NCBI RefSeq assembly: GCF_000828055.2 | Contig: NZ_CP010523.2 | Location: forward strand, 2,232,001 to 2,296,000 | Source: Klebsiella variicola | GTDB lineage: Bacteria > Pseudomonadota > Gammaproteobacteria > Enterobacterales > Enterobacteriaceae | Reading direction: 5' to 3' | DNA: 64,000 nt | Shown: positions 1 through 64,000 of the stretch, one piece after another | Numbering within the stretch: the first letter of the stretch is position 1 | How the letters are laid out: each line of letters starts with the position of its first letter | The notes under the pieces: model-generated | Database searches by the model: none | The model's input: only the letters and a program-made list of their open reading frames with translations | Told to the model about the DNA's origin: nothing | Position numbers and translations under genes: made by a program

Positions 1-689
1 TGAACCTTGAGGTGCGCCCGGGGGAGGTCCACGCCATTATGGGGCCAAACGGCTCGGGGAAAAGTACGCTTTCGGCCACCCTGGCCGGGCGTGAGGATTA
101 CGAGGTGACCGGCGGCCGCGTCGAATTTAAGGGTAAAGACCTGCTGGAACTTGCCCCGGAAGATCGCGCCGGAGAAGGTATCTTTATGGCCTTCCAGTAT
201 CCGGTGGAAATTCCCGGCGTCAGCAACCAGTTCTTCCTGCAGACCGCGCTGAATGCCGTGCGCAACTATCGAGGCCAGGAGCCGCTGGATCGCTTCGACT
301 TCCAGGACCTGATGGAAGAGAAAATCAGGCTGCTACAGATGCCGGCAGATCTGCTGACCCGCTCGGTGAACGTTGGCTTCTCCGGCGGTGAGAAAAAGCG
401 TAACGATATTCTGCAAATGGCGGTGCTGGAGCCGGAGCTGTGCATTCTTGATGAGTCAGATTCCGGGCTGGATATTGATGCACTGAAGATTGTCTCGGAA
501 GGTGTCAACTCGCTACGCGACGGCAAACGCGCCTTCATCATTGTCACCCACTATCAGCGCATTCTTGACTATATCAAGCCGGACTACGTCCATGTTCTGT
601 ATCAGGGGCGGATTGTGAAGTCGGGGGATTTCACCCTCGTCAAACAGCTGGAGGAGCAGGGCTATGGCTGGCTTACCGAACAGCAGTAA
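1..689 (+). CDS. sufC: SufC, Fe-S assembly ATPase (5' truncated)
   Basis: SufC is the cytosolic ABC-type ATPase of the SufBC2D scaffold that builds Fe-S clusters under iron limitation or oxidative stress. The start codon lies before the window; the open frame is in phase from base 3. Walker A (GPNGSGKST), signature (SGGEKKR) and Walker B (LCILDESDSGLD) are visible, and the C-terminus ends GWLTEQQ as in E. coli SufC. A GTG at base 12 is internal, because coding sequence continues upstream of it. The gene overlaps sufD by 26 bp, implying translational coupling. sufA and sufB should lie just outside the window. The identification is secure. Confidence 0.97.
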   Translation, partial: NLEVRPGEVHAIMGPNGSGKSTLSATLAGREDYEVTGGRVEFKGKDLLELAPEDRAGEGIFMAFQYPVEIPGVSNQFFLQTALNAVRNYRGQEPLDRFDFQDLMEEKIRLLQMPADLLTRSVNVGFSGGEKKRNDILQMAVLEPELCILDESDSGLDIDALKIVSEGVNSLRDGKRAFIIVTHYQRILDYIKPDYVHVLYQGRIVKSGDFTLVKQLEEQGYGWLTEQQ

Positions 690-1938
690 CGCGCTGCAGC
701 AGTGGCACCACCTGTTTGAAGCGCAGGGCGGCCAGCGTACGGCGGAGGCCACCCAGCATCTGCAGCAGCTGCTGCGCCTGGGGCTGCCGACACGTAAGCA
801 CGAGGACTGGAAATACACCCCGCTGGATGCGCTACTGAACGGTCACTTTGTCGCCGACGAGGGGGCATCGCTCAGCGCTGAACAGCGTGATGCGCTGGCG
901 CTGCCGCTGGACGCCTGGCGGCTGGTGTTTATCGATGGCCGCTATCATCCTGAGCTGAGCGACGATCTCGCCGCCAGCGGCGTGGAGGTCAGCGTCGATA
1001 ACCAACGCCAGCATCTGCCGGATGCTTTGCATCCGGAGGTGTTTCTCCATCTGACCGAAAGCCTGGCGCAGACGGTGACCCGCCTTCGCGTACCGCGCAA
1101 CCGCCGCCTGGATAAGCCGCTGCTGCTGATGCATATCACCCGCGGTCTGGCCGGCGATGCGCTGAATACCGCCCATTATCGCCATCACCTGGCGCTGGAA
1201 AGCGGGGCGGAGGCGACTGTGGTCGAACATTACCTGAGCCTCAATGAGCAGCCGCACTTCACCGGCGGGCGACTGACCATGACGGTGGCCGATAACGCGC
1301 ACCTCCAGCATATCAAGCTGGCGTTTGAGAACGCGCTCAGCTACCACTTCGCCCATAACGACCTGCTGCTGGGCCGCGACGCCTCGGCCTTCAGCAGCAG
1401 TTTCCTGCTCGGCGGCCAGGTGCTGCGTCATCACACCAGCACCCGCCTGGGCGGTGAAAACAGCAACCTGCGCCTCAATTCGCTGGCGATGCCGGTGAAA
1501 AATGAGGTCTGCGACAGCCGCACCTGGCTCGACCATCAGGTCGGCTACTGCAACAGCCGCCAGCTGCACAAAACCATCGTCAGCGATAAGGGTCGGGCGG
1601 TGTTTAACGGGCTGATCAACGTCGCGCCGCACGCGCTGAAAACCGACGGCCAGATGACCAATAACAATCTGCTGCTTGGGCGGCTGGCGGAGGTCGACAC
1701 TAAACCGCAGCTGGAGATTTACGCCGATGACGTGAAATGCAGCCACGGGGCGACCGTCGGGCGCATTGATGAAGAACAGCTGTTCTATCTGCGCTCGCGC
1801 GGTATCGAACAGCAGGCGGCGCAGCAGATGATCCTCTACGCCTTCGCCGCCGAGCTCACCGAGGCTATCCGCAGCGATGCGCTCAGAGAGCAGGTGCTGG
1901 CGCGGATTGGACAGCGTTTGCCGGGAGGCACTGTATGA
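664..1938 (+). CDS. sufD: SufD, Fe-S scaffold subunit
   Basis: SufD pairs with SufB and two SufC subunits in the SufBC2D scaffold that receives sulfur from SufSE. The 424-residue length matches E. coli SufD (423). The N-terminus ([18 protein letters not shown]) is nearly identical to E. coli, which fixes the start inside the end of sufC. The conserved C-terminal core containing [12 protein letters not shown] carries Cys359 and His361, the equivalents of residues implicated in cluster assembly. The stop overlaps the start of sufS by 4 bp, so sufC-D-S form a tightly coupled operon. Confidence 0.97.
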
Positions 1939-3155
1939 CATTTTCAGTAGAACGGGTTCGCGCCGATTTTCCGGTACTGAACCGGGAGGTCAATGGTCAG
2001 CCACTGGCCTATCTCGACAGCGCCGCCAGTGCCCAGAAGCCGGAGGCGGTGATCGGCGCCGAAGCGGAATTCTATCGCCACGGCTACGCGGCGGTGCACC
2101 GCGGCATCCATACCCTCAGCGCGGAAGCCACCGCGCGGATGGAAGCCGTGCGTCAGCAGGCGGCCACTTTCCTTAACGCCGGGTCGGCGGAGGAAGTGGT
2201 GTTCGTCCGCGGCACCACCGAGGGTATCAACCTGGTGGCCAACAGCTGGGGAAACGCCAACGTCGGCGCCGGGGATAACATCATCATCAGCGAAATGGAG
2301 CACCACGCCAACATTGTGCCGTGGCAGATGCTGTGCGCCCGCGTCGGGGCTGAGCTGCGGGTGATCCCCCTGAACCCGGACGGCACCCTGCAACTGGATG
2401 TTGTCCCGGGACTGTTTGACACGCGCACCCGCCTGCTGGCGATAACCGAGGTCTCCAACGTGCTGGGGACGGAAAACCCGCTGGCGGCGCTGATTGCCCT
2501 TGCGCATCAGCATGGCGCGAAAGTGCTGGTGGATGGCGCTCAGGCGGTGATGCACCACCCGGTAGATGTGCAGGCGCTGGGGTGCGATTTCTACGTCTTC
2601 TCCGGACACAAGCTGTATGGCCCGACCGGGATCGGCGTGCTCTATGGCCGTTCCGAGCTACTGCAGGCGATGGCGCCATGGGAAGGCGGCGGGTCGATGA
2701 TCGCCACCGTCAGCCTGACGGAAGGCACCACCTGGAACCGGGCGCCGTGGCGCTTTGAGGCCGGTACGCCGAATACCGGGGGGATCATTGGCCTCGGCGC
2801 GGCGCTGACCTACGTCAGCCAACTGGGGCTGACGCAGATCGCGGAGTACGAGCAGACCCTGATGCGCTATGCGCTGGAGGCTCTGCGCGCCGTGCCGGAT
2901 CTGATCCTCTACGGGCCGGCGCAGCGCAAGGGGGTGATCGCCTTTAACCTCGGCCAGCATCACGCCTATGACGTCGGCAGCTTCCTCGACAACTACGGTA
3001 TCGCGGTGCGAACCGGGCACCACTGCGCCATGCCGCTGATGGCCCGGTATCAGGTACCGGCTATGTGTCGGGCCTCGCTGGCGATGTACAATACCACGGA
3101 AGAGGTGGACCGCCTGGTGGCCGGCCTGCAGCGGATCCACAAATTATTAGGGTAA
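1935..3155 (+). CDS. sufS: SufS cysteine desulfurase
   Basis: SufS is a PLP-dependent class V aminotransferase-fold enzyme that takes sulfur from L-cysteine, forms a persulfide and hands it to SufE. It has 406 residues, the usual length. The PLP lysine is in [10 protein letters not shown] (Lys226) and the persulfide cysteine in [11 protein letters not shown] (Cys364), the same numbers as in E. coli. It overlaps sufD by 4 bp and is followed by sufE after 11 bp. Confidence 0.97.
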
Positions 3156-3166
3156 AGGACGTGACG

Positions 3167-3583
3167 ATGGCGGCACTACCAGACAAAGACAAACTGTTGC
3201 GCAATTTTAGCCGTTGCGCCAACTGGGAAGAGAAGTATCTCTATATCATTGAGCTGGGCCAGCGGGTGGCGCCGCTAAGCCCGGAAGAACATAGCGTGCA
3301 GAACATTATTCAGGGCTGCCAAAGCCAGGTGTGGATTGTGATGGCGCAGGACCCCTCCGGCGTTATCACCCTGCGCGGTGACAGCGATGCGGCGATCGTC
3401 AAAGGGCTGATTGCGGTGGTGTTTATCCTTTATGATCGGATGACCGCCCAGGATATCATCGAGTTCGATGTGCGCCCGTGGTTTGAAAAAATGGCGCTCA
3501 CCCAACACCTGACGCCTTCCCGCTCGCAAGGGCTTGAAGCCATGATCCGTGCGATCCGCGCGAAAGCCGCAAATATTAGCTAG
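3167..3583 (+). CDS. sufE: SufE sulfur acceptor
   Basis: SufE accepts the persulfide from SufS and passes it to SufB. The start used is the ATG at 3167 ([14 protein letters not shown]), which gives 138 residues, the E. coli length. A longer frame from 3065 would run deep into sufS and is not needed. The acceptor cysteine is Cys51 in the motif IQGCQSQVW. This is the last gene of the suf operon; no clear intrinsic terminator is seen in the 100 bp that follow. Confidence 0.96.
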
Positions 3584-3683
3584 AATAAACAGGTAGATTT
3601 CATTCTGTTACGTCCGGTAGGGGTTCTGCTCCTGCCGCCGTTCAGTCTCCTGGCGTTTTATCAGCGAAAGAAGGAATCTCAGT

Positions 3684-4670
3684 ATGAAACGCAAAACGAT
3701 GATCACCTTAGCCCTTCTCAGCGCGCTTGGCGCCTCCTCGGCCGCCTGGGCCGTCGACTACCCGCTTCCTCCCGCCAACAGCCGGCTGATTGGCCAGAAC
3801 CAGTACTGGACCGTACAGGAGGGAGACCGCAACCTGCAGGCGATCGCCCGCCATTTCGATACCGCGGCGATGCTGATCCTCGAAGCCAACGATACCATCG
3901 CGCCAGTGCAGCCGAAGCCTGGTACTCAGGTCCTGATCCCCTCCCAGATGCTGCTCCCCGACGTACCGCGAGAGGGGATTGTCGTCAACCTTGCGGAACT
4001 GCGGCTGTATTACTTCCCGCCGGGAGAGAATCAGGTGCAGGTCTATCCGCTGGGTATCGGCCAGTTAGGGCTGGAAACGCCTGAGATGACCACCCGCATC
4101 GGGCAGAAGATCCCCAACCCGACCTGGACGCCCACCGCGGGCATTCGCGCGCGTTCGCTGGAGAAAGGGGTGACGTTACCGGCGGTGGTCCCGGCCGGGC
4201 CGTACAACCCGCTGGGGCGCTACGCGCTGCGTCTGGCCTATGGCAACGGCGAATATCTGATTCATGGCACCAACGCGCCGGACAGCGTCGGTTTACGCGT
4301 CAGCTCAGGCTGTATGCGAATGAACGCCGATGACATCAAAGCGCTGTTCAACCAGGTGAAAACCGGGACGCCGGTACGGATTATCAATCAGCCGGTGAAG
4401 TTTGCCGTCGAACCGGATGGTAAACGCTATGTCGAGGTCCACAGGCCGCTTTCGCAGACGGAAGGGGAAAACACCCGGACCATCGCCTACACGCTGCCTG
4501 CGGCGTTTCACGACTTCGCAGAGGATAAAGCGGTCGATGATGCACAGCTGAAAAAAGCGATGTCGAGAAGGGCGGGATATCCGGTGGTGGTGTCCACGGG
4601 GACGGGGAGTGCGCCAGCTACGCTGTCGGCGCAGAACACGCCGTCAGACAACAGCCTGCTTACCCAGTAG
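3684..4670 (+). CDS. ldtE: L,D-transpeptidase LdtE (YnhG)
   Basis: This is a periplasmic L,D-transpeptidase; E. coli LdtE forms 3-3 cross-links in peptidoglycan. The 328 residues comprise a signal peptide (about 1-23, ending AAWA), a LysM-like segment ([20 protein letters not shown]) and a YkuD domain. The catalytic motif is [20 protein letters not shown], with the nucleophile at Cys210. The start at 3684 has an upstream AAGGAA. It sits next to lpp on the opposite strand, as in E. coli. The C-terminal tail is Ser/Thr rich and variable. Confidence 0.95.
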
Positions 4671-4686
4671 CCCTCATGCTGAGGGC

Positions 4687-4718
4687 AAAAAAAATGGCGC
4701 ACAGAGTGCGCCATTTTT
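4687..4718. terminator. Bidirectional terminator between ldtE and lpp
   Basis: A stem ATGGCGCAC / GTGCGCCAT with a 3-nt loop is preceded by a run of A and followed by a run of T. It can therefore end ldtE on the plus strand and lpp on the minus strand. Confidence 0.9.
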
Positions 4719-4731
4719 ATTACCAGAACTC

Positions 4732-4980
<249 letters not shown>

Positions 4981-5013
4981 CTAGATTGAGTTAATCTCCA
5001 TGTAGCGTTACAA

Positions 5014-5042
5014 GTATTACACAAAGTTTTTTGGGATGAGAA
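5014..5042 (-). promoter_or_regulatory. lpp promoter (sigma-70)
   Basis: On the minus strand, -35 TTCTCA (5037-5042) and -10 TAATAC (5014-5019) are separated by 17 bp. The region from the -10 through the leader to the lpp start is almost identical to the well-known E. coli lpp promoter and leader. Confidence 0.9.
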
Positions 5043-5224
5043 TATTTTTTTTACCTGAACGCACTTATTTTTGATCGTTCGCTCAAAGAAGCATCGAATT
5101 GGACAAAATCGCTGAAAAAGGCGAGTGAAAACAGCGCGCTTCCATCGGATTCATCTTAGATAATCTCTTATTAAATAGTAAATTCCGATTTGCATTTTTA
5201 ATAGGAAGAGCTAATCAATGAATA

Positions 5225-5250
5225 AAAAAAAGCGCCCCGAGAGGCGCTTT
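5225..5250 (-). terminator. pykF intrinsic terminator
   Basis: Read on the minus strand, the stem AAAGCGCC / GGCGCTTT encloses a short loop and is followed by a run of eight T residues, directly after the pykF stop. Confidence 0.88.
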
Positions 5251-5280
5251 ATTAAAAAAAACCAATTAACCTGTAAATTA

Positions 5281-6693
5281 TTACAGCACGTGTACGGAAG
5301 CCGTATTAGTGGTACCGCTCGGCACTAATGCGCCGGAAACCATCACCACCACGTCGCCTTTACGCGCGAGGCCGCTTTTCAGCGCCAGATCTTTGCCCAG
5401 ATGATAGAAGTCATCGGTAGAGGCGATCTCTTCCACCAACTGCGGCACAACGCCTTTGCTCAGCACCAGCTGGCGAGCGGTGGTTTCGTTGGTGGTCAGG
5501 GCCAGGATGGTGGCGTCCGGGAAGTATTTACGCACAGCGCGTGCGGATTTACCGCCCTGGGTGGCGACAACGATCAGCGGCGCTTCCAGTTTCTCAGCGG
5601 TTTCTACCGCGCCGCGGCACACCGCTTCGGTGATGCGCAGTTTACGATTGTCGTTATTGAAGTCCAGACGGCTGGTCATCACGCGGTCAGTACGTTCGCA
5701 GATGGTGGCCATGATGGTGACGGCTTCCAGCGGGTATTTACCTTTCGCGGATTCGCCGGACAGCATCACTGCATCGGTACCGTCGAGGATGGCGTTGGCC
5801 ACGTCGCCGGCTTCAGCGCGGGTCGGACGCGGGTTCTTGATCATGGAGTCCAGCATCTGAGTCGCGGTGATAACCACTTTGCGCGCGCGGATACATTTTT
5901 CGATGATCATTTTCTGGGCGAAGATAACTTCTTCAACCGGGATCTCAACGCCCATGTCGCCACGAGCAACCATGATGCCGTCAGAAGCTTCGAGGATTTC
6001 GTCGAAGTTGTTCAGGCCTTCCTGGTTTTCGATTTTGGAGATGATCTGGATGTTTTCGCCGCCGTGGGCTTTCAGGTGCTCACGGATCTCGACGACGTCG
6101 GAACGTTTACGGATGAAGGAGGCCGCGACAAAGTCCACGCCCTGTTCGCAACCGAAGATCAGATCCTGTTTGTCTTTCTCAGCCAGCGCCGGCAGGGCGA
6201 TGGAGACGCCCGGCAGGTTTACGCCTTTGTTCTCGCCAAGGTCGCCGTTGTTCAGCACTTTACAGATAACTTTGTTACCTTCGATAGCCGTCACTTCCAT
6301 GCCGATCAGGCCATCGTCCACCAGAACGGTGTTGCCGACGGTGAGGTCAGACGTGAAGCCTTCGTAGGTCACTGCAACGATTTCGTTGTTGCCGACGACG
6401 GATTTATCGGTGGTGAAGGTGAAGGTCTGGCCTGCTTTCAATGAGACGTCGTTGCCGCCTTCCAGCTTGATGGTACGAATTTCCGGGCCTTTGGTGTCCA
6501 GCAGAATAGCGGCTTTCTTACCGGTTTTGCTCATCACATTGCGCAGGTTCTGGATGCGCTGACCGTGTTCCGCATAGTCACCGTGGGAGAAGTTCAGACG
6601 CATCACGTTCATGCCGGCTTCCAGCATTTTGGTCAGCATCTCTTCAGATTCGGTTTTCGGACCGATGGTGCAAACAATTTTGGTCTTTTTCAT
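5281..6693 (-). CDS. pykF: Pyruvate kinase I
   Basis: This is the cytosolic glycolytic enzyme that converts phosphoenolpyruvate and ADP to pyruvate and ATP. The type I isozyme is activated by fructose 1,6-bisphosphate. The 470 residues equal the E. coli PykF length. The N-terminus ([20 protein letters not shown]) and the active-site segment [12 protein letters not shown] are typical, as is the effector-binding C-terminal domain. A consensus Cra box lies upstream and a terminator follows the stop. Confidence 0.97.
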
Positions 6694-7198
6694 GACAGTT
6701 TTAGTCTTTAAGTTGTGAAGGATATGGAATTCTCGCTCCGCGGGCGCACTGCCGGGGAGCCAAACCTGTATTACGAAAGTTGCTAAGCCACGCCCTAAGG
6801 ATAGGTGACAACCCCGGAGCGTGCAGAAGAATGTGTGCTGGCGGTTCAGCCCATGAAATGTGGCAAGGTGTTATGCGTTTTATCATGCAGTCCAATGCGC
6901 TGAAACCATTCAAGAAAGAATCGAAGCGCATTATACGCTGCCGAAATCAAAAAGGAAAATAAAAACCTCGTTTCAAATTATGGACAAAACGCGTAACAAA
7001 ACCGGCACGTTATGCATAAAAGTACGCAACACATTTTTTCATCACCGGGCAGGCAAAGGGGCAGCGGAAGGCGCTTTTTCTCGCGTGATGAACCAGTAAA
7101 ACGCGCCATTGGCCTATTCCGCCGGGGATAATTTGCGTTGCGGAAAAAATCTATCAATAATGAATTGATTGATAATAATAAAGTGCGAGCAAAACCAG
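6694..7198. other. Intergenic region between pykF and fumD
   Basis: These 505 bp separate the divergent pykF and fumD genes. Apart from the Cra box I see no RNA gene. The short frames here (up to 79 codons) have no ribosome site or recognisable product and are judged non-coding. Confidence 0.6.
6899..6912 (+). promoter_or_regulatory. Cra (FruR) box upstream of pykF
   Basis: GCTGAAACCATTCA fits every position of the published Cra consensus RSTGAAWCSNTHHW. E. coli pykF is a known Cra-repressed gene. The site is about 206 bp upstream of the start codon. Confidence 0.75.
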
Positions 7199-7411
7199 AT
7201 GGGAAATAAAGCCAAAGACGACGAGCTGTACCAGGAAATGTGCCGCGTGGTGGGTAAAGTGGTGCTGGAAATGCGAGACCTGGGCCAGGAGCCGAAACAC
7301 ATTGTCATTGCCGGCGTACTGCGCACCTCGCTGGCGAACGCCAAAATTCAGCGTTCGGCGCTCACCGTGGAGGCCATGGAGAAAGTCATTCACGCCCTTT
7401 CCGGGCATTAA
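7199..7411 (+). CDS. fumD: FumD (YdhZ) small protein
   Basis: The 70-residue protein begins MGNKAKDDELYQEMCRVVGK and matches E. coli YdhZ, renamed FumD after a reported fumarase activity. Its small size and lack of an Fe-S or class II fumarase fold make that activity hard to explain from sequence. I chose the ATG at 7199 over an upstream in-frame start because it gives the family length and N-terminus. It lies downstream of the divergent pykF gene, as in E. coli. Confidence 0.88.
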   Translation: MGNKAKDDELYQEMCRVVGKVVLEMRDLGQEPKHIVIAGVLRTSLANAKIQRSALTVEAMEKVIHALSGH

Positions 7412-7428
7412 CGTCTTTCGCCGGCGGG

Positions 7429-8067
7429 TCAGGAAATCACGAAGCGGATCACCGCCCGGACGGCAATGTCACAGTGGTGGGCCACCATCGCTTCGTCGTC
7501 GATGGCGGGCAACGGATCGTCAAGGTACAGGCTGCTGAAGGTGTAGAAGTTCGACACCTGATAAAAGCTGAAGCTGCTGATTAACCGGTGCACATCGCGT
7601 GCTTCGAGCCCCGCCTGAAAGACACTTTGCTGCTGGCCGCGCTGTAAAATGTCTTCCAGAATCGACAGGGCGGTACGATTCAGCGGTTTCAGTTCACCCG
7701 AGGTTTGTAACCACTTGCCGCGCTGCATATTCTCCATGCAAATCACCCGCATATAGTCCGCGTGGGTGGCGTGATAACGCACGCTCCAGCGCACCAGCCG
7801 CACCAGCGCCTCCACCGGTGGCACATTCTCCAGCCCCAGCTGCTGCTCGGTTTCGCGGATCCGCGCATACACATACTGCAGCACCTCCTGATAGAGCTGC
7901 TCTTTGCTTTTGAAGTAGTAAACCACCATGCGCTTGGTGGTCTGCGCCTCGGTGGCGATCTGCTCCATGCGGGCGCCTGACAGCCCGTGTTCAGCAAAAA
8001 CAGCGATAGCGGCGCTGAAAATCCGCGCCTTCAGGGATTGTGCTTCATCATGAGCAACGACGGTCAT
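7429..8067 (-). CDS. TetR-family regulator of the shikimate/quinate cluster
   Basis: This 212-residue TetR-type repressor has an N-terminal helix-turn-helix (about residues 12-58, with IATEAQTTKRMVVYYFKSKEQLY) and a helical ligand-binding C-terminal domain. Its start has a good Shine-Dalgarno (AAGGAG). It is divergent from the dehydroshikimate dehydratase gene across 126 bp, the usual arrangement for a local regulator. By inference it responds to a pathway intermediate such as quinate, shikimate or protocatechuate. The effector cannot be read from the sequence. Confidence 0.85.
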   Translation of the reverse strand: MTVVAHDEAQSLKARIFSAAIAVFAEHGLSGARMEQIATEAQTTKRMVVYYFKSKEQLYQEVLQYVYARIRETEQQLGLENVPPVEALVRLVRWSVRYHATHADYMRVICMENMQRGKWLQTSGELKPLNRTALSILEDILQRGQQQSVFQAGLEARDVHRLISSFSFYQVSNFYTFSSLYLDDPLPAIDDEAMVAHHCDIAVRAVIRFVIS

Positions 8068-8137
8068 GGCAACTCCTTTTTCTTGGGTGACAAAAAATAC
8101 ACATAATGATCACAATTTAGCAACCTAGTATGGCGCA

Positions 8138-8154
8138 AATGAACCAAATGATAC
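8138..8154 (+). promoter_or_regulatory. Candidate TetR operator, copy 1
   Basis: AATGAACCAAATGATAC lies upstream of the dehydratase gene and recurs inverted, with 14 of 17 positions matching, before the transporter gene at 10051-10067. This suggests a shared operator; binding is inferred. Confidence 0.4.
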
Positions 8155-8193
8155 ATATTCAAGGCTCACGTCAGTTGTTGACCCGAGGACCTT

Positions 8194-10047
8194 ATGCTGC
8201 GCTCTATCGCCACCGTTTCGATTTCCGGCACCCTGCCTGAGAAGCTGCACGCTATTGCGGCGGCGGGCTATCAGGGTGTGGAAATTTTCGAGAACGATCT
8301 GCTCTATTATACGGGGACGCCGGCGGAAATCCGCCAGCTTGCCGCCGATTTAGGGTTAAAAATCACGCTTTTTCAACCCTTTCGCGATTTTGAAGGCGCC
8401 AGCCGGGCGCAGTTTGCGGCGAATATAGCCCGCGCTCGGCGCAAGTTTGCCCTGATGCACGAGCTGGGCTGCGACACGCTGCTGCTGTGCAGCAATGTGC
8501 AGCCGGACTGCTCGGCGGATAGCGAATTGCAGGTCGCGGATCTGCGGGCGCTGGCCACGCTGGCGGAAGAAGAGGGGATCACCATCGGCTATGAGGCGCT
8601 GGCCTGGGGAACCCATGTGAACCGCTGGCAGCAGGCCTGGGAGCGGGTACGGCGGGTGGACAGCCCGGCGCTGGGCCTGGTGCTCGACAGCTTCCATATT
8701 CTGGCTCGCGGCGACACGCTGGACGCGCTACCGTCGGTGCCGGTGGAGAAAATCACCTTTGTTCAGCTCGCCGATGCGCCGTACATGAAAATGGATCTCC
8801 TGGAATGGAGTCGCCATTTCCGCTGCTTCCCCGGGCAGGGCGAGCTGCCGCTGGAGCCGTTTGCCGAGCAGGTCACCCGCTGCGGCTATCGCGGCCCCTG
8901 GTCGCTGGAGATCTTTAATGACGGTTTTCGCGCCTCGCCGAACGGCGCGACGGCCAAAGATGGTTATCGTTCGCTGCTGTGGCTGGAGGAGCAAACCCGC
9001 CGTCGGCTCCCGACGTGCGATGCCGATCTGTTTTCACCGCCGCCGCTGCCGGTCTATCACGGGCTGGAGTTTATCGAGTTTGCCGCCAGCGCCGCCGAGG
9101 CGCAGCGCCTGGGGCAGCATCTGCAGGCGCTGGGTTTTCAGCACGAGGGAAGCCACCGCTCCAAACAGGTGACGCTGTGGCGCAACGGCGGGGCGCGGAT
9201 CGTCATCAACCATCAGCCCCACAGCTGGGCCGATCATTTCTATCAACGCCACGGCGTATCGCTGTGCGCCATGGCGCTGCGGGTCGATCGCAGTGCGCCG
9301 ATTGTGGCCCGCGCCCGGGCGCTGGGGTATGCCACCTGGCAGGGCGATGCCGGGCCGAACGAAACGCCGATCCCGGCGATCTGCGCCCCGGACGGTAGCC
9401 TTATCTATCTCATCGAGGCCGGGGAAGGGATCTATGAGCGCGATTTTCATCTGCGCGACGGACTGACGGTGCGCGAGGATTATCTCGGTATCGACCATCT
9501 GGCGCTGGGGATGGAGGCCGACAGCCGCGACAACTGGGTGATGTTCTTCCGCACGGTGTTTGGTTTTACCCTTGAGCATGAGCAGACGCTGCCGGACCCG
9601 TATGGACTGGTGCGCAGTCTGGCGGTGCGCAGCCCGCAGGGCGATATCCGTCTGGCGCTGAATATTTCGCAGAGCCGGGCGACGCAGATTGCCCGCTCGG
9701 TCGCCTGCTACCAGGGGGCAGGGCTGCAGCATGCGGCCTTTGCCTGCCGCGATCTGCCGGCCACCTGCGACCAGCTTGCCGACGTTGCCCGCCATGCGCT
9801 GCCGATCCCGGCCAATTATTATGACGATCTGCTGGCGCGCTTCGGCGGCGAGCTGGACGTTGGGCAACTGCAGCGGCGGCAGCTCCTCTACGACCGCGAT
9901 CCGCAGGGCGGGGCCTTCCTGCATCTTTATACCCGCCCCTTTACCGCCGGGCGCTTTTTCTTTGAGTTAACCGAACGACGGGCCGGTTACGCGCTCTATG
10001 GCGCGGCGAATGCCGCCGTCCGTCTGGCGGCGATGCAGTATTGTTAG
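8194..10047 (+). CDS. quiC: 3-dehydroshikimate dehydratase (AroZ/QuiC type)
   Basis: The enzyme converts 3-dehydroshikimate to protocatechuate, feeding quinate and shikimate carbon into the beta-ketoadipate pathway. The 617 residues form two parts. Residues 1 to about 275 are an AP-endonuclease-2/TIM-barrel domain with metal ligands in IGYEALAWGTH, LVLDSFHILARG and WSLEIFND. Residues about 285 to 617 resemble 4-hydroxyphenylpyruvate dioxygenase (VOC fold; YLGIDHLALG and QHAAFACRDL). This fused architecture is known for bacterial QuiC1-type dehydratases, and Klebsiella AroZ has this activity. A transporter and an SDH-family dehydrogenase follow in the same direction. The role of the C-terminal half is not evident. 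Confidence 0.9.
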   Translation: MLRSIATVSISGTLPEKLHAIAAAGYQGVEIFENDLLYYTGTPAEIRQLAADLGLKITLFQPFRDFEGASRAQFAANIARARRKFALMHELGCDTLLLCSNVQPDCSADSELQVADLRALATLAEEEGITIGYEALAWGTHVNRWQQAWERVRRVDSPALGLVLDSFHILARGDTLDALPSVPVEKITFVQLADAPYMKMDLLEWSRHFRCFPGQGELPLEPFAEQVTRCGYRGPWSLEIFNDGFRASPNGATAKDGYRSLLWLEEQTRRRLPTCDADLFSPPPLPVYHGLEFIEFAASAAEAQRLGQHLQALGFQHEGSHRSKQVTLWRNGGARIVINHQPHSWADHFYQRHGVSLCAMALRVDRSAPIVARARALGYATWQGDAGPNETPIPAICAPDGSLIYLIEAGEGIYERDFHLRDGLTVREDYLGIDHLALGMEADSRDNWVMFFRTVFGFTLEHEQTLPDPYGLVRSLAVRSPQGDIRLALNISQSRATQIARSVACYQGAGLQHAAFACRDLPATCDQLADVARHALPIPANYYDDLLARFGGELDVGQLQRRQLLYDRDPQGGAFLHLYTRPFTAGRFFFELTERRAGYALYGAANAAVRLAAMQYC

Positions 10048-10050
10048 CCC

Positions 10051-10067
10051 GAATCAAATGGTTCATT
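10051..10067 (-). promoter_or_regulatory. Candidate TetR operator, copy 2
   Basis: The plus-strand sequence GAATCAAATGGTTCATT is the inverted counterpart of the motif at 8138-8154. It sits between the dehydratase stop and the MFS gene, suggesting a second regulated promoter there. Confidence 0.35.
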
Positions 10068-10118
10068 ATGCTTTAAACACAATAACAACATCCTCTGTAC
10101 CCGAGACAGGAACTGACT

Positions 10119-11441
10119 ATGAGCTCATATAGCCCTAACCCGACGGCTGCCGCCCAGCCTGCCGTCACCGTGCGCCGCTCCCGGCGGCGCATCGGCATCC
10201 TTGCGCTGTTGGCCATTGGTACCATGATCAACTACCTCGATCGCACCGTGCTGGGGATCGCCGCCCCAAAGCTCACCGGTGAGCTGGGGATCGACCCGGC
10301 GATCATGGGTATCCTTTTTTCCGCCTTCGCCTGGACCTATGCCCTGGCGCAGATCCCCGGCGGGCTGTTCCTTGACCGCTTTGGCAACAAAGTGACCTAT
10401 TTTCTGTCGCTGACCCTATGGTCGCTGTTTACCCTGTTCCACGGCATGGCGGTGGGGCTGAAAACACTGTTGCTGTGCCGCTTCGGACTCGGCATTAGCG
10501 AAGCGCCGTGCTTTCCGGTCAACAGCCGGGTGGTCAGCGCCTGGTTCCCGCAGCATGAGCGGGCGAAAGCCACAGCGGTGTACACGGTAGGGGAATACCT
10601 CGGGCTGGCCTGCTTTGCGCCGCTGCTGTTCTGGATCATGGACGGCTTTGGCTGGCGGGTGCTGTTCGTTAGCGTCGGCGCGGTCGGTATTCTGTTTGCC
10701 CTGGTGTGGTGGCGCTGCTACCGCGAACCGCATGAAGATCCGCGCCTCAGCCAGCAGGAGCGCGAGCATATCGAAAACGGCGGCGGCCTGAGCGCCCCGA
10801 CGGACCAGCAGGTGGCATTCAGCTGGCCGCTGGTCCGCCAACTGCTGAGCAAACGGCAGATCATCGGCGCCAGCATCGGCCAGTTTGCCGGCAATACCGT
10901 GCTGGTGTTCTTTCTCACCTGGTTCCCGACCTGGCTGGCCACCGAGCGGCATATGCCCTGGCTGAAGGTGGGCTTCTTCTCCATCCTGCCGTTTGTCGCC
11001 GCCGCGGGCGGGGTGATGTTTGGCGGCTGGATCTCCGACAAACTGCTCAAGGCCACCGGGTCGGCCAACCTTGGCCGTAAGCTGCCGATCGTCGCCGGTC
11101 TGCTGATGGCCAGCTGCATTATCACCGCCAACTGGCTGCAGAGCGACCTGGCGGTGATCCTGGTGATGTCGTTTGCCTTTTTTGGTCAGGGAATGGTGGG
11201 GCTTGGCTGGACGCTGATCTCCGATATTGCCCCGAAGGGGCTAGGCGGCCTGACCGGCGGCCTGTTTAACTTCTGCGCCAACCTCGCGGGGATCCTCACC
11301 CCGCTGGTGATCGGCTTTATCGTTGCCGGGTTCGGCAATTTCTTCTACGCGTTGATCTACATCGGCGGCGCCGCGCTGCTGGGCGTGGTGGCCTATCTGT
11401 TTATCCTCGGCGACGTCAAACGTATCGAGTTATCGCAGTAA
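10119..11441 (+). CDS. MFS transporter (anion:cation symporter type)
   Basis: This 440-residue inner-membrane carrier has about 12 hydrophobic segments. The first transmembrane segment and loop (INYLDRTVLGIAAP) carry the N-Y-x-D-R motif of the ACS family (hexuronate, phthalate and related organic anions). The context argues that it imports quinate, shikimate or dehydroshikimate for the flanking enzymes. A Shine-Dalgarno (CAGGAA) precedes the ATG, and the gene is followed after 15 bp by the dehydrogenase gene. Confidence 0.85.
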   Translation: MSSYSPNPTAAAQPAVTVRRSRRRIGILALLAIGTMINYLDRTVLGIAAPKLTGELGIDPAIMGILFSAFAWTYALAQIPGGLFLDRFGNKVTYFLSLTLWSLFTLFHGMAVGLKTLLLCRFGLGISEAPCFPVNSRVVSAWFPQHERAKATAVYTVGEYLGLACFAPLLFWIMDGFGWRVLFVSVGAVGILFALVWWRCYREPHEDPRLSQQEREHIENGGGLSAPTDQQVAFSWPLVRQLLSKRQIIGASIGQFAGNTVLVFFLTWFPTWLATERHMPWLKVGFFSILPFVAAAGGVMFGGWISDKLLKATGSANLGRKLPIVAGLLMASCIITANWLQSDLAVILVMSFAFFGQGMVGLGWTLISDIAPKGLGGLTGGLFNFCANLAGILTPLVIGFIVAGFGNFFYALIYIGGAALLGVVAYLFILGDVKRIELSQ

Positions 11442-11456
11442 GCAAAGGAGCAAGGC

Positions 11457-12293
11457 ATGGTGATTAGTGGAAATACGCGGCTGATAGCGCACCTTGGCTA
11501 TCCGACCGCCAGTTTTAAGGCGCCGATGATCTATAACCCGTGGTTCGTCGACCAGCAGGTGGACGTGAAGGTGGTGCCGATGGGGGTCAGGCCGGAGGAC
11601 TACGCCGCGTTTATTCCGCCGCTGTTTACGATGACCAACATCATCGGCGCGCTGGTGACGATGCCGCATAAAATCGCCACCTGCGATCTGGTCCAGCGCC
11701 TGAGCCCGACGGCGGCCATCGCCGGCGCCTGCAACGCCATCCGTCGCGAGGCCGACGGTAACCTGAGCGGGGATATGTTCGATGGCGACGGCTTTGTGCT
11801 GGGCCTGCGTCGTAAAGGGTTTAATCCGCAGGGGACGCGGGCGCTGGTGGTCGGCAGCGGCGGGGTGGGGTCGGCTATCGCCGCCTCCCTCGCCGCGGCG
11901 GGAGTCAGCGCCCTGACCCTGTACGATACCCGGCCCGAGGTGGCGCACGCCCTCGCCGGACGGCTGCATCAGCACTATCCGCTGCTCGATATCACCCTGA
12001 TGCAGCACGATCCTGTCGGACACGAGCTGGTGGTCAATGCCACCCCGCTGGGGATGAAGGCCAGCGATCCGCTGCCGCTGGACGTTGACCGTCTGGCGCC
12101 AGGCACCTGGGTGGGGGAGGTGGTGATGACCCAGGAGTACACCCCGCTGCTGAGGGCCGCTCAGGCGCGACAGTGCCATATCCAGCGCGGGACCGACATG
12201 TTGTTTGAAATGATCCCCGCTTATCTGCGCTTTTTCGACCTGCCGGTAGCCACCCCCGAGCAGCTGCGCGCGCTGGCGGAAATTCGCTACTGA
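11457..12293 (+). CDS. Shikimate dehydrogenase-family protein (divergent)
   Basis: This 278-residue, two-domain protein of the AroE/YdiB superfamily is expected to oxidise shikimate or quinate with NAD(P)+. The catalytic lysine motif is present (VTMPHK), as is a catalytic aspartate in GDMFDGDGF and a Rossmann loop (VVGSGGVGSAIA). The N-terminal substrate motif is altered. Where AroE and YdiB have H-S-x-S-P, this protein has S-F-K-A-P, so both shikimate-binding serines are missing. The usual NTD motif has also become MFD. The substrate may therefore differ from plain shikimate. It is the last gene of the cluster. Confidence 0.82.
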   Translation: MVISGNTRLIAHLGYPTASFKAPMIYNPWFVDQQVDVKVVPMGVRPEDYAAFIPPLFTMTNIIGALVTMPHKIATCDLVQRLSPTAAIAGACNAIRREADGNLSGDMFDGDGFVLGLRRKGFNPQGTRALVVGSGGVGSAIAASLAAAGVSALTLYDTRPEVAHALAGRLHQHYPLLDITLMQHDPVGHELVVNATPLGMKASDPLPLDVDRLAPGTWVGEVVMTQEYTPLLRAAQARQCHIQRGTDMLFEMIPAYLRFFDLPVATPEQLRALAEIRY

Positions 12294-12316
12294 CGCGACG
12301 GCAAACCGGGTAATAT

Positions 12317-12344
12317 AGCGTTATATTATCCGGTTTATAGCGAC
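12317..12344 (+). promoter_or_regulatory. ModE-like box upstream of the ModA-like gene
   Basis: Half-sites AGCGTTATATT (12317-12327) and TTTATAGCGAC (12334-12344) are separated by 6 bp. They resemble the ModE operator (half-site TATATAACGA or TATATAGCGA, 6-bp spacer). The site ends 6 bp before the start codon. It overlaps a second inverted repeat (AACCGGGTAATATA and its near-complement, 12304-12336). Confidence 0.6.
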
Positions 12345-12349
12345 TATCT

Positions 12350-13093
12350 ATGATGTCCACTCCTCTCACGCTGCTGGCGGCGGGAAGCCTGAGAAGCGCT
12401 TTCCTGCCGCTGGTGGCGCACTTTCAGCAGCACACTGGCCTGGCGGTCGATGCGCAGTTTGGCCCTGCCGGCCTGCTGCGCGAGCGGATCGAGGCCGGGG
12501 CGCCGTGCGCGGTTTTTGCGTCCGCCAACGCGGCGCACCCGCAGGCGCTGCTGCAGGCCGGTCTGGCGCAGGAATGCCAGGGATTTGCCGGCAACCAGCT
12601 GATGCTGACCGCCCGGCGGTCGCCGGACAACGATGGCCTGGACTGGCTGGCGCTGCTCAGCACGCCCCGCCTGCGGCTGGCGACCTCCACGCCGGGATGC
12701 GATCCGTCGGGAGATTATACCTGGCAACTGTTTGCCCGAATTGAGGCGCACTATCCTGGGTTGGGCAACGCGATAGCCGGGCGGGCGCAGCCGCGGGTCG
12801 GCGGCAGAGACTCACTGAGCGTGCCGCCGGGCGAGATAGCCGGCGCGTGGCTTATTCGCCAGAATCTGGCGGATCTGTTTATCGGCTACGCGCACTATGG
12901 CCCCGCGCTGGCCGCCTGCGACGATCTGCGTACCCTGACCATCCCGGCGCCGTGGAATATTCGCTGCGATTACCAGCTGGCGCGTCTCAGGGCGGATCCC
13001 GCCGCGCTGGCCCTGTATCGCTTTATCCTCGGCGACGTTGGCCAGAGGTATCTCCGGCAGGCGGGTTTTATGCCGTTCAGCGACGCAGAGTAA
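12350..13093 (+). CDS. ModA-like molybdate-binding protein without signal peptide
   Basis: The 247-residue protein belongs to the ModA-type periplasmic binding fold (LLAAGSLRSAFLPLV near the N-terminus, FASANAAHPQAL, and a Cys-Asp-Pro-Ser-Gly-Asp segment). Unlike ModA it starts directly at the mature domain, with no hydrophobic leader. An in-frame stop at 12338-12340 excludes an upstream start in this frame. It is probably cytoplasmic. A ModE-like box precedes it, and it converges on the ABC transporter cluster with a 17-bp overlap of the 3' ends. A role in molybdate binding or buffering is inferred. The two adjacent ATGs (12350, 12353) cannot be separated. Confidence 0.75.
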   Translation: MMSTPLTLLAAGSLRSAFLPLVAHFQQHTGLAVDAQFGPAGLLRERIEAGAPCAVFASANAAHPQALLQAGLAQECQGFAGNQLMLTARRSPDNDGLDWLALLSTPRLRLATSTPGCDPSGDYTWQLFARIEAHYPGLGNAIAGRAQPRVGGRDSLSVPPGEIAGAWLIRQNLADLFIGYAHYGPALAACDDLRTLTIPAPWNIRCDYQLARLRADPAALALYRFILGDVGQRYLRQAGFMPFSDAE

Positions 13094-13826
13094 ACCCCGG
13101 CGCCAGCAGAGGGGACGCGGACGCTGGATGGTAGATCAGACGTACCGGCAGGCCGTACGCTTGCCGGAGGTGCGTTTCGCTCAGCACGTCGGCGGTCTCG
13201 CCTGCCAGCCACTGGCCCTCCGGCAGAAGCAGCAGCGTATGGCTGGCCACCTGCAGCGCATGGTTTGGATCATGGGTGGTGAACAGGACGGTGCGTGCCT
13301 GGCGGTGAGCGAGGTCGCCGATCAGCTGCAATACCACCTGCTGGTTACCGAGGTCCAGCGCCGAGCAGGGCTCATCCAGCAGGATATTCTGGCTGGCGCT
13401 GACCAGCGCGCGGGCAATCAGCACCAGCTGCTGCTGGCCGCCGGAGAGGGCGCCGAAGTCATCCCCGGCCAGGGCGGCAATCCCCAGCTGCGCCAGCGCG
13501 TTCTCAACCCGCCGGGCATCCTCCTCGCCAGGCTGGGCAAAGAGATCCACATGACGGGCGCGGCCCATCAGCACCACATCGCTCACGCGCCAGCGAAAAG
13601 CGGGACGAAACGACTGCGGGACCAGGGCGATGCCCCCCTCGCACTGCACCTGGCCGCCCAGCGGCGGCAACACGCCGGTCAGGGTGTCCAGCAGGGTACT
13701 TTTTCCCCGGCCATTGGCGCCCAGCACCGCCCAGATCTCACCGGGCCGGCAGGTCAGCGTGAGCGGGGCGAAGAGCGGCTGACGGTGGCCGTAGCGTAGC
13801 GCTTCCAGCGATAATGAGCTGTTCAT
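13077..13826 (-). CDS. ABC transporter ATPase (BtuD/FecE/MolC type)
   Basis: This 249-residue cytosolic ATPase would power the permease encoded just upstream. It has Walker A GANGRGKST, signature LSGGQQQ and Walker B ILLDEPCSALD. Its start overlaps the permease stop by 4 bp (ATGA). The ModE-like boxes and the neighbouring ModA-like gene favour molybdate or tungstate over iron or cobalamin, as in the Haemophilus MolBCA system. This is an inference. Confidence 0.85.
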   Translation of the reverse strand: MNSSLSLEALRYGHRQPLFAPLTLTCRPGEIWAVLGANGRGKSTLLDTLTGVLPPLGGQVQCEGGIALVPQSFRPAFRWRVSDVVLMGRARHVDLFAQPGEEDARRVENALAQLGIAALAGDDFGALSGGQQQLVLIARALVSASQNILLDEPCSALDLGNQQVVLQLIGDLAHRQARTVLFTTHDPNHALQVASHTLLLLPEGQWLAGETADVLSETHLRQAYGLPVRLIYHPASASPLLAPGFTLRR

Positions 13827-14830
13827 CGGGCGGTACTCCGGCGCCGGGATTGCACCAGTAAAAAGGTAAACAGCGGCGCCCCGAGCAGGGCAGTGATGAT
13901 CCCGATCGGGATTTCCGCCTGGGTCAGCGTGCGCGCCAGATCGTCCACCACCAGCATCAGCGCGGCGCCAAGCCAGAAGGCGGTGGGCAGCAGGCGACGA
14001 TGGTCAGCGCCCACCAGCAGACGGGCGAGGTGCGGGACCACCAGCCCCATCCAGGCGATGCTGCCGCTGACCGCCACCTGGGCTGCCACCAGCACTGCAC
14101 AGCACACCAGCACGCCGCGACGCAGCGCGGCCACCGGAACGCCAAGACTGCGGGCATCGCGTTCCTCCAGCGCCAGCAGGTTGATACGCCAGCGCAGCTT
14201 CCACAGCACCCCGGCGGCTAGCGCCATGGGCAGGGACATAAGCAGAACCTTATGCCAGCTGGCGGTCGCGAAGCTGCCGAGCAGCCAGAAAACAATGTTC
14301 GGTAACGTCTCTTCGCTATCGGCGAGGTACTGCATCAGGCTGACCAGCGCGGCGAAGAAGCCGCTGAGAATGATCCCGGACAGAATCAGCCCCAGCGTGC
14401 TGTCCCGCCCCTGCAGGGCGGCGAGGGCGTAAATCAGCCCCAGCGCGATGAGGCCGAAGAAAAAGGTCGAGGCCATCATCAGCAGACCGCCGACGCCCAA
14501 CAGGATCGCCAGCGTGCCGCCGAAGGCGGAGCCGGCGGTCACCCCGATGATGTGCGGGTCCACCAGCGGGTTCTGGAACACGCCCTGCAAGGTGGCGCCG
14601 CACAGCCCCAGCGCGCCCCCGGCCAGCAGAGCCATGACCACGCGCGGCAGGCGAACCGACCAGACGATCTGCCCGATCACCCCTTCACCTGGCGGCAAAT
14701 GGACCAGGGTGTGGCCAACGGCGCGCAGGCTTAACGGGTACTGGCCGAAACAGAGCGAGGCGACCGCGATCGCCAGCGTCGCCAGCGCCAGGCTACCCTG
14801 CAACCGCCAGGGATGGTGGTTAGCGCGCAT
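13823..14830 (-). CDS. FecCD/BtuC-family ABC permease (MolB type)
   Basis: This inner-membrane permease of the BtuCD type has about 335 residues and around ten hydrophobic helices. Family motifs include [26 protein letters not shown] near the front and [13 protein letters not shown] in the second half. I placed the start at the ATG at 14830 ([11 protein letters not shown]), which overlaps the binding-protein stop by 11 bp. A longer frame to 14890 would overlap it by 71 bp. It is translationally coupled on both sides. Confidence 0.85.
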   Translation of the reverse strand: [335 protein letters not shown]

Positions 14831-15878
14831 CTGACGTCCACGCCACGCGGTAAAAACGCTGATAGTAATCCCTGGCTTTACTGTCCACATCGATGCTCTG
14901 GTAGCGCGAAGGATAGAGTTTTTTCGCCATCCACAGCTCGCCCAGCGCCAGGGCCTCCGGCATCGGGTAACCCCAGGCTTTGGCGTACTCCGGCATCAGC
15001 CACACGCGGTGGTGTTTCACCGCATCGATCGCCTGCCACTGCGGGTCGTTCTCTATCTGTTTGACCACCTGCGGATAACGGTCCTGGACGAAGATCACCT
15101 GCGGGTTCCACTCCAGCACCTGCTCCAGCGACACCTGACGGGCGCCTTTTACGCTGGCGGCCGCCACGTTCAGCGCCCCGGCGTGCGCCATCATCAGCCC
15201 GGTGTATTTACCGGCGCCGTAGGTATTCAGATCGGGGTTGGCCATATACACCCGCACCCGCTGGTTCGGTGGAATATCGGCCACCGGCGCATTGGCTTTT
15301 TTGCGCGCCGCAAAGGTGTAGTGAATCAGCGCCTCGGCCTCGGGCTGGCGCTCGACGACCTCGCCGATAAGGCGGATCCCCTCCACCAGCCCGGCGTTAT
15401 AGGCCTGCTCTTCGTCAGCCATGGTGGGGTTCATTTTATTTTTTTCCCCGGCGGCGTCCTGGCGCAGCGAGATGGCCACCACCGGGATCCCGGCCTGTTG
15501 GATCTGCGCGATCATCGCCGGCGGCGCATAGTTGGCGACAAAAACCACCTGCGGACGCAGCGCCAGCAGGCTTTCAATATTGACCTGGGTGAGATCGCCC
15601 GGGGTCGCCAGCTGCCCGATCTCAGGCATAAAGCGGGCGAACTGCGGCCCGAGCTGTTTCTGCCAGCTGCTTAAGACGCCGACGATATCCTCGGCGGCAT
15701 GCAGTTGCACCAGCAGGTTGAGCGTCTGATGTTGCAGAACCACGACGCGGGTGATGTGGTCGGGGAGCGTGACCTGGCGACCCAGCTGGTCGGTGACGGT
15801 GCGGTCGGCGAAGGCCTGGCCGGTGAACAGGCTGGCGCTGAGCAGCGTCAGGCCCAGCAGTAAGGGGTGTTTTGACAT
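14820..15878 (-). CDS. ABC transporter periplasmic binding protein (MolA/BtuF-like)
   Basis: This 352-residue class III periplasmic binding protein has a Sec signal peptide (about 1-24, ending QAFA) and two lobes joined by a long helix. Typical motifs are TDQLGRQVTLPDHITRVVVL and ALRPQVVFVANY. The near-C-terminal YAKAWGYPMPEALALGELW resembles the oxyanion-binding MolA branch more than haem or vitamin B12 binders, though this is judged by eye. It is the first gene of a three-gene operon (binding protein, permease, ATPase). A ModE-like box is 26 bp upstream. Confidence 0.82.
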   Translation of the reverse strand: MSKHPLLLGLTLLSASLFTGQAFADRTVTDQLGRQVTLPDHITRVVVLQHQTLNLLVQLHAAEDIVGVLSSWQKQLGPQFARFMPEIGQLATPGDLTQVNIESLLALRPQVVFVANYAPPAMIAQIQQAGIPVVAISLRQDAAGEKNKMNPTMADEEQAYNAGLVEGIRLIGEVVERQPEAEALIHYTFAARKKANAPVADIPPNQRVRVYMANPDLNTYGAGKYTGLMMAHAGALNVAAASVKGARQVSLEQVLEWNPQVIFVQDRYPQVVKQIENDPQWQAIDAVKHHRVWLMPEYAKAWGYPMPEALALGELWMAKKLYPSRYQSIDVDSKARDYYQRFYRVAWTSDAR

Positions 15879-15903
15879 GGTGTGGCCCGAATGGCGTGAA
15901 AAA

Positions 15904-15931
15904 TTCGTTATGTATTAAATTATATAACGAA
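15904..15931 (-). promoter_or_regulatory. ModE-like box over the molABC-type promoter
   Basis: Half-sites TTCGTTATGTA (15904-15914) and TATATAACGAA (15921-15931) with a 6-bp spacer match the ModE operator pattern at 9 and 10 of 11 positions. A -10-like TATAAT on the minus strand (15919-15924) lies inside it. This suits repression by molybdate-loaded ModE. Confidence 0.7.
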
Positions 15932-15970
15932 GCCGGGCGCAATGGGTGATCGCATTTACCCTCATCACGA

Positions 15971-16783
15971 TCAAGGCATTTCGTACCACACTTCTTCCTC
16001 TTCCATGCGGGCCTCTATCTGACTCGCCACCCTCTGCAGGGCGGAAAGATGCTTCTGCGCCGCCTGCTCAATGGTCATCGCGCTGGCGATATAGACCAGA
16101 TTCAGGCAGCCGATAACCCGCTGCTGGCTGCTGACCGGCACGGCGATGGAGGCGATTTTCTCCTCCTGCTGCCAGCCGCGGAAGTTTTCGCCATAGCCGT
16201 TCTGGCGGGTGCGGGCGAGGATCGCCGCCAGCCGTTCCGGTTCGCGGGCCAGCTGATACTCAGCTTCCGGACGGGCGGCCAGCATGCTGACGATGGCGTC
16301 GCGCTCCGCGTCGGGGGCAAAGGCCAGCCACGTCAGCCCGGAGGCGGTGAGCAACAGCGGCAGCCGCCGTCCGACCATCGCGCGGTGAAACGACAGTCGG
16401 CTGAAGCGGTGGGTAGTCTCGCGCACCACCATGGCGTCGACGTCGAGGGTGGTGATGTCTGTCGGCCATTGCACCTCGCGCAGCAGCTCGCCGAGCAGCG
16501 GCGTGGCGAGGGCAGAAATCCAATGTTCGTCACGAAATCCATCGCTCAGCTGGCGGACGTTAATGGTCAACCGGAAGCTGTCATCGGAGCGGCTGCGGCG
16601 GACAAAACCCTCCTCCTGCAGCGTCTCCAGCAGCCGGCGCACGGTGGTGCGATGCAGGCCGCTAAACTCCGCCAGCAGGCCCGGCGTCGCGCCGCCGTCG
16701 AATTTATTTAACAATTTTAATAACAATAAACCCCGGCTTAACCCACGCACCGTTTTGTACTCAGTGGACCCATCGTCACGCAT
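15971..16783 (-). CDS. mhpR: MhpR, IclR-family activator of the mhp operon
   Basis: MhpR activates the mhp genes in response to 3-(3-hydroxyphenyl)propionate. The protein has an N-terminal winged helix (LLAEFSGLHRTTVRRLLETL) and an IclR effector domain (AMVGRRLPLLLTASGLTWLAF), with strong identity to E. coli MhpR. The ATG at 16783 (MRDDGSTEYKTVRG, Shine-Dalgarno AAGGAAGG) gives 270 residues. It is preferred to an upstream start that adds 17 atypical residues. The gene is divergent from mhpA. Confidence 0.94.
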   Translation of the reverse strand: MRDDGSTEYKTVRGLSRGLLLLKLLNKFDGGATPGLLAEFSGLHRTTVRRLLETLQEEGFVRRSRSDDSFRLTINVRQLSDGFRDEHWISALATPLLGELLREVQWPTDITTLDVDAMVVRETTHRFSRLSFHRAMVGRRLPLLLTASGLTWLAFAPDAERDAIVSMLAARPEAEYQLAREPERLAAILARTRQNGYGENFRGWQQEEKIASIAVPVSSQQRVIGCLNLVYIASAMTIEQAAQKHLSALQRVASQIEARMEEEEVWYEMP

Positions 16784-16816
16784 AAATCCTTCCTTAAAAT
16801 GCTTTATAAACAGCGT

Positions 16817-16833
16817 TGTGCACCTGGTGCACA
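16817..16833. promoter_or_regulatory. MhpR operator
   Basis: TGTGCACCTGGTGCACA is a perfect 8-1-8 palindrome between mhpR and mhpA. It differs from the characterised E. coli MhpR site (GGTGCACCTGGTGCACA) by one base. Confidence 0.88.
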
Positions 16834-16960
16834 TTCGGCGATGTTTTGATTGTAGCCGAAAACCTCCGCCCTATACTCAGCCCATTATAAAAATACGTTT
16901 ACACATGATTAACAAATTGCCTGTCAGCCGGGCAGTTTCCGAGTCGTGAGGTCGCTGAAA

Positions 16961-18625
16961 ATGACAACATCTACACCCGATATTCAACCCGCCGTGCAGC
17001 ATACCGCTCAGGTCGCCATCGCCGGCGCCGGTCCGGTTGGCCTGATGATGGCCAACTACCTTGGCCAGATGGGCATCAGCGTGCTGCTGGTGGAAAAGCT
17101 CGACACACTGATCGATTACCCGCGGGCCATCGGCATTGACGATGAATCCCTGCGGGCGATGCAGGCGGTAGGGCTGGTGAACGACGTGCTGCCGCACACC
17201 ACGCCATGGCACGCCATGCGCTTTCTGACCCCGAAGGGGCGCTGCTTTGCTGATATCCAGCCGATGACCGATGAGTTTGGCTGGTCGCGGCGCAACGCCT
17301 TCATTCAGCCGCAGGTCGATGCGGTGATGTATCACGGCCTGCAGCGTTTCCCGCAGGTCCGCTGCCTCTTCTCCCGCGAAGTAGAAGCCTTTAGCCAGAA
17401 CGGTGACGGTGTCACGTTAAATCTTAAAGGACCGGACGGCGAGCGGGAGACGGTGCGCGCGGACTGGCTGGTGGCCTGCGACGGCGGCGCCAGCTTTATT
17501 CGTCGTACGCTGAACGTCCCCTTCGAAGGCAAGACCGCGCCGAATCAGTGGATCGTCATCGATATCGCTAACGACCCGCTGGCCACCCCGCACGTTTACC
17601 TGTGCTGCGACCCGGTGCGACCCTACGTTTCCGCCGCGCTGCCCCATGGCGTGCGCCGCTTTGAATTTATGGTGATGCCCGGAGAAACCGAAGCCCAGCT
17701 CAGCGAGCCGCACAATATGCGTCGTCTGCTGAGCAAAGTGCTGCCGGACCCGGACCGCGTCGAGCTGATCCGCCAGCGGGTCTACACCCATAATGCCCGC
17801 CTTGCCGAGCGCTTTCGCATTGACCGGGTGCTGCTGGCCGGCGACGCGGCGCACATCATGCCGGTCTGGCAGGGGCAGGGATACAACAGCGGCATGCGCG
17901 ACGCCTTCAACCTGGCGTGGAAGCTGGCGCTGGTGGTCAACGGTAAAGCGGGAGAGGCGCTGCTCGACAGCTATCAGCAGGAGCGCCGCGACCACGCGAA
18001 AGCGATGATTGATCTGTCGGTCACCGCCGGCCACGTGCTGGCGCCGCCGAAGCGTTGGCAGGGGGCCGTGCGCGACGGTCTCTCCTGGCTGCTGAACTAC
18101 CTGCCGCCGGTGAAGCGCTACTTCCTCGAAATGCGCTTTAAGCCGATGCCGCAGTACCGCGAGGGGGCGCTGCTGATCGACGCCGCCGGCAAGACCTCGC
18201 CGGTGGGCAAAATGTTTATTCAACCGCAGGTGACGCTGGAGAGCGGCGAGAGCGTGCTGCTCGACGACGTCATCGGCGCGAATTTCGCCATTATCGGCTG
18301 GGGCTGCAACCCGCAGTGGGGGCTCGAAGCCGGGCAGATCGCCCGCTGGCGCGCGATTGGCGTGCGCTTTATCCAGGTGGTGCCGGAGGTGCAGATCCAT
18401 CGCGAGCAGGATAACGCCCCCGGCACGCTGCGGGTAGGCGATACGCAAAATCGCCTGAAGAGCTGGTTTGCTCAGCATAACACCGCCATTGCCGTGGTCA
18501 GACCGGACCGCTTTGTCGCCGCTCTCGCCATCCCGCAGACCCTCGGCGCACAGCTGACCGCCCTGGCGGAAAAAATGACCCTCGCAACCGGGGATACCGC
18601 CCGCACTGAAGAGAAGGTGGCCTGA
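16961..18625 (+). CDS. mhpA: MhpA, 3-(3-hydroxyphenyl)propionate hydroxylase
   Basis: This FAD and NADH dependent monooxygenase hydroxylates 3-(3-hydroxyphenyl)propionate (and the cinnamate analogue) to the 2,3-dihydroxy product. Starting at the ATG at 16961 gives 554 residues, exactly the E. coli length. The dinucleotide motif [18 protein letters not shown] is near the N-terminus, and the FAD ribityl motif is in [19 protein letters not shown]. It is the first gene of mhpABCDFET and is preceded by the MhpR operator. Confidence 0.96.
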
Positions 18626-18626
18626 T

Positions 18627-19571
18627 ATGGATGCCTATTTGCACTGTCTCTCCCACACTCCGTTGGTGGGATTCGTGGACCCGGAGCAGGCGGTCCTTGA
18701 TGAAGTGAACGGGGTGATTGCTGACGCCCGGCGGCGGATCGCCGCTTTCGAGCCCGAGCTGGTGGTGCTCTTCGCTCCCGATCACTACAACGGTTTTTTC
18801 TATGACGTGATGCCGCCGTTCTGCCTCGGCGTCGGCGCCACCGCCATTGGCGACTTCGCCAGCGCCGCCGGCGACCTGCCGGTGCCGACCGAGCTGGCGG
18901 AAGCCTGCGCCCACGCGGTCATCAACAGCGGTATCGACCTGGCGGTGTCGTACAACATGCAGGTGGACCATGGCTTCGCCCAGCCGCTGGAGTTTCTGCT
19001 GGGTGGCCTGGACCGCCTGCCGGTGCTGCCGGTGTTTATTAACGGCGTCGCCGCGCCGCTGCCGGGTTTTCAACGTACCCGGCTGCTGGGCGAGGCGATG
19101 GGCCGCTTTCTCAATACCCTCAATAAGCGGGTGCTGATCCTCGGCTCGGGCGGACTCTCGCACCAGCCGCCGGTGCCGGAGCTGGCGAAAGCCGACGCCC
19201 ATCTCCGCGATCGCCTGCTCGGCGGCGGAAAACAGCTGCCGCCGGACGAACGCGAACGGCGCCAGCAGCGGGTGATCAACGCCGCCAGACGGTTTACCGA
19301 AGATCCGCATTCGCTCCATCCCCTCAACCCGGTCTGGGACAACCGCTTTATGAGCCTGCTGGAGCAGGGGCGGCTGGCGGAGCTGGATGCGATCGGCAAC
19401 GACGAGCTGTCGGCGATGGCCGGGAAATCGACGCACGAAATTAAGACCTGGGTGGCCGCTTTTGCCGCGCTATCCGCTTTTGGCCGCTGGCGCAGTGAGG
19501 GCCGCTATTACCGGCCGATCCCCGAGTGGATCGCCGGGTTCGGCTCGCTGAGCGCCACCACCGAGATTTGA
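18627..19571 (+). CDS. mhpB: MhpB, 2,3-dihydroxyphenylpropionate 1,2-dioxygenase
   Basis: This Fe(II)-dependent type II extradiol dioxygenase cleaves the catechol ring next to the side chain. The 314 residues equal E. coli MhpB. Catalytic His115 ([10 protein letters not shown]) and His179 ([10 protein letters not shown]) are at the same positions as in E. coli. It starts one base after the mhpA stop, indicating coupled translation. Confidence 0.96.
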
Positions 19572-19588
19572 TTAACCGGGAGACTAAC

Positions 19589-20455
19589 ATGAGCTATCAA
19601 CCGCAAACCGAAGCCGCCACCAGCCGATTCCTCAATGTCGACGAGGAGGGCCGCACGCTGCGCATCCATATCAATGACTGCGGCGACGGGAAAGAGACCG
19701 TGGTCATGCTGCACGGCTCCGGGCCGGGGGCCACCGGCTGGGCCAACTTCAGCCGTAACATTGACCCGCTGGTCGAGGCGGGCTATCGCGTGCTGCTCCT
19801 CGACTGTCCGGGGTGGGGCAAAAGCGATGCTATCGTCAACAGCGGCTCGCGTTCGGACCTCAACGCCCGGATTCTGAAAAGCGTGGTCGATCAGCTGGGG
19901 ATCGATAAAGTCCATCTGCTGGGCAACTCGATGGGCGGCCATAGCGCGGTGGCCTTCACTCTGAGCTGGCCGGAGCGGGTGGCGAAGCTGGTGCTGATGG
20001 GCGGGGGGACCGGCGGCATGAGCCTGTTTACGCCGATGCCGACGGAGGGCATCAAGCTGCTGAACGCCCTGTACCGCGAGCCGACCATAGAAAACCTGAA
20101 GAAGATGATGAGCATCTTCGTCTTCGACACCCGCGACCTCACCGAGGCGCTGTTCGAGGCGCGTCTCAACAATATGCTGTCGCGCCGCGACCATCTGGAC
20201 AACTTCGTCAAGAGCCTCGAAGCCAACCCGAAGCAGTTTCCTGACTTTGGCCCGCGGCTGGGCGAAATCACCGCGCCAACCCTGATCGTCTGGGGACGCA
20301 ACGACCGCTTCGTGCCGATGGACGCCGGGCTGCGCCTGCTCGCTGGGATCGCCGGTTCGGAACTGCATATTTACCGCGACTGCGGCCACTGGGCGCAGTG
20401 GGAACATGCCGACAGTTTTAATCAGCTGGTGCTCAATTTCCTCGCACGGGCTTAA
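19589..20455 (+). CDS. mhpC: MhpC, C-C hydrolase
   Basis: This alpha/beta hydrolase cleaves the meta-ring-fission product to 2-hydroxypentadienoate and succinate (or fumarate). The ATG at 19589 ([17 protein letters not shown]) gives 288 residues, as in E. coli. An upstream in-frame start would overlap mhpB and is not needed. The nucleophile Ser is in [10 protein letters not shown] (Ser114 here); the acid is in [10 protein letters not shown] and the His in [10 protein letters not shown]. Confidence 0.96.
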
Positions 20456-20462
20456 GGAGTAA

Positions 20463-21272
20463 ATGATGACTTTTTCTCTTGACGCGCTGGCCCGGCAGCT
20501 GCGCGACGCGGAACAGACCGGCCAGGCGATCGCCCCGCTGCGCGATATCCTCGGCGTCGACAATGCCGACGCCGCCTATGCCATCCAGCGTCTGAACGTC
20601 CAGCACCACGTGGCCCATGGCCGGCGGGTAGTGGGCCGCAAGGTGGGCCTGACCCATCCCAAAGTGCAGCAGCAGCTGGGGGTCAACCAGCCGGATTTCG
20701 GCACCCTGTTTGCCGACATGTGCTACGGCGACAACGCCGAGGTGCCGTTTGGCCGCGTGCTGCAGCCCAAAGTGGAAGCCGAGATCGCCCTGGTGTTGAA
20801 GCAGGATCTGCCGCATGCCGATACCACCTTTGATGAGCTGTATAACGCCATCGAATGGGTGCTGCCGGCGCTGGAGGTGGTGGGCAGCCGCATTCGCGAC
20901 TGGTCAATCGGCTTTGTCGACACCGTCGCCGATAACGCCTCCTGCGGCCTGTACGTCATTGGCGGCCCAGCGCAGCGCCCGGCAGGACTGGATCTGAAGC
21001 AGTGCGCCATGCACATGACCCGCAACCAGGAGCTGGTCTCCAGCGGTCGCGGCAGCGAGTGCCTGGGGCATCCGCTGAACGCCGCAGTCTGGCTGGCGCG
21101 CAAGCTGGCGAGTCTCGGCGAACCGCTGCGGGCGGGGGATATCGTGCTGACCGGGGCGTTAGGCCCGATGGTGGCGATTAACGAGGGGGACAGCTTTGTC
21201 GCCCATATCGAAGGTATTGGCTCAGTTGCGGCACGCTTCGTCGCCGCCGGAGAAGGACATCGTGATGCGTAA
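20463..21272 (+). CDS. mhpD: MhpD, 2-keto-4-pentenoate hydratase
   Basis: The enzyme hydrates 2-hydroxypenta-2,4-dienoate to 4-hydroxy-2-oxovalerate. The 269 residues equal the E. coli length. The fumarylacetoacetate-hydrolase-like core is evident ([40 protein letters not shown]). The Shine-Dalgarno AAGGAG lies 5 bp before the first of two adjacent ATGs. The 3' end overlaps mhpF by 8 bp. Confidence 0.95.
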
Positions 21273-22215
21273 ACGTAAAGTCGCCATTATCGGCTCCGGG
21301 AATATCGGCACCGATTTAATGATTAAAATCCTGCGCCACGGCCAGCATCTGGAGATGACGGTGATGGTCGGCATCGACCCGCAGTCGGATGGCCTGGCCC
21401 GCGCCCGGCGCATGGGCGTCGCGACCACCCACGAAGGGGTGGGCGGCCTGATGCAGATGGCGGAATTTGCCGACATCGATTTTGTTTTTGACGCCACCAG
21501 CGCCGGGGCGCACATCAAAAACGATGCCGCGCTGCGCGAAGCGAAGCCGGGGATCCGCGTCATCGACCTGACGCCGGCGGCGATTGGCCCGTACTGCGTA
21601 CCGGTGGTCAACCTCGCGGCCAATCTCCATCAGGGCAACGTCAATATGGTGACCTGCGGCGGGCAGGCGACCATCCCAATGGTCGCCGCGGTCTCGCGAG
21701 TGGCGAAGGTGCATTACGCGGAGATCGTGGCCTCGATCGCCAGCCAATCCGCCGGACCGGGCACTCGGGCCAATATTGACGAATTTACCGAAACCACCTC
21801 GCAGGCGATTGAAAAAGTCGGCGGCGCGGGCAAGGGCAAAGCGATTATTGTACTGAACCCGGCGGAGCCGCCGCTGATGATGCGCGATACCGTCTACGTA
21901 CTGAGCGAGCTGGCGTCGCAGGAGGCGATTGCCGCCTCGATCGCCGAAATGGCGGCGGCAGTGCAGGCTTACGTCCCAGGCTACCGGCTGAAGCAGCAGG
22001 TGCAGTTTGAGGTTATCCCCGAGGATAAGCCGGTCAACCTGCCCGGCGTCGGCTGTTTTTCCGGCCTGAAAACCGCGGTTTACCTCGAAGTGGAAGGAGC
22101 GGCGCACTATCTGCCAGCGTACGCGGGCAACCTCGATATTATGACCTCGGCGGCGCTGGCGACGGCGGAGCAAATGGCCGGGGCAATGCACAGCGCGGCG
22201 GGAGCGACAGCATGA
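21265..22215 (+). CDS. mhpF: MhpF, acetaldehyde dehydrogenase (acylating)
   Basis: MhpF oxidises acetaldehyde to acetyl-CoA with NAD+ and CoA and works in a channelling complex with the aldolase MhpE. The ATG at 21265 ([18 protein letters not shown]) gives 316 residues, matching E. coli. The Rossmann motif GSGNIG is at residues 10-15 and the catalytic cysteine is in [12 protein letters not shown] (Cys131). A longer frame from 21196 reads through mhpD and is rejected. It overlaps mhpE by 4 bp. Confidence 0.95.
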
Positions 22216-23228
22216 ACGGTAAAAAACTTTATATCTCGGACGTGACGCTGCGCGATGGCATGCACGCCATTCGTCACCAGTATTCCCTGGCGCAGGTGCA
22301 GCAGATCGCCGGCGCGCTGGATAAGGCTGGGGTCGACTCCATCGAAGTGGCCCATGGCGATGGCCTGCAGGGATCCAGCTTCAACTACGGCTTTGGCGCT
22401 CACAGCGACATCGCGTGGATTGAAGCGGCGGCGGAGGCGGTCAGCCAGGCGAAAATCGCCACCTTGCTGCTGCCGGGCATCGGCACGCTGCACGATCTGA
22501 AAGCGGCGTATCAGGCCGGAGCGCGGGTGGTGCGGGTCGCCACCCACTGCAGCGAAGCAGACGTCGCGGCGCAACATATTGCCTTTGCCCGCGAGCTGGG
22601 AATGGACACCGTCGGTTTTCTGATGATGAGCCATATGATCTCCCCGCAGGCACTGGCGCAGCAGGCGCTGAAGATGGAATCTTATGGCGCGACCTGTATC
22701 TATGTGGTGGATTCCGGCGGGGCGATGAACATGAACGACATTCGCGACCGTTTCCGTGCCCTGAAGGCGGTGCTGAAGCCGGAGACCGCCACCGGGATGC
22801 ATGCCCACCATAACCTGAGCCTCGGGGTGGCGAACTCGATCGTCGCGGTGGAAGAGGGGTGCGATCGCATTGACGCCAGCCTGGCCGGGATGGGGGCGGG
22901 GGCGGGCAATGCGCCGCTGGAGGTATTTATTGCCGCCGCCGACAAGCTCGGCTGGCAGCATGGCACCGATCTCTACGACCTGATGAACGCGGCCGATGAG
23001 CTGGTGCGGCCGTTGCAGGACCGCCCGGTGCGTGTCGACCGCGAAACGCTGGCGCTGGGCTACGCCGGGGTCTACTCCAGCTTCCTGCGCCACAGCGAAG
23101 CGGCGGCCGAGCGCTATGGCCTCAGCGCGGTGGATATTCTCGTCGAGCTGGGCAAGCGGCGGATGGTCGGCGGTCAGGAGGATATGATCGTCGACGTCGC
23201 GCTGGATCTGCTGAACCGCAATAAATAA
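22212..23228 (+). CDS. mhpE: MhpE, 4-hydroxy-2-oxovalerate aldolase
   Basis: This divalent-metal-dependent aldolase of the HMG-CoA-lyase-like family splits 4-hydroxy-2-oxovalerate into pyruvate and acetaldehyde. It has 338 residues. Characteristic segments are [14 protein letters not shown] at the N-terminus and [16 protein letters not shown] with the metal-binding histidines. It is coupled to mhpF by an ATGA overlap, consistent with the MhpEF complex. Confidence 0.95.
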
Positions 23229-23238
23229 CGAAAAACGT

Positions 23239-23261
23239 GCGGCTGACAAAGCATCAGCCGC
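23239..23261. repeat. Intercistronic hairpin between mhpE and mhpT
   Basis: GCGGCTGA and TCAGCCGC form an 8-bp stem with a 7-nt loop. There is no T-run, so it may stabilise mRNA or moderate read-through into mhpT rather than act as a full terminator. Confidence 0.5.
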
Positions 23262-23303
23262 CAGTCACCTGCTCCGTTTGTTCGGCTATCGCCAAGGTAC
23301 CCT

Positions 23304-24500
23304 ATGACCAAGATAACGACTGCAAACCCCTCGCGCCTGGTGGTTACCATCGGGCTCTGTTTTATGGTGGCCCTGATGGAAGGGCTGGATCTGCAGGCGG
23401 CGGGGATCGCCGCCGTCGGCATGGCGCAGGCCTTTGCGCTGGATAAAATGCAGATGGGCTGGATCTTCAGCGCCGGGATCCTCGGCCTGCTGCCTGGCGC
23501 GCTGGTGGGCGGCATGCTGGCGGACCGCCACGGGCGCAAGCGCATTCTGCTGGGGTCGGTGCTGCTGTTTGGCCTGTTCTCGCTGGCCACCGCGGTGGCA
23601 TGGAGCTTCCCGACGCTGCTGCTGGCGCGCCTGCTCACCGGCGTCGGGCTCGGGGCGGCATTGCCTAACCTGATTGCCTTAACCTCGGAAGCCGCTGGCT
23701 CACGCTTCCGCGGCCGGGCGGTAAGCCTGATGTACTGCGGCGTACCCATTGGCGCCGCGCTGGCGGCAGCGCTGGGCTTTTCCGGTCTCGCCGCGGCCTG
23801 GCAGACTATTTTCTGGATTGGCGGCGTGGTCCCGTTACTGCTGATCCCGCTGCTGATGCGCTGGCTACCGGAGTCGCAGGCGTTTCAGCGCGCGGAGGCC
23901 AGCGTGCCGCTGCGCACCCTGTTTGCCCCAGGGCATGCCGCCGCCACCCTGCTGTTGTGGCTGGGTTATTTTTTCACCCTGCTGGTGGTCTATATGCTGA
24001 TCAACTGGCTGCCGATGCTGCTGGTGGGCCAGGGATTCCGCGCCAGCCAGGCGGCGGGGGTGATGTTCTCTCTGCAGATCGGCGCCGCCTGCGGCACGCT
24101 GCTGCTGGGAGCGCTAATGGATAAGCTCACCCCGCTGCGGATGTCGCTCCTGATCTACAGCGGGATTCTGGCTTCCCTGCTGGCGCTGGGCAGCGCGTCG
24201 TCGCTAAACGGAATGCTGCTGGCGGGGTTTGTCGCCGGGCTGTTCGCCACCGGCGGCCAGAGCGTACTCTATGCCCTGGCGCCGCTTTTTTACCCCGCAG
24301 CGATCCGCGCCACCGGGGTCGGCACCGCCGTGGCGGTGGGCCGTCTTGGCGCAATGAGCGGCCCGCTGCTGGCCGGCAAGATGCTGGCCCTCGGCACCGG
24401 CACCATCGGGGTGATGGCGGCCTCGGCGCCCGGCATTGTGCTGGCCGGCGTGGCGGTGTTCTGGCTGATGCATCGTCAGCAGCGCGCCGCGATTGTCTGA
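23304..24500 (+). CDS. mhpT: MhpT, 3-hydroxyphenylpropionate transporter (MFS)
   Basis: This MFS aromatic-acid:H+ symporter-type protein has 398 residues and about 12 membrane segments. Its early motif FMVALMEGLDLQAAGIA, with the D-x-Q/D signature of the AAHS family, is followed by GMLADRHGRKRILL between helices 2 and 3. As last gene of the mhp operon it should import 3-(3-hydroxyphenyl)propionate, as E. coli MhpT does. Confidence 0.92.
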   Translation: MTKITTANPSRLVVTIGLCFMVALMEGLDLQAAGIAAVGMAQAFALDKMQMGWIFSAGILGLLPGALVGGMLADRHGRKRILLGSVLLFGLFSLATAVAWSFPTLLLARLLTGVGLGAALPNLIALTSEAAGSRFRGRAVSLMYCGVPIGAALAAALGFSGLAAAWQTIFWIGGVVPLLLIPLLMRWLPESQAFQRAEASVPLRTLFAPGHAAATLLLWLGYFFTLLVVYMLINWLPMLLVGQGFRASQAAGVMFSLQIGAACGTLLLGALMDKLTPLRMSLLIYSGILASLLALGSASSLNGMLLAGFVAGLFATGGQSVLYALAPLFYPAAIRATGVGTAVAVGRLGAMSGPLLAGKMLALGTGTIGVMAASAPGIVLAGVAVFWLMHRQQRAAIV

Positions 24501-24509
24501 GACGCATCC

Positions 24510-24539
24510 GGCGGTCTGGCAAAAAAATGCCGGGCCGCC
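24510..24539. terminator. Hairpin after mhpT
   Basis: GGCGGTCTGGCA pairs with TGCCGGGCCGCC (12 bp including two G-T pairs) around a six-A loop. It follows the mhpT stop by 9 bp. The T-run of a classical terminator is absent, so the termination role is plausible only. Confidence 0.5.
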
Positions 24540-24602
24540 GCCTTGCCTGTCCGCGTCACCTGGCCTATGGTAAGACATCATTCCCTGACGCTTATCGTCC
24601 CT

Positions 24603-25328
24603 ATGGCTTACACCTCCCGTTTGCTCAATGCTATCCCTGGCATCCGCCACGCTTTTCTCGATGTCCACGAAACCGCCGCCTTTCCCTATGCCGAGCTGGC
24701 TCCGGTGAAGCTGGTGCATGGTAATGAGGTTCATCATTATCAGCAGCCGCTGCCGACGCGCCCGCACGCCGACGCGGTGTTTACCGCGGTAGCCGGGCAA
24801 AAGGTGGGGGTGGTGACCGCCGACTGTCTGCCGATGCTGATCGCCTCGCGCGACGGTCGCTCCGTCTGCAGCGTGCATGCCGGCTGGCAGGGGCTGGTCA
24901 GCGGCATTGTCGATAATAGTCTGGCCTGTTTTCGCCAGCAGGGGGTGGCATTGGCCGATCTGGTCATCGCCGTGGGGCCGCATATTCACCCTTGCTGTTA
25001 CGAAGTCTCCGCCGGATTTTATCAGCAACTGCTGGACCAGCCCGGCGGTGATCGGGTGGCCCGCCATCGCCAGCGGCTGTTTCATTCCCGTTCGGGCCCG
25101 GTCAGCGATCCGCTCAAAGCCGCCGCACGCGGCAGCGATAATCTGTGGTTTGATCTGCGCGCCTTTGCCGAAGCGATCTTCGCAGAGGCGGGAGTGTCGC
25201 CGGCGAGCGTTGAATGGCTGGGGAGTTGCACCTACTGCACCCCGCAGTCGCTGGGCTCCTACCGACGCCGGACCCATTTTCCGGCGCCGAAGAGCTTTCA
25301 GTATTCGTGGATCCTGCGCGAGGCCTGA
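24603..25328 (+). CDS. YfiH/YlmD-family (DUF152) protein, second paralogue
   Basis: This 241-residue protein belongs to the family once called multicopper polyphenol oxidases (DUF152), now linked to purine nucleoside phosphorylase/adenosine deaminase or peptidoglycan-editing activity. The zinc-site motifs are complete: LVHGNEVHHY, VTADCLPML, SVHAGWQGLV and VGPHIHPCCYEV. The start at 24603 (MAYTSRLLNAIPGIRHAFLD) gives a family-like N-terminus; no strong ribosome site is seen. E. coli carries one yfiH next to clpB, so this is probably an additional paralogue. Its substrate is unknown. Confidence 0.8.
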   Translation: MAYTSRLLNAIPGIRHAFLDVHETAAFPYAELAPVKLVHGNEVHHYQQPLPTRPHADAVFTAVAGQKVGVVTADCLPMLIASRDGRSVCSVHAGWQGLVSGIVDNSLACFRQQGVALADLVIAVGPHIHPCCYEVSAGFYQQLLDQPGGDRVARHRQRLFHSRSGPVSDPLKAAARGSDNLWFDLRAFAEAIFAEAGVSPASVEWLGSCTYCTPQSLGSYRRRTHFPAPKSFQYSWILREA

Positions 25329-25340
25329 GGCGCGCTCGCG

Positions 25341-26921
25341 CTAGAGCACCCGAAAACCGTGGGTGCCGTCGCGGGCCAGCTGATCCACCAGGCCATACTC
25401 CCACTCCAGATAAGCCTGCATGGCCTCGGCGGAATTATCGGTTCCTTCGTACGGACGACGATAGCGGTCACGGCGCTCGACGGCGAGGCCGCTATCGCCA
25501 TGCGCCAGCGGCAGACCGGCGGCGATCCACGCCAGCGTCCCGCCGGTAAGCAACTGCACCGGTTTACCGGTCAAGGCCGCCACCTCCGGCACCGCGTAGC
25601 GGGCCAGCAGACTGCTGCCGCAGGTCACCACGTATCGCTGTGCGGGAGGGATCACATCCAGGGCCTGGCGCAGCTGCGAGCGCGTCAGCCACCACGCGCC
25701 GGGGATATGGCGAGCGACAAAGTTGGCGCTGGTGGTAAAATCGAGCACCACCGTACCGGGTTCGTCCAGTTGTTGCGCCAGCTGCGCCGGGCTTATCTCC
25801 TCCGCCTGCGGGCCGGGCGGCACCTCGGCGGCCGGCACCCCGCGTTCGCTCAACTGGCTGGCCGACAGCGCGCTCAGCCGCGCCGTCTCCCAGCCCATCT
25901 GCGCCAGCCACGAGCCGGTTATCGCCGCCCGGATGCCATCGTCATCCAGCAGCACAATTCGCGCCCCTCGTACGCTGGCGAAGTGATCGGTCTCCTGCAG
26001 CAGCTGGCCGCCTGGCGCGCTCAGGCTGCCGGGATAGTGACCCGCCGCGTACTCCTCGGGGCTGCGGACATCAAACAGGAAGGTAGTGCGGTCGCTCTGC
26101 TGCAGCCAGCGTTGCAGCGTGGCCTCATCGATGACCGCCACCCCGGCCCGTTCGGCAAGATGCGCCACCTCAGCGGCCCGGACGCCGGAGGCGCGGGCGG
26201 AGGGATCGTATTGCCGCTGCTGCTGGTGCGCCAGTGTCTGGCCGGCCAGCGTCCAGCCGATAGTGCCATTGCGCAGGGCATGGACCGGGTTTGGCACGCC
26301 GGCGTTGATCAGCGACTGGGTGCCGATGATGCTGCGGGTGCGTCCGGCGCAGTTGACGATAACCGGCGTCTGCGGGGAGGGCGTCAGGCTCTCCACCCGC
26401 AGGGCCAGCTCGCCGCCGGGCACGCTGATGCTGCCGGGGATGCTCATGGTCTGGTACTCATCGAAGCGCCGGGCGTCGACGATCACCACCTCCTGCCGGC
26501 TGTCGATGAGCGCCTGAACCTCCTGGGCGCTGAGCGACGGCGTGTGACGCACGCTTTCCACCAGTTCACCAAAGGCTTTGCTGGCGGAGTTGACGTCCTG
26601 AAACAGCTCGCCGCCGCTGCGGCGCCAGCCGGCGAGCCCCTCTGTCAGCAGGGCCACATCCTGATAGCCCCAGGCCCGTAGCCGTTCGACGGCGATCTCC
26701 GCCAGACCTTCGCCGTTGTCGTAGACGGTGAGCGGGGTGGTGAAGCGCGGTATCCGCCGGCGGACCTCCAGCTCCAGTTTGCTGAGCGGCAGATTGACGG
26801 CAAACAGCGGATGAGCGGTGGCGAAATCGGCCTCTTCACGGACGTCGATCAGCGCCAGTTCACGACGGTCGAGCAGCGCCTGGCGTATCCCGGCGGCCTG
26901 GCGATAAGCGTAGGTGGACAT
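25341..26921 (-). CDS. Four-domain rhodanese-like sulfurtransferase
   Basis: This 526-residue cytoplasmic protein is built from four rhodanese modules (about 1-105, 125-235, 260-360, 375-480). An active-site cysteine is visible in module 2 (VNCAGRTRS, Cys191) and module 4 (VTCGSSLLA, Cys434). Modules 1 (VYDNGEG) and 3 (LLDDDGI) have lost it and may be structural. It is cotranscribed with the thiol dioxygenase gene 5 bp upstream, suggesting a role in sulfane-sulfur transfer from the oxidised thiol. The exact reaction is unknown. Confidence 0.82.
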   Translation of the reverse strand: MSTYAYRQAAGIRQALLDRRELALIDVREEADFATAHPLFAVNLPLSKLELEVRRRIPRFTTPLTVYDNGEGLAEIAVERLRAWGYQDVALLTEGLAGWRRSGGELFQDVNSASKAFGELVESVRHTPSLSAQEVQALIDSRQEVVIVDARRFDEYQTMSIPGSISVPGGELALRVESLTPSPQTPVIVNCAGRTRSIIGTQSLINAGVPNPVHALRNGTIGWTLAGQTLAHQQQRQYDPSARASGVRAAEVAHLAERAGVAVIDEATLQRWLQQSDRTTFLFDVRSPEEYAAGHYPGSLSAPGGQLLQETDHFASVRGARIVLLDDDGIRAAITGSWLAQMGWETARLSALSASQLSERGVPAAEVPPGPQAEEISPAQLAQQLDEPGTVVLDFTTSANFVARHIPGAWWLTRSQLRQALDVIPPAQRYVVTCGSSLLARYAVPEVAALTGKPVQLLTGGTLAWIAAGLPLAHGDSGLAVERRDRYRRPYEGTDNSAEAMQAYLEWEYGLVDQLARDGTHGFRVL

Positions 26922-26926
26922 AGTGG

Positions 26927-27529
26927 TTATCCTTGATGTTCGCGGGAGGAATCCCAGATATTGGGTAAATGGCGGTTAGAGTAGCCGGAGATAAACGGTT
27001 TCTGCTGCCCTTCCGGGGTGTACACGGCGCGCTTCACCGCGCCGATATTGCCGCCGTAGATGTGAATGCTGATGGAGACGCGATCGGCCAGCGCATTGCT
27101 GACGCGATGAATATCGCCATCGTCAGCGGAGACTTTCTCCACCTGGCCTGCTTCCAGAAGCGTGGCGGCGCCCAGCGCGCGCGGTATACCATCGGCATCC
27201 AGCTGGTAGCGCTGGTTTTCCTCCGCGCCGCGCAGCATACCAATGGCCCCCCACACCCGGTGGTCATGGATCGGCGTCGCTTGCCCCGGTCCCCAGACGA
27301 AGCTGACAATCGAGAAGCGCTCCCCGGAGTCGGCATGCAGCAGATACTGCTGGTAATGGTGCGGATGCGGCAGGGTGTACTCTTCCGGCAGCCAGTCGTC
27401 GTAACGCACCAGCGCCGCCAGTCGCTGCGCCACGGCGTCAAGCAGCGGGGCGGTCTGGTGGTGCTCACGGTGCAGGCGGTCTACCTCATGAATGAAATGG
27501 CGTAATTTTTCCAGTCGTGGTGCAGTCAT
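26927..27529 (-). CDS. Cysteine-dioxygenase-type thiol dioxygenase
   Basis: This 200-residue mononuclear iron cupin of the CDO family oxidises a small thiol to its sulfinic acid with O2. The three-histidine site is visible in ATPIHDHRVWG and DDGDIHRVSN. The residue aligned with substrate-binding Arg60 of mammalian CDO is glutamine (YQQYLLH). That is the Gln-type signature associated with 3-mercaptopropionate dioxygenases rather than cysteine dioxygenase; the alignment was done by eye. It is first in a two-gene unit with the rhodanese, divergent from lysR. Confidence 0.85.
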   Translation of the reverse strand: MTAPRLEKLRHFIHEVDRLHREHHQTAPLLDAVAQRLAALVRYDDWLPEEYTLPHPHHYQQYLLHADSGERFSIVSFVWGPGQATPIHDHRVWGAIGMLRGAEENQRYQLDADGIPRALGAATLLEAGQVEKVSADDGDIHRVSNALADRVSISIHIYGGNIGAVKRAVYTPEGQQKPFISGYSNRHLPNIWDSSREHQG

Positions 27530-27588
27530 GTGCGGTTCCTGTGAGAGGGACTGGTCAAAACGCTAACAGAGGCGTTAATATTATTTAA

Positions 27589-27615
27589 ATGCAATTTACG
27601 CATATATTAATATGC
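27589..27615. promoter_or_regulatory. Candidate LysR operator in the dioxygenase-lysR gap
   Basis: ATGCAATTTACGCAT (27589-27603) has the T-N11-A dyad of LysR-type sites and resembles the 15-mer at 28552-28566. It overlaps GCATAT-N4-ATATGC (27600-27615). It lies between the two divergent starts. Confidence 0.5.
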
Positions 27616-27635
27616 AAATTTCACATAAGGATCCT

Positions 27636-28529
27636 ATGCGCATTGACGATATTGACGCTTTGCTGGCCACGGTGCAGTTTTCCTCCCTCAATCAGGCCGC
27701 GGAATATCTGGGGATCACCCAGTCGGCCATCACCCGGCGTCTTCAGCGTCTGGAACAGGAGCTGAACGTGACGCTGTTGGAGCGCCAGACCCGCCCGCTG
27801 ACCCTGACCGCCGCCGGACACCGGGTGTACGAGCAGTGTCTGAGCATTAAGCGTGAGACGAAAAAACTCTACAGCCTGTTGGATCCGCAAGGCGAGCCGC
27901 GCGGCGCGCTGCGTCTCGGCGTGCCGCAGAGTCTCAGCGAGATTGCCCTGCCGGCGGCGCTGTCGGCGCTGAGCCAGCAGTTTCCCGGACTGTCGCCGCA
28001 GATCACCTGCGGCTGGAGCGGACAGCTGCAGCGCCGGCTGGAAAACGGCGAGCTGGACGGCATGCTGGCGATGGGGCCCGCCCAGCAAAGCTTCGCCGAG
28101 GGCTACAGCGGACGGCTGCTGTGTCCCCTGGAGGTGGTGCCGATCGTCGGCCGGCGTTTGAATTTGCGCGCGTCATCCCTGCGGGAGTGCGCCGAACAGG
28201 GCTGGATCCTTAACCCCGACGGCTGTGGCCTGCGCGCCGGGCTCATTCGCGAGCTGCAGAGTCAGGGATTGCGGTTGAAGCTTAATGTCGAAAGCGCGGG
28301 CGCGCAGCTGCAGATAGCGCTGGTGGCGCAGGGACAGGGGCTGGGTCTGGTGCCGCGGGCGGCGCTGGCCAGCAGCCCGTGGCGGGACGAGATCGCGGTC
28401 CTCAATCTCAGCGATTTTCAGCCTGCGGTCTCACTGTGGCTGATCCACGCCCAGTATCTGGCAAACCTGCAGCCGCCGCTGACCTTTTTCGCCAGCAAAG
28501 TGGTGCAGCAGCTGACAGTATCCGACTGA
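27636..28529 (+). CDS. LysR-family regulator of the organosulfur locus
   Basis: The 297-residue LysR-type regulator has an N-terminal helix-turn-helix (SSLNQAAEYLGITQSAITRRLQRLE) and a two-lobe effector domain. The ATG at 27636 (MRIDDIDALLATVQF) has the Shine-Dalgarno AAGGA 5 bp upstream and is preferred to an earlier in-frame ATG. It lies between the divergent dioxygenase/rhodanese unit and the monooxygenase operon, both of which carry related dyads upstream. Activation during sulfur limitation, as for Cbl or CysB, is inferred. Confidence 0.85.
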   Translation: MRIDDIDALLATVQFSSLNQAAEYLGITQSAITRRLQRLEQELNVTLLERQTRPLTLTAAGHRVYEQCLSIKRETKKLYSLLDPQGEPRGALRLGVPQSLSEIALPAALSALSQQFPGLSPQITCGWSGQLQRRLENGELDGMLAMGPAQQSFAEGYSGRLLCPLEVVPIVGRRLNLRASSLRECAEQGWILNPDGCGLRAGLIRELQSQGLRLKLNVESAGAQLQIALVAQGQGLGLVPRAALASSPWRDEIAVLNLSDFQPAVSLWLIHAQYLANLQPPLTFFASKVVQQLTVSD

Positions 28530-28536
28530 AAGCACT

Positions 28537-28589
28537 ATGCATTTTTGTTTAATGCTAATTCAGCATATTAAGATATGATAAAAATGCAT
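28537..28589. promoter_or_regulatory. Candidate LysR operator region before the monooxygenase operon
   Basis: ATGCTAATTCAGCAT (28552-28566) is a 15-bp dyad with T-N11-A. It is nested inside a wider inverted repeat ATGCATTTTT (28537-28546) / AAAAATGCAT (28580-28589). The first open frame begins 85 bp downstream. Confidence 0.55.
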
Positions 28590-28673
28590 TTTGCTCATTA
28601 ACACACTCTGTATAGGGTAATGACCAGCGCCGCTGTCGCGGCCACTCCATTACCCTGACGCAAGGAGTTGTTC

Positions 28674-29759
28674 ATGAGCATTCAGTTTCTCGGCATGATT
28701 GGCCACCGCCTCTCTTCCGAAACGATTGCCCCGGTGGGGCCGATCTTTGACCGCGACTATATCGTTCGCTTTGCGCAAACCCATGAAGCCGCTGGGTTTG
28801 ATCGTCTGCTGGTCGGCCACTGGTCCGATCAACCTGACGGCTTTCTGGTGACGGCCCTGGCCGGGCTGTCGACGCAGAAAATCCATTACCTGCTGGCCCA
28901 TCGCCCCGGTTTTGTTTCCCCAACCCTCGCCGCGCGCAAATTCGCCACCCTTGAGCACCTGTTGGGGGGCCGGCTGGCGGTGCATATCATCAGCGGCGGC
29001 AACGATGCCGAGCAGCGCCGGGATGGCGATTATCTCGACCACGACCAGCGCTACGCCCGCACCGACGCCTTCCTCGACACCGTGCGCCAGGTGTGGACCA
29101 GCGAGCAGCCGGTGGATATTCACAACGATTTCTATCAGGCCGAGCAGGCCTGGTCCGCCATTCGCCCGCTGCAAAAACCGCATCTTCCCATCTACTTCGG
29201 CGGCTCGTCGGAAGCGGCCATCGCCGTCGCCGGCAAACATGCCGACGTCTTCGCCCTGTGGGGCGAGTCGCTGGCGCAAACCGGAGAGACCATCCAGCGC
29301 GTACGCGCCGAAGCGGCGAAACACCAGCGTGATATCGGCTTCAGCGTCTCGTTCCGGCCGATTATCGCCGACAGCGAAGCCGAAGCCTGGGAGAAAGCCG
29401 AGCATATCCTTCACGTCGCCACCGAGCAGGCGGCACAGCGCGGAGGGGGTTTCAAAGCCAAACCGGACAGCATCGGCGCCCAGCGGCTGCGGGCTACTGC
29501 GGCGCAGGGCAGGGTGGTGGACAAACGTCTGTGGACCGGCATCGCCCAGCTGGTGGGCGGCGGACATAACTCCACCGCCCTGGTGGGCACCCCGGAGCAG
29601 GTGGCGGATGCGCTGCTCGATTACTACGACCTCGGCGTGCGTAACTTCCTGATCCGCGGATTCGATCCGCTGAACGACGCGGCCGACTATGGCCGGGCCC
29701 TGCTGCCGATCGCCCGCGAAAAAGCTGCCCGGCGTGCGGTGGCGGAGCGCGCATCGTGA
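28674..29759 (+). CDS. SsuD-like FMNH2-dependent monooxygenase (LLM class)
   Basis: This 361-residue luciferase-like flavin monooxygenase resembles the alkanesulfonate monooxygenase SsuD (381 residues). Family segments include HEAAGFDRLLVGHWSDQPD, LAHRPGFVSPTLAARKFATL, GGRLAVHIISGGND and IYFGGSSEAAI. It should release sulfite from a C-S compound using reduced flavin supplied by a separate reductase, which is not present in the window. Start at 28674 (Shine-Dalgarno AAGGAG, 7-bp spacing). It overlaps the next gene by 4 bp. Confidence 0.85.
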   Translation: MSIQFLGMIGHRLSSETIAPVGPIFDRDYIVRFAQTHEAAGFDRLLVGHWSDQPDGFLVTALAGLSTQKIHYLLAHRPGFVSPTLAARKFATLEHLLGGRLAVHIISGGNDAEQRRDGDYLDHDQRYARTDAFLDTVRQVWTSEQPVDIHNDFYQAEQAWSAIRPLQKPHLPIYFGGSSEAAIAVAGKHADVFALWGESLAQTGETIQRVRAEAAKHQRDIGFSVSFRPIIADSEAEAWEKAEHILHVATEQAAQRGGGFKAKPDSIGAQRLRATAAQGRVVDKRLWTGIAQLVGGGHNSTALVGTPEQVADALLDYYDLGVRNFLIRGFDPLNDAADYGRALLPIAREKAARRAVAERAS

Positions 29760-30907
29760 TCCATCCTGAGCGCGACGACTGGGCCCGGCAGCTGACGGCG
29801 CTCCGCCAGCAGATGGCGGAGCAGGCGGCCAGCCTTGATGCCAGCGGCGAGTTTCCACGGCGTAATATCGACCTTCTGCGCGCGGGAGGCTGGTTAAGTC
29901 TCGCCGTGCCGTCATCCTGCGGCGGCGCGGGCGCCACTCTGGCCCAGCTTCAGCAGGCCATCGCCGCCATCGCCTGGGGAGAGCCGGCGACAGCGCTGAT
30001 CGTCTGCATGCAGTATCTGCACCATTTGCGGCTGGCGGAAAACGACGCCTGGCACGCGCCGCTGCGCCAGCAGGTTTTTCACGATGCAGTCGAACACGGT
30101 GGCCTGATCAACAGCCTGCGCGTCGAGCCGGAGCTGGGCTCCCCGGCGCGGGGCGGCCTGCCGGACACCGTGGCGACCCGTCGCGCGGAGGGCTGGGACA
30201 TCAGCGGCCATAAAATTTATACCACCGGCATTGAAGGGCTGCGCTGGCTGGCGGTGTGGGCCAGAAGCGATGATAACCCGCCGCTGGTGGGCACCTGGCT
30301 GGTGCCTGGCGACAGCCCGGGTATCAGCGTGGTGAAAAGCTGGGATCACGCCGGGATGCGGGCCACCGGCAGCCATGAAGTTATTTTTAACCACGTGCGG
30401 GTGGCGGCAGAGCACGCGGTGGATGTCTGGCCGGCCGATGCGCCACCCGCCGCCCAGGCCGAACCGTTTCGCCTGTTCGCCAACCGGCAGACGGCGCTGC
30501 TGGCGGCGATCTATGACAGCATTGCCCACGCCGCTCACGACTGGCTGGTGAGGTGGCTGGCGGGACGGGTACCCGCCGGTCTCGGTCATCCGCTCTCTCG
30601 TCTGCCACGGGTGCAGGAGAAAGTCGGGCAGATCGCCGGGCTGCTGCTGGTCAACCGCAGCCTGCTGGAGCAGGCCGCCGCGCTGCGCTTTTCCGCTATC
30701 GAGGCCAATCTGGCGAAAGTCACCATCACCGACAACGCCATTCAGGCGGTGAATATTGCGCTCGAGCTGACCGGAAATCATGGCCTGAGCCGACAGAACC
30801 CGCTGGAACGCCACTACCGCAACGTGCTCTGCGGACGGGTACATACCCCACAGAGCGACAGCGCCTGGCTGGCAGCCGGCAACTTCGTCTTTCAATCACA
30901 AGGATAA
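29756..30907 (+). CDS. Acyl-CoA-dehydrogenase-fold flavoprotein (SfnB/DszC-like)
   Basis: This 383-residue protein has the acyl-CoA dehydrogenase fold (N-terminal helical domain, a middle barrel with WDISGHKIYTTGIEGL, and a C-terminal helical bundle). The C-terminal segment where true dehydrogenases carry Glu-Gly-Thr reads LERHYRNVLCGRVHTPQSD, so the catalytic glutamate motif is absent. Together with the sulfonate-type neighbours this points to a flavin-dependent monooxygenase or desulfurisation enzyme like SfnB or DszC. The substrate is unknown. It is coupled to the upstream monooxygenase gene. Confidence 0.78.
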   Translation: MIHPERDDWARQLTALRQQMAEQAASLDASGEFPRRNIDLLRAGGWLSLAVPSSCGGAGATLAQLQQAIAAIAWGEPATALIVCMQYLHHLRLAENDAWHAPLRQQVFHDAVEHGGLINSLRVEPELGSPARGGLPDTVATRRAEGWDISGHKIYTTGIEGLRWLAVWARSDDNPPLVGTWLVPGDSPGISVVKSWDHAGMRATGSHEVIFNHVRVAAEHAVDVWPADAPPAAQAEPFRLFANRQTALLAAIYDSIAHAAHDWLVRWLAGRVPAGLGHPLSRLPRVQEKVGQIAGLLLVNRSLLEQAAALRFSAIEANLAKVTITDNAIQAVNIALELTGNHGLSRQNPLERHYRNVLCGRVHTPQSDSAWLAAGNFVFQSQG

Positions 30908-30912
30908 TCACG

Positions 30913-31875
30913 ATGCGTCTATCATTTTCAGGCCGGGTGGCGGCAGCGCTGATGCTGCTGGCGCTGGGCGGCTACGCGACAGCGCAGGAGCGGATCACCC
31001 TGCGTATCGCCGATCAAAAAGGCGGCATGCGTTCGCAGCTGGAGGCGGCCAACGCCCTGCAAAATCTCCCTTACGACATTAAGTGGGCCGAGTTCCCGGC
31101 CGCCGCGCCGCTGGCGGAAGCCCTCAACGCGGGCGCCGTGGACGCGGGGATCATCGGCGATGCGCCGTTGCTCTTTGCCCTGGCCAACGGTGCGCCGGTC
31201 AAGGCCATTGCCGTGGATAAAAGCAACCCGGCGGGGACCGCGGTGCTGGTTTCCCCCGGCAGCACGTTAAAAAGCGGCGCCGATTTAAAAGGCAAACGCA
31301 TCGCCACCGGTAAAGGGTCGATTGGTCATTTCGTGGCGCTGAAAGCGCTGGAGCAGGCGGGGATTTCACCGAAGGAGGTGCAGTGGGTGTTCCTCGGCCC
31401 GGTGGACGCCAAAGTGGCGCTGCTTAACGGTTCGGTGGACGCCTGGGCGACCTGGGAGCCCTACACCACCCAAATGGTGAAGACCAACGAGGGGCAGATT
31501 CTGGTGAGCGGCAAAGGGCTGCTGCCGGGGAATACCTTCCTCGCGGCAACGGATTCCGCGCTTAACGATCCGCAAAAACGCGCCGCGCTGCAGGATTATC
31601 TCCAGCGCCTGGCCGGCGCTGAGCGCTGGGCCTACGCCAATCTCGACAGCTACGGCAAAACGCTGGGGGAGATCATCCGCTTCCCGGCGGAGATCGCCCG
31701 CGCGCAATTTGCCAACCGCCAGTCGCAGTGGCAGCCGCTGGCAGAGGAAACGGTGACCCAGCAGCAGGCAACGGCGGACTTTTATCTCGCCAACGGCCTG
31801 ATCCGCACCCGGCTGGACGTGAAGCCGACCTTTGACCCCAGCTTTAGCGTGCCCGCCGCCGAGGTGACACCATGA
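30913..31875 (+). CDS. ABC sulfonate-type binding protein 1 (SsuA-like, Sec-exported)
   Basis: This 320-residue periplasmic binding protein of the SsuA/TauA/nitrate family has a Sec signal peptide (about 1-25, ending YATA). Mature-domain motifs include LRIADQKGGMRSQLEAA, WAEFPAAAPLAEALNAGAVDAGIIGDAP and LKGKRIATGKGS. Start at 30913 with AAGGA 9 bp upstream; earlier frames run through the previous gene. It overlaps the second binding-protein gene by 4 bp. Confidence 0.87.
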   Translation: MRLSFSGRVAAALMLLALGGYATAQERITLRIADQKGGMRSQLEAANALQNLPYDIKWAEFPAAAPLAEALNAGAVDAGIIGDAPLLFALANGAPVKAIAVDKSNPAGTAVLVSPGSTLKSGADLKGKRIATGKGSIGHFVALKALEQAGISPKEVQWVFLGPVDAKVALLNGSVDAWATWEPYTTQMVKTNEGQILVSGKGLLPGNTFLAATDSALNDPQKRAALQDYLQRLAGAERWAYANLDSYGKTLGEIIRFPAEIARAQFANRQSQWQPLAEETVTQQQATADFYLANGLIRTRLDVKPTFDPSFSVPAAEVTP

Positions 31876-32909
31876 CCAGAAACACTTTTTCCCGCCGCCG
31901 TTTTTTACAGCTCAGCGGCGGCCTGGCGCTGGCCGGGGTCTCTCTGCCGCTGTGGGCTCACGATATGGCGGACATGGCCAGCGGCGATGCCCATCCGGCG
32001 CTGCGCCTGCCAGAGCCCTACAAGATCAAGCTGGCGATCAATAAAAGCGCGGTATGCCTTGCGCCGGTCGCCGTCGCCGAGCAGCAGAAGATTTTCAGTA
32101 AATATAACCTCGACGTTGAGTTTGTTAACTTCGGCAACTCCACCGATGTACTGCTGGAGGCGATCGCCACCGGTAAGGCCGACGCCGGGGTGGGGATGGC
32201 GCTGCGCTGGCTGAAGGCGCTGGAGCAGGGCTTTGACGTCAAGCTCACCGCCGGAACCCACGGCGGCTGTCTGAACCTGCTGACGGCCAAAGACTCGCCG
32301 TTCGGCGGCCTCGAGAGCCTGAAGGGACAAACCATCGGCGTCACTGATATGGCCGGGCCGGATAAAAACTTCTTCGCCATTCTGCTTAAGCGCCACGGTA
32401 TCGACCCGATCAGCGACGTGCAGTGGAAAGTCTACCCGGCGGATCTGCTCAGCGTGGCGCTGGACAAGCGCGAAATCGCCGCCATCAGCGGCAGCGAGCC
32501 ATTCAGCTATCGTCTGCTGGAGACCGGCAAGTATCAGCTGATCGCCAGCAATATGACCGGGGATTATGCCAACCTCAGCTGCTGCGTGCTGGGGGTGAGC
32601 GGGAGCCTGGCGCGGGACCATAAACCGGCCGCCGCCGCGCTCACCCAGGCGATCCTTGAGGCGCACAGCTATGCCGCTGCGCATCCGGAAAGCGTGGCGC
32701 AATCCTTCCTCGCCCATGCCCTGAACACCAGTGAAGCGGAGGTGAGCGGCATCCTGCACGGGCAGGGCCACGGCCATCATGCGGTGGGCGAAGCATTCGT
32801 GAAAGAGCTGACGCAGTACGCGGTCGACCTGCAGCGGGTGCAGGTGATCAAGCCGGGTACCGATCCCCATCAGTTCGCGGAGAGTATCTATGCCAACGTA
32901 TTCGCCTGA
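31872..32909 (+). CDS. ABC binding protein 2 (Tat-exported)
   Basis: This is a second, distinct binding protein (345 residues) in the same operon. Its leader has a twin-arginine motif (SRRRFLQLSGG) followed by a hydrophobic stretch, so export through Tat in folded form is predicted. The mature N-terminus is rich in His, Met and Asp (HDMADMASGDAH), and a later segment reads HGQGHGHH, which may bind metal. The core is NMT1/SsuA-like (KIKLAINKSAVCLAPVAVAEQQKIF). It overlaps the permease gene by 20 bp. Ligand not assignable. Confidence 0.82.
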   Translation: MTRNTFSRRRFLQLSGGLALAGVSLPLWAHDMADMASGDAHPALRLPEPYKIKLAINKSAVCLAPVAVAEQQKIFSKYNLDVEFVNFGNSTDVLLEAIATGKADAGVGMALRWLKALEQGFDVKLTAGTHGGCLNLLTAKDSPFGGLESLKGQTIGVTDMAGPDKNFFAILLKRHGIDPISDVQWKVYPADLLSVALDKREIAAISGSEPFSYRLLETGKYQLIASNMTGDYANLSCCVLGVSGSLARDHKPAAAALTQAILEAHSYAAAHPESVAQSFLAHALNTSEAEVSGILHGQGHGHHAVGEAFVKELTQYAVDLQRVQVIKPGTDPHQFAESIYANVFA

Positions 32910-33885
32910 GCAGGCTCTGGCGCGCCCCACCGGCCGCGCGCCGCTATGGGGAGAAGGGCTGCTGGCCGCCGCGCTGTGGCTGCTGGGCGGTCTGTTTACT
33001 CTGACCTGGCCCGATGCCGGGCGGCGCTGGCCGTTTAGCGAAGGGTGGGCGCTGGCGCAATTCACCCTCGGCAGTGGATTACTGCTGCTGGCGCTGAGCT
33101 ATCGCTACTGGCGAGCGCGCGGCGCGCGTGTGCGGCATGCCGGCAAGTGGCTGGCGCTGTTGCCGGTGCTGTTTGCTGTCTGGGAAGGGCTGACCGCCAA
33201 GAGCGCCGTGCTGCCGGTGCCGTTTTTCGCGCCGCCGCAGGCGCTGATCGAAGTACTGCACGACGACTGGCCGCGCCTGCTCGACAGCCTGCTGCACTCG
33301 CTGGGGCTGCTGGGGCTCGGCGTGCTGCTGGGCACCAGCAGCGGGTTCATCACCGGTCTGGCCATCGGCTGGTCGCAACGGATTGGCTACTGGGTGCATC
33401 CGGTGTTACGTCTGCTGGGCCCGGTGCCGTCCACCGCGCTGCTGCCGCTGTGCCTGTTTATTTTTCCCTCGAGCTTCGGCGCCAGCGTGTTTTTGATCGC
33501 GCTGAGCACCTGGTTCCCGGTCACGGTGCTGACCTGGTCCGGAGTGATGGGCATTGATAAGGCGTGGTACGACGTGGCGCGGACCCTCGGCGCCAGCCAG
33601 CGTTTCCTGATCCTGCGGGTGGCGATCCCCGCCGCGCTGCCGAACGTCTTTGTCGGCCTGTTTATGGGGCTCGGCGCGTCGTTTTCGGTGCTGATTGTCG
33701 CCGAAATGGTCGGGGTGAAGTCGGGGATCGGCTTTTACCTCCAGTGGGCCCAGGGCTGGGCGGCCTATCCGAATATGTACGCCGCGCTGCTGGTAATGGC
33801 GTTGTTATGCTCCGGCCTGATAAGCGGATTATTTATGCTGCGTGACCGGCTGCTGAGCTGGCAGCGAGGAGGAATGCAATGGTAA
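32890..33885 (+). CDS. ABC transporter permease (SsuC/TauC type)
   Basis: This 331-residue inner-membrane permease has about six core helices plus an extra hydrophobic N-terminal region. The EAA loop is YDVARTLGASQRFLILRVAIPAALP, typical of sulfonate, taurine and nitrate importers. It probably serves both binding proteins encoded upstream. Its stop overlaps the ATPase start by 7 bp. Confidence 0.87.
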   Translation: MPTYSPEQALARPTGRAPLWGEGLLAAALWLLGGLFTLTWPDAGRRWPFSEGWALAQFTLGSGLLLLALSYRYWRARGARVRHAGKWLALLPVLFAVWEGLTAKSAVLPVPFFAPPQALIEVLHDDWPRLLDSLLHSLGLLGLGVLLGTSSGFITGLAIGWSQRIGYWVHPVLRLLGPVPSTALLPLCLFIFPSSFGASVFLIALSTWFPVTVLTWSGVMGIDKAWYDVARTLGASQRFLILRVAIPAALPNVFVGLFMGLGASFSVLIVAEMVGVKSGIGFYLQWAQGWAAYPNMYAALLVMALLCSGLISGLFMLRDRLLSWQRGGMQW

Positions 33886-34667
33886 CAGCGACGCCAGATT
33901 CGCCGGCGATAGCGCGCGGCGCGGCGGTATCCATCAGCCATCTTCATCATGCGTTTACGCTTGGCAAACAGACGGTACCGGTGCTGGAGAATATCAGTCT
34001 GCAGCTGCGCCCAGGGGAAAGCGTGGCGCTGCTGGGCCCTTCCGGCTGCGGCAAATCAACCCTGCTGCGGCTGCTGGCGGGGCTGGAAGCGCCGCAGAGC
34101 GGACAGATGCAGATCGACGGTGCGGCGCCCGGCGCCCCGGGGCCGGAGCGGATCCTTGTGTTTCAGGATCCGACGCTCTACCCATGGCTGACGGTACGGC
34201 AGAACGTGCTGCTGGGCCCGCAGGCACAGGGCAAAAAGGGGCTGGAGGCGAAGGCCGACGCGCTGATTGACCGCATCGGGCTGCAGGCCTTCAGCGAGGC
34301 GTGGCCGCGGCAGCTGTCCGGGGGGATGGCGCAGCGTGCGGCGCTGGCGCGCGCCTTATTGAACGAACCGCGCCTGCTGCTGCTCGACGAGCCGTTGGGT
34401 AAGCTGGATTCCCTGACTCGCATCAGCATGCAGCGGGAGCTGATCGCCCTCTGGCAGCAGCAGGGGTATACCAGCCTGCTGGTGACCCACGATATCGAAG
34501 AGGCGCTGCTGCTGTGCGAGCGGGTGCTGGTGATGTCGCCGCGTCCAGGGCGGATTATCGCCGAGTTCGCGCTGCCGCTGGATTTTCCCCGTCATCGCGA
34601 TAACCCGCAACTGCTGCAGCATCGTCAGGATATATTGCGCATCCTCGGCCAGGAGGAGGACTGGTAA
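33879..34667 (+). CDS. ABC transporter ATPase (SsuB type)
   Basis: This 262-residue cytosolic ATPase has Walker A GPSGCGKST, signature LSGGMAQR and Walker B LLLLDEPLGKLD; the Q-loop is in LVFQDPTLYPWL. The family is that of SsuB and TauB. It is the last gene of the operon (monooxygenase, flavoprotein, two binding proteins, permease, ATPase) and is followed by the 135-bp tandem repeats. Confidence 0.88.
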   Translation: MVTATPDSPAIARGAAVSISHLHHAFTLGKQTVPVLENISLQLRPGESVALLGPSGCGKSTLLRLLAGLEAPQSGQMQIDGAAPGAPGPERILVFQDPTLYPWLTVRQNVLLGPQAQGKKGLEAKADALIDRIGLQAFSEAWPRQLSGGMAQRAALARALLNEPRLLLLDEPLGKLDSLTRISMQRELIALWQQQGYTSLLVTHDIEEALLLCERVLVMSPRPGRIIAEFALPLDFPRHRDNPQLLQHRQDILRILGQEEDW

Positions 34668-34679
34668 GCTGAACGCATT

Positions 34680-35068
34680 GCCCGGTGGCGGCTGCGCCTT
34701 ACCGGGCCTACGAACTCGACAGGAAGGGGAAGGACTGCAGGTCATGCAGTTGCAGGCCGGTGCATGCGCAGCGCTGCCCGGTTATGGGCATCCGGCGCCA
34801 GGCGCCACATTTTTGCCCGGTGGCGGCTGCGCCTTACCGGGCCTGCGAACTCGACAGGAAGGGGAAGGACCCCAGGCTATGCAGTTGTAGGCCGGCGCAA
34901 GCGCAGCGCCGCCCGGCAATGAACATCCGGCGCCAGGCGCCACATTTTTGCCCGGTGGCGGCTGCGCCTTACCGGGCCTACGAACTCGACAGGAAGGGGA
35001 AGGACTGCAGGCCATGCAGTTGCAGGCCGGCGCAAGCGCAGCGCCGCCCGGCAATGAACATCCGGCGC
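34680..35068. repeat. Three tandem 135-bp repeats (BIME/REP-like)
   Basis: Units begin with GCCCGGTGGCGGCTGCGCCT at 34680, 34815 and 34950; the third is cut short or diverged after about 35068. Each unit contains a REP-like stem (GCCCGGTGG...CCGGGC), a second palindromic part (GGCCGG..GCGCAGCG..GCCCGG) and CGGCGCCAGGCGCC followed by CACATTTTT. Units 2 and 3 are almost identical over most of their length. This fills the 417-bp gap between the ABC ATPase and the TonB receptor gene, and no gene is seen in it. Confidence 0.9.
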
Positions 35069-35084
35069 GACGCCATGGTCCGGC

Positions 35085-37238
35085 TTAAAAATCCATCTTC
35101 ACCGTGAACTGCACTTCGCGCGGGTCGCCAATCTGGTTGCCGAGGTTATTGGTGCCGATCGAGGAAGTGTAATAGGTCTTATCAAACAGGTTCTTCACAT
35201 TCACCTGCAGCGTCACCGGATACTGCAGCTTCATCTTATAGGCGGCGAACACATCCGCCACCGCATAGCCCTGCAGATAATAATCCGCGCCGTTGGTGCC
35301 GGAGCGCTTGCTGACCGCATGGCCGCCGCCGCCGACGGTCAGGGTGTTGCTGTTATAGACGTTATGAATGTCATAGGTCAGGAACAGCGAACCGGTATGT
35401 TTTGGTACGTTTGGCAGCGGTTTCCCGGCGTAATCCGGATCTTCCAGCACTTTGGCGTCGGTGTAGCCGTAGCTGGCGATCACGCTGAGGTTATCGGTGA
35501 TGGACCCGGCCAGGTCCACTTCCACGCCCTGGGAACGCACCTTGCCCGCCGTTTTGGCCACTGTCTCATCGCCAATGCTCTCGGTGTACAGCACGTTACG
35601 CTTATGAATATCAAACAGCGCGATATTGGCGGTAATGCCGTTTAACAGGTCGAATTTGGCGCCCACTTCGTAAGAGGTGGACTCTTCCGGCGGCAGCTCG
35701 CCGATATAGCTGGCGATCGACGACTGCGGCATAAACGACTGGGCGACGTTGGCGAACAGGGAGACGTTCGGCGTCACCTTGTAGACCAGGCCGGCTTTCG
35801 GCGTCCATTTCTCATCGCGGCTATCGGTATTGACGTTAAATGGTCGGCCTTTACCGGCGTACTGGGTGTAGTACTGGTAGCGCACGCCAGCGACCGCGAT
35901 CCAGTTGTCAGTCAGGTACAGCGCGTCCTGCACGTATGCGGCATAGCTCTCCTGCTGGATACGCTGATCGCTGTCGGAGGCGGAGACGGTATTACAGGTG
36001 TCGAGAGTGCCGTAGACCGGATGATAGATGTTAAAGCCTTTCACGTTCTTGCAGCGCAGCATATCGGTGCGCAGCAGATCGTAATTCTCATAGGCGACGC
36101 CGGTCAGCAGTTCGTTATAAAAGCCGCCCACCACCACGTTGCCCTGCAGGTCGGCGCGGGTGGAATGCATCTTCTGCGTTGAACCGTGGGTACCGTCGAC
36201 CCGGCGGGTGAGGTTGCCGGTCGCCGAATCATAGGCCATCACCCGCGCCTGGTTATCGTTGTAATTATCCTGGCTGTAGCTGTAGTCGAAGCGCGCGGTC
36301 CAGGCGTCGTTAAGGCGATACTCGGCGTTGAGCTGAGCGAGATCGGAATAACCATCGGTAATATTAAACGCTTCATCGAAGCGGGTTTTGCGATCGACGT
36401 TCACCGCATGGCCGGTGTTCAGATCGAAAATAGTGCCGCGGTCAAAAGGCGCGCTGTAGTCGCGGTGCGAATAGGACGCGGTCACCGTCGCCCGCTCGCC
36501 AAACCAGGTCAGGGAAGGGGCGATAAAGCTGCTTTTGTTTTTACCAAAATTGCGCCAGTAATCCTCATTCTGGTATTCCCCAATCAGCCGGTACGCCAGA
36601 TTCGTGCCTTCGATGGGGCCGGTGACGTCGAAGCTGCCGGTACCGCCGCCAAAGCTGGTGGACGTCGCGGAAACCGAACCAGAGAACTGCCGCTCCGGCC
36701 GTTTGGTGATGACGTTGATCAGCCCGCCGGGGTCGAGGATACCGTACAGCGTCGAAGCTGGCCCCTTCAGGACTTCCACCCGTTCGGTGGCGGCGTTAAA
36801 ACTGCGTGGCAGCACGGTGCGCAGACCGTTGGTCATGATCGAGCCGTCGCGGTTGGCGCCGAAGCCGCGGCGGGTAAAGGCGTCCTGGGTACCGCCGAGG
36901 GTGTTGGTCTGCACCACGTTAGCGACGTTATACAGCGCCTCATCGAGTGAGGTGGCGTGCTGATCTTCGAGAACCCGATCGCTGACGGTATTAACCACCT
37001 GCGGAATATCCAGCAGCGGCATCGAGGTCAGCGTCGCGGTGGCGGAGCTGAGTGGCTGATAGCCGCTGGTGGCGCTCTGCTGCGCGCCGTCGGCCACCAC
37101 GGTGATGGTCTCTTCCGCGTCGTTATTACTTTTCGCCGCGCTATTGTCGGCGGCCATTACTCCCGGTGAGGCTAAAAAAAGAAGCGAAAAAAGCGCGCGC
37201 CCTTGCAACGCTCTGCAGGCGACATGGGGTTGAGTCAT
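35085..37238 (-). CDS. TonB-dependent siderophore receptor (FhuA/FoxA type)
   Basis: This 717-residue outer-membrane receptor should import a ferric siderophore, probably of hydroxamate type. It has a signal peptide (about 1-29, ending GVMA) and a TonB box (EETITVV). The plug domain contains GFGANRDGSIMTNGLR and VEVLKGPASTLYGILDPGGLIN. A beta-barrel ends in the aromatic residue of VQFTVKMDF, as needed for barrel assembly. It is divergent from a matching ABC importer, and a Fur-like box lies 116 bp upstream. Substrate specificity cannot be fixed by eye. Confidence 0.9.
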   Translation of the reverse strand: MTQPHVACRALQGRALFSLLFLASPGVMAADNSAAKSNNDAEETITVVADGAQQSATSGYQPLSSATATLTSMPLLDIPQVVNTVSDRVLEDQHATSLDEALYNVANVVQTNTLGGTQDAFTRRGFGANRDGSIMTNGLRTVLPRSFNAATERVEVLKGPASTLYGILDPGGLINVITKRPERQFSGSVSATSTSFGGGTGSFDVTGPIEGTNLAYRLIGEYQNEDYWRNFGKNKSSFIAPSLTWFGERATVTASYSHRDYSAPFDRGTIFDLNTGHAVNVDRKTRFDEAFNITDGYSDLAQLNAEYRLNDAWTARFDYSYSQDNYNDNQARVMAYDSATGNLTRRVDGTHGSTQKMHSTRADLQGNVVVGGFYNELLTGVAYENYDLLRTDMLRCKNVKGFNIYHPVYGTLDTCNTVSASDSDQRIQQESYAAYVQDALYLTDNWIAVAGVRYQYYTQYAGKGRPFNVNTDSRDEKWTPKAGLVYKVTPNVSLFANVAQSFMPQSSIASYIGELPPEESTSYEVGAKFDLLNGITANIALFDIHKRNVLYTESIGDETVAKTAGKVRSQGVEVDLAGSITDNLSVIASYGYTDAKVLEDPDYAGKPLPNVPKHTGSLFLTYDIHNVYNSNTLTVGGGGHAVSKRSGTNGADYYLQGYAVADVFAAYKMKLQYPVTLQVNVKNLFDKTYYTSSIGTNNLGNQIGDPREVQFTVKMDF

Positions 37239-37353
37239 TATCTGTTTCTCGTGAACGAATCTGCCTTTGCGGTCAGATTAAGCCAATAAAATCATTGCCC
37301 TGAATAATAAAAGCACTCTGTTTAGCGTCTGAACGCGCCTTCAGATGTGTAAT

Positions 37354-37368
37354 TGAGAATCATTCAAT
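37354..37368 (-). promoter_or_regulatory. Fur-like box, receptor side
   Basis: TGAGAATCATTCAAT matches the 7-1-7 Fur pattern well in its left half (TGAGAATCATT) and weakly in its right half. It lies 116 bp upstream of the receptor start. Confidence 0.55.
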
Positions 37369-37587
37369 CATGAAGGGATGTAGTAGTAAATGTTATGTAA
37401 GATAAAAAATTGGCGGTGGGAAATGGCGGGGTTATCACGTCTTTTCAATGAGGTGGTGTGTTGTTATTTTATTGATATTAAATGATTTTATTGGTTTTAC
37501 TGTTGCGCAGCCTCGCTGTAGTGCTCGCGACGGATGGATGACAATGGCGAGTATTGACTACTACATCTATCCCCGTCATGATCAAAA

Positions 37588-37606
37588 GAGAATGAGATTT
37601 ATTTTT
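37588..37606 (+). promoter_or_regulatory. Fur-like box, importer side
   Basis: GAGAATGAGATTTATTTTT matches 13 of 19 positions of the Fur consensus and lies 57 bp before the ATPase start. Confidence 0.5.
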
Positions 37607-37662
37607 GTTTGACTGCAGACTGTTCAGCGATGGCCTGGAACGCTGCGGCGCAGGAGCGAGTT

Positions 37663-38484
37663 ATGCCACAGCGGGTGAAACCTGCAGAGCAGGGGATCGT
37701 ACTGGATGCCCTGTCGGCCGGATACGGCCAGACCCTGATCGTTGACGATATCAACCTGACCATTCCCACCGGCAAAATGACGGTGCTGGCCGGGGCGAAC
37801 GGCTCCGGTAAATCCACGCTGCTCTCGACCATCGCCAGAATGCTGAAACCGCTCGGCGGCTGCGTGCGTCTGGACGGGCAAGCCATTCACCAGATGCCGA
37901 CGAAAGCCGTCTCGCGCCAGCTGGGCATCCTCCCGCAATCGCCGGTGACCCCGGAAGGGTTAACGGTTTTCGAGCTGGTCTCGCGCGGGCGCTACCCATG
38001 GCAAGGGCTGATGCGCCAGTGGTCCGAGGCCGATGAGCTGGCGGTGGAGGAGGCGCTGCGCTTAACCGGTACCGCCGAATTCGCCCATCTGCCGGTGGAC
38101 AGCCTCTCCGGCGGCCAGCGTCAGCGCTGCTGGATCGCCATGGCGCTGGCCCAGCAAACGGCCACCATTCTGCTCGATGAGCCGACCACCTGGCTCGATC
38201 TGCGCTATCAGGTCGATATCCTCGAGCTGCTCCAGACTCTCACCCGCGAACATGGCCGCACGGTGGTGACGGTGCTCCATGACCTCAACTTTGCCGTGAA
38301 CTATGCCGATCTGCTGGTATTCCTCAAACAGGGGCGCATCGCCGGCACGATTAGCGACAACGACGTCTGTAGCCCTGAGCTGATTAAACGCGTGTTTGAC
38401 GTTGACGTGCAGATGTCGATTAACCCGCAAACCGGCAAACCGTTCTTTATGCCGTTTCGCGCCCGCCAGGCCGTTGACGCATGA
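37663..38484 (+). CDS. Siderophore ABC transporter ATPase (FepC/FecE type)
   Basis: This 273-residue ATPase has Walker A GANGSGKST, signature LSGGQRQRCWIA and Walker B ILLDEPTTWLDLRYQ. The W-L-D-L-R-Y-Q run is typical of iron-siderophore ATPases. The ATG at 37663 has the Shine-Dalgarno CAGGAG and gives the family length; an upstream TTG start is unnecessary. The operon order is ATPase, permease, permease, binding protein, RpiR regulator. Confidence 0.88.
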   Translation: MPQRVKPAEQGIVLDALSAGYGQTLIVDDINLTIPTGKMTVLAGANGSGKSTLLSTIARMLKPLGGCVRLDGQAIHQMPTKAVSRQLGILPQSPVTPEGLTVFELVSRGRYPWQGLMRQWSEADELAVEEALRLTGTAEFAHLPVDSLSGGQRQRCWIAMALAQQTATILLDEPTTWLDLRYQVDILELLQTLTREHGRTVVTVLHDLNFAVNYADLLVFLKQGRIAGTISDNDVCSPELIKRVFDVDVQMSINPQTGKPFFMPFRARQAVDA

Positions 38485-39506
38485 GCGCCGCCGTTCTGTA
38501 CGCCGCGCGGCGTCATGCCCGCCCCCGACTGGCGCTCTTGCTGCTAACGCTACTGCTTATCGCCGCCTCGCTGGTGCATCTTGGCTTAGGCGCCCGCTGG
38601 ATCGCCCCACAGACGGTGCTGCAGGCGCTGCTGGAGTACAATCCGCGCAACTTCGACCAGCGAATCATCGTCGATCTGCGCCTGGTGCGGCTGGCGGCAG
38701 CGCTGCTGACCGGCGCGGCGCTCGGCGTCGCCGGGCTGCTGCTGCAGACGGTGATCCGTAACCCACTTGGCGAGCCGCATATTCTCGGCCTTAACGCCGG
38801 CGCCTCGCTGGCGGTGGTGGCGACCTCGGCGCTGGGCCTGTCTCTCGGCGCTTTCCCCGCCGGGCGCCCGCTGACCGCCGCCTGCGGCGCAGCGCTGTTG
38901 TTCGGCGGCGTGATGGCGCTGGCCTCTGCCGGGCGTGGCGGGGCGACGCCGCTGCGCATCACGTTGTGCGGAGTGGCGCTGTCAGCGTTTGCGTCGGCGG
39001 TGACGGCGGCGATATTGATCCTCGATGAACAGACGCTGCTGGCGATGCGTACCTGGCTGGCCGGCGACCTGGCCGGACTGAACTGGAGCACGCTGCAGAC
39101 GGCGCTGGTTCCGGCGCTGATCGGCCTTGGCGTCGCGCTGCTCATTGCCCCACGGCTTAATGTGCTGGCGCTGGGGGATAAGGTGGCGCTGGGCCTTGGC
39201 GTTAATCTCGTCCAGACGAGGCTGCTGGGTCTGCTGGCGATTGCGCTGCTGTGCGGTGCGGCGGTGGCGGTGGCCGGGCCGATCGGTTTTGTCGGGCTGG
39301 TGGTGCCGCATGTGGTGCGCCGTCTGGTGACGGAAGATATCCGTCTGGCGCTGCCCCTGGCGGCGCCGGTGGGGGCGCTGGTGCTGGTGCTGGCGGACAT
39401 CGCCGCCCGGACGCTGGTCGCGCCGCAGGAGCTGGCGACCGGGGCGATGACCGCCCTGGTGGGCGCGCCGCTGTTTATCTTTATCGCCGCGAGGTTTTTT
39501 AAATGA
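38481..39506 (+). CDS. FecCD-family siderophore permease 1
   Basis: This 341-residue permease has about nine to ten helices. Family motifs are LGVAGLLLQTVIRNPLGEPHILGLNAGAS and GPIGFVGLVVPHVVRRLV. It should pair with the next permease as a heterodimer (FepD/FepG style). It overlaps both neighbours by 4 bp. Confidence 0.88.
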   Translation: MSAAVLYAARRHARPRLALLLLTLLLIAASLVHLGLGARWIAPQTVLQALLEYNPRNFDQRIIVDLRLVRLAAALLTGAALGVAGLLLQTVIRNPLGEPHILGLNAGASLAVVATSALGLSLGAFPAGRPLTAACGAALLFGGVMALASAGRGGATPLRITLCGVALSAFASAVTAAILILDEQTLLAMRTWLAGDLAGLNWSTLQTALVPALIGLGVALLIAPRLNVLALGDKVALGLGVNLVQTRLLGLLAIALLCGAAVAVAGPIGFVGLVVPHVVRRLVTEDIRLALPLAAPVGALVLVLADIAARTLVAPQELATGAMTALVGAPLFIFIAARFFK

Positions 39507-40555
39507 CGCGCGCCGTTCACCGGGCCGGTTTTCGGCCGCTGGTTATCGCCTCCCGCCAGCTGCTGCTGCGCCCGGCGGCGCTCAACATTGCCGCCATCAT
39601 GATGCTGATGCTGCTGGCGCTCGGGCTGTACAGCCTCAGCCGCGGCAGCTTTCCGTTGCCCGCGTCGACGCTGGCGCGGGCCCTGCTGGCGCCGCAGGAT
39701 ATGGGCGAGCAGCCGCGCTTTATTCTGTTTGATATCCGCCTGCCGCGGATCCTGATGGCGCTGCTGTGCGGGGCCATGCTGGGGCTGGCCGGCGCGGCGA
39801 TGCAGAGCATCACCCGTAACGGGCTGGCCGACCCGGGGCTGATTGGCGTCAAAGAGGGGGCCAGCATCGTGGTGCTGGCGCTGGTGCTGTTTTTCCCGGC
39901 GGTAGGCCTGGTCTGGCGGCCGCTGGCGGGAATGGTCGGCGGCGTGGCGGTGGCCTTGCTGGTCCTGACGCTGGCGCGCGACTGTTCGCGGCCGCGCTTT
40001 ATTTTAATTGGCATCGGCGTCTCCTGGACTCTGGCGGCAGCGGTCGGCATCTTTATGACCACCGCCGACGTTCGCGACGTGCAGACGGCGATGATCTGGC
40101 TGGCGGGCAGCCTGCAGGCCGCGACCTGGCCGCTGCTGGCGGTGGCCTTTTGCTGGGCGCTGCCCGGGGCCATCATCCTGTTCTGTACCGCCCGGGCGGC
40201 GGACGTGGCGCTGCTGGGCGACCGGACCGCCATCGGCCTCGGCGTACGTCTGCAGCAGCTGACGATGCTGCGCTTTTTCGCGCCGGTGCTGCTGACCTCG
40301 GCCAGCGTCTCCTGCGTCGGCAGCCTGGGCTTTGTGGGCCTGATGGCGCCGCATATGGCGCGTTTTGTGCTGCGCGGCGGCCAGGTATCGCTGCTGTGCG
40401 GCAGCGCGCTGATTGGCGCCTTGCTGGTGCTGGTAACCGATACCCTTGGCCGGCTGGCGTTTGCCCCGCTGCAGATCCCGGCGGGGATTGTCATTGCCCT
40501 GGTGGGCTGCCCATTCTTTGTTGTCTTGCTCTGGCGTCGCCGTGATGCCCTTTAA
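39503..40555 (+). CDS. FecCD-family siderophore permease 2
   Basis: This 350-residue permease is the partner of the previous gene. It carries LGLAGAAMQSITRNGLADPGLIGVKEGAS and GSLGFVGLMAPHMARFVL. About ten hydrophobic helices follow a short cytosolic N-terminus. The binding-protein gene begins 13 bp after the stop. Confidence 0.88.
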   Translation: MTRAVHRAGFRPLVIASRQLLLRPAALNIAAIMMLMLLALGLYSLSRGSFPLPASTLARALLAPQDMGEQPRFILFDIRLPRILMALLCGAMLGLAGAAMQSITRNGLADPGLIGVKEGASIVVLALVLFFPAVGLVWRPLAGMVGGVAVALLVLTLARDCSRPRFILIGIGVSWTLAAAVGIFMTTADVRDVQTAMIWLAGSLQAATWPLLAVAFCWALPGAIILFCTARAADVALLGDRTAIGLGVRLQQLTMLRFFAPVLLTSASVSCVGSLGFVGLMAPHMARFVLRGGQVSLLCGSALIGALLVLVTDTLGRLAFAPLQIPAGIVIALVGCPFFVVLLWRRRDAL

Positions 40556-40568
40556 CCAGGAAGGTAGT

Positions 40569-41522
40569 ATGCGTTGGTTCGTCTCATTGCTGCTGTTGCT
40601 GACGGGGGCCGTCAGCGCCGCCGCCCCACAAACTCAAACTTTCACCGATGATTTAGGCCGCACGGTCACCGTCCCGCTGCATCCGCAGCGCATTGTTTCG
40701 ATGCACGATCTCGATATTACCATTCCGTTGATTGAGCTCGGGGTGCCGCCGATCGCCAGCCACGGCCGGACGCGCCCGGACGGCAGCCACTATCTGCGCG
40801 CCAGCGCCCAGCTCACCGGTGTCGATTTCGACAACAGCGATATCCGCTTTATTGGTACCGCCGATATCGATCTGGAAGCGGTAGCCGCCGCAAAGCCGGA
40901 TCTGATTATCACCGAGCCCAGCCGCCATGTGTCAGTGGAGCAACTGGAGAAGATTGCCCCGACGGTGAGCATCGACCATCTGCAGGGTAGCGCCCCGGAG
41001 ATTTACCGCAAGCTGGCGCAGCTGACCGGCACCCAGCCGCGGCTGGCGATCCTTGAGCGCCGCTATCAGGAACAAATCAAACAGCTTAAAGCGATGGTCA
41101 ACCCACCGCAGTACAGCGTCTCCGTGATCCAGGCGAACAACGGCAAGGTCACGGTGCACCATTCGTATCATGCGCTGGGCCGGGTGCTGCGCGACGCCGG
41201 GTTCCGCTTTCCGCCGCTGATTGAGCGGATCCCCGACGGTCAGCGCATTGACGTCAGCGCTGAACAGTTGCCGGAGCTGGATGCCGATTTTGTCTTCGCC
41301 ACCTGGCGGTCGGATACCGGCGGTAAGCCGCAGGATGAGCTGCAGGCGATGGAAGGTGTGATGCCCGGCTGGTGTGACTTTTTGCGTGCCTGCCGCACCG
41401 GGCACTATATTTTGCTGCCGCGGGAAGAGGTGATCTCTAACTCCTACGCCGCGCTGTCTCTGATGGTGGCCCAGGTGCAGTCGCATATTGCCGGCAGGCC
41501 CATCCCGGCGGAGGCCAAATGA
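40569..41522 (+). CDS. Siderophore ABC binding protein (FecB/FhuD-like)
   Basis: This 317-residue class III periplasmic binding protein has a Sec signal peptide (about 1-20, ending VSAA) and the typical start of the mature domain (FTDDLGRTVTVPLHPQRIVS). The ATG at 40569 has a Shine-Dalgarno (AGGAAGG). A longer frame beginning inside the permease gene is rejected because it would place the signal peptide internally. It overlaps the RpiR gene by 4 bp. Confidence 0.87.
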   Translation: MRWFVSLLLLLTGAVSAAAPQTQTFTDDLGRTVTVPLHPQRIVSMHDLDITIPLIELGVPPIASHGRTRPDGSHYLRASAQLTGVDFDNSDIRFIGTADIDLEAVAAAKPDLIITEPSRHVSVEQLEKIAPTVSIDHLQGSAPEIYRKLAQLTGTQPRLAILERRYQEQIKQLKAMVNPPQYSVSVIQANNGKVTVHHSYHALGRVLRDAGFRFPPLIERIPDGQRIDVSAEQLPELDADFVFATWRSDTGGKPQDELQAMEGVMPGWCDFLRACRTGHYILLPREEVISNSYAALSLMVAQVQSHIAGRPIPAEAK

Positions 41523-42421
41523 AAAGCGCGGTAAAAAAAGAGAAGGGCAAAGTCGATCTGTTCGGCGAACGCTATCGCGCCCGGGCGCACCAGCTTTCCC
41601 CCCGGCTGCGGGCCGTGGTCAGCTATATCAACGACAACCGCGAGGTGGTGCTGGAGCATACGGCGATGGAGATCGCCACGGCGACCCAGACCTCCGACGC
41701 CACGGTGGTGCGCGCCATCCAGGCGCTGGGCTTCGCCGGGCTGCGCGAGCTTAAGCAGACCATGGAGCGCTGGTTCGGCACCTCGGTTACCTCGGCGGAA
41801 AAAATGCGCTCGACGGTCACGGCGCTCTCCAGCGACGTCAACTCCAGTATTGATTTTGTGCTTGAAGGCCATCAGCGGGTCTGCGAGGTCCTGTCGCGCG
41901 CCGACAACCGCGCGGCGGTGGCCCAGGCGGTGGCATTGCTCAGCGACGCGCGCCAGGTAGGGATCTTCGGCATCGGCGCCTCGGGGATCCTCGCCGAGTA
42001 CACCGCCCGGCTGTTCAGCCGCATTGGCTTGCCGGCGTATGTGATGAACCGCACGGGCTTTAGCCTCGCCGAGCAGCTTATCGGCCTGCAGCGCGGCGAT
42101 GTGCTGATCATGATGGGGCAAAAATCCCCCCATCGCGAAGGGATGACCACCCTGCGCGAGGCGAAGCGGCTGGGTATTCCGACCATCCTGCTGACCCAGG
42201 CGGTGGACTCGCGCTTCAGCCAGGAGGCGCAGGTGGTGATCGACGTCCCGCGCGGCGGGGACAGCAGCCGGATGCCGCTGCACGGCACGGTGCTGGTCTG
42301 CCTGGAGATGATTGTCCTGTCGGTGGCCTCCACCACGCCACAAAAAACGGTGAAATCCCTGAAACGAATCAACGACCTGCACCGGGCCATCGGTAAATCC
42401 GGCGGTAAACGGGGCAGTTGA
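41519..42421 (+). CDS. RpiR/MurR-family regulator with SIS domain
   Basis: This 300-residue regulator has an N-terminal RpiR-type helix-turn-helix (LEHTAMEIATATQTSDATVVRAIQALGF) and a C-terminal SIS domain (about 135-265, with GIFGIGASGILAEYTARLFSRIG). Such regulators usually sense phosphosugars, so its coupling to an iron importer is unexpected. An inverted repeat just downstream, in front of the amino-acid transporter, could be its operator. It is translationally coupled to the binding-protein gene. Confidence 0.85.
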   Translation: MKSAVKKEKGKVDLFGERYRARAHQLSPRLRAVVSYINDNREVVLEHTAMEIATATQTSDATVVRAIQALGFAGLRELKQTMERWFGTSVTSAEKMRSTVTALSSDVNSSIDFVLEGHQRVCEVLSRADNRAAVAQAVALLSDARQVGIFGIGASGILAEYTARLFSRIGLPAYVMNRTGFSLAEQLIGLQRGDVLIMMGQKSPHREGMTTLREAKRLGIPTILLTQAVDSRFSQEAQVVIDVPRGGDSSRMPLHGTVLVCLEMIVLSVASTTPQKTVKSLKRINDLHRAIGKSGGKRGS

Positions 42422-42477
42422 AGAGATAATTCACCAGCGGGAAGGTTTCCGGTTGCATATAAAAGTCAGTGTGTGTA

Positions 42478-42504
42478 TTTTTATGCAAAATAAATGCATA
42501 AAAA
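42478..42504. promoter_or_regulatory. Perfect inverted repeat before the amino-acid ABC operon
   Basis: TTTTTATGCA (42478-42487) and TGCATAAAAA (42495-42504) form a perfect 10-7-10 dyad abutting the Shine-Dalgarno of the binding-protein gene. It is a candidate operator, perhaps for the adjacent RpiR protein. Confidence 0.5.
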
Positions 42505-42513
42505 GGAAATCTC

Positions 42514-43281
42514 ATGGTCAAGAATTTGCTCAAGGCGTGTTTCATGATGGCCGCGCTGACGGCAGCCGGACAGGCGGCTGCGGAAACCTATACCGTCGGT
42601 TCCGGCGGCACCTACCGGCCGTTTGAATTTGAAAACAGCCAGAAACAGCTGGAAGGTTTCGACATCGACATCATCAAAGCCATCGCTAAAGCCGAAGGCT
42701 TTGACGTCAAGCTGGTCAATACCCCATGGGAAGGCATCTTCGCCACGCTGAACACCGGCGACCGCGACATCATCATCTCCGGGATCACCATCACCGATAA
42801 ACGCAAACAGATGGTCGATTTCTCCGCGCCGTACTTCCCGGCCGAGCAGTCTATCGTCGTCGCCCAGGACTCGCAGGTGGATTCGCTGGCGGCCCTGAAA
42901 AACGAGAAGGTCGGGGTGGTGAACTCCAGCACCGGCGATATCGTGGTTTCTGAGGTGCTGGGCAAAAACAGCACCGCGATCAAGCGTTTCGACAATACCC
43001 CGCTGATGCTTCAGGAGCTGTTTGAGGACGGCGTCAGCGCCGCGGTTGGCGACGTCGGGGTGGTGAAGTACTACATCAAACAGCACCCGGAGAAGCAGTT
43101 CAAGCTGGTGCCGGATGCCAAATTTGAGCGTCAGTATTTCGGTATTGCGGTGGCGAAAGGCAACAGCGAACTGCTGGGCAAGATCAACGCCGGGCTGCAA
43201 AAGATTGTTGCTGACGGGACTTACGCCAAAATCTATAAAACCTGGTTCGACGACAACGTGCCGACGCTGCCAGCGCAATAA
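42514..43281 (+). CDS. Polar amino-acid ABC transporter binding protein
   Basis: This 255-residue periplasmic binding protein of the GlnH/HisJ/FliY family has a Sec signal peptide (about 1-23, ending QAAA). Family segments are YRPFEFENSQKQLEGFDIDIIKAIA and GITITDKRKQMVDFSAPYF. It is followed by a hairpin and then by permease and ATPase genes. The ligand is unknown. Confidence 0.88.
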   Translation: MVKNLLKACFMMAALTAAGQAAAETYTVGSGGTYRPFEFENSQKQLEGFDIDIIKAIAKAEGFDVKLVNTPWEGIFATLNTGDRDIIISGITITDKRKQMVDFSAPYFPAEQSIVVAQDSQVDSLAALKNEKVGVVNSSTGDIVVSEVLGKNSTAIKRFDNTPLMLQELFEDGVSAAVGDVGVVKYYIKQHPEKQFKLVPDAKFERQYFGIAVAKGNSELLGKINAGLQKIVADGTYAKIYKTWFDDNVPTLPAQ

Positions 43282-43300
43282 TCCACCATTTTCAGTGACC

Positions 43301-43333
43301 ACGGCTATCGCCCAGGCGATAGCCGTATTTTTT
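43301..43333 (+). terminator. Attenuating terminator after the binding-protein gene
   Basis: ACGGCTATCGCC pairs with GGCGATAGCCGT around a 2-base interval and is followed by A and seven T. Its position inside the operon would give more binding protein than membrane components. Confidence 0.85.
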
Positions 43334-43344
43334 AGGGAAGGACT

Positions 43345-44109
43345 ATGACGGGATTCCGTTGGGAGATCATCGAGGAGTACGGCCCGCTGTTTGTGGACGG
43401 CGCCCTGATGACGATTAAATGTACCATTATCTGCGTGATCCTCGGGACGCTGTGGGGGTTAACTCTCGGTCTCGGGCGGATGGCGAAGGCCGAGCACGGG
43501 CCATGGAAATATATTCTCCGCTACCTGGTGCAGTTTCCGGTGCGTTTTTACGTTAGCGCCTTCCGCGGTACGCCGCTGTTTGTGCAGATTATGGTGGTGC
43601 ACTTTGCGCTGGTGCCGCTGTTTATCAACCCGCGCGACGGCCTGCTGGTAACCGGCGGCCTGATGAGCGCTGACTTTGCCCGCGAGCTGCGCGCCAGCTA
43701 CGGGGCGTTCCTCTCCTGCATCGTGGCGATCACCCTTAACGCCGGAGCCTATGTGTCTGAGATTTTCCGCGCCGGCATCCAGTCGATCGACAAAGGGCAG
43801 ATGGAGGCCTCCCGCGCGCTGGGCATGCCGTGGTGGAAAACCATGCGCAAGGTGATCCTGCCGCAGGCGTTTCGCCGCATTCTGCCGCCGCTGGGCAACA
43901 ACGCCATCGCCATTGTCAAAGACTCGTCGCTGGCTTCGGCGATTGGCCTGGCCGATCTGGCCTACGCCGCGCGCACCGTCTCCGGCGCCTACGCCACCTA
44001 CTGGGAACCCTACCTGACCATCTCCCTGGTCTACTGGGTGATCACCTTCCTGCTGGCGCAGCTGGTTAACCGTCTGGAAAAGAGGTTTGGCAAAAGTGAT
44101 TCACATTAA
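43345..44109 (+). CDS. Polar amino-acid ABC permease
   Basis: This 254-residue HisM/GlnP-type inner-membrane permease has five or so helices. The family EAA motif is [32 protein letters not shown]. Start at 43345 with the Shine-Dalgarno AAGGA. It overlaps the ATPase gene by 14 bp. Confidence 0.88.
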
Positions 44110-44818
44110 TAACTTACATAAGCGCTTCGGCGACAGCCACGTGCTGCGCGGCATTAGCTGCGATATTAAACCGCAGGAAGTGGTGTGCATCATCGGCCCG
44201 TCCGGCTCGGGAAAAAGTACCTTCCTGCGCTGCATGAACGCCCTGGAAACGGTCAGCGAAGGCGAGGTGGTGGTTAACGGCTTTGCCGCCCACGACCGGA
44301 CCACCGACCTCAACAAGATGCGCGAAAGCGTCGGCATGGTGTTCCAGCGCTTTAACCTGTTCCCGCATATGACGGTGCTGGAAAACCTGATTATGGCGCC
44401 GATGAATCTGCGCAATATGCCGCGCCAGCAGGCGGTCGACCTGGCGGACGCCTTGCTGGCGAAGGTGGGCTTAAGCGATAAGCGCGACGCCTGGCCCTCG
44501 AGCCTGTCCGGCGGCCAGCAGCAGCGGGTAGCCATCGCCCGTGCGCTGGCGATGAAGCCGTCGATTATGCTGTTCGATGAGCCCACTTCGGCGCTGGATC
44601 CGGAGCTGGTGGGCGACGTGCTGGAGGTGATGAAAAACCTCGCCAGCGAGGGGATGACCATGGTGATCGTGACTCACGAAATGGGCTTTGCCCGCGAAGT
44701 AGCCGACAGGGTGATCTTCATCGACCAGGGCGTGATTCAGGAAGAGGGCAAGCCGGGGCAGATCTTTAGCGCGCCGAGCAACCCACGCACCGCCGCGTTC
44801 CTCAGCAAGGTGCTGTAA
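44096..44818 (+). CDS. Polar amino-acid ABC ATPase (GlnQ type)
   Basis: This 240-residue ATPase has Walker [10 protein letters not shown], signature [15 protein letters not shown] and Walker [17 protein letters not shown] place the start at GTG 44096 ([13 protein letters not shown]), which has AAAGAGG 10 bp upstream and gives a GlnQ-like N-terminus. A TTG three codons earlier is too close to that ribosome site. It ends the amino-acid transport operon and is followed by a hairpin. Confidence 0.87.
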
Positions 44819-44821
44819 ACC

Positions 44822-44847
44822 GAGCGGGCTGGCGCCAGGCCAGCCCG
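44822..44847. repeat. 26-bp hairpin repeat, copy A
   Basis: GAGCGGGCTGGCGCC followed by AGGCCAGCCCG makes a stem CGGGCTGG/CCAGCCCG directly after the ATPase stop. The same 26 bp recur in direct orientation at 52278-52303. It may act as a terminator hairpin here. Confidence 0.8.
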
Positions 44848-44883
44848 CTGAGCTCTGATCAGAAATGCATCACCATTATCGGA

Positions 44884-45276
44884 TTACACAACCTCCATTT
44901 TTGCCACAATCCGCATTTCCACAAGGGCATTTTCTGGAATGAACTCTGATACACCGATGGCGGTCCATGCCGGGTATGGAGCTTTTATATACCTATCTTT
45001 TACCTTAGAAAAAAGGTCTATATGTTTTTTTAGGTCAATATGAAAAGTCGTCATTTCAAGTATGTTTTCATAAGTTAATCCGGCTGCTTCTAAATAAACC
45101 CCCAGCTTATAAAAAGCATCATGAAATTGTTCTTCAGGATGCTGACTAATCGGTTTGTCTTTACGCGCGGCGGTAACACCTGATAGGTACACTGTGCCAT
45201 CTGACTCGATGATGGGGGAGAAGTGCCAGTCATTAAAATAATGTTGAAACTCTTCAGGAACTATCGACTTTTTCAT
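44884..45276 (-). CDS. RidA (YjgF/YER057c) family protein
   Basis: This 130-residue Rid-family protein contains VYLSGVTAARKDKPISQHPEEQF and a C-terminal VEMRIVAKMEVV strand. Family members hydrolyse reactive enamine/imine intermediates of amino-acid metabolism. The family arginine expected near AxVEMRIVA is present. The start is the ATG at 45276 (MKKSIVPEEF); an in-frame TTG four codons earlier is less likely. The very A/T-rich sequence, next to G/C-rich transporter genes, suggests transfer. Its substrate is unknown. Confidence 0.82.
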   Translation of the reverse strand: MKKSIVPEEFQHYFNDWHFSPIIESDGTVYLSGVTAARKDKPISQHPEEQFHDAFYKLGVYLEAAGLTYENILEMTTFHIDLKKHIDLFSKVKDRYIKAPYPAWTAIGVSEFIPENALVEMRIVAKMEVV

Positions 45277-45403
45277 GATTTTTCTCAAATGGATGATTTA
45301 AAAATGACAGCGTGCTCGAAGCAGCGGTGATGTCCAAAAATACTGTTACACAAGCTTAAACTATCTCTGCGTCAGGGGGCTTTACTGTTTGAGCATCGCG
45401 TAT

Positions 45404-46885
45404 TCAATCAGCCACATGCCTGTTGCTTTTGCTGCCAGGAAGACGGGCCGCAGTTGAAAATAAACCAGTGGAGCGTCTGATAAGCCGGATACTTAGCCCG
45501 GCGCCCGTGGCGAGACATACCGCCATCGTTAGCAGGGCGACGATAAAGGCATGCGTGATATTTGCGCCACTTCTCCCGTTTTCCAACATGCTGTAAAAAA
45601 TGCCGCCGATGATGGCGACGCTTAGCGCCGTGCTGATCTGGAGCGTCGAGCTGGTCACGCCGGCAATCATCCCTGAAAACTCTGGCGCAACGCGACCTGT
45701 CACCATCCGCACCAGCGTAGGCATCGCCAGTCCCTGGCCAAGTCCGGTGACAAAGAGCAGTAGTGCGAGAGGCAGCATGGGCGGAGGCGTGCCCGTCATC
45801 GTGTTGGCAATCAACCCTGCAAGGCCTGCTAGCCCGGAAGTCTCGCATCCCATCCCTATTGCACTCAGATAATTTCCGGCAAAACGTCTCAGGAAAGGGG
45901 TCAGCAACGGACCGATAAGAAAGCCGACGCCAAAAGGCAGAAAAATCAGGCCCGCGTTCAGGGCGTTTATATGTAGCGCGTCCTGGAGATAGACAGAAAA
46001 CAACAGAAAAAAGGCGCCGATGGAATAAAACAGCAAAACGATCGCCAGTCCCTGGCCCAGGCCTGGGGCACGTAACACCGTCGGATCAAGCAGCGGAGAA
46101 CCGCCATGCTGGCTAAGGCGACGTTCATAACGCCATAACAATGAGACCAGTAACGGGAAGGCCAAAAATGACAGCCATGTCCACCAGGGCCATCCCGCCT
46201 CACGGCCTTCAATCAGTGGCACAATCAGCGTGCTCAGCATGACGGTTGCCAGCAGCATACCGACCGGGTCGAGTTTCTGAGCAGATTGCGCCCGTGTCTC
46301 TTTTACCAGCGGCAGGCCGCAGAGAATGACCAGCAGCGCCACCGGCAGGTTAACGAGAAAAATAGCTCGCCATCCCAGGTGAAACAGGTTCACTGAAATG
46401 AGAATGCCGCCCAACACCTGCCCGATAACCGACGCCAGACCAAATACTGCGCCATAGATGCTCAGTGCTAGCGGTTTTTCCGCCTCCGGGAAAATAGCCT
46501 GTACGGAAGCCAGCGCCTGGGGTGCCATAATCGCGGCCGTGGCTCCCTGTAACACCCGTCCGGTAATCAGTACCCATGGTGACCAGGCTAAACCGCACAG
46601 CAGCGATGCGGCAGCAAAACCGACCAGCCCAAGAAAAAACATCTTTCCACGACCATATATATCACCCAGGCGGCCGCCGGTAATTAATGTGACCGCGTAC
46701 ACGGCAGCATAGGATGAAATGACCAGTTGTTCCGCGGAGGATGAGGCACCCAGCTCACCCTGAATGGCAGGCAGCGCAACATTGACTATAAAAAAATCGA
46801 GCGGCGGCAAAAACGCGCCGACCAGCAGGATAACAAACATTGCCCAGCGACGCGGCTCGGCTTGCATGATGGTAGGTGTCGACAT
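45404..46885 (-). CDS. DHA2-family MFS drug/solute efflux protein
   Basis: This membrane transporter of about 493 residues has 14 predicted helices (EmrB/QacA type). Motif A reads GGRLGDIYGRGKMFFLG and motif C-like GAVFGLASVIGQVLGGI. I prefer the ATG at 46885 (MSTPTIMQAEPRR; TGGAG 6 bp upstream) to one four codons earlier. It is cotranscribed with the downstream-oriented SDR gene across about 60 bp. The substrate cannot be named. Confidence 0.85.
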   Translation of the reverse strand: MSTPTIMQAEPRRWAMFVILLVGAFLPPLDFFIVNVALPAIQGELGASSSAEQLVISSYAAVYAVTLITGGRLGDIYGRGKMFFLGLVGFAAASLLCGLAWSPWVLITGRVLQGATAAIMAPQALASVQAIFPEAEKPLALSIYGAVFGLASVIGQVLGGILISVNLFHLGWRAIFLVNLPVALLVILCGLPLVKETRAQSAQKLDPVGMLLATVMLSTLIVPLIEGREAGWPWWTWLSFLAFPLLVSLLWRYERRLSQHGGSPLLDPTVLRAPGLGQGLAIVLLFYSIGAFFLLFSVYLQDALHINALNAGLIFLPFGVGFLIGPLLTPFLRRFAGNYLSAIGMGCETSGLAGLAGLIANTMTGTPPPMLPLALLLFVTGLGQGLAMPTLVRMVTGRVAPEFSGMIAGVTSSTLQISTALSVAIIGGIFYSMLENGRSGANITHAFIVALLTMAVCLATGAGLSIRLIRRSTGLFSTAARLPGSKSNRHVAD

Positions 46886-46946
46886 TGTACACTCCATAGT
46901 GAATGGCCGCCGTCCTCGGTAAGAAACGGCTGTCGTGAGGGTGGGG

Positions 46947-47693
46947 TCAGCGCATGCCGCCAGAGGCCAGAATCACCTCGCCGGTGACCCACCCCGCGTC
47001 GTCTGATGCAAGAAATGAGACAATTGGAGCAACATCCTGCACCTGGCCGATGCGTCCAAGCGGCGTCTGCTTTTCATTCCATATCTGAAAATCCGAGTTC
47101 ATCGCGCCCGAAATATGGCTACCTTCCGTTTCGATAAGTCCTGGGTTGACCGCGTTGACGCGGATTCCTCGTGGGCTGAGTTCTCGTGAGAGTACGCTGG
47201 TGATGGCGTCAATTGCGCCTTTGGTGCCGCTGTAGATGGCGCTCTCGGGGATAGCGACGCGAGTGACGAACGAACTGATGTTGATTATGCTGCTGCCCTT
47301 ACCCAGATGCGGGGTGGCGGCGCCAACCAATAGCAGCGGGCCGAGAACATTGATGTCAAACTGCCTGCGATAGAGTACTTCCGTACTATCTTCAATCCTG
47401 GCGAACTGATAGATACCAGCGTTGTTCACTACAATGTCGAGGCGCCCGAAGTTGCCAATGGCTGAGTTAACCAGCGCCTCGACCTCGGATGGATTGGTGA
47501 CATCTGCCGCTACCGCCACGGCCCGTCCACCGGCAGCTTCAATATCTGCAACAACCTTATCTGCACTGCTTCTGTTTGACGCGTAGTTGACGATGACCCT
47601 CGCGCCGTCAGCCGCCAGCTGACGGGCAATACCTGCTCCGATCCCACTGGATCCACCGGTCACAATGGCCACTTTGTCTTTTAATTTGTTCAT
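46947..47693 (-). CDS. Short-chain dehydrogenase/reductase
   Basis: This 248-residue classical SDR has the cofactor motif TGGSSGIGAGIA, the NNAG motif (VVNNAGIYQFA) and the catalytic YSGTK (Tyr-x-x-x-Lys). The Shine-Dalgarno AGGAGG is strong. It is divergent from a LysR gene and lies upstream of the DHA2 transporter gene on the same strand. LysR control of SDR plus efflux pump is the natural reading. The substrate is unknown. Confidence 0.87.
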   Translation of the reverse strand: MNKLKDKVAIVTGGSSGIGAGIARQLAADGARVIVNYASNRSSADKVVADIEAAGGRAVAVAADVTNPSEVEALVNSAIGNFGRLDIVVNNAGIYQFARIEDSTEVLYRRQFDINVLGPLLLVGAATPHLGKGSSIINISSFVTRVAIPESAIYSGTKGAIDAITSVLSRELSPRGIRVNAVNPGLIETEGSHISGAMNSDFQIWNEKQTPLGRIGQVQDVAPIVSFLASDDAGWVTGEVILASGGMR

Positions 47694-47821
47694 ATCTAAG
47701 CCTCCTGGAATTGTCGCCCTGAGCGGTATGGTTGAGGAGGCTATAGTGATATCGACAAAGTTGTTTTAGAACTGACGATTTTGTATATTCGATGTTCATT
47801 TTTGAACGGCGAGGCAATAGC

Positions 47822-48691
47822 ATGGAATGGGGCGACGTCCGGGTGTTTCTTGCTGTCATGCGTAAGGGGTCTTTCGGGGAGGCGGCCCGTAGCCTTGGCG
47901 TAAGCCATCCGACGGTGGGTCGGCGGATAAAGGCGCTTGAGGCTGAGGCGCAGCAGGCACTGTTTCGCCGGACAAAGGAAGGGCTGGTGCTGACGGATGC
48001 TGGTGACAGAGTGTTGAAGCTGGCAGAGGCGGTCGAAAACTCCGCACTGGCGATGGAGCGACGCCTGGCAGGGAATCACGAACGTCTCGAAGGGGTACTG
48101 CGGATATCTTGCGCTGAGTGGTTTGCTAACTATGTTCTGGCGCCGGTTCTGAGCGAGTTGACGCACCGCCATCCAGCGATTGTACCGGAGATAATCGCGA
48201 GTTACCGCTTGCTTAATCTGTCGCGCCGTGATGCCGACATCGCGTTTCGCATCGTGCCCTTTACCGAACCGGATATTGTCCAGCGCCGCCTGATGACCAT
48301 TCCCTATGCGCTGTATGGAACGCCGGATATGGCCGGGATCGCGCAACACGACCCGGCTGCAGTGGGGCTTATTCTGATGAATACGGCGCAATCCCATTTC
48401 TCTGACGTCGCCTGGCTGCTCGACAGGTTCCCTCAGTCACGACGTGTGTTTACCAGTACCAGCCGGGCCGTACAGGCGCAGATGTGCCAGCGGGGGATGG
48501 GGATTGCCGTGCTGCCGCGGCCGCTTGGCGATGCTATCACCGGTTTGCAACCCATCAGCATGCCGGAGCCACCGCCATCCAAAAATATATGGGTGGGTTA
48601 TCACTCTGACCTCCGGCATATGGACCGCCTGCGTGTCATGCTGGATATTGCCGATGTGTTGCTTGCGGATCCCGGGACGGCCGCAACGTGA
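47822..48691 (+). CDS. LysR-family regulator divergent from the SDR gene
   Basis: This 289-residue LysR-type regulator has an N-terminal helix-turn-helix (GSFGEAARSLGVSHPTVGRRIKALE) and an effector-binding domain. Start at ATG 47822 (MEWGDVRVFLAVMRKG) with a GAGG ribosome site; an earlier in-frame ATG adds ten atypical residues. The 128-bp gap to the SDR gene is A/T rich and probably holds both promoters. It converges with the cytochrome b561 gene, with 2 bp between the stops. Confidence 0.86.
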   Translation: MEWGDVRVFLAVMRKGSFGEAARSLGVSHPTVGRRIKALEAEAQQALFRRTKEGLVLTDAGDRVLKLAEAVENSALAMERRLAGNHERLEGVLRISCAEWFANYVLAPVLSELTHRHPAIVPEIIASYRLLNLSRRDADIAFRIVPFTEPDIVQRRLMTIPYALYGTPDMAGIAQHDPAAVGLILMNTAQSHFSDVAWLLDRFPQSRRVFTSTSRAVQAQMCQRGMGIAVLPRPLGDAITGLQPISMPEPPPSKNIWVGYHSDLRHMDRLRVMLDIADVLLADPGTAAT

Positions 48692-48693
48692 GC

Positions 48694-49233
48694 TTACGGT
48701 TTACGGATGCCAGTCATGCTGTTGAACACGCCGTCACGTAGCACGAAAGCATGTAGTAACGCAGCCGCCAGGTGAAGCATCACTGTCGCGAATAATGCCA
48801 GAGCCACCCAGGTGTGAAGAGGCCGTAGTTCCGCATACCAGTCATTATTGACTCCCAGGATGGGGGGCAGGACGATCCCGTAGCCAAGGGTGACGGGATA
48901 TCCTGCAGCTGAAAGCATGGCCCAACCTATTAGCGGTTGGGCCAACATCATCAGATAGAGTACCCAGTGCGAAAGGTGGGCAATGCCACGCTGCCAGGTA
49001 GGGATGGTGGCAGGCAAAGAGGGAGTAGGCGTGGTGAATCGCACCCACAAGCGAACGATAACCAGAAGCAATATCATCACCCCCAGAGGCTTGTGGATCG
49101 ACACCAACAGGCTGTGCAAGGAGGATACGGTCGAGACCATCGCCACGCCGATAAATAACATACTGAGGATCGCAGCGGCCATCAGCCAGTGAAGGACGCG
49201 CAGAGCCGGATGAAAGTATGCAACCTGTTTCAT
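48694..49233 (-). CDS. Cytochrome b561
   Basis: This 179-residue di-haem inner-membrane cytochrome of the bacterial b561 (CybB) family has four helices. Candidate haem histidines are in LRVLHWLMAAAIL, SIHKPLGVMIL, LSHWVLYLMMLAQPLIGW and LHTWVALALFATVMLHLAAALLHAF. It would move electrons from quinol. It overlaps the catalase-family gene by 4 bp, so the two products probably act together. Confidence 0.88.
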   Translation of the reverse strand: MKQVAYFHPALRVLHWLMAAAILSMLFIGVAMVSTVSSLHSLLVSIHKPLGVMILLLVIVRLWVRFTTPTPSLPATIPTWQRGIAHLSHWVLYLMMLAQPLIGWAMLSAAGYPVTLGYGIVLPPILGVNNDWYAELRPLHTWVALALFATVMLHLAAALLHAFVLRDGVFNSMTGIRKP

Positions 49234-50285
49234 AAATGCTCTCCTGCTTGTTGTGCCTGTTCATGCGTACGCAGATTGTAGGATTTGGTATAAGCCGATG
49301 AGCGTGCGTTAAGTATCGGGTCATCAGACGCGGCAATGCCATCAGGCAAGATCAAGGGATCGTAGTTAATGTCATTACAGGGTCCTTGCTGTTGAGGGAT
49401 GGCCTTGTTTAAGACTAACGTTCCGGCATTAATCGTTTTCCGGTTTGCGGGCCAGGCTTTGGTGGAATCGTTACCTTTGTCATCCGCCTGAGCCAGCGTG
49501 AAAACTAAATCCCACTCCAGCGTGCCCTGTTCCAGACGTTGCCGAAGATCCTGTTGCAGAAAATCTTTGTTCTGTTTATCGATATCGCTTATGGGGACAA
49601 ACCTGGTGTGCGGCACCATACTCCAGCGTACCAGATGTTCATTGCCAGTCTGATCGATCAGGCGAAAAGCATTCAGGCTGTTAAAGCGATCGCTGGCCCA
49701 GCTTGAAGAGGGGATGTATTGCTTTGCCCAGGCAAAAAAAGGCTTGATTTCCGGATGGCTCATGACAAAAGCATTTACTTTTTCCGGATTCGGCTTGCCG
49801 GTTTTGGCGTCTGGCAGCGTCGCGGTTTGAAGCTCATAGAAACTTTCGACGGAACTGACGGGGAAAAATGGCATGGCGTTCATCCCGGTTCGCCACTGTT
49901 CACCATTGGCCTGAGTAAAGGACAGCGCCATACTCCTGACAGGCACGGTATAATCCGGAGCTGCCGGATTACCTCCTGCAATAGCCAAGCGTCCTGTTAC
50001 CGCGGTTTCGCCTTTGCTGAATAGTAAGGCGCGCGATAGCGTGCTGGCATTCCCGTTTGAGATAAAACTCCCCAGCACGCACATGCCTTTAGCATGATTC
50101 CGCCGATAGCCTTGATGAACGCCACCCGACTGTTGTAATACCGTGACAAGCTTATCCGATGTCAGCCTTTCAGGCGTAAGCCATCCACCAGCCCACAGGA
50201 ATAATAAAATAAGGAACAGTGGAATAATGCCGACCAGCGCCAGACGCACTACCGTCTGTTTGTTTACCTGTACTTTGATATTCAT
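49230..50285 (-). CDS. Membrane-anchored catalase-family (SrpA-like) peroxidase
   Basis: This 351-residue protein has an N-terminal membrane anchor (about 14-33) followed by a small catalase-like domain facing the periplasm. The distal histidine is in GYRRNHAKGMCVLGSF, and the proximal haem tyrosine is likely in RSSAYTKSYNLR. The minimal size and missing C-terminal domains place it with SrpA-like peroxidases rather than true catalases. Its coupling to cytochrome b561 suggests a quinol-fed peroxide reductase. That is inference. Confidence 0.85.
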   Translation of the reverse strand: MNIKVQVNKQTVVRLALVGIIPLFLILLFLWAGGWLTPERLTSDKLVTVLQQSGGVHQGYRRNHAKGMCVLGSFISNGNASTLSRALLFSKGETAVTGRLAIAGGNPAAPDYTVPVRSMALSFTQANGEQWRTGMNAMPFFPVSSVESFYELQTATLPDAKTGKPNPEKVNAFVMSHPEIKPFFAWAKQYIPSSSWASDRFNSLNAFRLIDQTGNEHLVRWSMVPHTRFVPISDIDKQNKDFLQQDLRQRLEQGTLEWDLVFTLAQADDKGNDSTKAWPANRKTINAGTLVLNKAIPQQQGPCNDINYDPLILPDGIAASDDPILNARSSAYTKSYNLRTHEQAQQAGEHL

Positions 50286-50332
50286 AGTGTTAACTCATTC
50301 TGTCCACGATTTTTGCTAAACGAGAAGTGCAT

Positions 50333-50905
50333 TCAGCCTGGTTGTTGTGCTTCTCTTTTTTGTCGAACGGTTAGCGACACGGTTGAAATACAAAAATAGA
50401 AAGCCCCAAAGGCCGCATAACCAACAATGTTGTCTACAGACGGTGGTTCTATTGTTCGGGACTGAAAAAGAAAAAAAGCACCTGCTAACGTAGACTGGGC
50501 GCCACTTAATATCATGCTCCATTGCGCACGATAGTTTTTCCAGCGCTGAACCGCTGCGCCCAACTGTAGTAGCCCTGATAATATTGCCCAGCAACCGAAT
50601 ATCCGAATCACATCATTTATGCTGCTATTGATAGCCAATATCACCGCCAGCGTTGTGACGGCGCTTACGATAATATTGACCGTCTGCATCCGGTTACGGC
50701 CGAATCCGCCGTTTCAAATCGCATCAATGTAATTCGCTATCGCATCCCAGGCGGGATAAAGAATTAACAAAAATGAGGCCCAAAAATAAGAATGCCGGGC
50801 AGCGATAAATGTGGAAACAGCCCATAAAATCGAGAAGATGGTGCGGGAAAAATAATACTGTCTGAGCCAGTTCTGCTGATTCCCCTGATGAATACTGTCG
50901 GTCAT
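50333..50905 (-). pseudogene. DUF308/HdeD-like membrane protein split by an in-frame stop
   Basis: Two frames (50714-50905, 63 aa; 50333-50689, 118 aa) are in the same phase, separated only by TGA at 50714-50716 and eight further codons. Together they make a 190-residue protein with about six helices. The first part ends YPAWDAIANYIDAI and the second continues NGGFGRNRMQTV. A single C-to-T change (CGA to TGA) would restore it. It is first in the unit with the catalase-family and b561 genes. The family name is from general resemblance. Confidence 0.7.
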
Positions 50906-50971
50906 TTTAACCCTCTCAAGCTGGCATGTTGGACAAGCGAAGCATCGGCGTGAGCTTCTTTCTGTTAGTAA

Positions 50972-50985
50972 ACCTACTAGTAGGT
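50972..50985. promoter_or_regulatory. TetR operator before the DUF308/catalase/b561 unit
   Basis: ACCTACTAGTAGGT is a perfect 14-bp palindrome 66 bp upstream of the first start. A near-identical site precedes the tetR gene. Confidence 0.65.
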
Positions 50986-51104
50986 AGGTAAAAGATCAAC
51001 ATGTTTTGATGCAATCCAGGTGAGGTCATCAAAGCGGTATCGAGGTGTGAGAGGTAAGGGGCCGTTTTGCAACAAGTATTGCCCGGTAAGTCACCGGGCA
51101 ATCG

Positions 51105-51689
51105 TCAGGCGACTTTTATGATTTTGTTTATCAGAGGCCAGGCAATCTGATCAAACACCAGCGGATTATTGAATGCCCGCGCTGCCAGCATGGCACCATG
51201 TATACCAGCCATCAGGGCGCTGGCTTCTACTTCCGCCGTTTCATTAAGTTTGAAAACGCCCTGGGTTTCACCCGCCCTAAGTAACGATGCCAGCCAGTCA
51301 GAGAGATCGCTGAAATGACCAGTGACCTCAGCGGCAATATCGGCAGGTAATGTCGGAAGCTCAACGGCAAGCATGACACAGATGCAAAATGACGAAGTAC
51401 CATCCTTGATACAGGCTGACCAGAAATCGGCGTACCCTTTCACTTTGATCAGTGGATCGTGTATTTGCTGATCCATGGCCTCCATGCCCGCCCGGGCTTC
51501 TGCACGGTACTCCTGTACAACAGCATGAACTAAATCTTCTTTGCTGGGAAAATGATGATGGATACTGGCTTTACGAATTCCCACGCGCTCAGCAAGATCG
51601 GCATAGCTAAAACTTTTATACCCTCCGACGGTGAGCAGCTGTCTCGTATTTGCCATAATTTCTCGCGCTTTCGGCGAACGTTCGATCAT
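51105..51689 (-). CDS. TetR-family repressor
   Basis: This 194-residue TetR-type repressor has an N-terminal helix-turn-helix (FSYADLAERVGIRKASIHHHFPSKEDL) and a TetR_C-type effector domain containing Cys residues (ACIKDGTSSFCICVM). The ATG at 51689 has GGAG 7 bp upstream. It lies directly upstream of the DUF308/catalase/b561 unit on the same strand. Matching palindromes are found before both, so autoregulation and control of the unit are likely. The cysteine cluster could sense oxidants or electrophiles (inference). Confidence 0.86.
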   Translation of the reverse strand: MIERSPKAREIMANTRQLLTVGGYKSFSYADLAERVGIRKASIHHHFPSKEDLVHAVVQEYRAEARAGMEAMDQQIHDPLIKVKGYADFWSACIKDGTSSFCICVMLAVELPTLPADIAAEVTGHFSDLSDWLASLLRAGETQGVFKLNETAEVEASALMAGIHGAMLAARAFNNPLVFDQIAWPLINKIIKVA

Positions 51690-51757
51690 TTCACGCTCCA
51701 GCAATCATTGCGGTGAAAAAGTGCGCTATCTACAGCGGGTTCTATTCAGCCGGGACA

Positions 51758-51771
51758 ACCTACTGGTAGGA
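51758..51771. promoter_or_regulatory. TetR operator before its own gene
   Basis: ACCTACTGGTAGGA has the palindromic core CCTAC-TG-GTAGG and matches 12 of 14 bases of the site at 50972-50985. It lies 68 bp upstream of tetR, almost the same distance as the other copy. Confidence 0.6.
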
Positions 51772-51831
51772 AGTGAGATTGTCAAATTTCCTCTCCTGCC
51801 AGCAGCCCGCAAGCTCCTCAGATCTCAACGT

Positions 51832-52224
51832 TCAAACTGCAGACGCATAATAAACAAACGCCAGCTTATTGCCGTCGGGATCGCGGACGTAGGCGCTGTG
51901 AAAACCGTCGCCATACTGCGGCCGGTGACCGGGACCGCCTTCGTCACGTCCGCCGAGTTGCAGGGCGAGGGCATGCAGTTCCGCAATATGTTCGATGGAG
52001 CGGGCATTGAGCGCCACCATCGTTCCATTGCCCACCCCGGCAGGCTGCTGGTCAAAGGGAGTGCCCACGCACAGGCCGCAGGTGTGGTTGCCATTGAAGG
52101 TGCCCCAGGACGCTCCCTGTTCGTTACGGCCGGCTTTGACGTGCCCCAGCAATGCCATTAACGGGTCATAGAACTTGATGGCGCGTGGCAGGTCATTGGT
52201 TCCAAGCATGATGTATGAAAACAT
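51832..52224 (-). CDS. VOC-family (glyoxalase/bleomycin-resistance fold) protein
   Basis: This 130-residue single VOC domain has the N-terminal MLGTNDLPRAIKFYDPLMALLG and C-terminal GFHSAYVRDPDGNKLAFVYY, with a histidine and glutamine/aspartate pattern suited to metal binding. The function is unknown. The base composition is like the core genome, unlike the genes to its left. It is followed by a copy of the 26-bp hairpin. Confidence 0.83.
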   Translation of the reverse strand: MFSYIMLGTNDLPRAIKFYDPLMALLGHVKAGRNEQGASWGTFNGNHTCGLCVGTPFDQQPAGVGNGTMVALNARSIEHIAELHALALQLGGRDEGGPGHRPQYGDGFHSAYVRDPDGNKLAFVYYASAV

Positions 52225-52277
52225 GATGTCCTCCTGGAGCAGGTTTGATGGCGTAAAACCTCAGCCTGGTTGCTGGC

Positions 52278-52303
52278 GAGCGGGCTGGCGCCAGGCCAGC
52301 CCG
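52278..52303. repeat. 26-bp hairpin repeat, copy B
   Basis: Identical over 26 bp to 44822-44847 and in the same orientation. Here it lies 6 bp beyond the stop of the minus-strand MFS gene and could serve as its terminator hairpin. Confidence 0.8.
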
Positions 52304-52309
52304 TCAGGA

Positions 52310-53509
52310 CTACCGTGCGGACTCCGTCGCCTCGTCCATCTCCTCTTCCTGCTCACTGGCAAGCAGGGTTTTCTCGTTTTTGCATAGACATTGAATCAAC
52401 AGGAACAGCACGCCGCTGGCCACCAGGGTGACGATCAGGCCATCGTAGCCGGTGATGCCGATCAGCATGCCGCTGACTACCGGTCCGGCGACGCTGCCGG
52501 CGGACCAGAAAAAGCCGAACAGGGCGTTAATCATAATCAGCTTCTGCCCATTGAAGGTTTTCCCCGCCCGCACCAGCGACAGGGTATAAAGCGCGCCCGC
52601 GGCGGCGCCCAGCAGCAGGCAAATGGCCATCAGCTGAATGCGCGAGCCGAGCATCAGCGGCAGGGCCAGCAGCGACAGGCTGAAGACTACCGCGCAGGAC
52701 AGATGCACGCGGCGAATGCCGACCCGGTCAGCCAGCCAGCCGAGCGGGGTCTGGAACATCGCATCCCCGGTGAGCACCACGGTGACCAGCAGCACCGCCA
52801 TCCCTTCATTCAGCCCTTTGTCCATGCCGTACAGCGGCAGCAGGGCGAGGATGCTGGCGTCAAAGAAGGCGAAGCAGAAGACCCCGGAGGCCAGTACCGG
52901 CAGGAAAGCGCCGAGGCTGCGCCAGCTGGCGCGCTCCCCAAGGCTTTCGCGGGTGCCAGTGGGCAGATGGCGCAGCATCAGCAGGCAGACGGCGGTGACC
53001 GCGACGATCGCCATCAGCGCCGAGGCCTGCCAGGCGGGGCCGACGGAGATCAGTAACGGCCCGGCCAGCTGGCAGCCGGTAAAGGCCGAGGCGTAGATGC
53101 CGGTGAGGGTGGCGCGCTGGCTGCCCGCCGCGCCGCCGGTGATCCAGCTTTCGCCCAGCACGATAATGACCCCGGAGGCCAGGCCGGTCAGCAGGCGCGG
53201 CAGCAAAAGCAGCGTCATATCGGTGGTCATGCATGAGGCGATGGTCGCCAGCGCCAGCAGGATCAGACTGCCGCTCAGCAGCACGCCCATTTCAACGCGC
53301 CGGCACAGCGCAGGAGAGAGGAAGGAGGAGATCATCATGCCGGCGGGCGGCAGGGCGGCCAGCAGGCCGACGTACAGCGGCGCGATCTGCTGCTGCGCCA
53401 GCTCAAGACTGATTAACGGCACCGTATAGCCGGTGATAAATCCCACGAGCGACGCGGCCATGATCATCGCCAGCGTGGGGGCAAGACGATTCTGGTCTGG
53501 GTTAAACAT
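52310..53509 (-). CDS. MFS transporter (YcaD-like)
   Basis: This 399-residue carrier has 12 predicted helices. It resembles the E. coli YcaD group (LVGFITGYTVPLISLELAQQ near the start; GWLADRVGIRRVHLS between helices 8 and 9; FGFFWSAGSVAGPVVSG late). The acidic tail EQEEEMDEATESAR is hydrophilic. It is divergent from an M20 amidohydrolase gene, so transport of an amide or amino-acid conjugate is possible but not shown. Confidence 0.82.
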   Translation of the reverse strand: MFNPDQNRLAPTLAMIMAASLVGFITGYTVPLISLELAQQQIAPLYVGLLAALPPAGMMISSFLSPALCRRVEMGVLLSGSLILLALATIASCMTTDMTLLLLPRLLTGLASGVIIVLGESWITGGAAGSQRATLTGIYASAFTGCQLAGPLLISVGPAWQASALMAIVAVTAVCLLMLRHLPTGTRESLGERASWRSLGAFLPVLASGVFCFAFFDASILALLPLYGMDKGLNEGMAVLLVTVVLTGDAMFQTPLGWLADRVGIRRVHLSCAVVFSLSLLALPLMLGSRIQLMAICLLLGAAAGALYTLSLVRAGKTFNGQKLIMINALFGFFWSAGSVAGPVVSGMLIGITGYDGLIVTLVASGVLFLLIQCLCKNEKTLLASEQEEEMDEATESAR

Positions 53510-53677
53510 TTTATTTCCGATGACGGAGAGGTCAGTAGTGGATCCTTCGGCAAATTGCCGTCCTGAGTTGCATAATAATTAATCGCCTGGCCGTTGTCAC
53601 CGTTGAAATCACTACCAAAAAAGGACCGCAGGGCGGCGACAGGGCTGTACGCCGCGCCGCCGCCGCATTTCGTGACG

Positions 53678-53706
53678 TTGTCAGCGTGTTAACGACAGGA
53701 TATAAC
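53678..53706 (+). promoter_or_regulatory. Candidate sigma-70 promoter of the M20 gene
   Basis: TTGTCA (53678-53683) and TATAAC (53701-53706) are 17 bp apart, 100 bp before the amidohydrolase start. The rest of the 296-bp gap shows nothing further. Confidence 0.5.
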
Positions 53707-53805
53707 GGAGGGAGCGGCAGCGACCCGACGTCGGTGAGCGACGGGGAAAAAACGCGACGCATGACCGATTATTCAGCATTACGCTATGCAGGAAAGGAGT
53801 AATAC

Positions 53806-54963
53806 ATGGCCGTATCGCCGTCACTGATCGCCGAAGCCGTTGGCTGGCGACGTGAATTTCACGCCGCGCCTGAGCTCGGATATCAGGAGCAGGAGACCTC
53901 GCGCCGCGTTGCGGAGCTGCTGGCCTCGTTTGGGCTGCAGGTACACCGCGGGCTGGCCGGCACCGGCGTCGTGGCGACGCTGGAAAACGGTCCCGGGCCG
54001 GTCATCGGCCTGCGCGCCGATATGGACGCCCTGCCGATCACCGAGCTGGGGAGCGTCAGCTATCGCTCGCGCCGTCCCGGGGTGATGCACGCCTGCGGCC
54101 ACGATGGTCACACCGCGATGCTGCTGGCGGCGGCCGCCCATCTGGCGCAGACCCGCCAGTTCAGCGGCACCGTCCACTTTGTCTTCCAGCCGGCGGAAGA
54201 GAACCTCGGCGGCGCGCGCAAAATGGTGGAAGAGGGGTTGTTCGAGCGCTTCCCGATGGACGCCATCTACGCGCTGCATAACTGGCCGGGGATCCCCCTT
54301 GGCGAAGTGGCGCTCAGCGATGGCGCGATGATGGCCTCGCTGGACGCCTTCGAGATCACCCTGCGCGGAAAGAGCTGCCATGCGGCGATGCCGGAGAGCG
54401 GGGCCGATCCGATCGTCGCGGCGGCGCAGCTGATTATGGCGCTGCAGACCATTCCTTCCCGCCGCCTGTCGCCGCAGGATTCCGCGGTGGTCAGTATCAC
54501 CCAGATAAACGGCGGCGAGGCGATCAACGTCTTGCCGGACACCGTGGTGCTGCGCGGTACCTTCCGCTGTCTGAGCAATCGCGTTCGCGCCCGCGTGCGC
54601 GAGCTAATCGAAAGCTATGTGGCGACCCAGCCGCAGGTGTCCGATGTGCAGGGTGAGATTAGCTGGTTCCCGGGCTATCCGGTGACCAAAAACCATGCGC
54701 TGCAGGCGCAGCAGGTGCGCGAGGTGGCCGTCGCCACCCTCGGCGCGGAAGCGGTGCGCTGGAACCAGGCGCCGTCGATGGCCTCCGAAGATTTTGCCTG
54801 CATGCTGGAGGCCTGTCCGGGAGCCTATTTCTGGATAGGCACCGACGGCGAAACCCCGTCGAAGCCGCTACATAACGCCAGCTATGACTTTAACGATGCG
54901 CTGATTAGTCCCGGGGTGGCCATGTGGGTGGCGCTGGTGGAGAAACAGCTGCCGGCGGCGTAA
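53806..54963 (+). CDS. M20-family amidohydrolase (hippurate hydrolase-like)
   Basis: This 385-residue cytosolic metallo-amidohydrolase is of the M20D type (HipO, IAA-amino-acid hydrolase and related). The metal-binding motif is HACGHDGHTAML, the catalytic/ligand pair is in FVFQPAEENLGGARKMV, and MASEDFACMLE gives a C-terminal ligand. Start at 53806 with a strong Shine-Dalgarno (AAAGGAG). It is divergent from an MFS gene that may import its substrate. The exact amide substrate is unknown. Confidence 0.88.
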   Translation: MAVSPSLIAEAVGWRREFHAAPELGYQEQETSRRVAELLASFGLQVHRGLAGTGVVATLENGPGPVIGLRADMDALPITELGSVSYRSRRPGVMHACGHDGHTAMLLAAAAHLAQTRQFSGTVHFVFQPAEENLGGARKMVEEGLFERFPMDAIYALHNWPGIPLGEVALSDGAMMASLDAFEITLRGKSCHAAMPESGADPIVAAAQLIMALQTIPSRRLSPQDSAVVSITQINGGEAINVLPDTVVLRGTFRCLSNRVRARVRELIESYVATQPQVSDVQGEISWFPGYPVTKNHALQAQQVREVAVATLGAEAVRWNQAPSMASEDFACMLEACPGAYFWIGTDGETPSKPLHNASYDFNDALISPGVAMWVALVEKQLPAA

Positions 54964-54980
54964 CCCACCGGCAGCGGCAG

Positions 54981-55001
54981 AGGGAGCGCGGCGCGCTCCC
55001 T
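54981..55001. terminator. Hairpin between convergent amidohydrolase and fdhF-like genes
   Basis: AGGGAGCGC and GCGCTCCCT form a perfect 9-bp stem with a 3-base loop in the 42-bp gap between the two stops. No T-run is seen. Confidence 0.65.
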
Positions 55002-55005
55002 GAGG

Positions 55006-57156
55006 TCAGACGTCGGCGGCGGCTTTCAGTCGCGCCTTCATATCGCTGTAGGCCGTCCAGGCGTAGCGCTCCGCCCATTGCTGGTCGGCTATCGCTTCCA
55101 CTTTCACCGCACAGTATTTGGTTTCCGGTGTTTTGGAGATCGGATCGAGGTTATCCTGGGTCAGCTCATTGCAGGCGCCCACCCACCACTGATAGGTCAT
55201 ATAGACCGCCCCCGGATTGATGCGATCGCTGAGGTCGGCGCGGGTGATCACCTTCCCGCGTCGGGAGCTGACCCACACCAGCTGTTTGTCAGCGATCCCC
55301 AGTCGTTGCGCATCCAACGGATTCATCTGCACCCGTCCCGGCTCGTCGGCCAGCGACTGCAGCGCGGCACAGTTGCCGGTCATTGAGCGGCAGGAGTAAT
55401 GCCCGACTTCCCGCACGGTGCAGAGCACCAGCGGCCACTCGTCATCCGGGCGCTCCGCCGGCGCGCGCCAGGCGGTGGCGAACAACTGTCCTTTGCCCGA
55501 TGGGGTATCGAAGCGGTTGTCTTTATACAGCCACGGCGTGCCGGGGTGGTCGAGGGTCGGGCATGGCCATTGGACATGGCCCATATCGCCCATTTTCTCC
55601 CAGGTCACGCCGTAGAACAGCGGGCAGAGTTCGCGCATCTCGTCCCAGATCTGCTGGTTGTTCTCATAGTGCATCGGATAACCCATTTCGCTGGCCAGCA
55701 GGCTAATGATCTCCCAGTCGCGCTTCACATTCCCCGCCGGAGGGATCGCCTGTTCAAACCGCTGGAACCCACGGTCGGCGCAGGTGAATACGCCGCCGTG
55801 CTCGCCCCAGGAGGTGGCCGGCAGCAGGACATCGGCAATTTCCGCCGTTTTGGTCATGAAGATGTCCTGCACCACCACAAAGTCCAGCGCCTCGATGCCT
55901 TTGCGCACCAGGCCGAGGTCGGCTTCGGTCTGCAGCGGATCTTCACCCATGATGTAGTAGGCTTTGATCTCGCCGGTCAGCGCTTTATGCGGCACCTCGG
56001 TGATGCGGGTGCCGACCTGGTCATCCATCAGCGCCGGGTCGACACCCCAGGCGGCGGCGAATTTGGCCCGCACGGCGGGGTCGGTGACCTCCTGATAACC
56101 CGGGAACAGATTCGGCAGCACGCCCATATCGCAGGCGCCCTGCACGTTGTTTTGCCCGCGGACCGGCCCCACGCCGACGTTCGCCCGCCCCAGGTTGCCG
56201 GTGAGCAGCGCCAGGCTTGCCAGACCGCGCACCACGTCCACCGCCTGGCCAAACTGGGTGACGCCCATGCCCCACATAATGGTGGCGGAAGGGGCGGCGG
56301 CGAAGATGCGCATCGCCTCACGGATCGCCTGCGCGCTGACCCCGACAATCGCTTCCACCGCTTCCGGGGCATAATCCTTCACCGCTTCGCGGTAAGCATC
56401 CAGCCCTTCGGTATAGCGTTCGACATAGGCTTTGTTGTACAGCTCCTCCTCCAGCAGTACATAGCCGAAGGCATTCACCAGCGCCATGTTGCTGCCGTTG
56501 TTGAGCTGCAGATGACGGTCGGCAATGCGCGCGGTTTCAATGCGCCGCGGATCGCAGACGATGATTTTGGCGCCGTTTTCCCGGGCTTTGATCACCCGGC
56601 GGGCGACGATTGGATGGGAGTCGGCGCAGTTGTAGCCAAAGACCAGCAGGCATTTCGAGTTTTCGATGTCGCTGATCGAGTTGCTCATCGCCCCGTTGCC
56701 CAGCGCCTGCTGCAGCCCGGCGACAGAGGGGCCGTGGCAGACGCGGGCGCAGCAGTCGACGTTATTGGTGTTGAGCACCGCGCGGGCGAACTTTTGCATC
56801 ACATAGTTGGTTTCGTTGCCGGTGCCGCGCGAGGAGCCGGTGGTCATGATGGCGCGCGGGCCATGCTTCTCTTTGATCTCCCTGAGCTTGCTGGCGGTAT
56901 AGCGAATCGCCTCCTGCCAGCTGACCGGCGTGAAGGCGCCGCCTTTCTGGTAGCGGATCATCGGTTGTTTGAGACGGGGCGTCAGGAGCTGCGTGTCGTT
57001 AAGAAAATCCCAGCCGTAGTAGCCTTTCAGGCACAGCTGGTTCTGGTTGGTGACGCCGTCGGCGGCTTCCGCGCGAATGATTTTATTGTTGTCGACAACC
57101 AGTTTAAGTTTGCAACCCGCCCCGCAGTAGGGGCACACGCTCGTGATTTTTTTCAT
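55006..57156 (-). CDS. fdhF: Formate dehydrogenase H-type subunit, cysteine variant
   Basis: This 716-residue molybdopterin enzyme is close to E. coli FdhF (715), which oxidises formate in the formate hydrogenlyase complex. The N-terminal 4Fe-4S site is VCPYCGAGCKL with LCLKGYYG. E. coli has selenocysteine at position 140 (ARVUHGPS); here the codon at 56737-56739 is TGC, giving ARVCHGPS. His141 is kept. The start at 57156 (MKKITSVCPYCG) matches E. coli; an upstream in-frame start adds 20 atypical residues. A sigma-54-like promoter precedes it. It may be a selenium-independent paralogue. Confidence 0.88.
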   Translation of the reverse strand: MKKITSVCPYCGAGCKLKLVVDNNKIIRAEAADGVTNQNQLCLKGYYGWDFLNDTQLLTPRLKQPMIRYQKGGAFTPVSWQEAIRYTASKLREIKEKHGPRAIMTTGSSRGTGNETNYVMQKFARAVLNTNNVDCCARVCHGPSVAGLQQALGNGAMSNSISDIENSKCLLVFGYNCADSHPIVARRVIKARENGAKIIVCDPRRIETARIADRHLQLNNGSNMALVNAFGYVLLEEELYNKAYVERYTEGLDAYREAVKDYAPEAVEAIVGVSAQAIREAMRIFAAAPSATIMWGMGVTQFGQAVDVVRGLASLALLTGNLGRANVGVGPVRGQNNVQGACDMGVLPNLFPGYQEVTDPAVRAKFAAAWGVDPALMDDQVGTRITEVPHKALTGEIKAYYIMGEDPLQTEADLGLVRKGIEALDFVVVQDIFMTKTAEIADVLLPATSWGEHGGVFTCADRGFQRFEQAIPPAGNVKRDWEIISLLASEMGYPMHYENNQQIWDEMRELCPLFYGVTWEKMGDMGHVQWPCPTLDHPGTPWLYKDNRFDTPSGKGQLFATAWRAPAERPDDEWPLVLCTVREVGHYSCRSMTGNCAALQSLADEPGRVQMNPLDAQRLGIADKQLVWVSSRRGKVITRADLSDRINPGAVYMTYQWWVGACNELTQDNLDPISKTPETKYCAVKVEAIADQQWAERYAWTAYSDMKARLKAAADV

Positions 57157-57265
57157 CAGTAACAGACCTGTTAACAGTGAACAGAGGATCGCTGTCGCGC
57201 CGGGCCCGACGGGCAACGATCGCGGTAACGCCTGGTCGTGATGCAGACGCAGGCCTGCTGCGCTA

Positions 57266-57281
57266 TGCAGGTCTTGTGCCA
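57266..57281 (-). promoter_or_regulatory. Sigma-54-like promoter of the fdhF-type gene
   Basis: Minus strand TGGCACAAGACCTGCA fits the sigma-54 consensus TGGCAC-N5-TTGCA with one mismatch (CTGC for TTGC) and correct -24/-12 spacing. The start codon is about 110 bp downstream. E. coli fdhF is also sigma-54/FhlA driven. Confidence 0.7.
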
Positions 57282-57360
57282 GAATTTAATTTGTTGATTT
57301 ACATGTGAAAATTAAAATGGTGCGATGACGGGAACGTGACCTCGTCACTAATGACGATGA

Positions 57361-57389
57361 CGCAGAGCGCCGACGTCAGACGCTCTGCG
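57361..57389 (-). terminator. Hairpin after the HcxB-like gene
   Basis: CGCAGAGCG and CGCTCTGCG form a 9-bp stem with an 11-base loop, 13 bp beyond the stop of the minus-strand dehydrogenase gene. A T-run is lacking. Confidence 0.5.
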
Positions 57390-57402
57390 GGGGTAAACGT
57401 GG

Positions 57403-58482
57403 CTAGGCGAGAGGGCGGCAGCGGTCGAAGTGCGATTCGCTCAGGCCGACGTCGCGCGCGGCGGCGCAGATAGCCTGCCAGCTGCCGGCATCCAGCGGGA
57501 TCCCCTGCGCCAGCCGCGCTTCGCGGTTGGCGGCCTCCCATTCGCCGGGCGCCAGCACCGGGGCATCGGCATCGTGCGGCGACTGCTTGCACCATGCGAT
57601 AAAGGCCTCCGTCTGCGCCTGGCTGTCCGGGGCATCGAACGCGTCCGGGCGCAGGATCACCGTGGTCATGCAGTTAAAGATGGCGTCGACGCTGGTCTGC
57701 AGGCTCTCCTGATGGGTGGTTTGCCCCCCGGAGAGCGCGCCGCCGAGCACTTCGCACAGCGTCGCCAGGGCATAGCCTTTGTGCTGGGCGAAGGTGAGCA
57801 GGGCGCCCAGCGGCGAGGTCTGCATCACCGCCGGGTCGGTGGTGGGTCGGCCCGCGGCGTCGATCAGGCAGCCGGGGGCCACGGCTTCGCCTTTATGCCA
57901 GGCGACGCGGGTTTTACCAAAGGCGATGGCGCTGGTGGCGTAGTCCAGCAGCAGCGGCGGATGGCCCGCGCGGGGAAACACCACGCACAGCGGGTTAGTG
58001 CCGAAGCGGCTGTCCTTCCCGCGGAACGGGGCGACCATCGGGTCGCCAATCACGCTGACGAAGTGGATGGAGATCAGCCCGGCGGCGGCGCACTGCTCGG
58101 CCCAGTAGCCGATGCGCCCGACGTGATGCGCATTGCGCAGGGCGATTGCCGCCATACCATGCTGCTTCGCCTTTTCAATGCCTAACTGCATCGCTTCGTG
58201 GGCGACCACCTGGCCGAAGCCGGCGTTGCCGTCGAGGGTGACCACGGCGCCGGCGTCTTTGGTCACCGTGGCGTGGCGGTTGAGCTGCAGAAAACCACCG
58301 GCGTGGGATTTCACGTAGCTTGGGATCATCCCGACGCCGTGGGAGTCATGCCCGGCAAGATTGGCGGCGATCAGATGGTCTGCGACGAGGGTGGCTTCCC
58401 CTGAGGTACTGCCGAGATGGGTAAACAGTGAGACGACAAACTGATGCAGATCCGTCGCCAGAAAGCGGTGTCCTGTAGGCAC
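57403..58482 (-). CDS. hcxB: Hydroxycarboxylate dehydrogenase B-like (YbiC/HcxB, Ldh2 family)
   Basis: This 359-residue NAD(P)-dependent oxidoreductase of the malate/L-lactate dehydrogenase type 2 family has no Rossmann fold. It is close to E. coli YbiC (361), reported to act on 2-hydroxyacids such as hydroxyphenylpyruvate. Conserved segments are HLIAANLAGHDSHGVGMIPSYV, NAHHVGRIGYWAEQCAAAG and LDYATSAIAFGKTRVA. Start at 58482 as in YbiC. Its gene neighbours do not suggest a pathway. Confidence 0.86.
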   Translation of the reverse strand: MPTGHRFLATDLHQFVVSLFTHLGSTSGEATLVADHLIAANLAGHDSHGVGMIPSYVKSHAGGFLQLNRHATVTKDAGAVVTLDGNAGFGQVVAHEAMQLGIEKAKQHGMAAIALRNAHHVGRIGYWAEQCAAAGLISIHFVSVIGDPMVAPFRGKDSRFGTNPLCVVFPRAGHPPLLLDYATSAIAFGKTRVAWHKGEAVAPGCLIDAAGRPTTDPAVMQTSPLGALLTFAQHKGYALATLCEVLGGALSGGQTTHQESLQTSVDAIFNCMTTVILRPDAFDAPDSQAQTEAFIAWCKQSPHDADAPVLAPGEWEAANREARLAQGIPLDAGSWQAICAAARDVGLSESHFDRCRPLA

Positions 58483-58785
58483 TGATTCTCTCCTGTAGTC
58501 TGTTGTTATTTTGTTATGTTTGCCGTTTTATGCTGCGCCGCCAGGCGCAGAAGGTCAAGGGCGGCATCTCCCGGCGGAATGTCACTGCGTCTGTGTCTGC
58601 GTCAGGCGACAGGCGATAAAAAACGGGGCCGGGATCGCGTTTTAATTAACGCCATAAACACCACATTTTTAAATTCTGCCAGTGTCACAAAAGCCAGAAA
58701 AAAGCCATCCCCGGCGTTGCAAGGGGAGCTGATACCACTATATGTTAAATTTGTGTTTATTAATTGATGATTAAAGGTTGGTATC
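58483..58785. promoter_or_regulatory. Gap before the AfuA-like gene with inverted repeat
   Basis: This 303-bp gap lies between the divergent dehydrogenase and ABC-transporter genes. TGATACCA (58730-58737) and TGGTATCA (58779-58786) form an 8-bp inverted repeat 41 bp apart, the second touching the start codon. It could be an operator pair. No gene is seen. Confidence 0.4.
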
Positions 58786-59874
58786 ATGTATAGGAAAATA
58801 AGTGGTTTAGTGGTTTCACTGACGGCCGTTTTCGCCTGTGCCGCTTGGGCGGAGGTGCCTGCGGGCTATCCCGCGGATTATCAAAAAACGGTGGATGCCG
58901 CCGTAAAAGAGGGCAAGGTGGTTATTTATTCCACCACCGATACCAAAGCGGCCGGGCCGTTAATTAAAGGATTTGAAGCGCAATATCCGGGCGTTAAAGT
59001 CGAATATAACGACATGAACAGCACCGAGCTGTATAACCGCTATATCAGCGAGCAGGCCGCCGGGGGCGGCAGCGGGGACGTGGTGTGGAGCTCGTCGATG
59101 GATACCGCGCTGAAATTAGCTACCGAATACGCGGAACAATATGCCTCGCCGGAGGTGAAGCAATTACCCGACTGGGCGGTGTGGCAGCAGAAAGCCTATG
59201 GCACCACCTACGAGCCGGTGGTGTTTATCTATAACAAACGGCTGATCCCGCAGAATGAGGTTCCGGATTCGCATACCGCGCTGGCAAAACTGATCGCCAG
59301 CCAGGCCGATAAATTTAAAGGCAAAGTCACCACCTACGATATCGAAAAATCGGGCCTCGGCTTTATGCTGGCGGTGCAGGACAGCCAGGCCGACGCGAAC
59401 TATTTTGCCGACCTGGCGAATATCGCTAAAGGCGGTCTGACAGTGCAGTCTTCCACCGGCACGATGATGGAGCGCGTCTCCTCTGGCGAAAACCTGATCG
59501 GCTATAACATCCTTGGCTCCTATGCCGAAGCACGGGCGAAAAACGATCCCTCTTTAGGCATCGCCTATCCGAAAGATTACGTGCTGGTGCTCTCCCGCGT
59601 TTCGTTTATTAGCCAGGAGAGCGAACATCCCAATGCGGCGAAATTGTGGCTCGACTATGTCTTGTCGGAAAAAGGCCAGCAGATCCTCGCCAGCCAGGCG
59701 GATATTCCCTCTATTCGTCGCGATATTGAAGGTAAAAATGATATCGATGGTATGACCGCGCTGTTGGGCAAAGCGTTAAAACCGATCCCGGTCAACGAAA
59801 CGCTGCTCGATTATTTACAGCCGCAAAAACGTCTGCAGTTTATTAAACAATGGCGCAGCGCCGCCGCGAAATAA
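58786..59874 (+). CDS. ABC transporter binding protein (AfuA/FbpA-like)
   Basis: This 362-residue type 2 periplasmic binding protein has a Sec signal peptide (about 1-22, ending AAWA). The first lobe contains VVIYSTTDTKAAGPLIKGFEAQYPGVKVEYND, and SGDVVWSSSMDTAL precedes the ligand region. Members of this family bind ferric iron (FbpA) or, for AfuA, hexose phosphates. The tyrosine pair needed for direct Fe(III) binding is not obvious here, so the ligand is left open. Confidence 0.83.
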   Translation: MYRKISGLVVSLTAVFACAAWAEVPAGYPADYQKTVDAAVKEGKVVIYSTTDTKAAGPLIKGFEAQYPGVKVEYNDMNSTELYNRYISEQAAGGGSGDVVWSSSMDTALKLATEYAEQYASPEVKQLPDWAVWQQKAYGTTYEPVVFIYNKRLIPQNEVPDSHTALAKLIASQADKFKGKVTTYDIEKSGLGFMLAVQDSQADANYFADLANIAKGGLTVQSSTGTMMERVSSGENLIGYNILGSYAEARAKNDPSLGIAYPKDYVLVLSRVSFISQESEHPNAAKLWLDYVLSEKGQQILASQADIPSIRRDIEGKNDIDGMTALLGKALKPIPVNETLLDYLQPQKRLQFIKQWRSAAAK

Positions 59875-59948
59875 TCCTCCTTCGGGGCATCGCCGATGCC
59901 CCTTATTCACACCCGGCGGGTTTTTTCTCCTGACCAAAGGGATGAACC

Positions 59949-61718
59949 ATGAATGTATTACGCAGAAAGTGGCAGGGGCTGCCGCGCGGCGTGGTGGTGT
60001 GCATCACGGCGCTGGTGATTTACGTCCCGCTGTTATTTATTGTGGTGCAGAGTTTTCTCTCCGCGCCGTTCTTTTCCCGCTCCAAATCCTGGAGCCTGGA
60101 AGCCTTCGCCTTTATTTTTACCGACCCGGATTTTTATCTGGCATTAAGGTCAGGTTTTATTCTGGCCTTTGGCCTGGTGATTATTGCCATTCCGCTGGGC
60201 GGTATTTTGGCGTTTCTGATGGTGCGCACCGATTTACCCGGCCGGCGGATCATTGAGCCGCTGATCCTGGTGCCGATCTTCGTCTCGCCGATGGTGCTGG
60301 GCTTTGGCTACGTGGTGGCCGCCGGGCCGGTAGGCTTCTTTTCCCAGTGGGCGCAGCAGCTGATCGGCTTTGTGCCGTGGAATATCTACTCGATGTTCAG
60401 CATTGTGGTCATCGCCGGCTTAACCCACGTGCCGCACGCCTATCTCTATATCTCTTCGGCGCTGCGCAGCGTCGGTTCCGACGTGGAAGAGGCGGCGCGC
60501 ACCGTCGGCGCTACCCCGCTGCAGGTGATGACCTCGGTGAGTCTGCCGATGGTGCGGCCATCCATTCTTTACGCCTGCGTGCTGCTCTTTTTCCTCGGTC
60601 TGGAAGTCTTCGGTCTGATGCTGGTGCTGGGCGACCCCGAGGGCAACATGGTGCTGGCGACCTATCTCTACAAGCTGACCAATAAGCTCGGCACCCCCTC
60701 CTACCATCTGATGGCGGCGGTGGCGGTGGTGCTGATCTGCATCACCATCCCGCTGGTGATGCTCCAGCGGCGGCTGATGCGCACCGCCAACCGCTTTGTC
60801 ACCATGAAGGGCAAGGCGTCGCAGGCGCGGGCGCTGCCGCTGGGCAAATGGCGCTGGGTGGCCGGGGCGGTGGTGGTGGCCTGGCTGACGGTGACCATCG
60901 GCGTGCCGCTGCTCGGCGTGGCGCTGCGCGCCTTTATCTCCAACTGGGGCGTCGGCGTGTCGCTGTGGGATGAGCTGTCGCTGACGACGTTCCACAATAT
61001 CTGGCAGCAGCCCAACCTGCTGCGGGCGATCGTCAACTCGATGGCTATCGGCATCGTCGGCGGCGCGCTGGCGGTGATCTGCTATCTGTTTGTCGGTATC
61101 GCCATGCACCGCAAAGCGGACAACGTCACCCGCTTTCTCGACTACAGCGTGCTGGTCCCGCGCGCGGTCCCGGGGCTGCTGGCCGGTCTGGCCTTTCTGT
61201 GGGTGTTCCTGTTTGTGCCGATGTGGCTCGATCAGTCGCTGAAGCACGGCTGGCTCTCGGCGCTGCCGGTGGCCGACTGGCTGCGGGAGCACCTTATCGT
61301 ACATTTGCGCGCGCTGCGCAACACCATCTTCAGCGTCTGGCTGGCCTACACCGTGGTATGGATGGCTTACGGCCTGCGGCTCATCTCTTCGACGCTGCTG
61401 CAGGTGGGCCCGGAGCTGGAGGAGGCGGCGCGCAGCACCGGCGCTTCCCGGGGGCAGATCACCCGCCACGTGACCGTCCCGCTGTCGCGCTATGGGCTGA
61501 TTGGCTCCTGGCTGCTGATGTTCCTTATCTTTGAGCGTGAGTATTCCACCGGCGTCTATCTGCTGTCGCCGGGTACCGAAACCATCGGCTCGATGCTGGT
61601 GTCGCTGTGGGCGGCGGGGGCCATCGATATCGTCGCGGCGCTCTCCTTTATCAATATTCTGCTGGTGGTGATTGGCCTTGGTATCGCCCTGCGCTTTGGA
61701 GTGAAATTACATGATTGA
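59949..61718 (+). CDS. ABC permease with two fused transmembrane domains (FbpB/AfuB type)
   Basis: This 589-residue inner-membrane protein has about 12 helices in two homologous halves, each with an EAA loop (VEEAARTVGATPLQVMTSVSLPMVRP; LEEAARSTGASRGQITRHVTVPLSRY). One polypeptide thus supplies both permease domains, the normal design in the FbpB/AfuB family. Start at 59949 with a ribosome site in CAAAGGG. It overlaps the ATPase gene by 8 bp. Confidence 0.88.
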   Translation: MNVLRRKWQGLPRGVVVCITALVIYVPLLFIVVQSFLSAPFFSRSKSWSLEAFAFIFTDPDFYLALRSGFILAFGLVIIAIPLGGILAFLMVRTDLPGRRIIEPLILVPIFVSPMVLGFGYVVAAGPVGFFSQWAQQLIGFVPWNIYSMFSIVVIAGLTHVPHAYLYISSALRSVGSDVEEAARTVGATPLQVMTSVSLPMVRPSILYACVLLFFLGLEVFGLMLVLGDPEGNMVLATYLYKLTNKLGTPSYHLMAAVAVVLICITIPLVMLQRRLMRTANRFVTMKGKASQARALPLGKWRWVAGAVVVAWLTVTIGVPLLGVALRAFISNWGVGVSLWDELSLTTFHNIWQQPNLLRAIVNSMAIGIVGGALAVICYLFVGIAMHRKADNVTRFLDYSVLVPRAVPGLLAGLAFLWVFLFVPMWLDQSLKHGWLSALPVADWLREHLIVHLRALRNTIFSVWLAYTVVWMAYGLRLISSTLLQVGPELEEAARSTGASRGQITRHVTVPLSRYGLIGSWLLMFLIFEREYSTGVYLLSPGTETIGSMLVSLWAAGAIDIVAALSFINILLVVIGLGIALRFGVKLHD

Positions 61719-62781
61719 GTTATCGGTAGAAAATCTGCATCTCACCTATGGCGACAACCCGGTGCTGAAGGGGGTTTCCATGACGCTTGGCCGGGGAGAG
61801 GTGGTGTCGCTGCTGGGGCCTTCGGGAAGCGGCAAAACCACGCTACTGCGGGCGGTGGCCGGGCTGGAAAAACCGACGAGCGGACGGATCGCCATCGGCA
61901 ACCGCACGGTGTACGACGGCACGCCGCGCAGCGAGATCCCGGCCGAAGAGCGTAACCTGGGCCTGGTCTTTCAGTCCTATGCCCTGTGGCCGCACAAAAC
62001 GGTGTTCGACAACGTGGCCTATCCGCTGAAGCTGCGTAAAGTGGCTGCGGGGGAGATAAAAGAGCGGGTGCAGCGCGTACTGGATCAGCTGGGGCTGGGG
62101 CACCTCGGCAACCGCCATCCGCACCAGCTCTCCGGTGGCCAGCAGCAGCGGGTGGCCATCGGCCGGGCGCTGGTCTACAACCCGCCGGTGATCCTGCTGG
62201 ATGAACCGCTCTCCAACCTTGACGCCAAACTGCGCGAAGAGGCGCGGGTGTTTCTGCGCGAGCTGATCATCAAGCTGGGCCTGTCGGCGCTGATGGTCAC
62301 CCACGATCAGAATGAAGCAATGGCCATCTCCGATCGTATTCTGCTGCTGAACAATGGCGTCATTGAGCAGCAGGGGACGCCGCAGGAGATGTACGGCAGC
62401 CCGGCGACGCTGTTCGCCGCCGAGTTTATGGGCAGCAATAACCGTCTGCACGGTAAGGTGACGGCGCTGGAAAACGGTCGTGCGAGGGTTGAAGGCGCCA
62501 GCTGGACGCTGTGGGGTCGAGCGGGCGAGGGGGTCAGCGTTGGCCAGCCGGCGACGGCGGTGATCCGCGTCGAGCGCCTGCGTCTCGACGGCGCGGCGCA
62601 GGATAATAGCCTCCAGCTCCCGCTGCTGACCAGCATGTACCTCGGCGACCGCTGGGAGTACCTGTTCCGTACCGAAGGCGACGACTTTCCGCTGCGCGCC
62701 TACGGAACGGCGCTGCGCGATGCCGAACACTGCCATCTGACGCTCCCGGCGGAGGATGTGTGGATTTTTCCGCAGCGGTAA
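61711..62781 (+). CDS. ABC transporter ATPase (FbpC/PotA type)
   Basis: This 356-residue ATPase has an N-terminal nucleotide-binding domain (Walker A GPSGSGKTT, signature [15 protein letters not shown], Walker B VILLDEPLSNLDAKL) and a C-terminal TOBE-like domain (about 240-356). It completes the binding-protein/permease/ATPase operon. The substrate is unresolved between iron and phosphorylated sugars or phosphonates. Confidence 0.88.
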   Translation: MIELSVENLHLTYGDNPVLKGVSMTLGRGEVVSLLGPSGSGKTTLLRAVAGLEKPTSGRIAIGNRTVYDGTPRSEIPAEERNLGLVFQSYALWPHKTVFDNVAYPLKLRKVAAGEIKERVQRVLDQLGLGHLGNRHPHQLSGGQQQRVAIGRALVYNPPVILLDEPLSNLDAKLREEARVFLRELIIKLGLSALMVTHDQNEAMAISDRILLLNNGVIEQQGTPQEMYGSPATLFAAEFMGSNNRLHGKVTALENGRARVEGASWTLWGRAGEGVSVGQPATAVIRVERLRLDGAAQDNSLQLPLLTSMYLGDRWEYLFRTEGDDFPLRAYGTALRDAEHCHLTLPAEDVWIFPQR

Positions 62782-62788
62782 CCGCCCG

Positions 62789-63160
62789 TTAAGACGCCAG
62801 ATGGCACACGGCTTCAATATTGTGTCCGTCTGGCGCAATCACAAAGGCGGCGTAGTAACTGGCGTGGTAGTTTGGCCGTAACCCCGGCGCGCCGTTGTCC
62901 TTTCCTCCGGCGGCCAGCGCCGCCTGCCAGAAGGCATCGACCTGCTCGCGGCTGTCGGCGCGAAAGGCAATGTGCAGCGGCGCCGGTTTTTCCGCACTTT
63001 GATAGAGGCATAGAGAGACATCGCCGCTGCCGGCCAGCTCTGCGCCGTAGGTCGGCTCGCCTTCGCCAACCAGCGTTACGCCAAGCGGGGCCAGGGCCTG
63101 TAAAAAGAACGCTTTGCTGGCGGCATAGTCGCTAGCGCCGAACTTCACATGATCGAACAT
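62789..63160 (-). CDS. VOC-family protein
   Basis: This 123-residue single VOC domain begins FDHVKFGASDYAASKAFFLQALAPLG and ends AFVIAPDGHNIEAVCH, with His and Glu positions typical of a metal-dependent lyase or dioxygenase fold. The Shine-Dalgarno AGGAG precedes the ATG. It converges on the ABC ATPase gene with a 7-bp gap. The function is unknown. Confidence 0.85.
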   Translation of the reverse strand: MFDHVKFGASDYAASKAFFLQALAPLGVTLVGEGEPTYGAELAGSGDVSLCLYQSAEKPAPLHIAFRADSREQVDAFWQAALAAGGKDNGAPGLRPNYHASYYAAFVIAPDGHNIEAVCHLAS

Positions 63161-63660
63161 ATCTACTCTTCTCCTGTGGATGGGGATCGCCAGCTGAACG
63201 CGTTAGCCGGGAAATAGATGCAAAATAGTTAACAACGGTTATTAACTTTTTTAACAGCTCAAAATGTTTAATTATTCCTAATACGAGTATTTACAGACGT
63301 TTAATCTGCCATGTACCATAAACAAAAAATAACATTTGTGATACAAGTCACTCTTTTATGGCGCATGGGTAAGCTCAGCGCGGTGTGAACACCGTCGGTT
63401 TACCGCCTCAAGGTTATGGCAGCACCCTTCTCACGATGACATTCCGGTGAATTTCTCTCCGATTTCCCGCGTTTCGTTGAGAATCGTCTACTATCCAAAC
63501 GATAACCCTATAAATGATATCGCCTCTGGCGATGTTTTATCCGACTTGCCGGGCCGGGCCAGACGCTAAGCGGTTTGAAAGCGCAATGGTATCGGTTCCA
63601 GCACGACATTCACTGGGTTTGTCTGCGACAAAAACAGTAATTTTCAATGACAGGAATGTG
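63161..63660. other. Upstream region of the gluconate dehydrogenase gene
   Basis: This 500-bp gap separates divergent genes. Its left half is A/T rich and contains a CRP-like site. Small dyads occur at about 63384-63397 (CGGTGTGAACACCG) and 63520-63534 (ATCGCC..GGCGAT). No gene is supported. Confidence 0.55.
63337..63352. promoter_or_regulatory. CRP-like site
   Basis: TGTGATACAAGTCACT matches the CRP consensus TGTGA-N6-TCACA in 9 of the 10 conserved bases. It lies about 309 bp upstream of the gluconate dehydrogenase gene and about 177 bp upstream of the VOC gene. Confidence 0.55.
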
Positions 63661-64000
63661 ATGATGTCGAGCGAGAAAACCAACAATTCCAGGCGTGATT
63701 TCCTGGTGAAATCGATGGCGCTGATCCCGACGGTGGTGATCGGCGGCGCGGGAGCAGGGGCCATTGGCGTGGCCACCAGCGCGACCGCGCAGGCGGCCCC
63801 CGCGTCTGAGCCTGCTTCCGGGAACACGGCGGCGGCCAGCGACTGGAAGCCGCAGTTCTTCAACGATCGTGAGTGGGCGTTTATCAACGCCGCCGTCGCT
63901 CGCTTAATCCCGGCGGATGAACTCGGTCCCGGCGCCAAAGAGGCCGGCGTCCCGGAGTTTATCGACCGCCAGCTCAATACCCCCTACGCCACCGGCTCCA
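63661..64000 (+). CDS. Gluconate 2-dehydrogenase subunit 3 (3' truncated)
   Basis: The frame opens at ATG 63661 (a second ATG follows) and runs off the window. The leader has a twin-arginine motif (SRRDFLVKSMALIP) and a hydrophobic, Gly/Ala-rich core, so the subunit is exported folded through Tat. The mature part (FFNDREWAFINAAVARLIPADELGPGAKEAGVPEFIDRQL) is typical of the gluconate 2-dehydrogenase gamma subunit (DUF1955/Gluconate_2-dh3). The FAD and cytochrome c subunits should follow outside the window. The complex oxidises gluconate to 2-ketogluconate in the periplasm. Confidence 0.9.
   Translation, partial: MMSSEKTNNSRRDFLVKSMALIPTVVIGGAGAGAIGVATSATAQAAPASEPASGNTAAASDWKPQFFNDREWAFINAAVARLIPADELGPGAKEAGVPEFIDRQLNTPYATGS

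Follow-up and report, generated by a model that had tools for sequence, protein, structure and literature searches.

A MolABC-type cluster of Klebsiella variicola with a ModA-like gene and predicted ModE operators

What does a BtuCD-type transporter import when its permease is labelled as part of an iron transporter and its genes lie next to sites that resemble operators of the molybdate-responsive regulator ModE? This question was raised by a four-gene cluster in a 64-kb stretch of the Klebsiella variicola genome (here referred to as the window), in which a sequence-only reading had noticed two ModE-like dyads and a ModA-like gene and had re-assigned the cluster from iron or cobalamin to molybdate/tungstate uptake. 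The public label is as that reading had presumed, at least in one K. pneumoniae record, where the permease gene is annotated as 'iron ABC transporter permease'. The four genes match the molABC-HI1469 cluster of Haemophilus, a known low-affinity molybdate importer. In Haemophilus influenzae, molB is repressed tenfold by molybdate (Rice et al. 2014, PMC4031551), and that report ascribes the coupling of molybdate to molB repression to an unknown factor, while noting that a ModE homolog is present in the organism. The sites in the window offer a testable answer to a point that the 2014 study left open: which factor shuts down the mol genes once molybdate is abundant.

Identity of the cluster

The cluster consists of three overlapping open reading frames on the minus strand, with the permease and ATPase genes in one unit with molA, and of a convergent ModA-like gene whose 3′ end overlaps the 3′ end of molC (Table 1). 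The start of molB is uncertain, and translation may instead begin at an internal ATG.

Table 1. Features of the mol cluster, in positions of the window
Feature	Position	Strand	Basis
molA, binding protein, MolA ortholog, 352 aa	14820..15878	-	PF01497
molB, BtuC/FecCD-type permease	13823..14890	-	PF01032, E 1.8e-81; ORF
molC, ABC ATPase	13077..13826	-	PF00005, E 1.2e-24; ORF
ModA-like protein, 247 aa, likely HI1469 counterpart	12350..13093	+	PF13531, E 5.1e-37
ModE operator (predicted), molABC side	15904..15931 (24-bp core 15906-15929)	-	matrix score 36.6
ModE operator (predicted), ModA-like gene side	12317..12344 (24-bp core 12319-12342)	+	matrix score 22.6

The window MolA is 63% identical to H. 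influenzae MolA (HI1472) over 323 residues, and a profile of 36 binding proteins compared with known structures retrieved HI1472 (3psa) with an E value of 1e-171 and the next structure with an E value of 1.7e-37, which leaves siderophore and B12 binders far behind the HI1472 match. The AlphaFold model of MolA (mean pLDDT of 89.9) also had 3psa as its best match in the PDB, with TM scores of 0.88 and 0.95 when normalized to the query and target lengths, respectively. It is therefore very improbable that the cluster imports iron-siderophore, haem or B12 and that the ModE sites are incidental, as the public label and a fold family common to siderophore, haem and B12 binders might suggest. Against such a substrate stand the E value of the MolA match, which is 134 orders of magnitude lower than that of the next structure, and the lead of MolA in fold, as well as the retention of the molA operator in two families and a neighbouring ModA-like gene in 74 of the 80 named loci (the best 80 of 275). 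We set the annotation-derived substrates aside on the MolA match, in sequence and in fold, and this match corrects the iron-transporter label on the cluster. Together with the conservation of the molA operator far beyond Klebsiella, it upholds the re-assignment to molybdate/tungstate uptake. Judged from its sequence, the cluster is a member of the known MolBCA system, for which a regulator is here newly proposed.

The sequence-only reading had called the cluster analogous to Haemophilus MolBCA. The relation holds, but the word is too weak, since in all likelihood the two are orthologous. PMC3928620 gives HI1469 as modA, adjoining molABC (HI1470-1472), and locus L231, with a MolA that shares 90% identity with HI1472, has the gene order molA-molB-molC-ModA-like and a ModE-type site scoring 16.5; on these grounds, the four-gene set, including the BtuCD-type permease and ATPase (HI1470-HI1472 and HI1469 in Haemophilus), is common to Klebsiella and Haemophilus. 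In contrast to Haemophilus, the ModA-like gene of Klebsiella is convergent with molABC and has a predicted operator of its own.

The organism was also expected to carry a Mod system, and this was the case: ModA, ModB and ModE all exceeded their family cut-offs, with ModE (G000:C1:3847512-3847805) reaching 139.2 bits against a cut-off of 98.5. Hence, the genome encodes both the BtuCD-type Mol cluster and ModABC, which belongs to a different transporter class. The possession of ModABC as well had been presented as a contrast to Haemophilus. This part was not borne out, as H. influenzae is likewise described with a Mod system in PMC4031551.

A class-wide search for MolA at an E value of 1e-60 returned 1 of 321 genomes, drawn evenly from a larger group, and this was the genome of the window itself; a profile of the ModA-like protein at an E value of 1e-20 returned 5 of the 321, its own genome included. 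A megablast search of 20,395 Escherichia coli records found no DNA match, a result that leaves room for distant copies.

Candidate ModE operators and their conservation

Both near-consensus dyads with 6-bp spacers were present exactly where the sequence-only reading had located them, one for each transcription unit. The dyad on the molABC side is CGTTATGTA-N6-TATATAACG, and that on the side of the ModA-like gene is CGTTATATT-N6-TTTATAGCG. They share the operator sequence, the geometry of the 24-bp core and the position shortly before a start codon with the ModE operator of ModABC.

Both sites were scored with a ModE weight matrix. The matrix (28 bp, symmetrized) was trained on the best ModE-type sites before modA, taken from 30 of the 38 genomes in which a strong MolA ortholog occurs, and no training site came from this cluster. 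The training sites were picked with a ModE consensus, from which each of the 30 deviates at no more than two positions. They scored between 19.9 and 35.7 (between 17.4 and 35.2 upon leave-one-out scoring). The molA operator (36.6) exceeded all of them, and the operator of the ModA-like gene (22.6) fell within their range, while the third-best place in the window reached only 6.0. No match of at least 18 occurred in 11 Mb of random sequence that had the dinucleotide make-up of the window.

The whole 5.52-Mb genome contains six sites with at most one mismatch to the consensus, both cluster sites included, and the molA operator is one of only two with no mismatch. Of the other four, one lies in the gap between modA and modE, and three, whose surroundings were named by eye, lie beside moaA, beside a 95-aa gene and within a prophage-like stretch. 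When three mismatches were allowed, the genome gave 143 matches versus 160 for a reversed-pattern control, and therefore only close matches to the consensus carry weight. Chance as the origin of the two dyads was set aside in view of the random-sequence scores and the conservation described below.

The molA operator had also been said to contain the −10 element of the binding-protein operon. A TATAAT hexamer is indeed present within it on the minus strand, but a promoter scan of positions 12240-16000 returned no sigma-70-type match, so it is the hexamer itself that hints at a possible −10 element. The operator of the ModA-like gene ends five bases 5′ of the start codon.

We then followed the operators through related genomes. 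A survey of the family comprised 149 genomes, of which 38, including that of the window, carry a full-length molA ortholog with an E value of 1e-136 or better, and two more carry broken copies. A site scoring at least 12 precedes molA in 35 of the 37 other orthologs; the two without a site of this score are L074, with a dyad whose spacer is one base shorter, and L089, with no dyad. Among named genomes, some of which are common to the family set, such a site precedes molA in all 80 loci (the best 80 of 275 relatives), and elsewhere in the same stretches only five sites of at least 12 occur in 1.15 Mb, against a random expectation of 2.3 per Mb. In a second family, MolA was found at an E value of 1e-60 in 11 of 121 genomes. 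Two MolA proteins of this family share 85% and 90% identity with HI1472, and we take it for the Pasteurellaceae on this ground. Here, sites of at least 15, expected at random twice per Mb, precede molA in 8 of the 11 loci; no site of at least 12 was found before molA in L232, L234 and the broken copy L236, the last of which has a short-spacer dyad. ModE-type sites at the molA locus also occur in records of Pantoea (four), Rhizobium, Pasteurella multocida and K. pneumoniae, and the Paracoccus record has no site of at least 8. The expectation that the dyads would be conserved in related genomes thus held for the molA operator. Broken molA copies with internal stops were observed in L095, L096 and L236, and L095 keeps a site of 24.5.

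For the operator of the ModA-like gene, the same expectation held within Klebsiella, where all six rows scored above 22, but not in general, as only 15 of 63 convergent layouts had a site of at least 12, with the spacer free by one base, some genomes counted twice and one Klebsiella row being a genome of the same genus. The K. pneumoniae record scored 22.2 at this operator, and of three Raoultella rows, two had weak sites at the same place (7.6 and 2.1) and the third had none. As far as these rows go, the strong operator of the ModA-like gene is a Klebsiella trait, and the idea that a ModE site of its own is a general feature of this gene was dropped outside this genus.

The ModA-like protein and a proposed working

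The ModA-like protein found its best NCBIfam matches among models of the PRK03537 type (NF002917 and NF002918), below their curated cut-offs (242.1 versus 288 for NF002918), and it also stayed under those of the modA models TIGR01256 (61.2 versus 62.5 bits) and NF007958 (29 versus 253). Its structural model (mean pLDDT of 97.0) has the ModA fold, which it shares with PRK03537-type proteins, and the best PDB matches were the YvgL-like Lmo1041 and ModA. In the window gene, only three codons lie between an in-frame stop and the start, too few for a signal peptide. The in-frame stop and the chosen start are no more than 15 codons apart in 17 of 33 family loci; at the remaining loci, starts were picked nearest to that of the window, which makes the proof weaker. 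The protein seems to be devoid of a signal peptide, and this apparent absence argues against a second binding protein of the periplasm and for a probably cytoplasmic one. It differs in this respect from its distant relatives in loci L237, L238, L239 and L240, which by eye appear to carry signal or lipoprotein leaders.

The lack of room for a signal peptide and the retention of the gene near molA where molBC is missing would also suit a regulatory or catalytic protein in which the fold alone has been kept. We consider this less likely than a cytoplasmic buffer, given that the residues aligned with the oxyanion-binding serines and tyrosine of ModA are S13, S58 and Y180, and that in an alignment of 34 rows S58 and Y180 are invariant and S13 is nearly so.

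Collectively, these data make us confident that the cluster is the enterobacterial counterpart of Haemophilus molABC-HI1469, most likely a ModE-repressed importer of molybdate, and probably also of tungstate, that operates beside high-affinity ModABC, with the ModA-like protein perhaps as a cytoplasmic buffer or hand-off partner. From the two sites, we infer that ModE controls the cluster. At high cytoplasmic molybdate, molybdate-loaded ModE would bind both operators and block transcription, a block that their positions suggest, with the TATAAT hexamer inside one operator and the start codon of the ModA-like gene five bases behind the other. At low molybdate, both units would be expressed, MolA would pass the oxyanion on to MolBC, and once in the cytoplasm it would be bound by the ModA-like protein. 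We infer ModE occupancy, repression, the identity of the ligand and what the ModA-like protein does, this last step being the least certain.

ModE responds to both molybdate and tungstate, and the ModE sites therefore do not discriminate between the two. It is conceivable, albeit improbable, that ModE acts on the cluster and that the main ligand is tungstate or another oxyanion instead of molybdate. Binding of molybdate as well as tungstate is reported for MolA (PMC4031551), and among the distant relatives of the ModA-like protein, one lies beside a TupA-like gene (L237) and one beside a TupB-like permease gene (L240), both below cut-off; on the other side, the uptake measured in H. influenzae, as described in PMC4031551, was that of molybdate. 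We retain molybdate as the probable main ligand. Rice et al. 2014 (PMC4031551) left open which factor represses the Haemophilus mol genes, and the ModE-type sites at the Klebsiella cluster nominate ModE for this role. A literature search revealed no ModE control of mol genes in the titles and abstracts listed, although the paper on the MolA structure (PMC3258573), a 2003 paper on ModE elements or regulon databases may mention it.

Lineages without molBC and other ModE-type sites

The 37 family orthologs fell into 19 with molB and molC beside molA, 17 with neither and one cut by a contig end. Where molBC is kept, the permease is 57 to 80% identical to the window MolB; in the 17 genomes with neither gene, no permease above 45% identity was found genome-wide among the matches listed. 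Together with the fact that 8 of the 17 genomes are assembled in one to three contigs, this makes an assembly gap unlikely. The operator was kept in 16 of the 17, and the ModA-like gene lay within the stretch also in 16 of the 17. In a tree of 46 MolA proteins, all 17 formed one clade (support 100/99), and two further loci without molBC stood apart, in the second family. ModE exceeded its cut-off in 32 of the 33 genomes given, including 16 of the 17 without molBC beside molA; in G082, a 290-contig assembly, the box is present and no ModE match was found.

In Pantoea sp. At-9b, the pair of molA and the ModA-like gene is divergent from two genes, one for a TonB-dependent receptor and one for a further binding protein, and two ModE-type sites (27.1 and 17.0) lie between the pair and the receptor genes. 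Two of the other Pantoea records have the pair without the receptor neighbour, and one has molA alone. Many genomes that lack the membrane importer still encode the probably cytoplasmic ModA-like protein close to MolA. We tentatively suggest, as one possibility among others, that MolA and the cytoplasmic ModA-like protein are the lasting part of a molybdenum system under ModE control, in which MolBC is replaceable. The clade would then most simply have lost molBC once and may use another importer, in some members perhaps with ModE-controlled TonB-dependent receptors.

One genome, G115, was considered as a case of Mol without Mod, because ModA and ModB were not over their cut-offs, and was rejected. 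It has no molBC adjoining molA, a ModE-type site precedes a permease gene, and a WtpA-like protein is encoded as well, albeit below cut-off; hence, it proves nothing about life with Mol only.

Several further ModE-type sites were observed. Those at L259 5522, L267 4707, L264 8537 and L280 3836 precede genes for TonB-dependent receptors adjoining Peripla_BP_2-type binding proteins (receptors of L259, L267 and L264 and binding proteins of L259 and L267 by Pfam, L280 from annotation), and an uptake of a molybdenum complex by these loci is possible. The site at L263 7189 precedes a cluster for a binding protein, a permease, an ATPase, a methyltransferase-like protein, ModD and a TonB receptor, with ModD called by TIGR01334, the receptor by Pfam and the rest by eye. 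DUF1543 genes, assigned by Pfam in L274 and by eye in the others, follow the sites at L274 5790, L270 5207, L271 5372, L277 5703 and L284 8748-9260, and a DUF1543 gene also lies beside molABC on a Rhizobium plasmid. WtpA-like binding proteins, followed by a permease, are encoded behind the sites at L260 6286 (by NCBIfam, below cut-off) and at L273 4891, L274 6066 and L276 6385 (by eye). Further strong sites, scoring 32.7 to 38.2, were found at L261 4195, L268 4988, L272 5635 and L275 5674.

In the genome of the window, the site upstream of the 95-aa gene lies at L011 1501-1524 (C1:741117), and this gene is perhaps yghW. The moaA gene of the same genome (L014 194-1406, near C1:3804035) consists of two overlapping open reading frames, as if frameshifted, which may reflect an error or be real.
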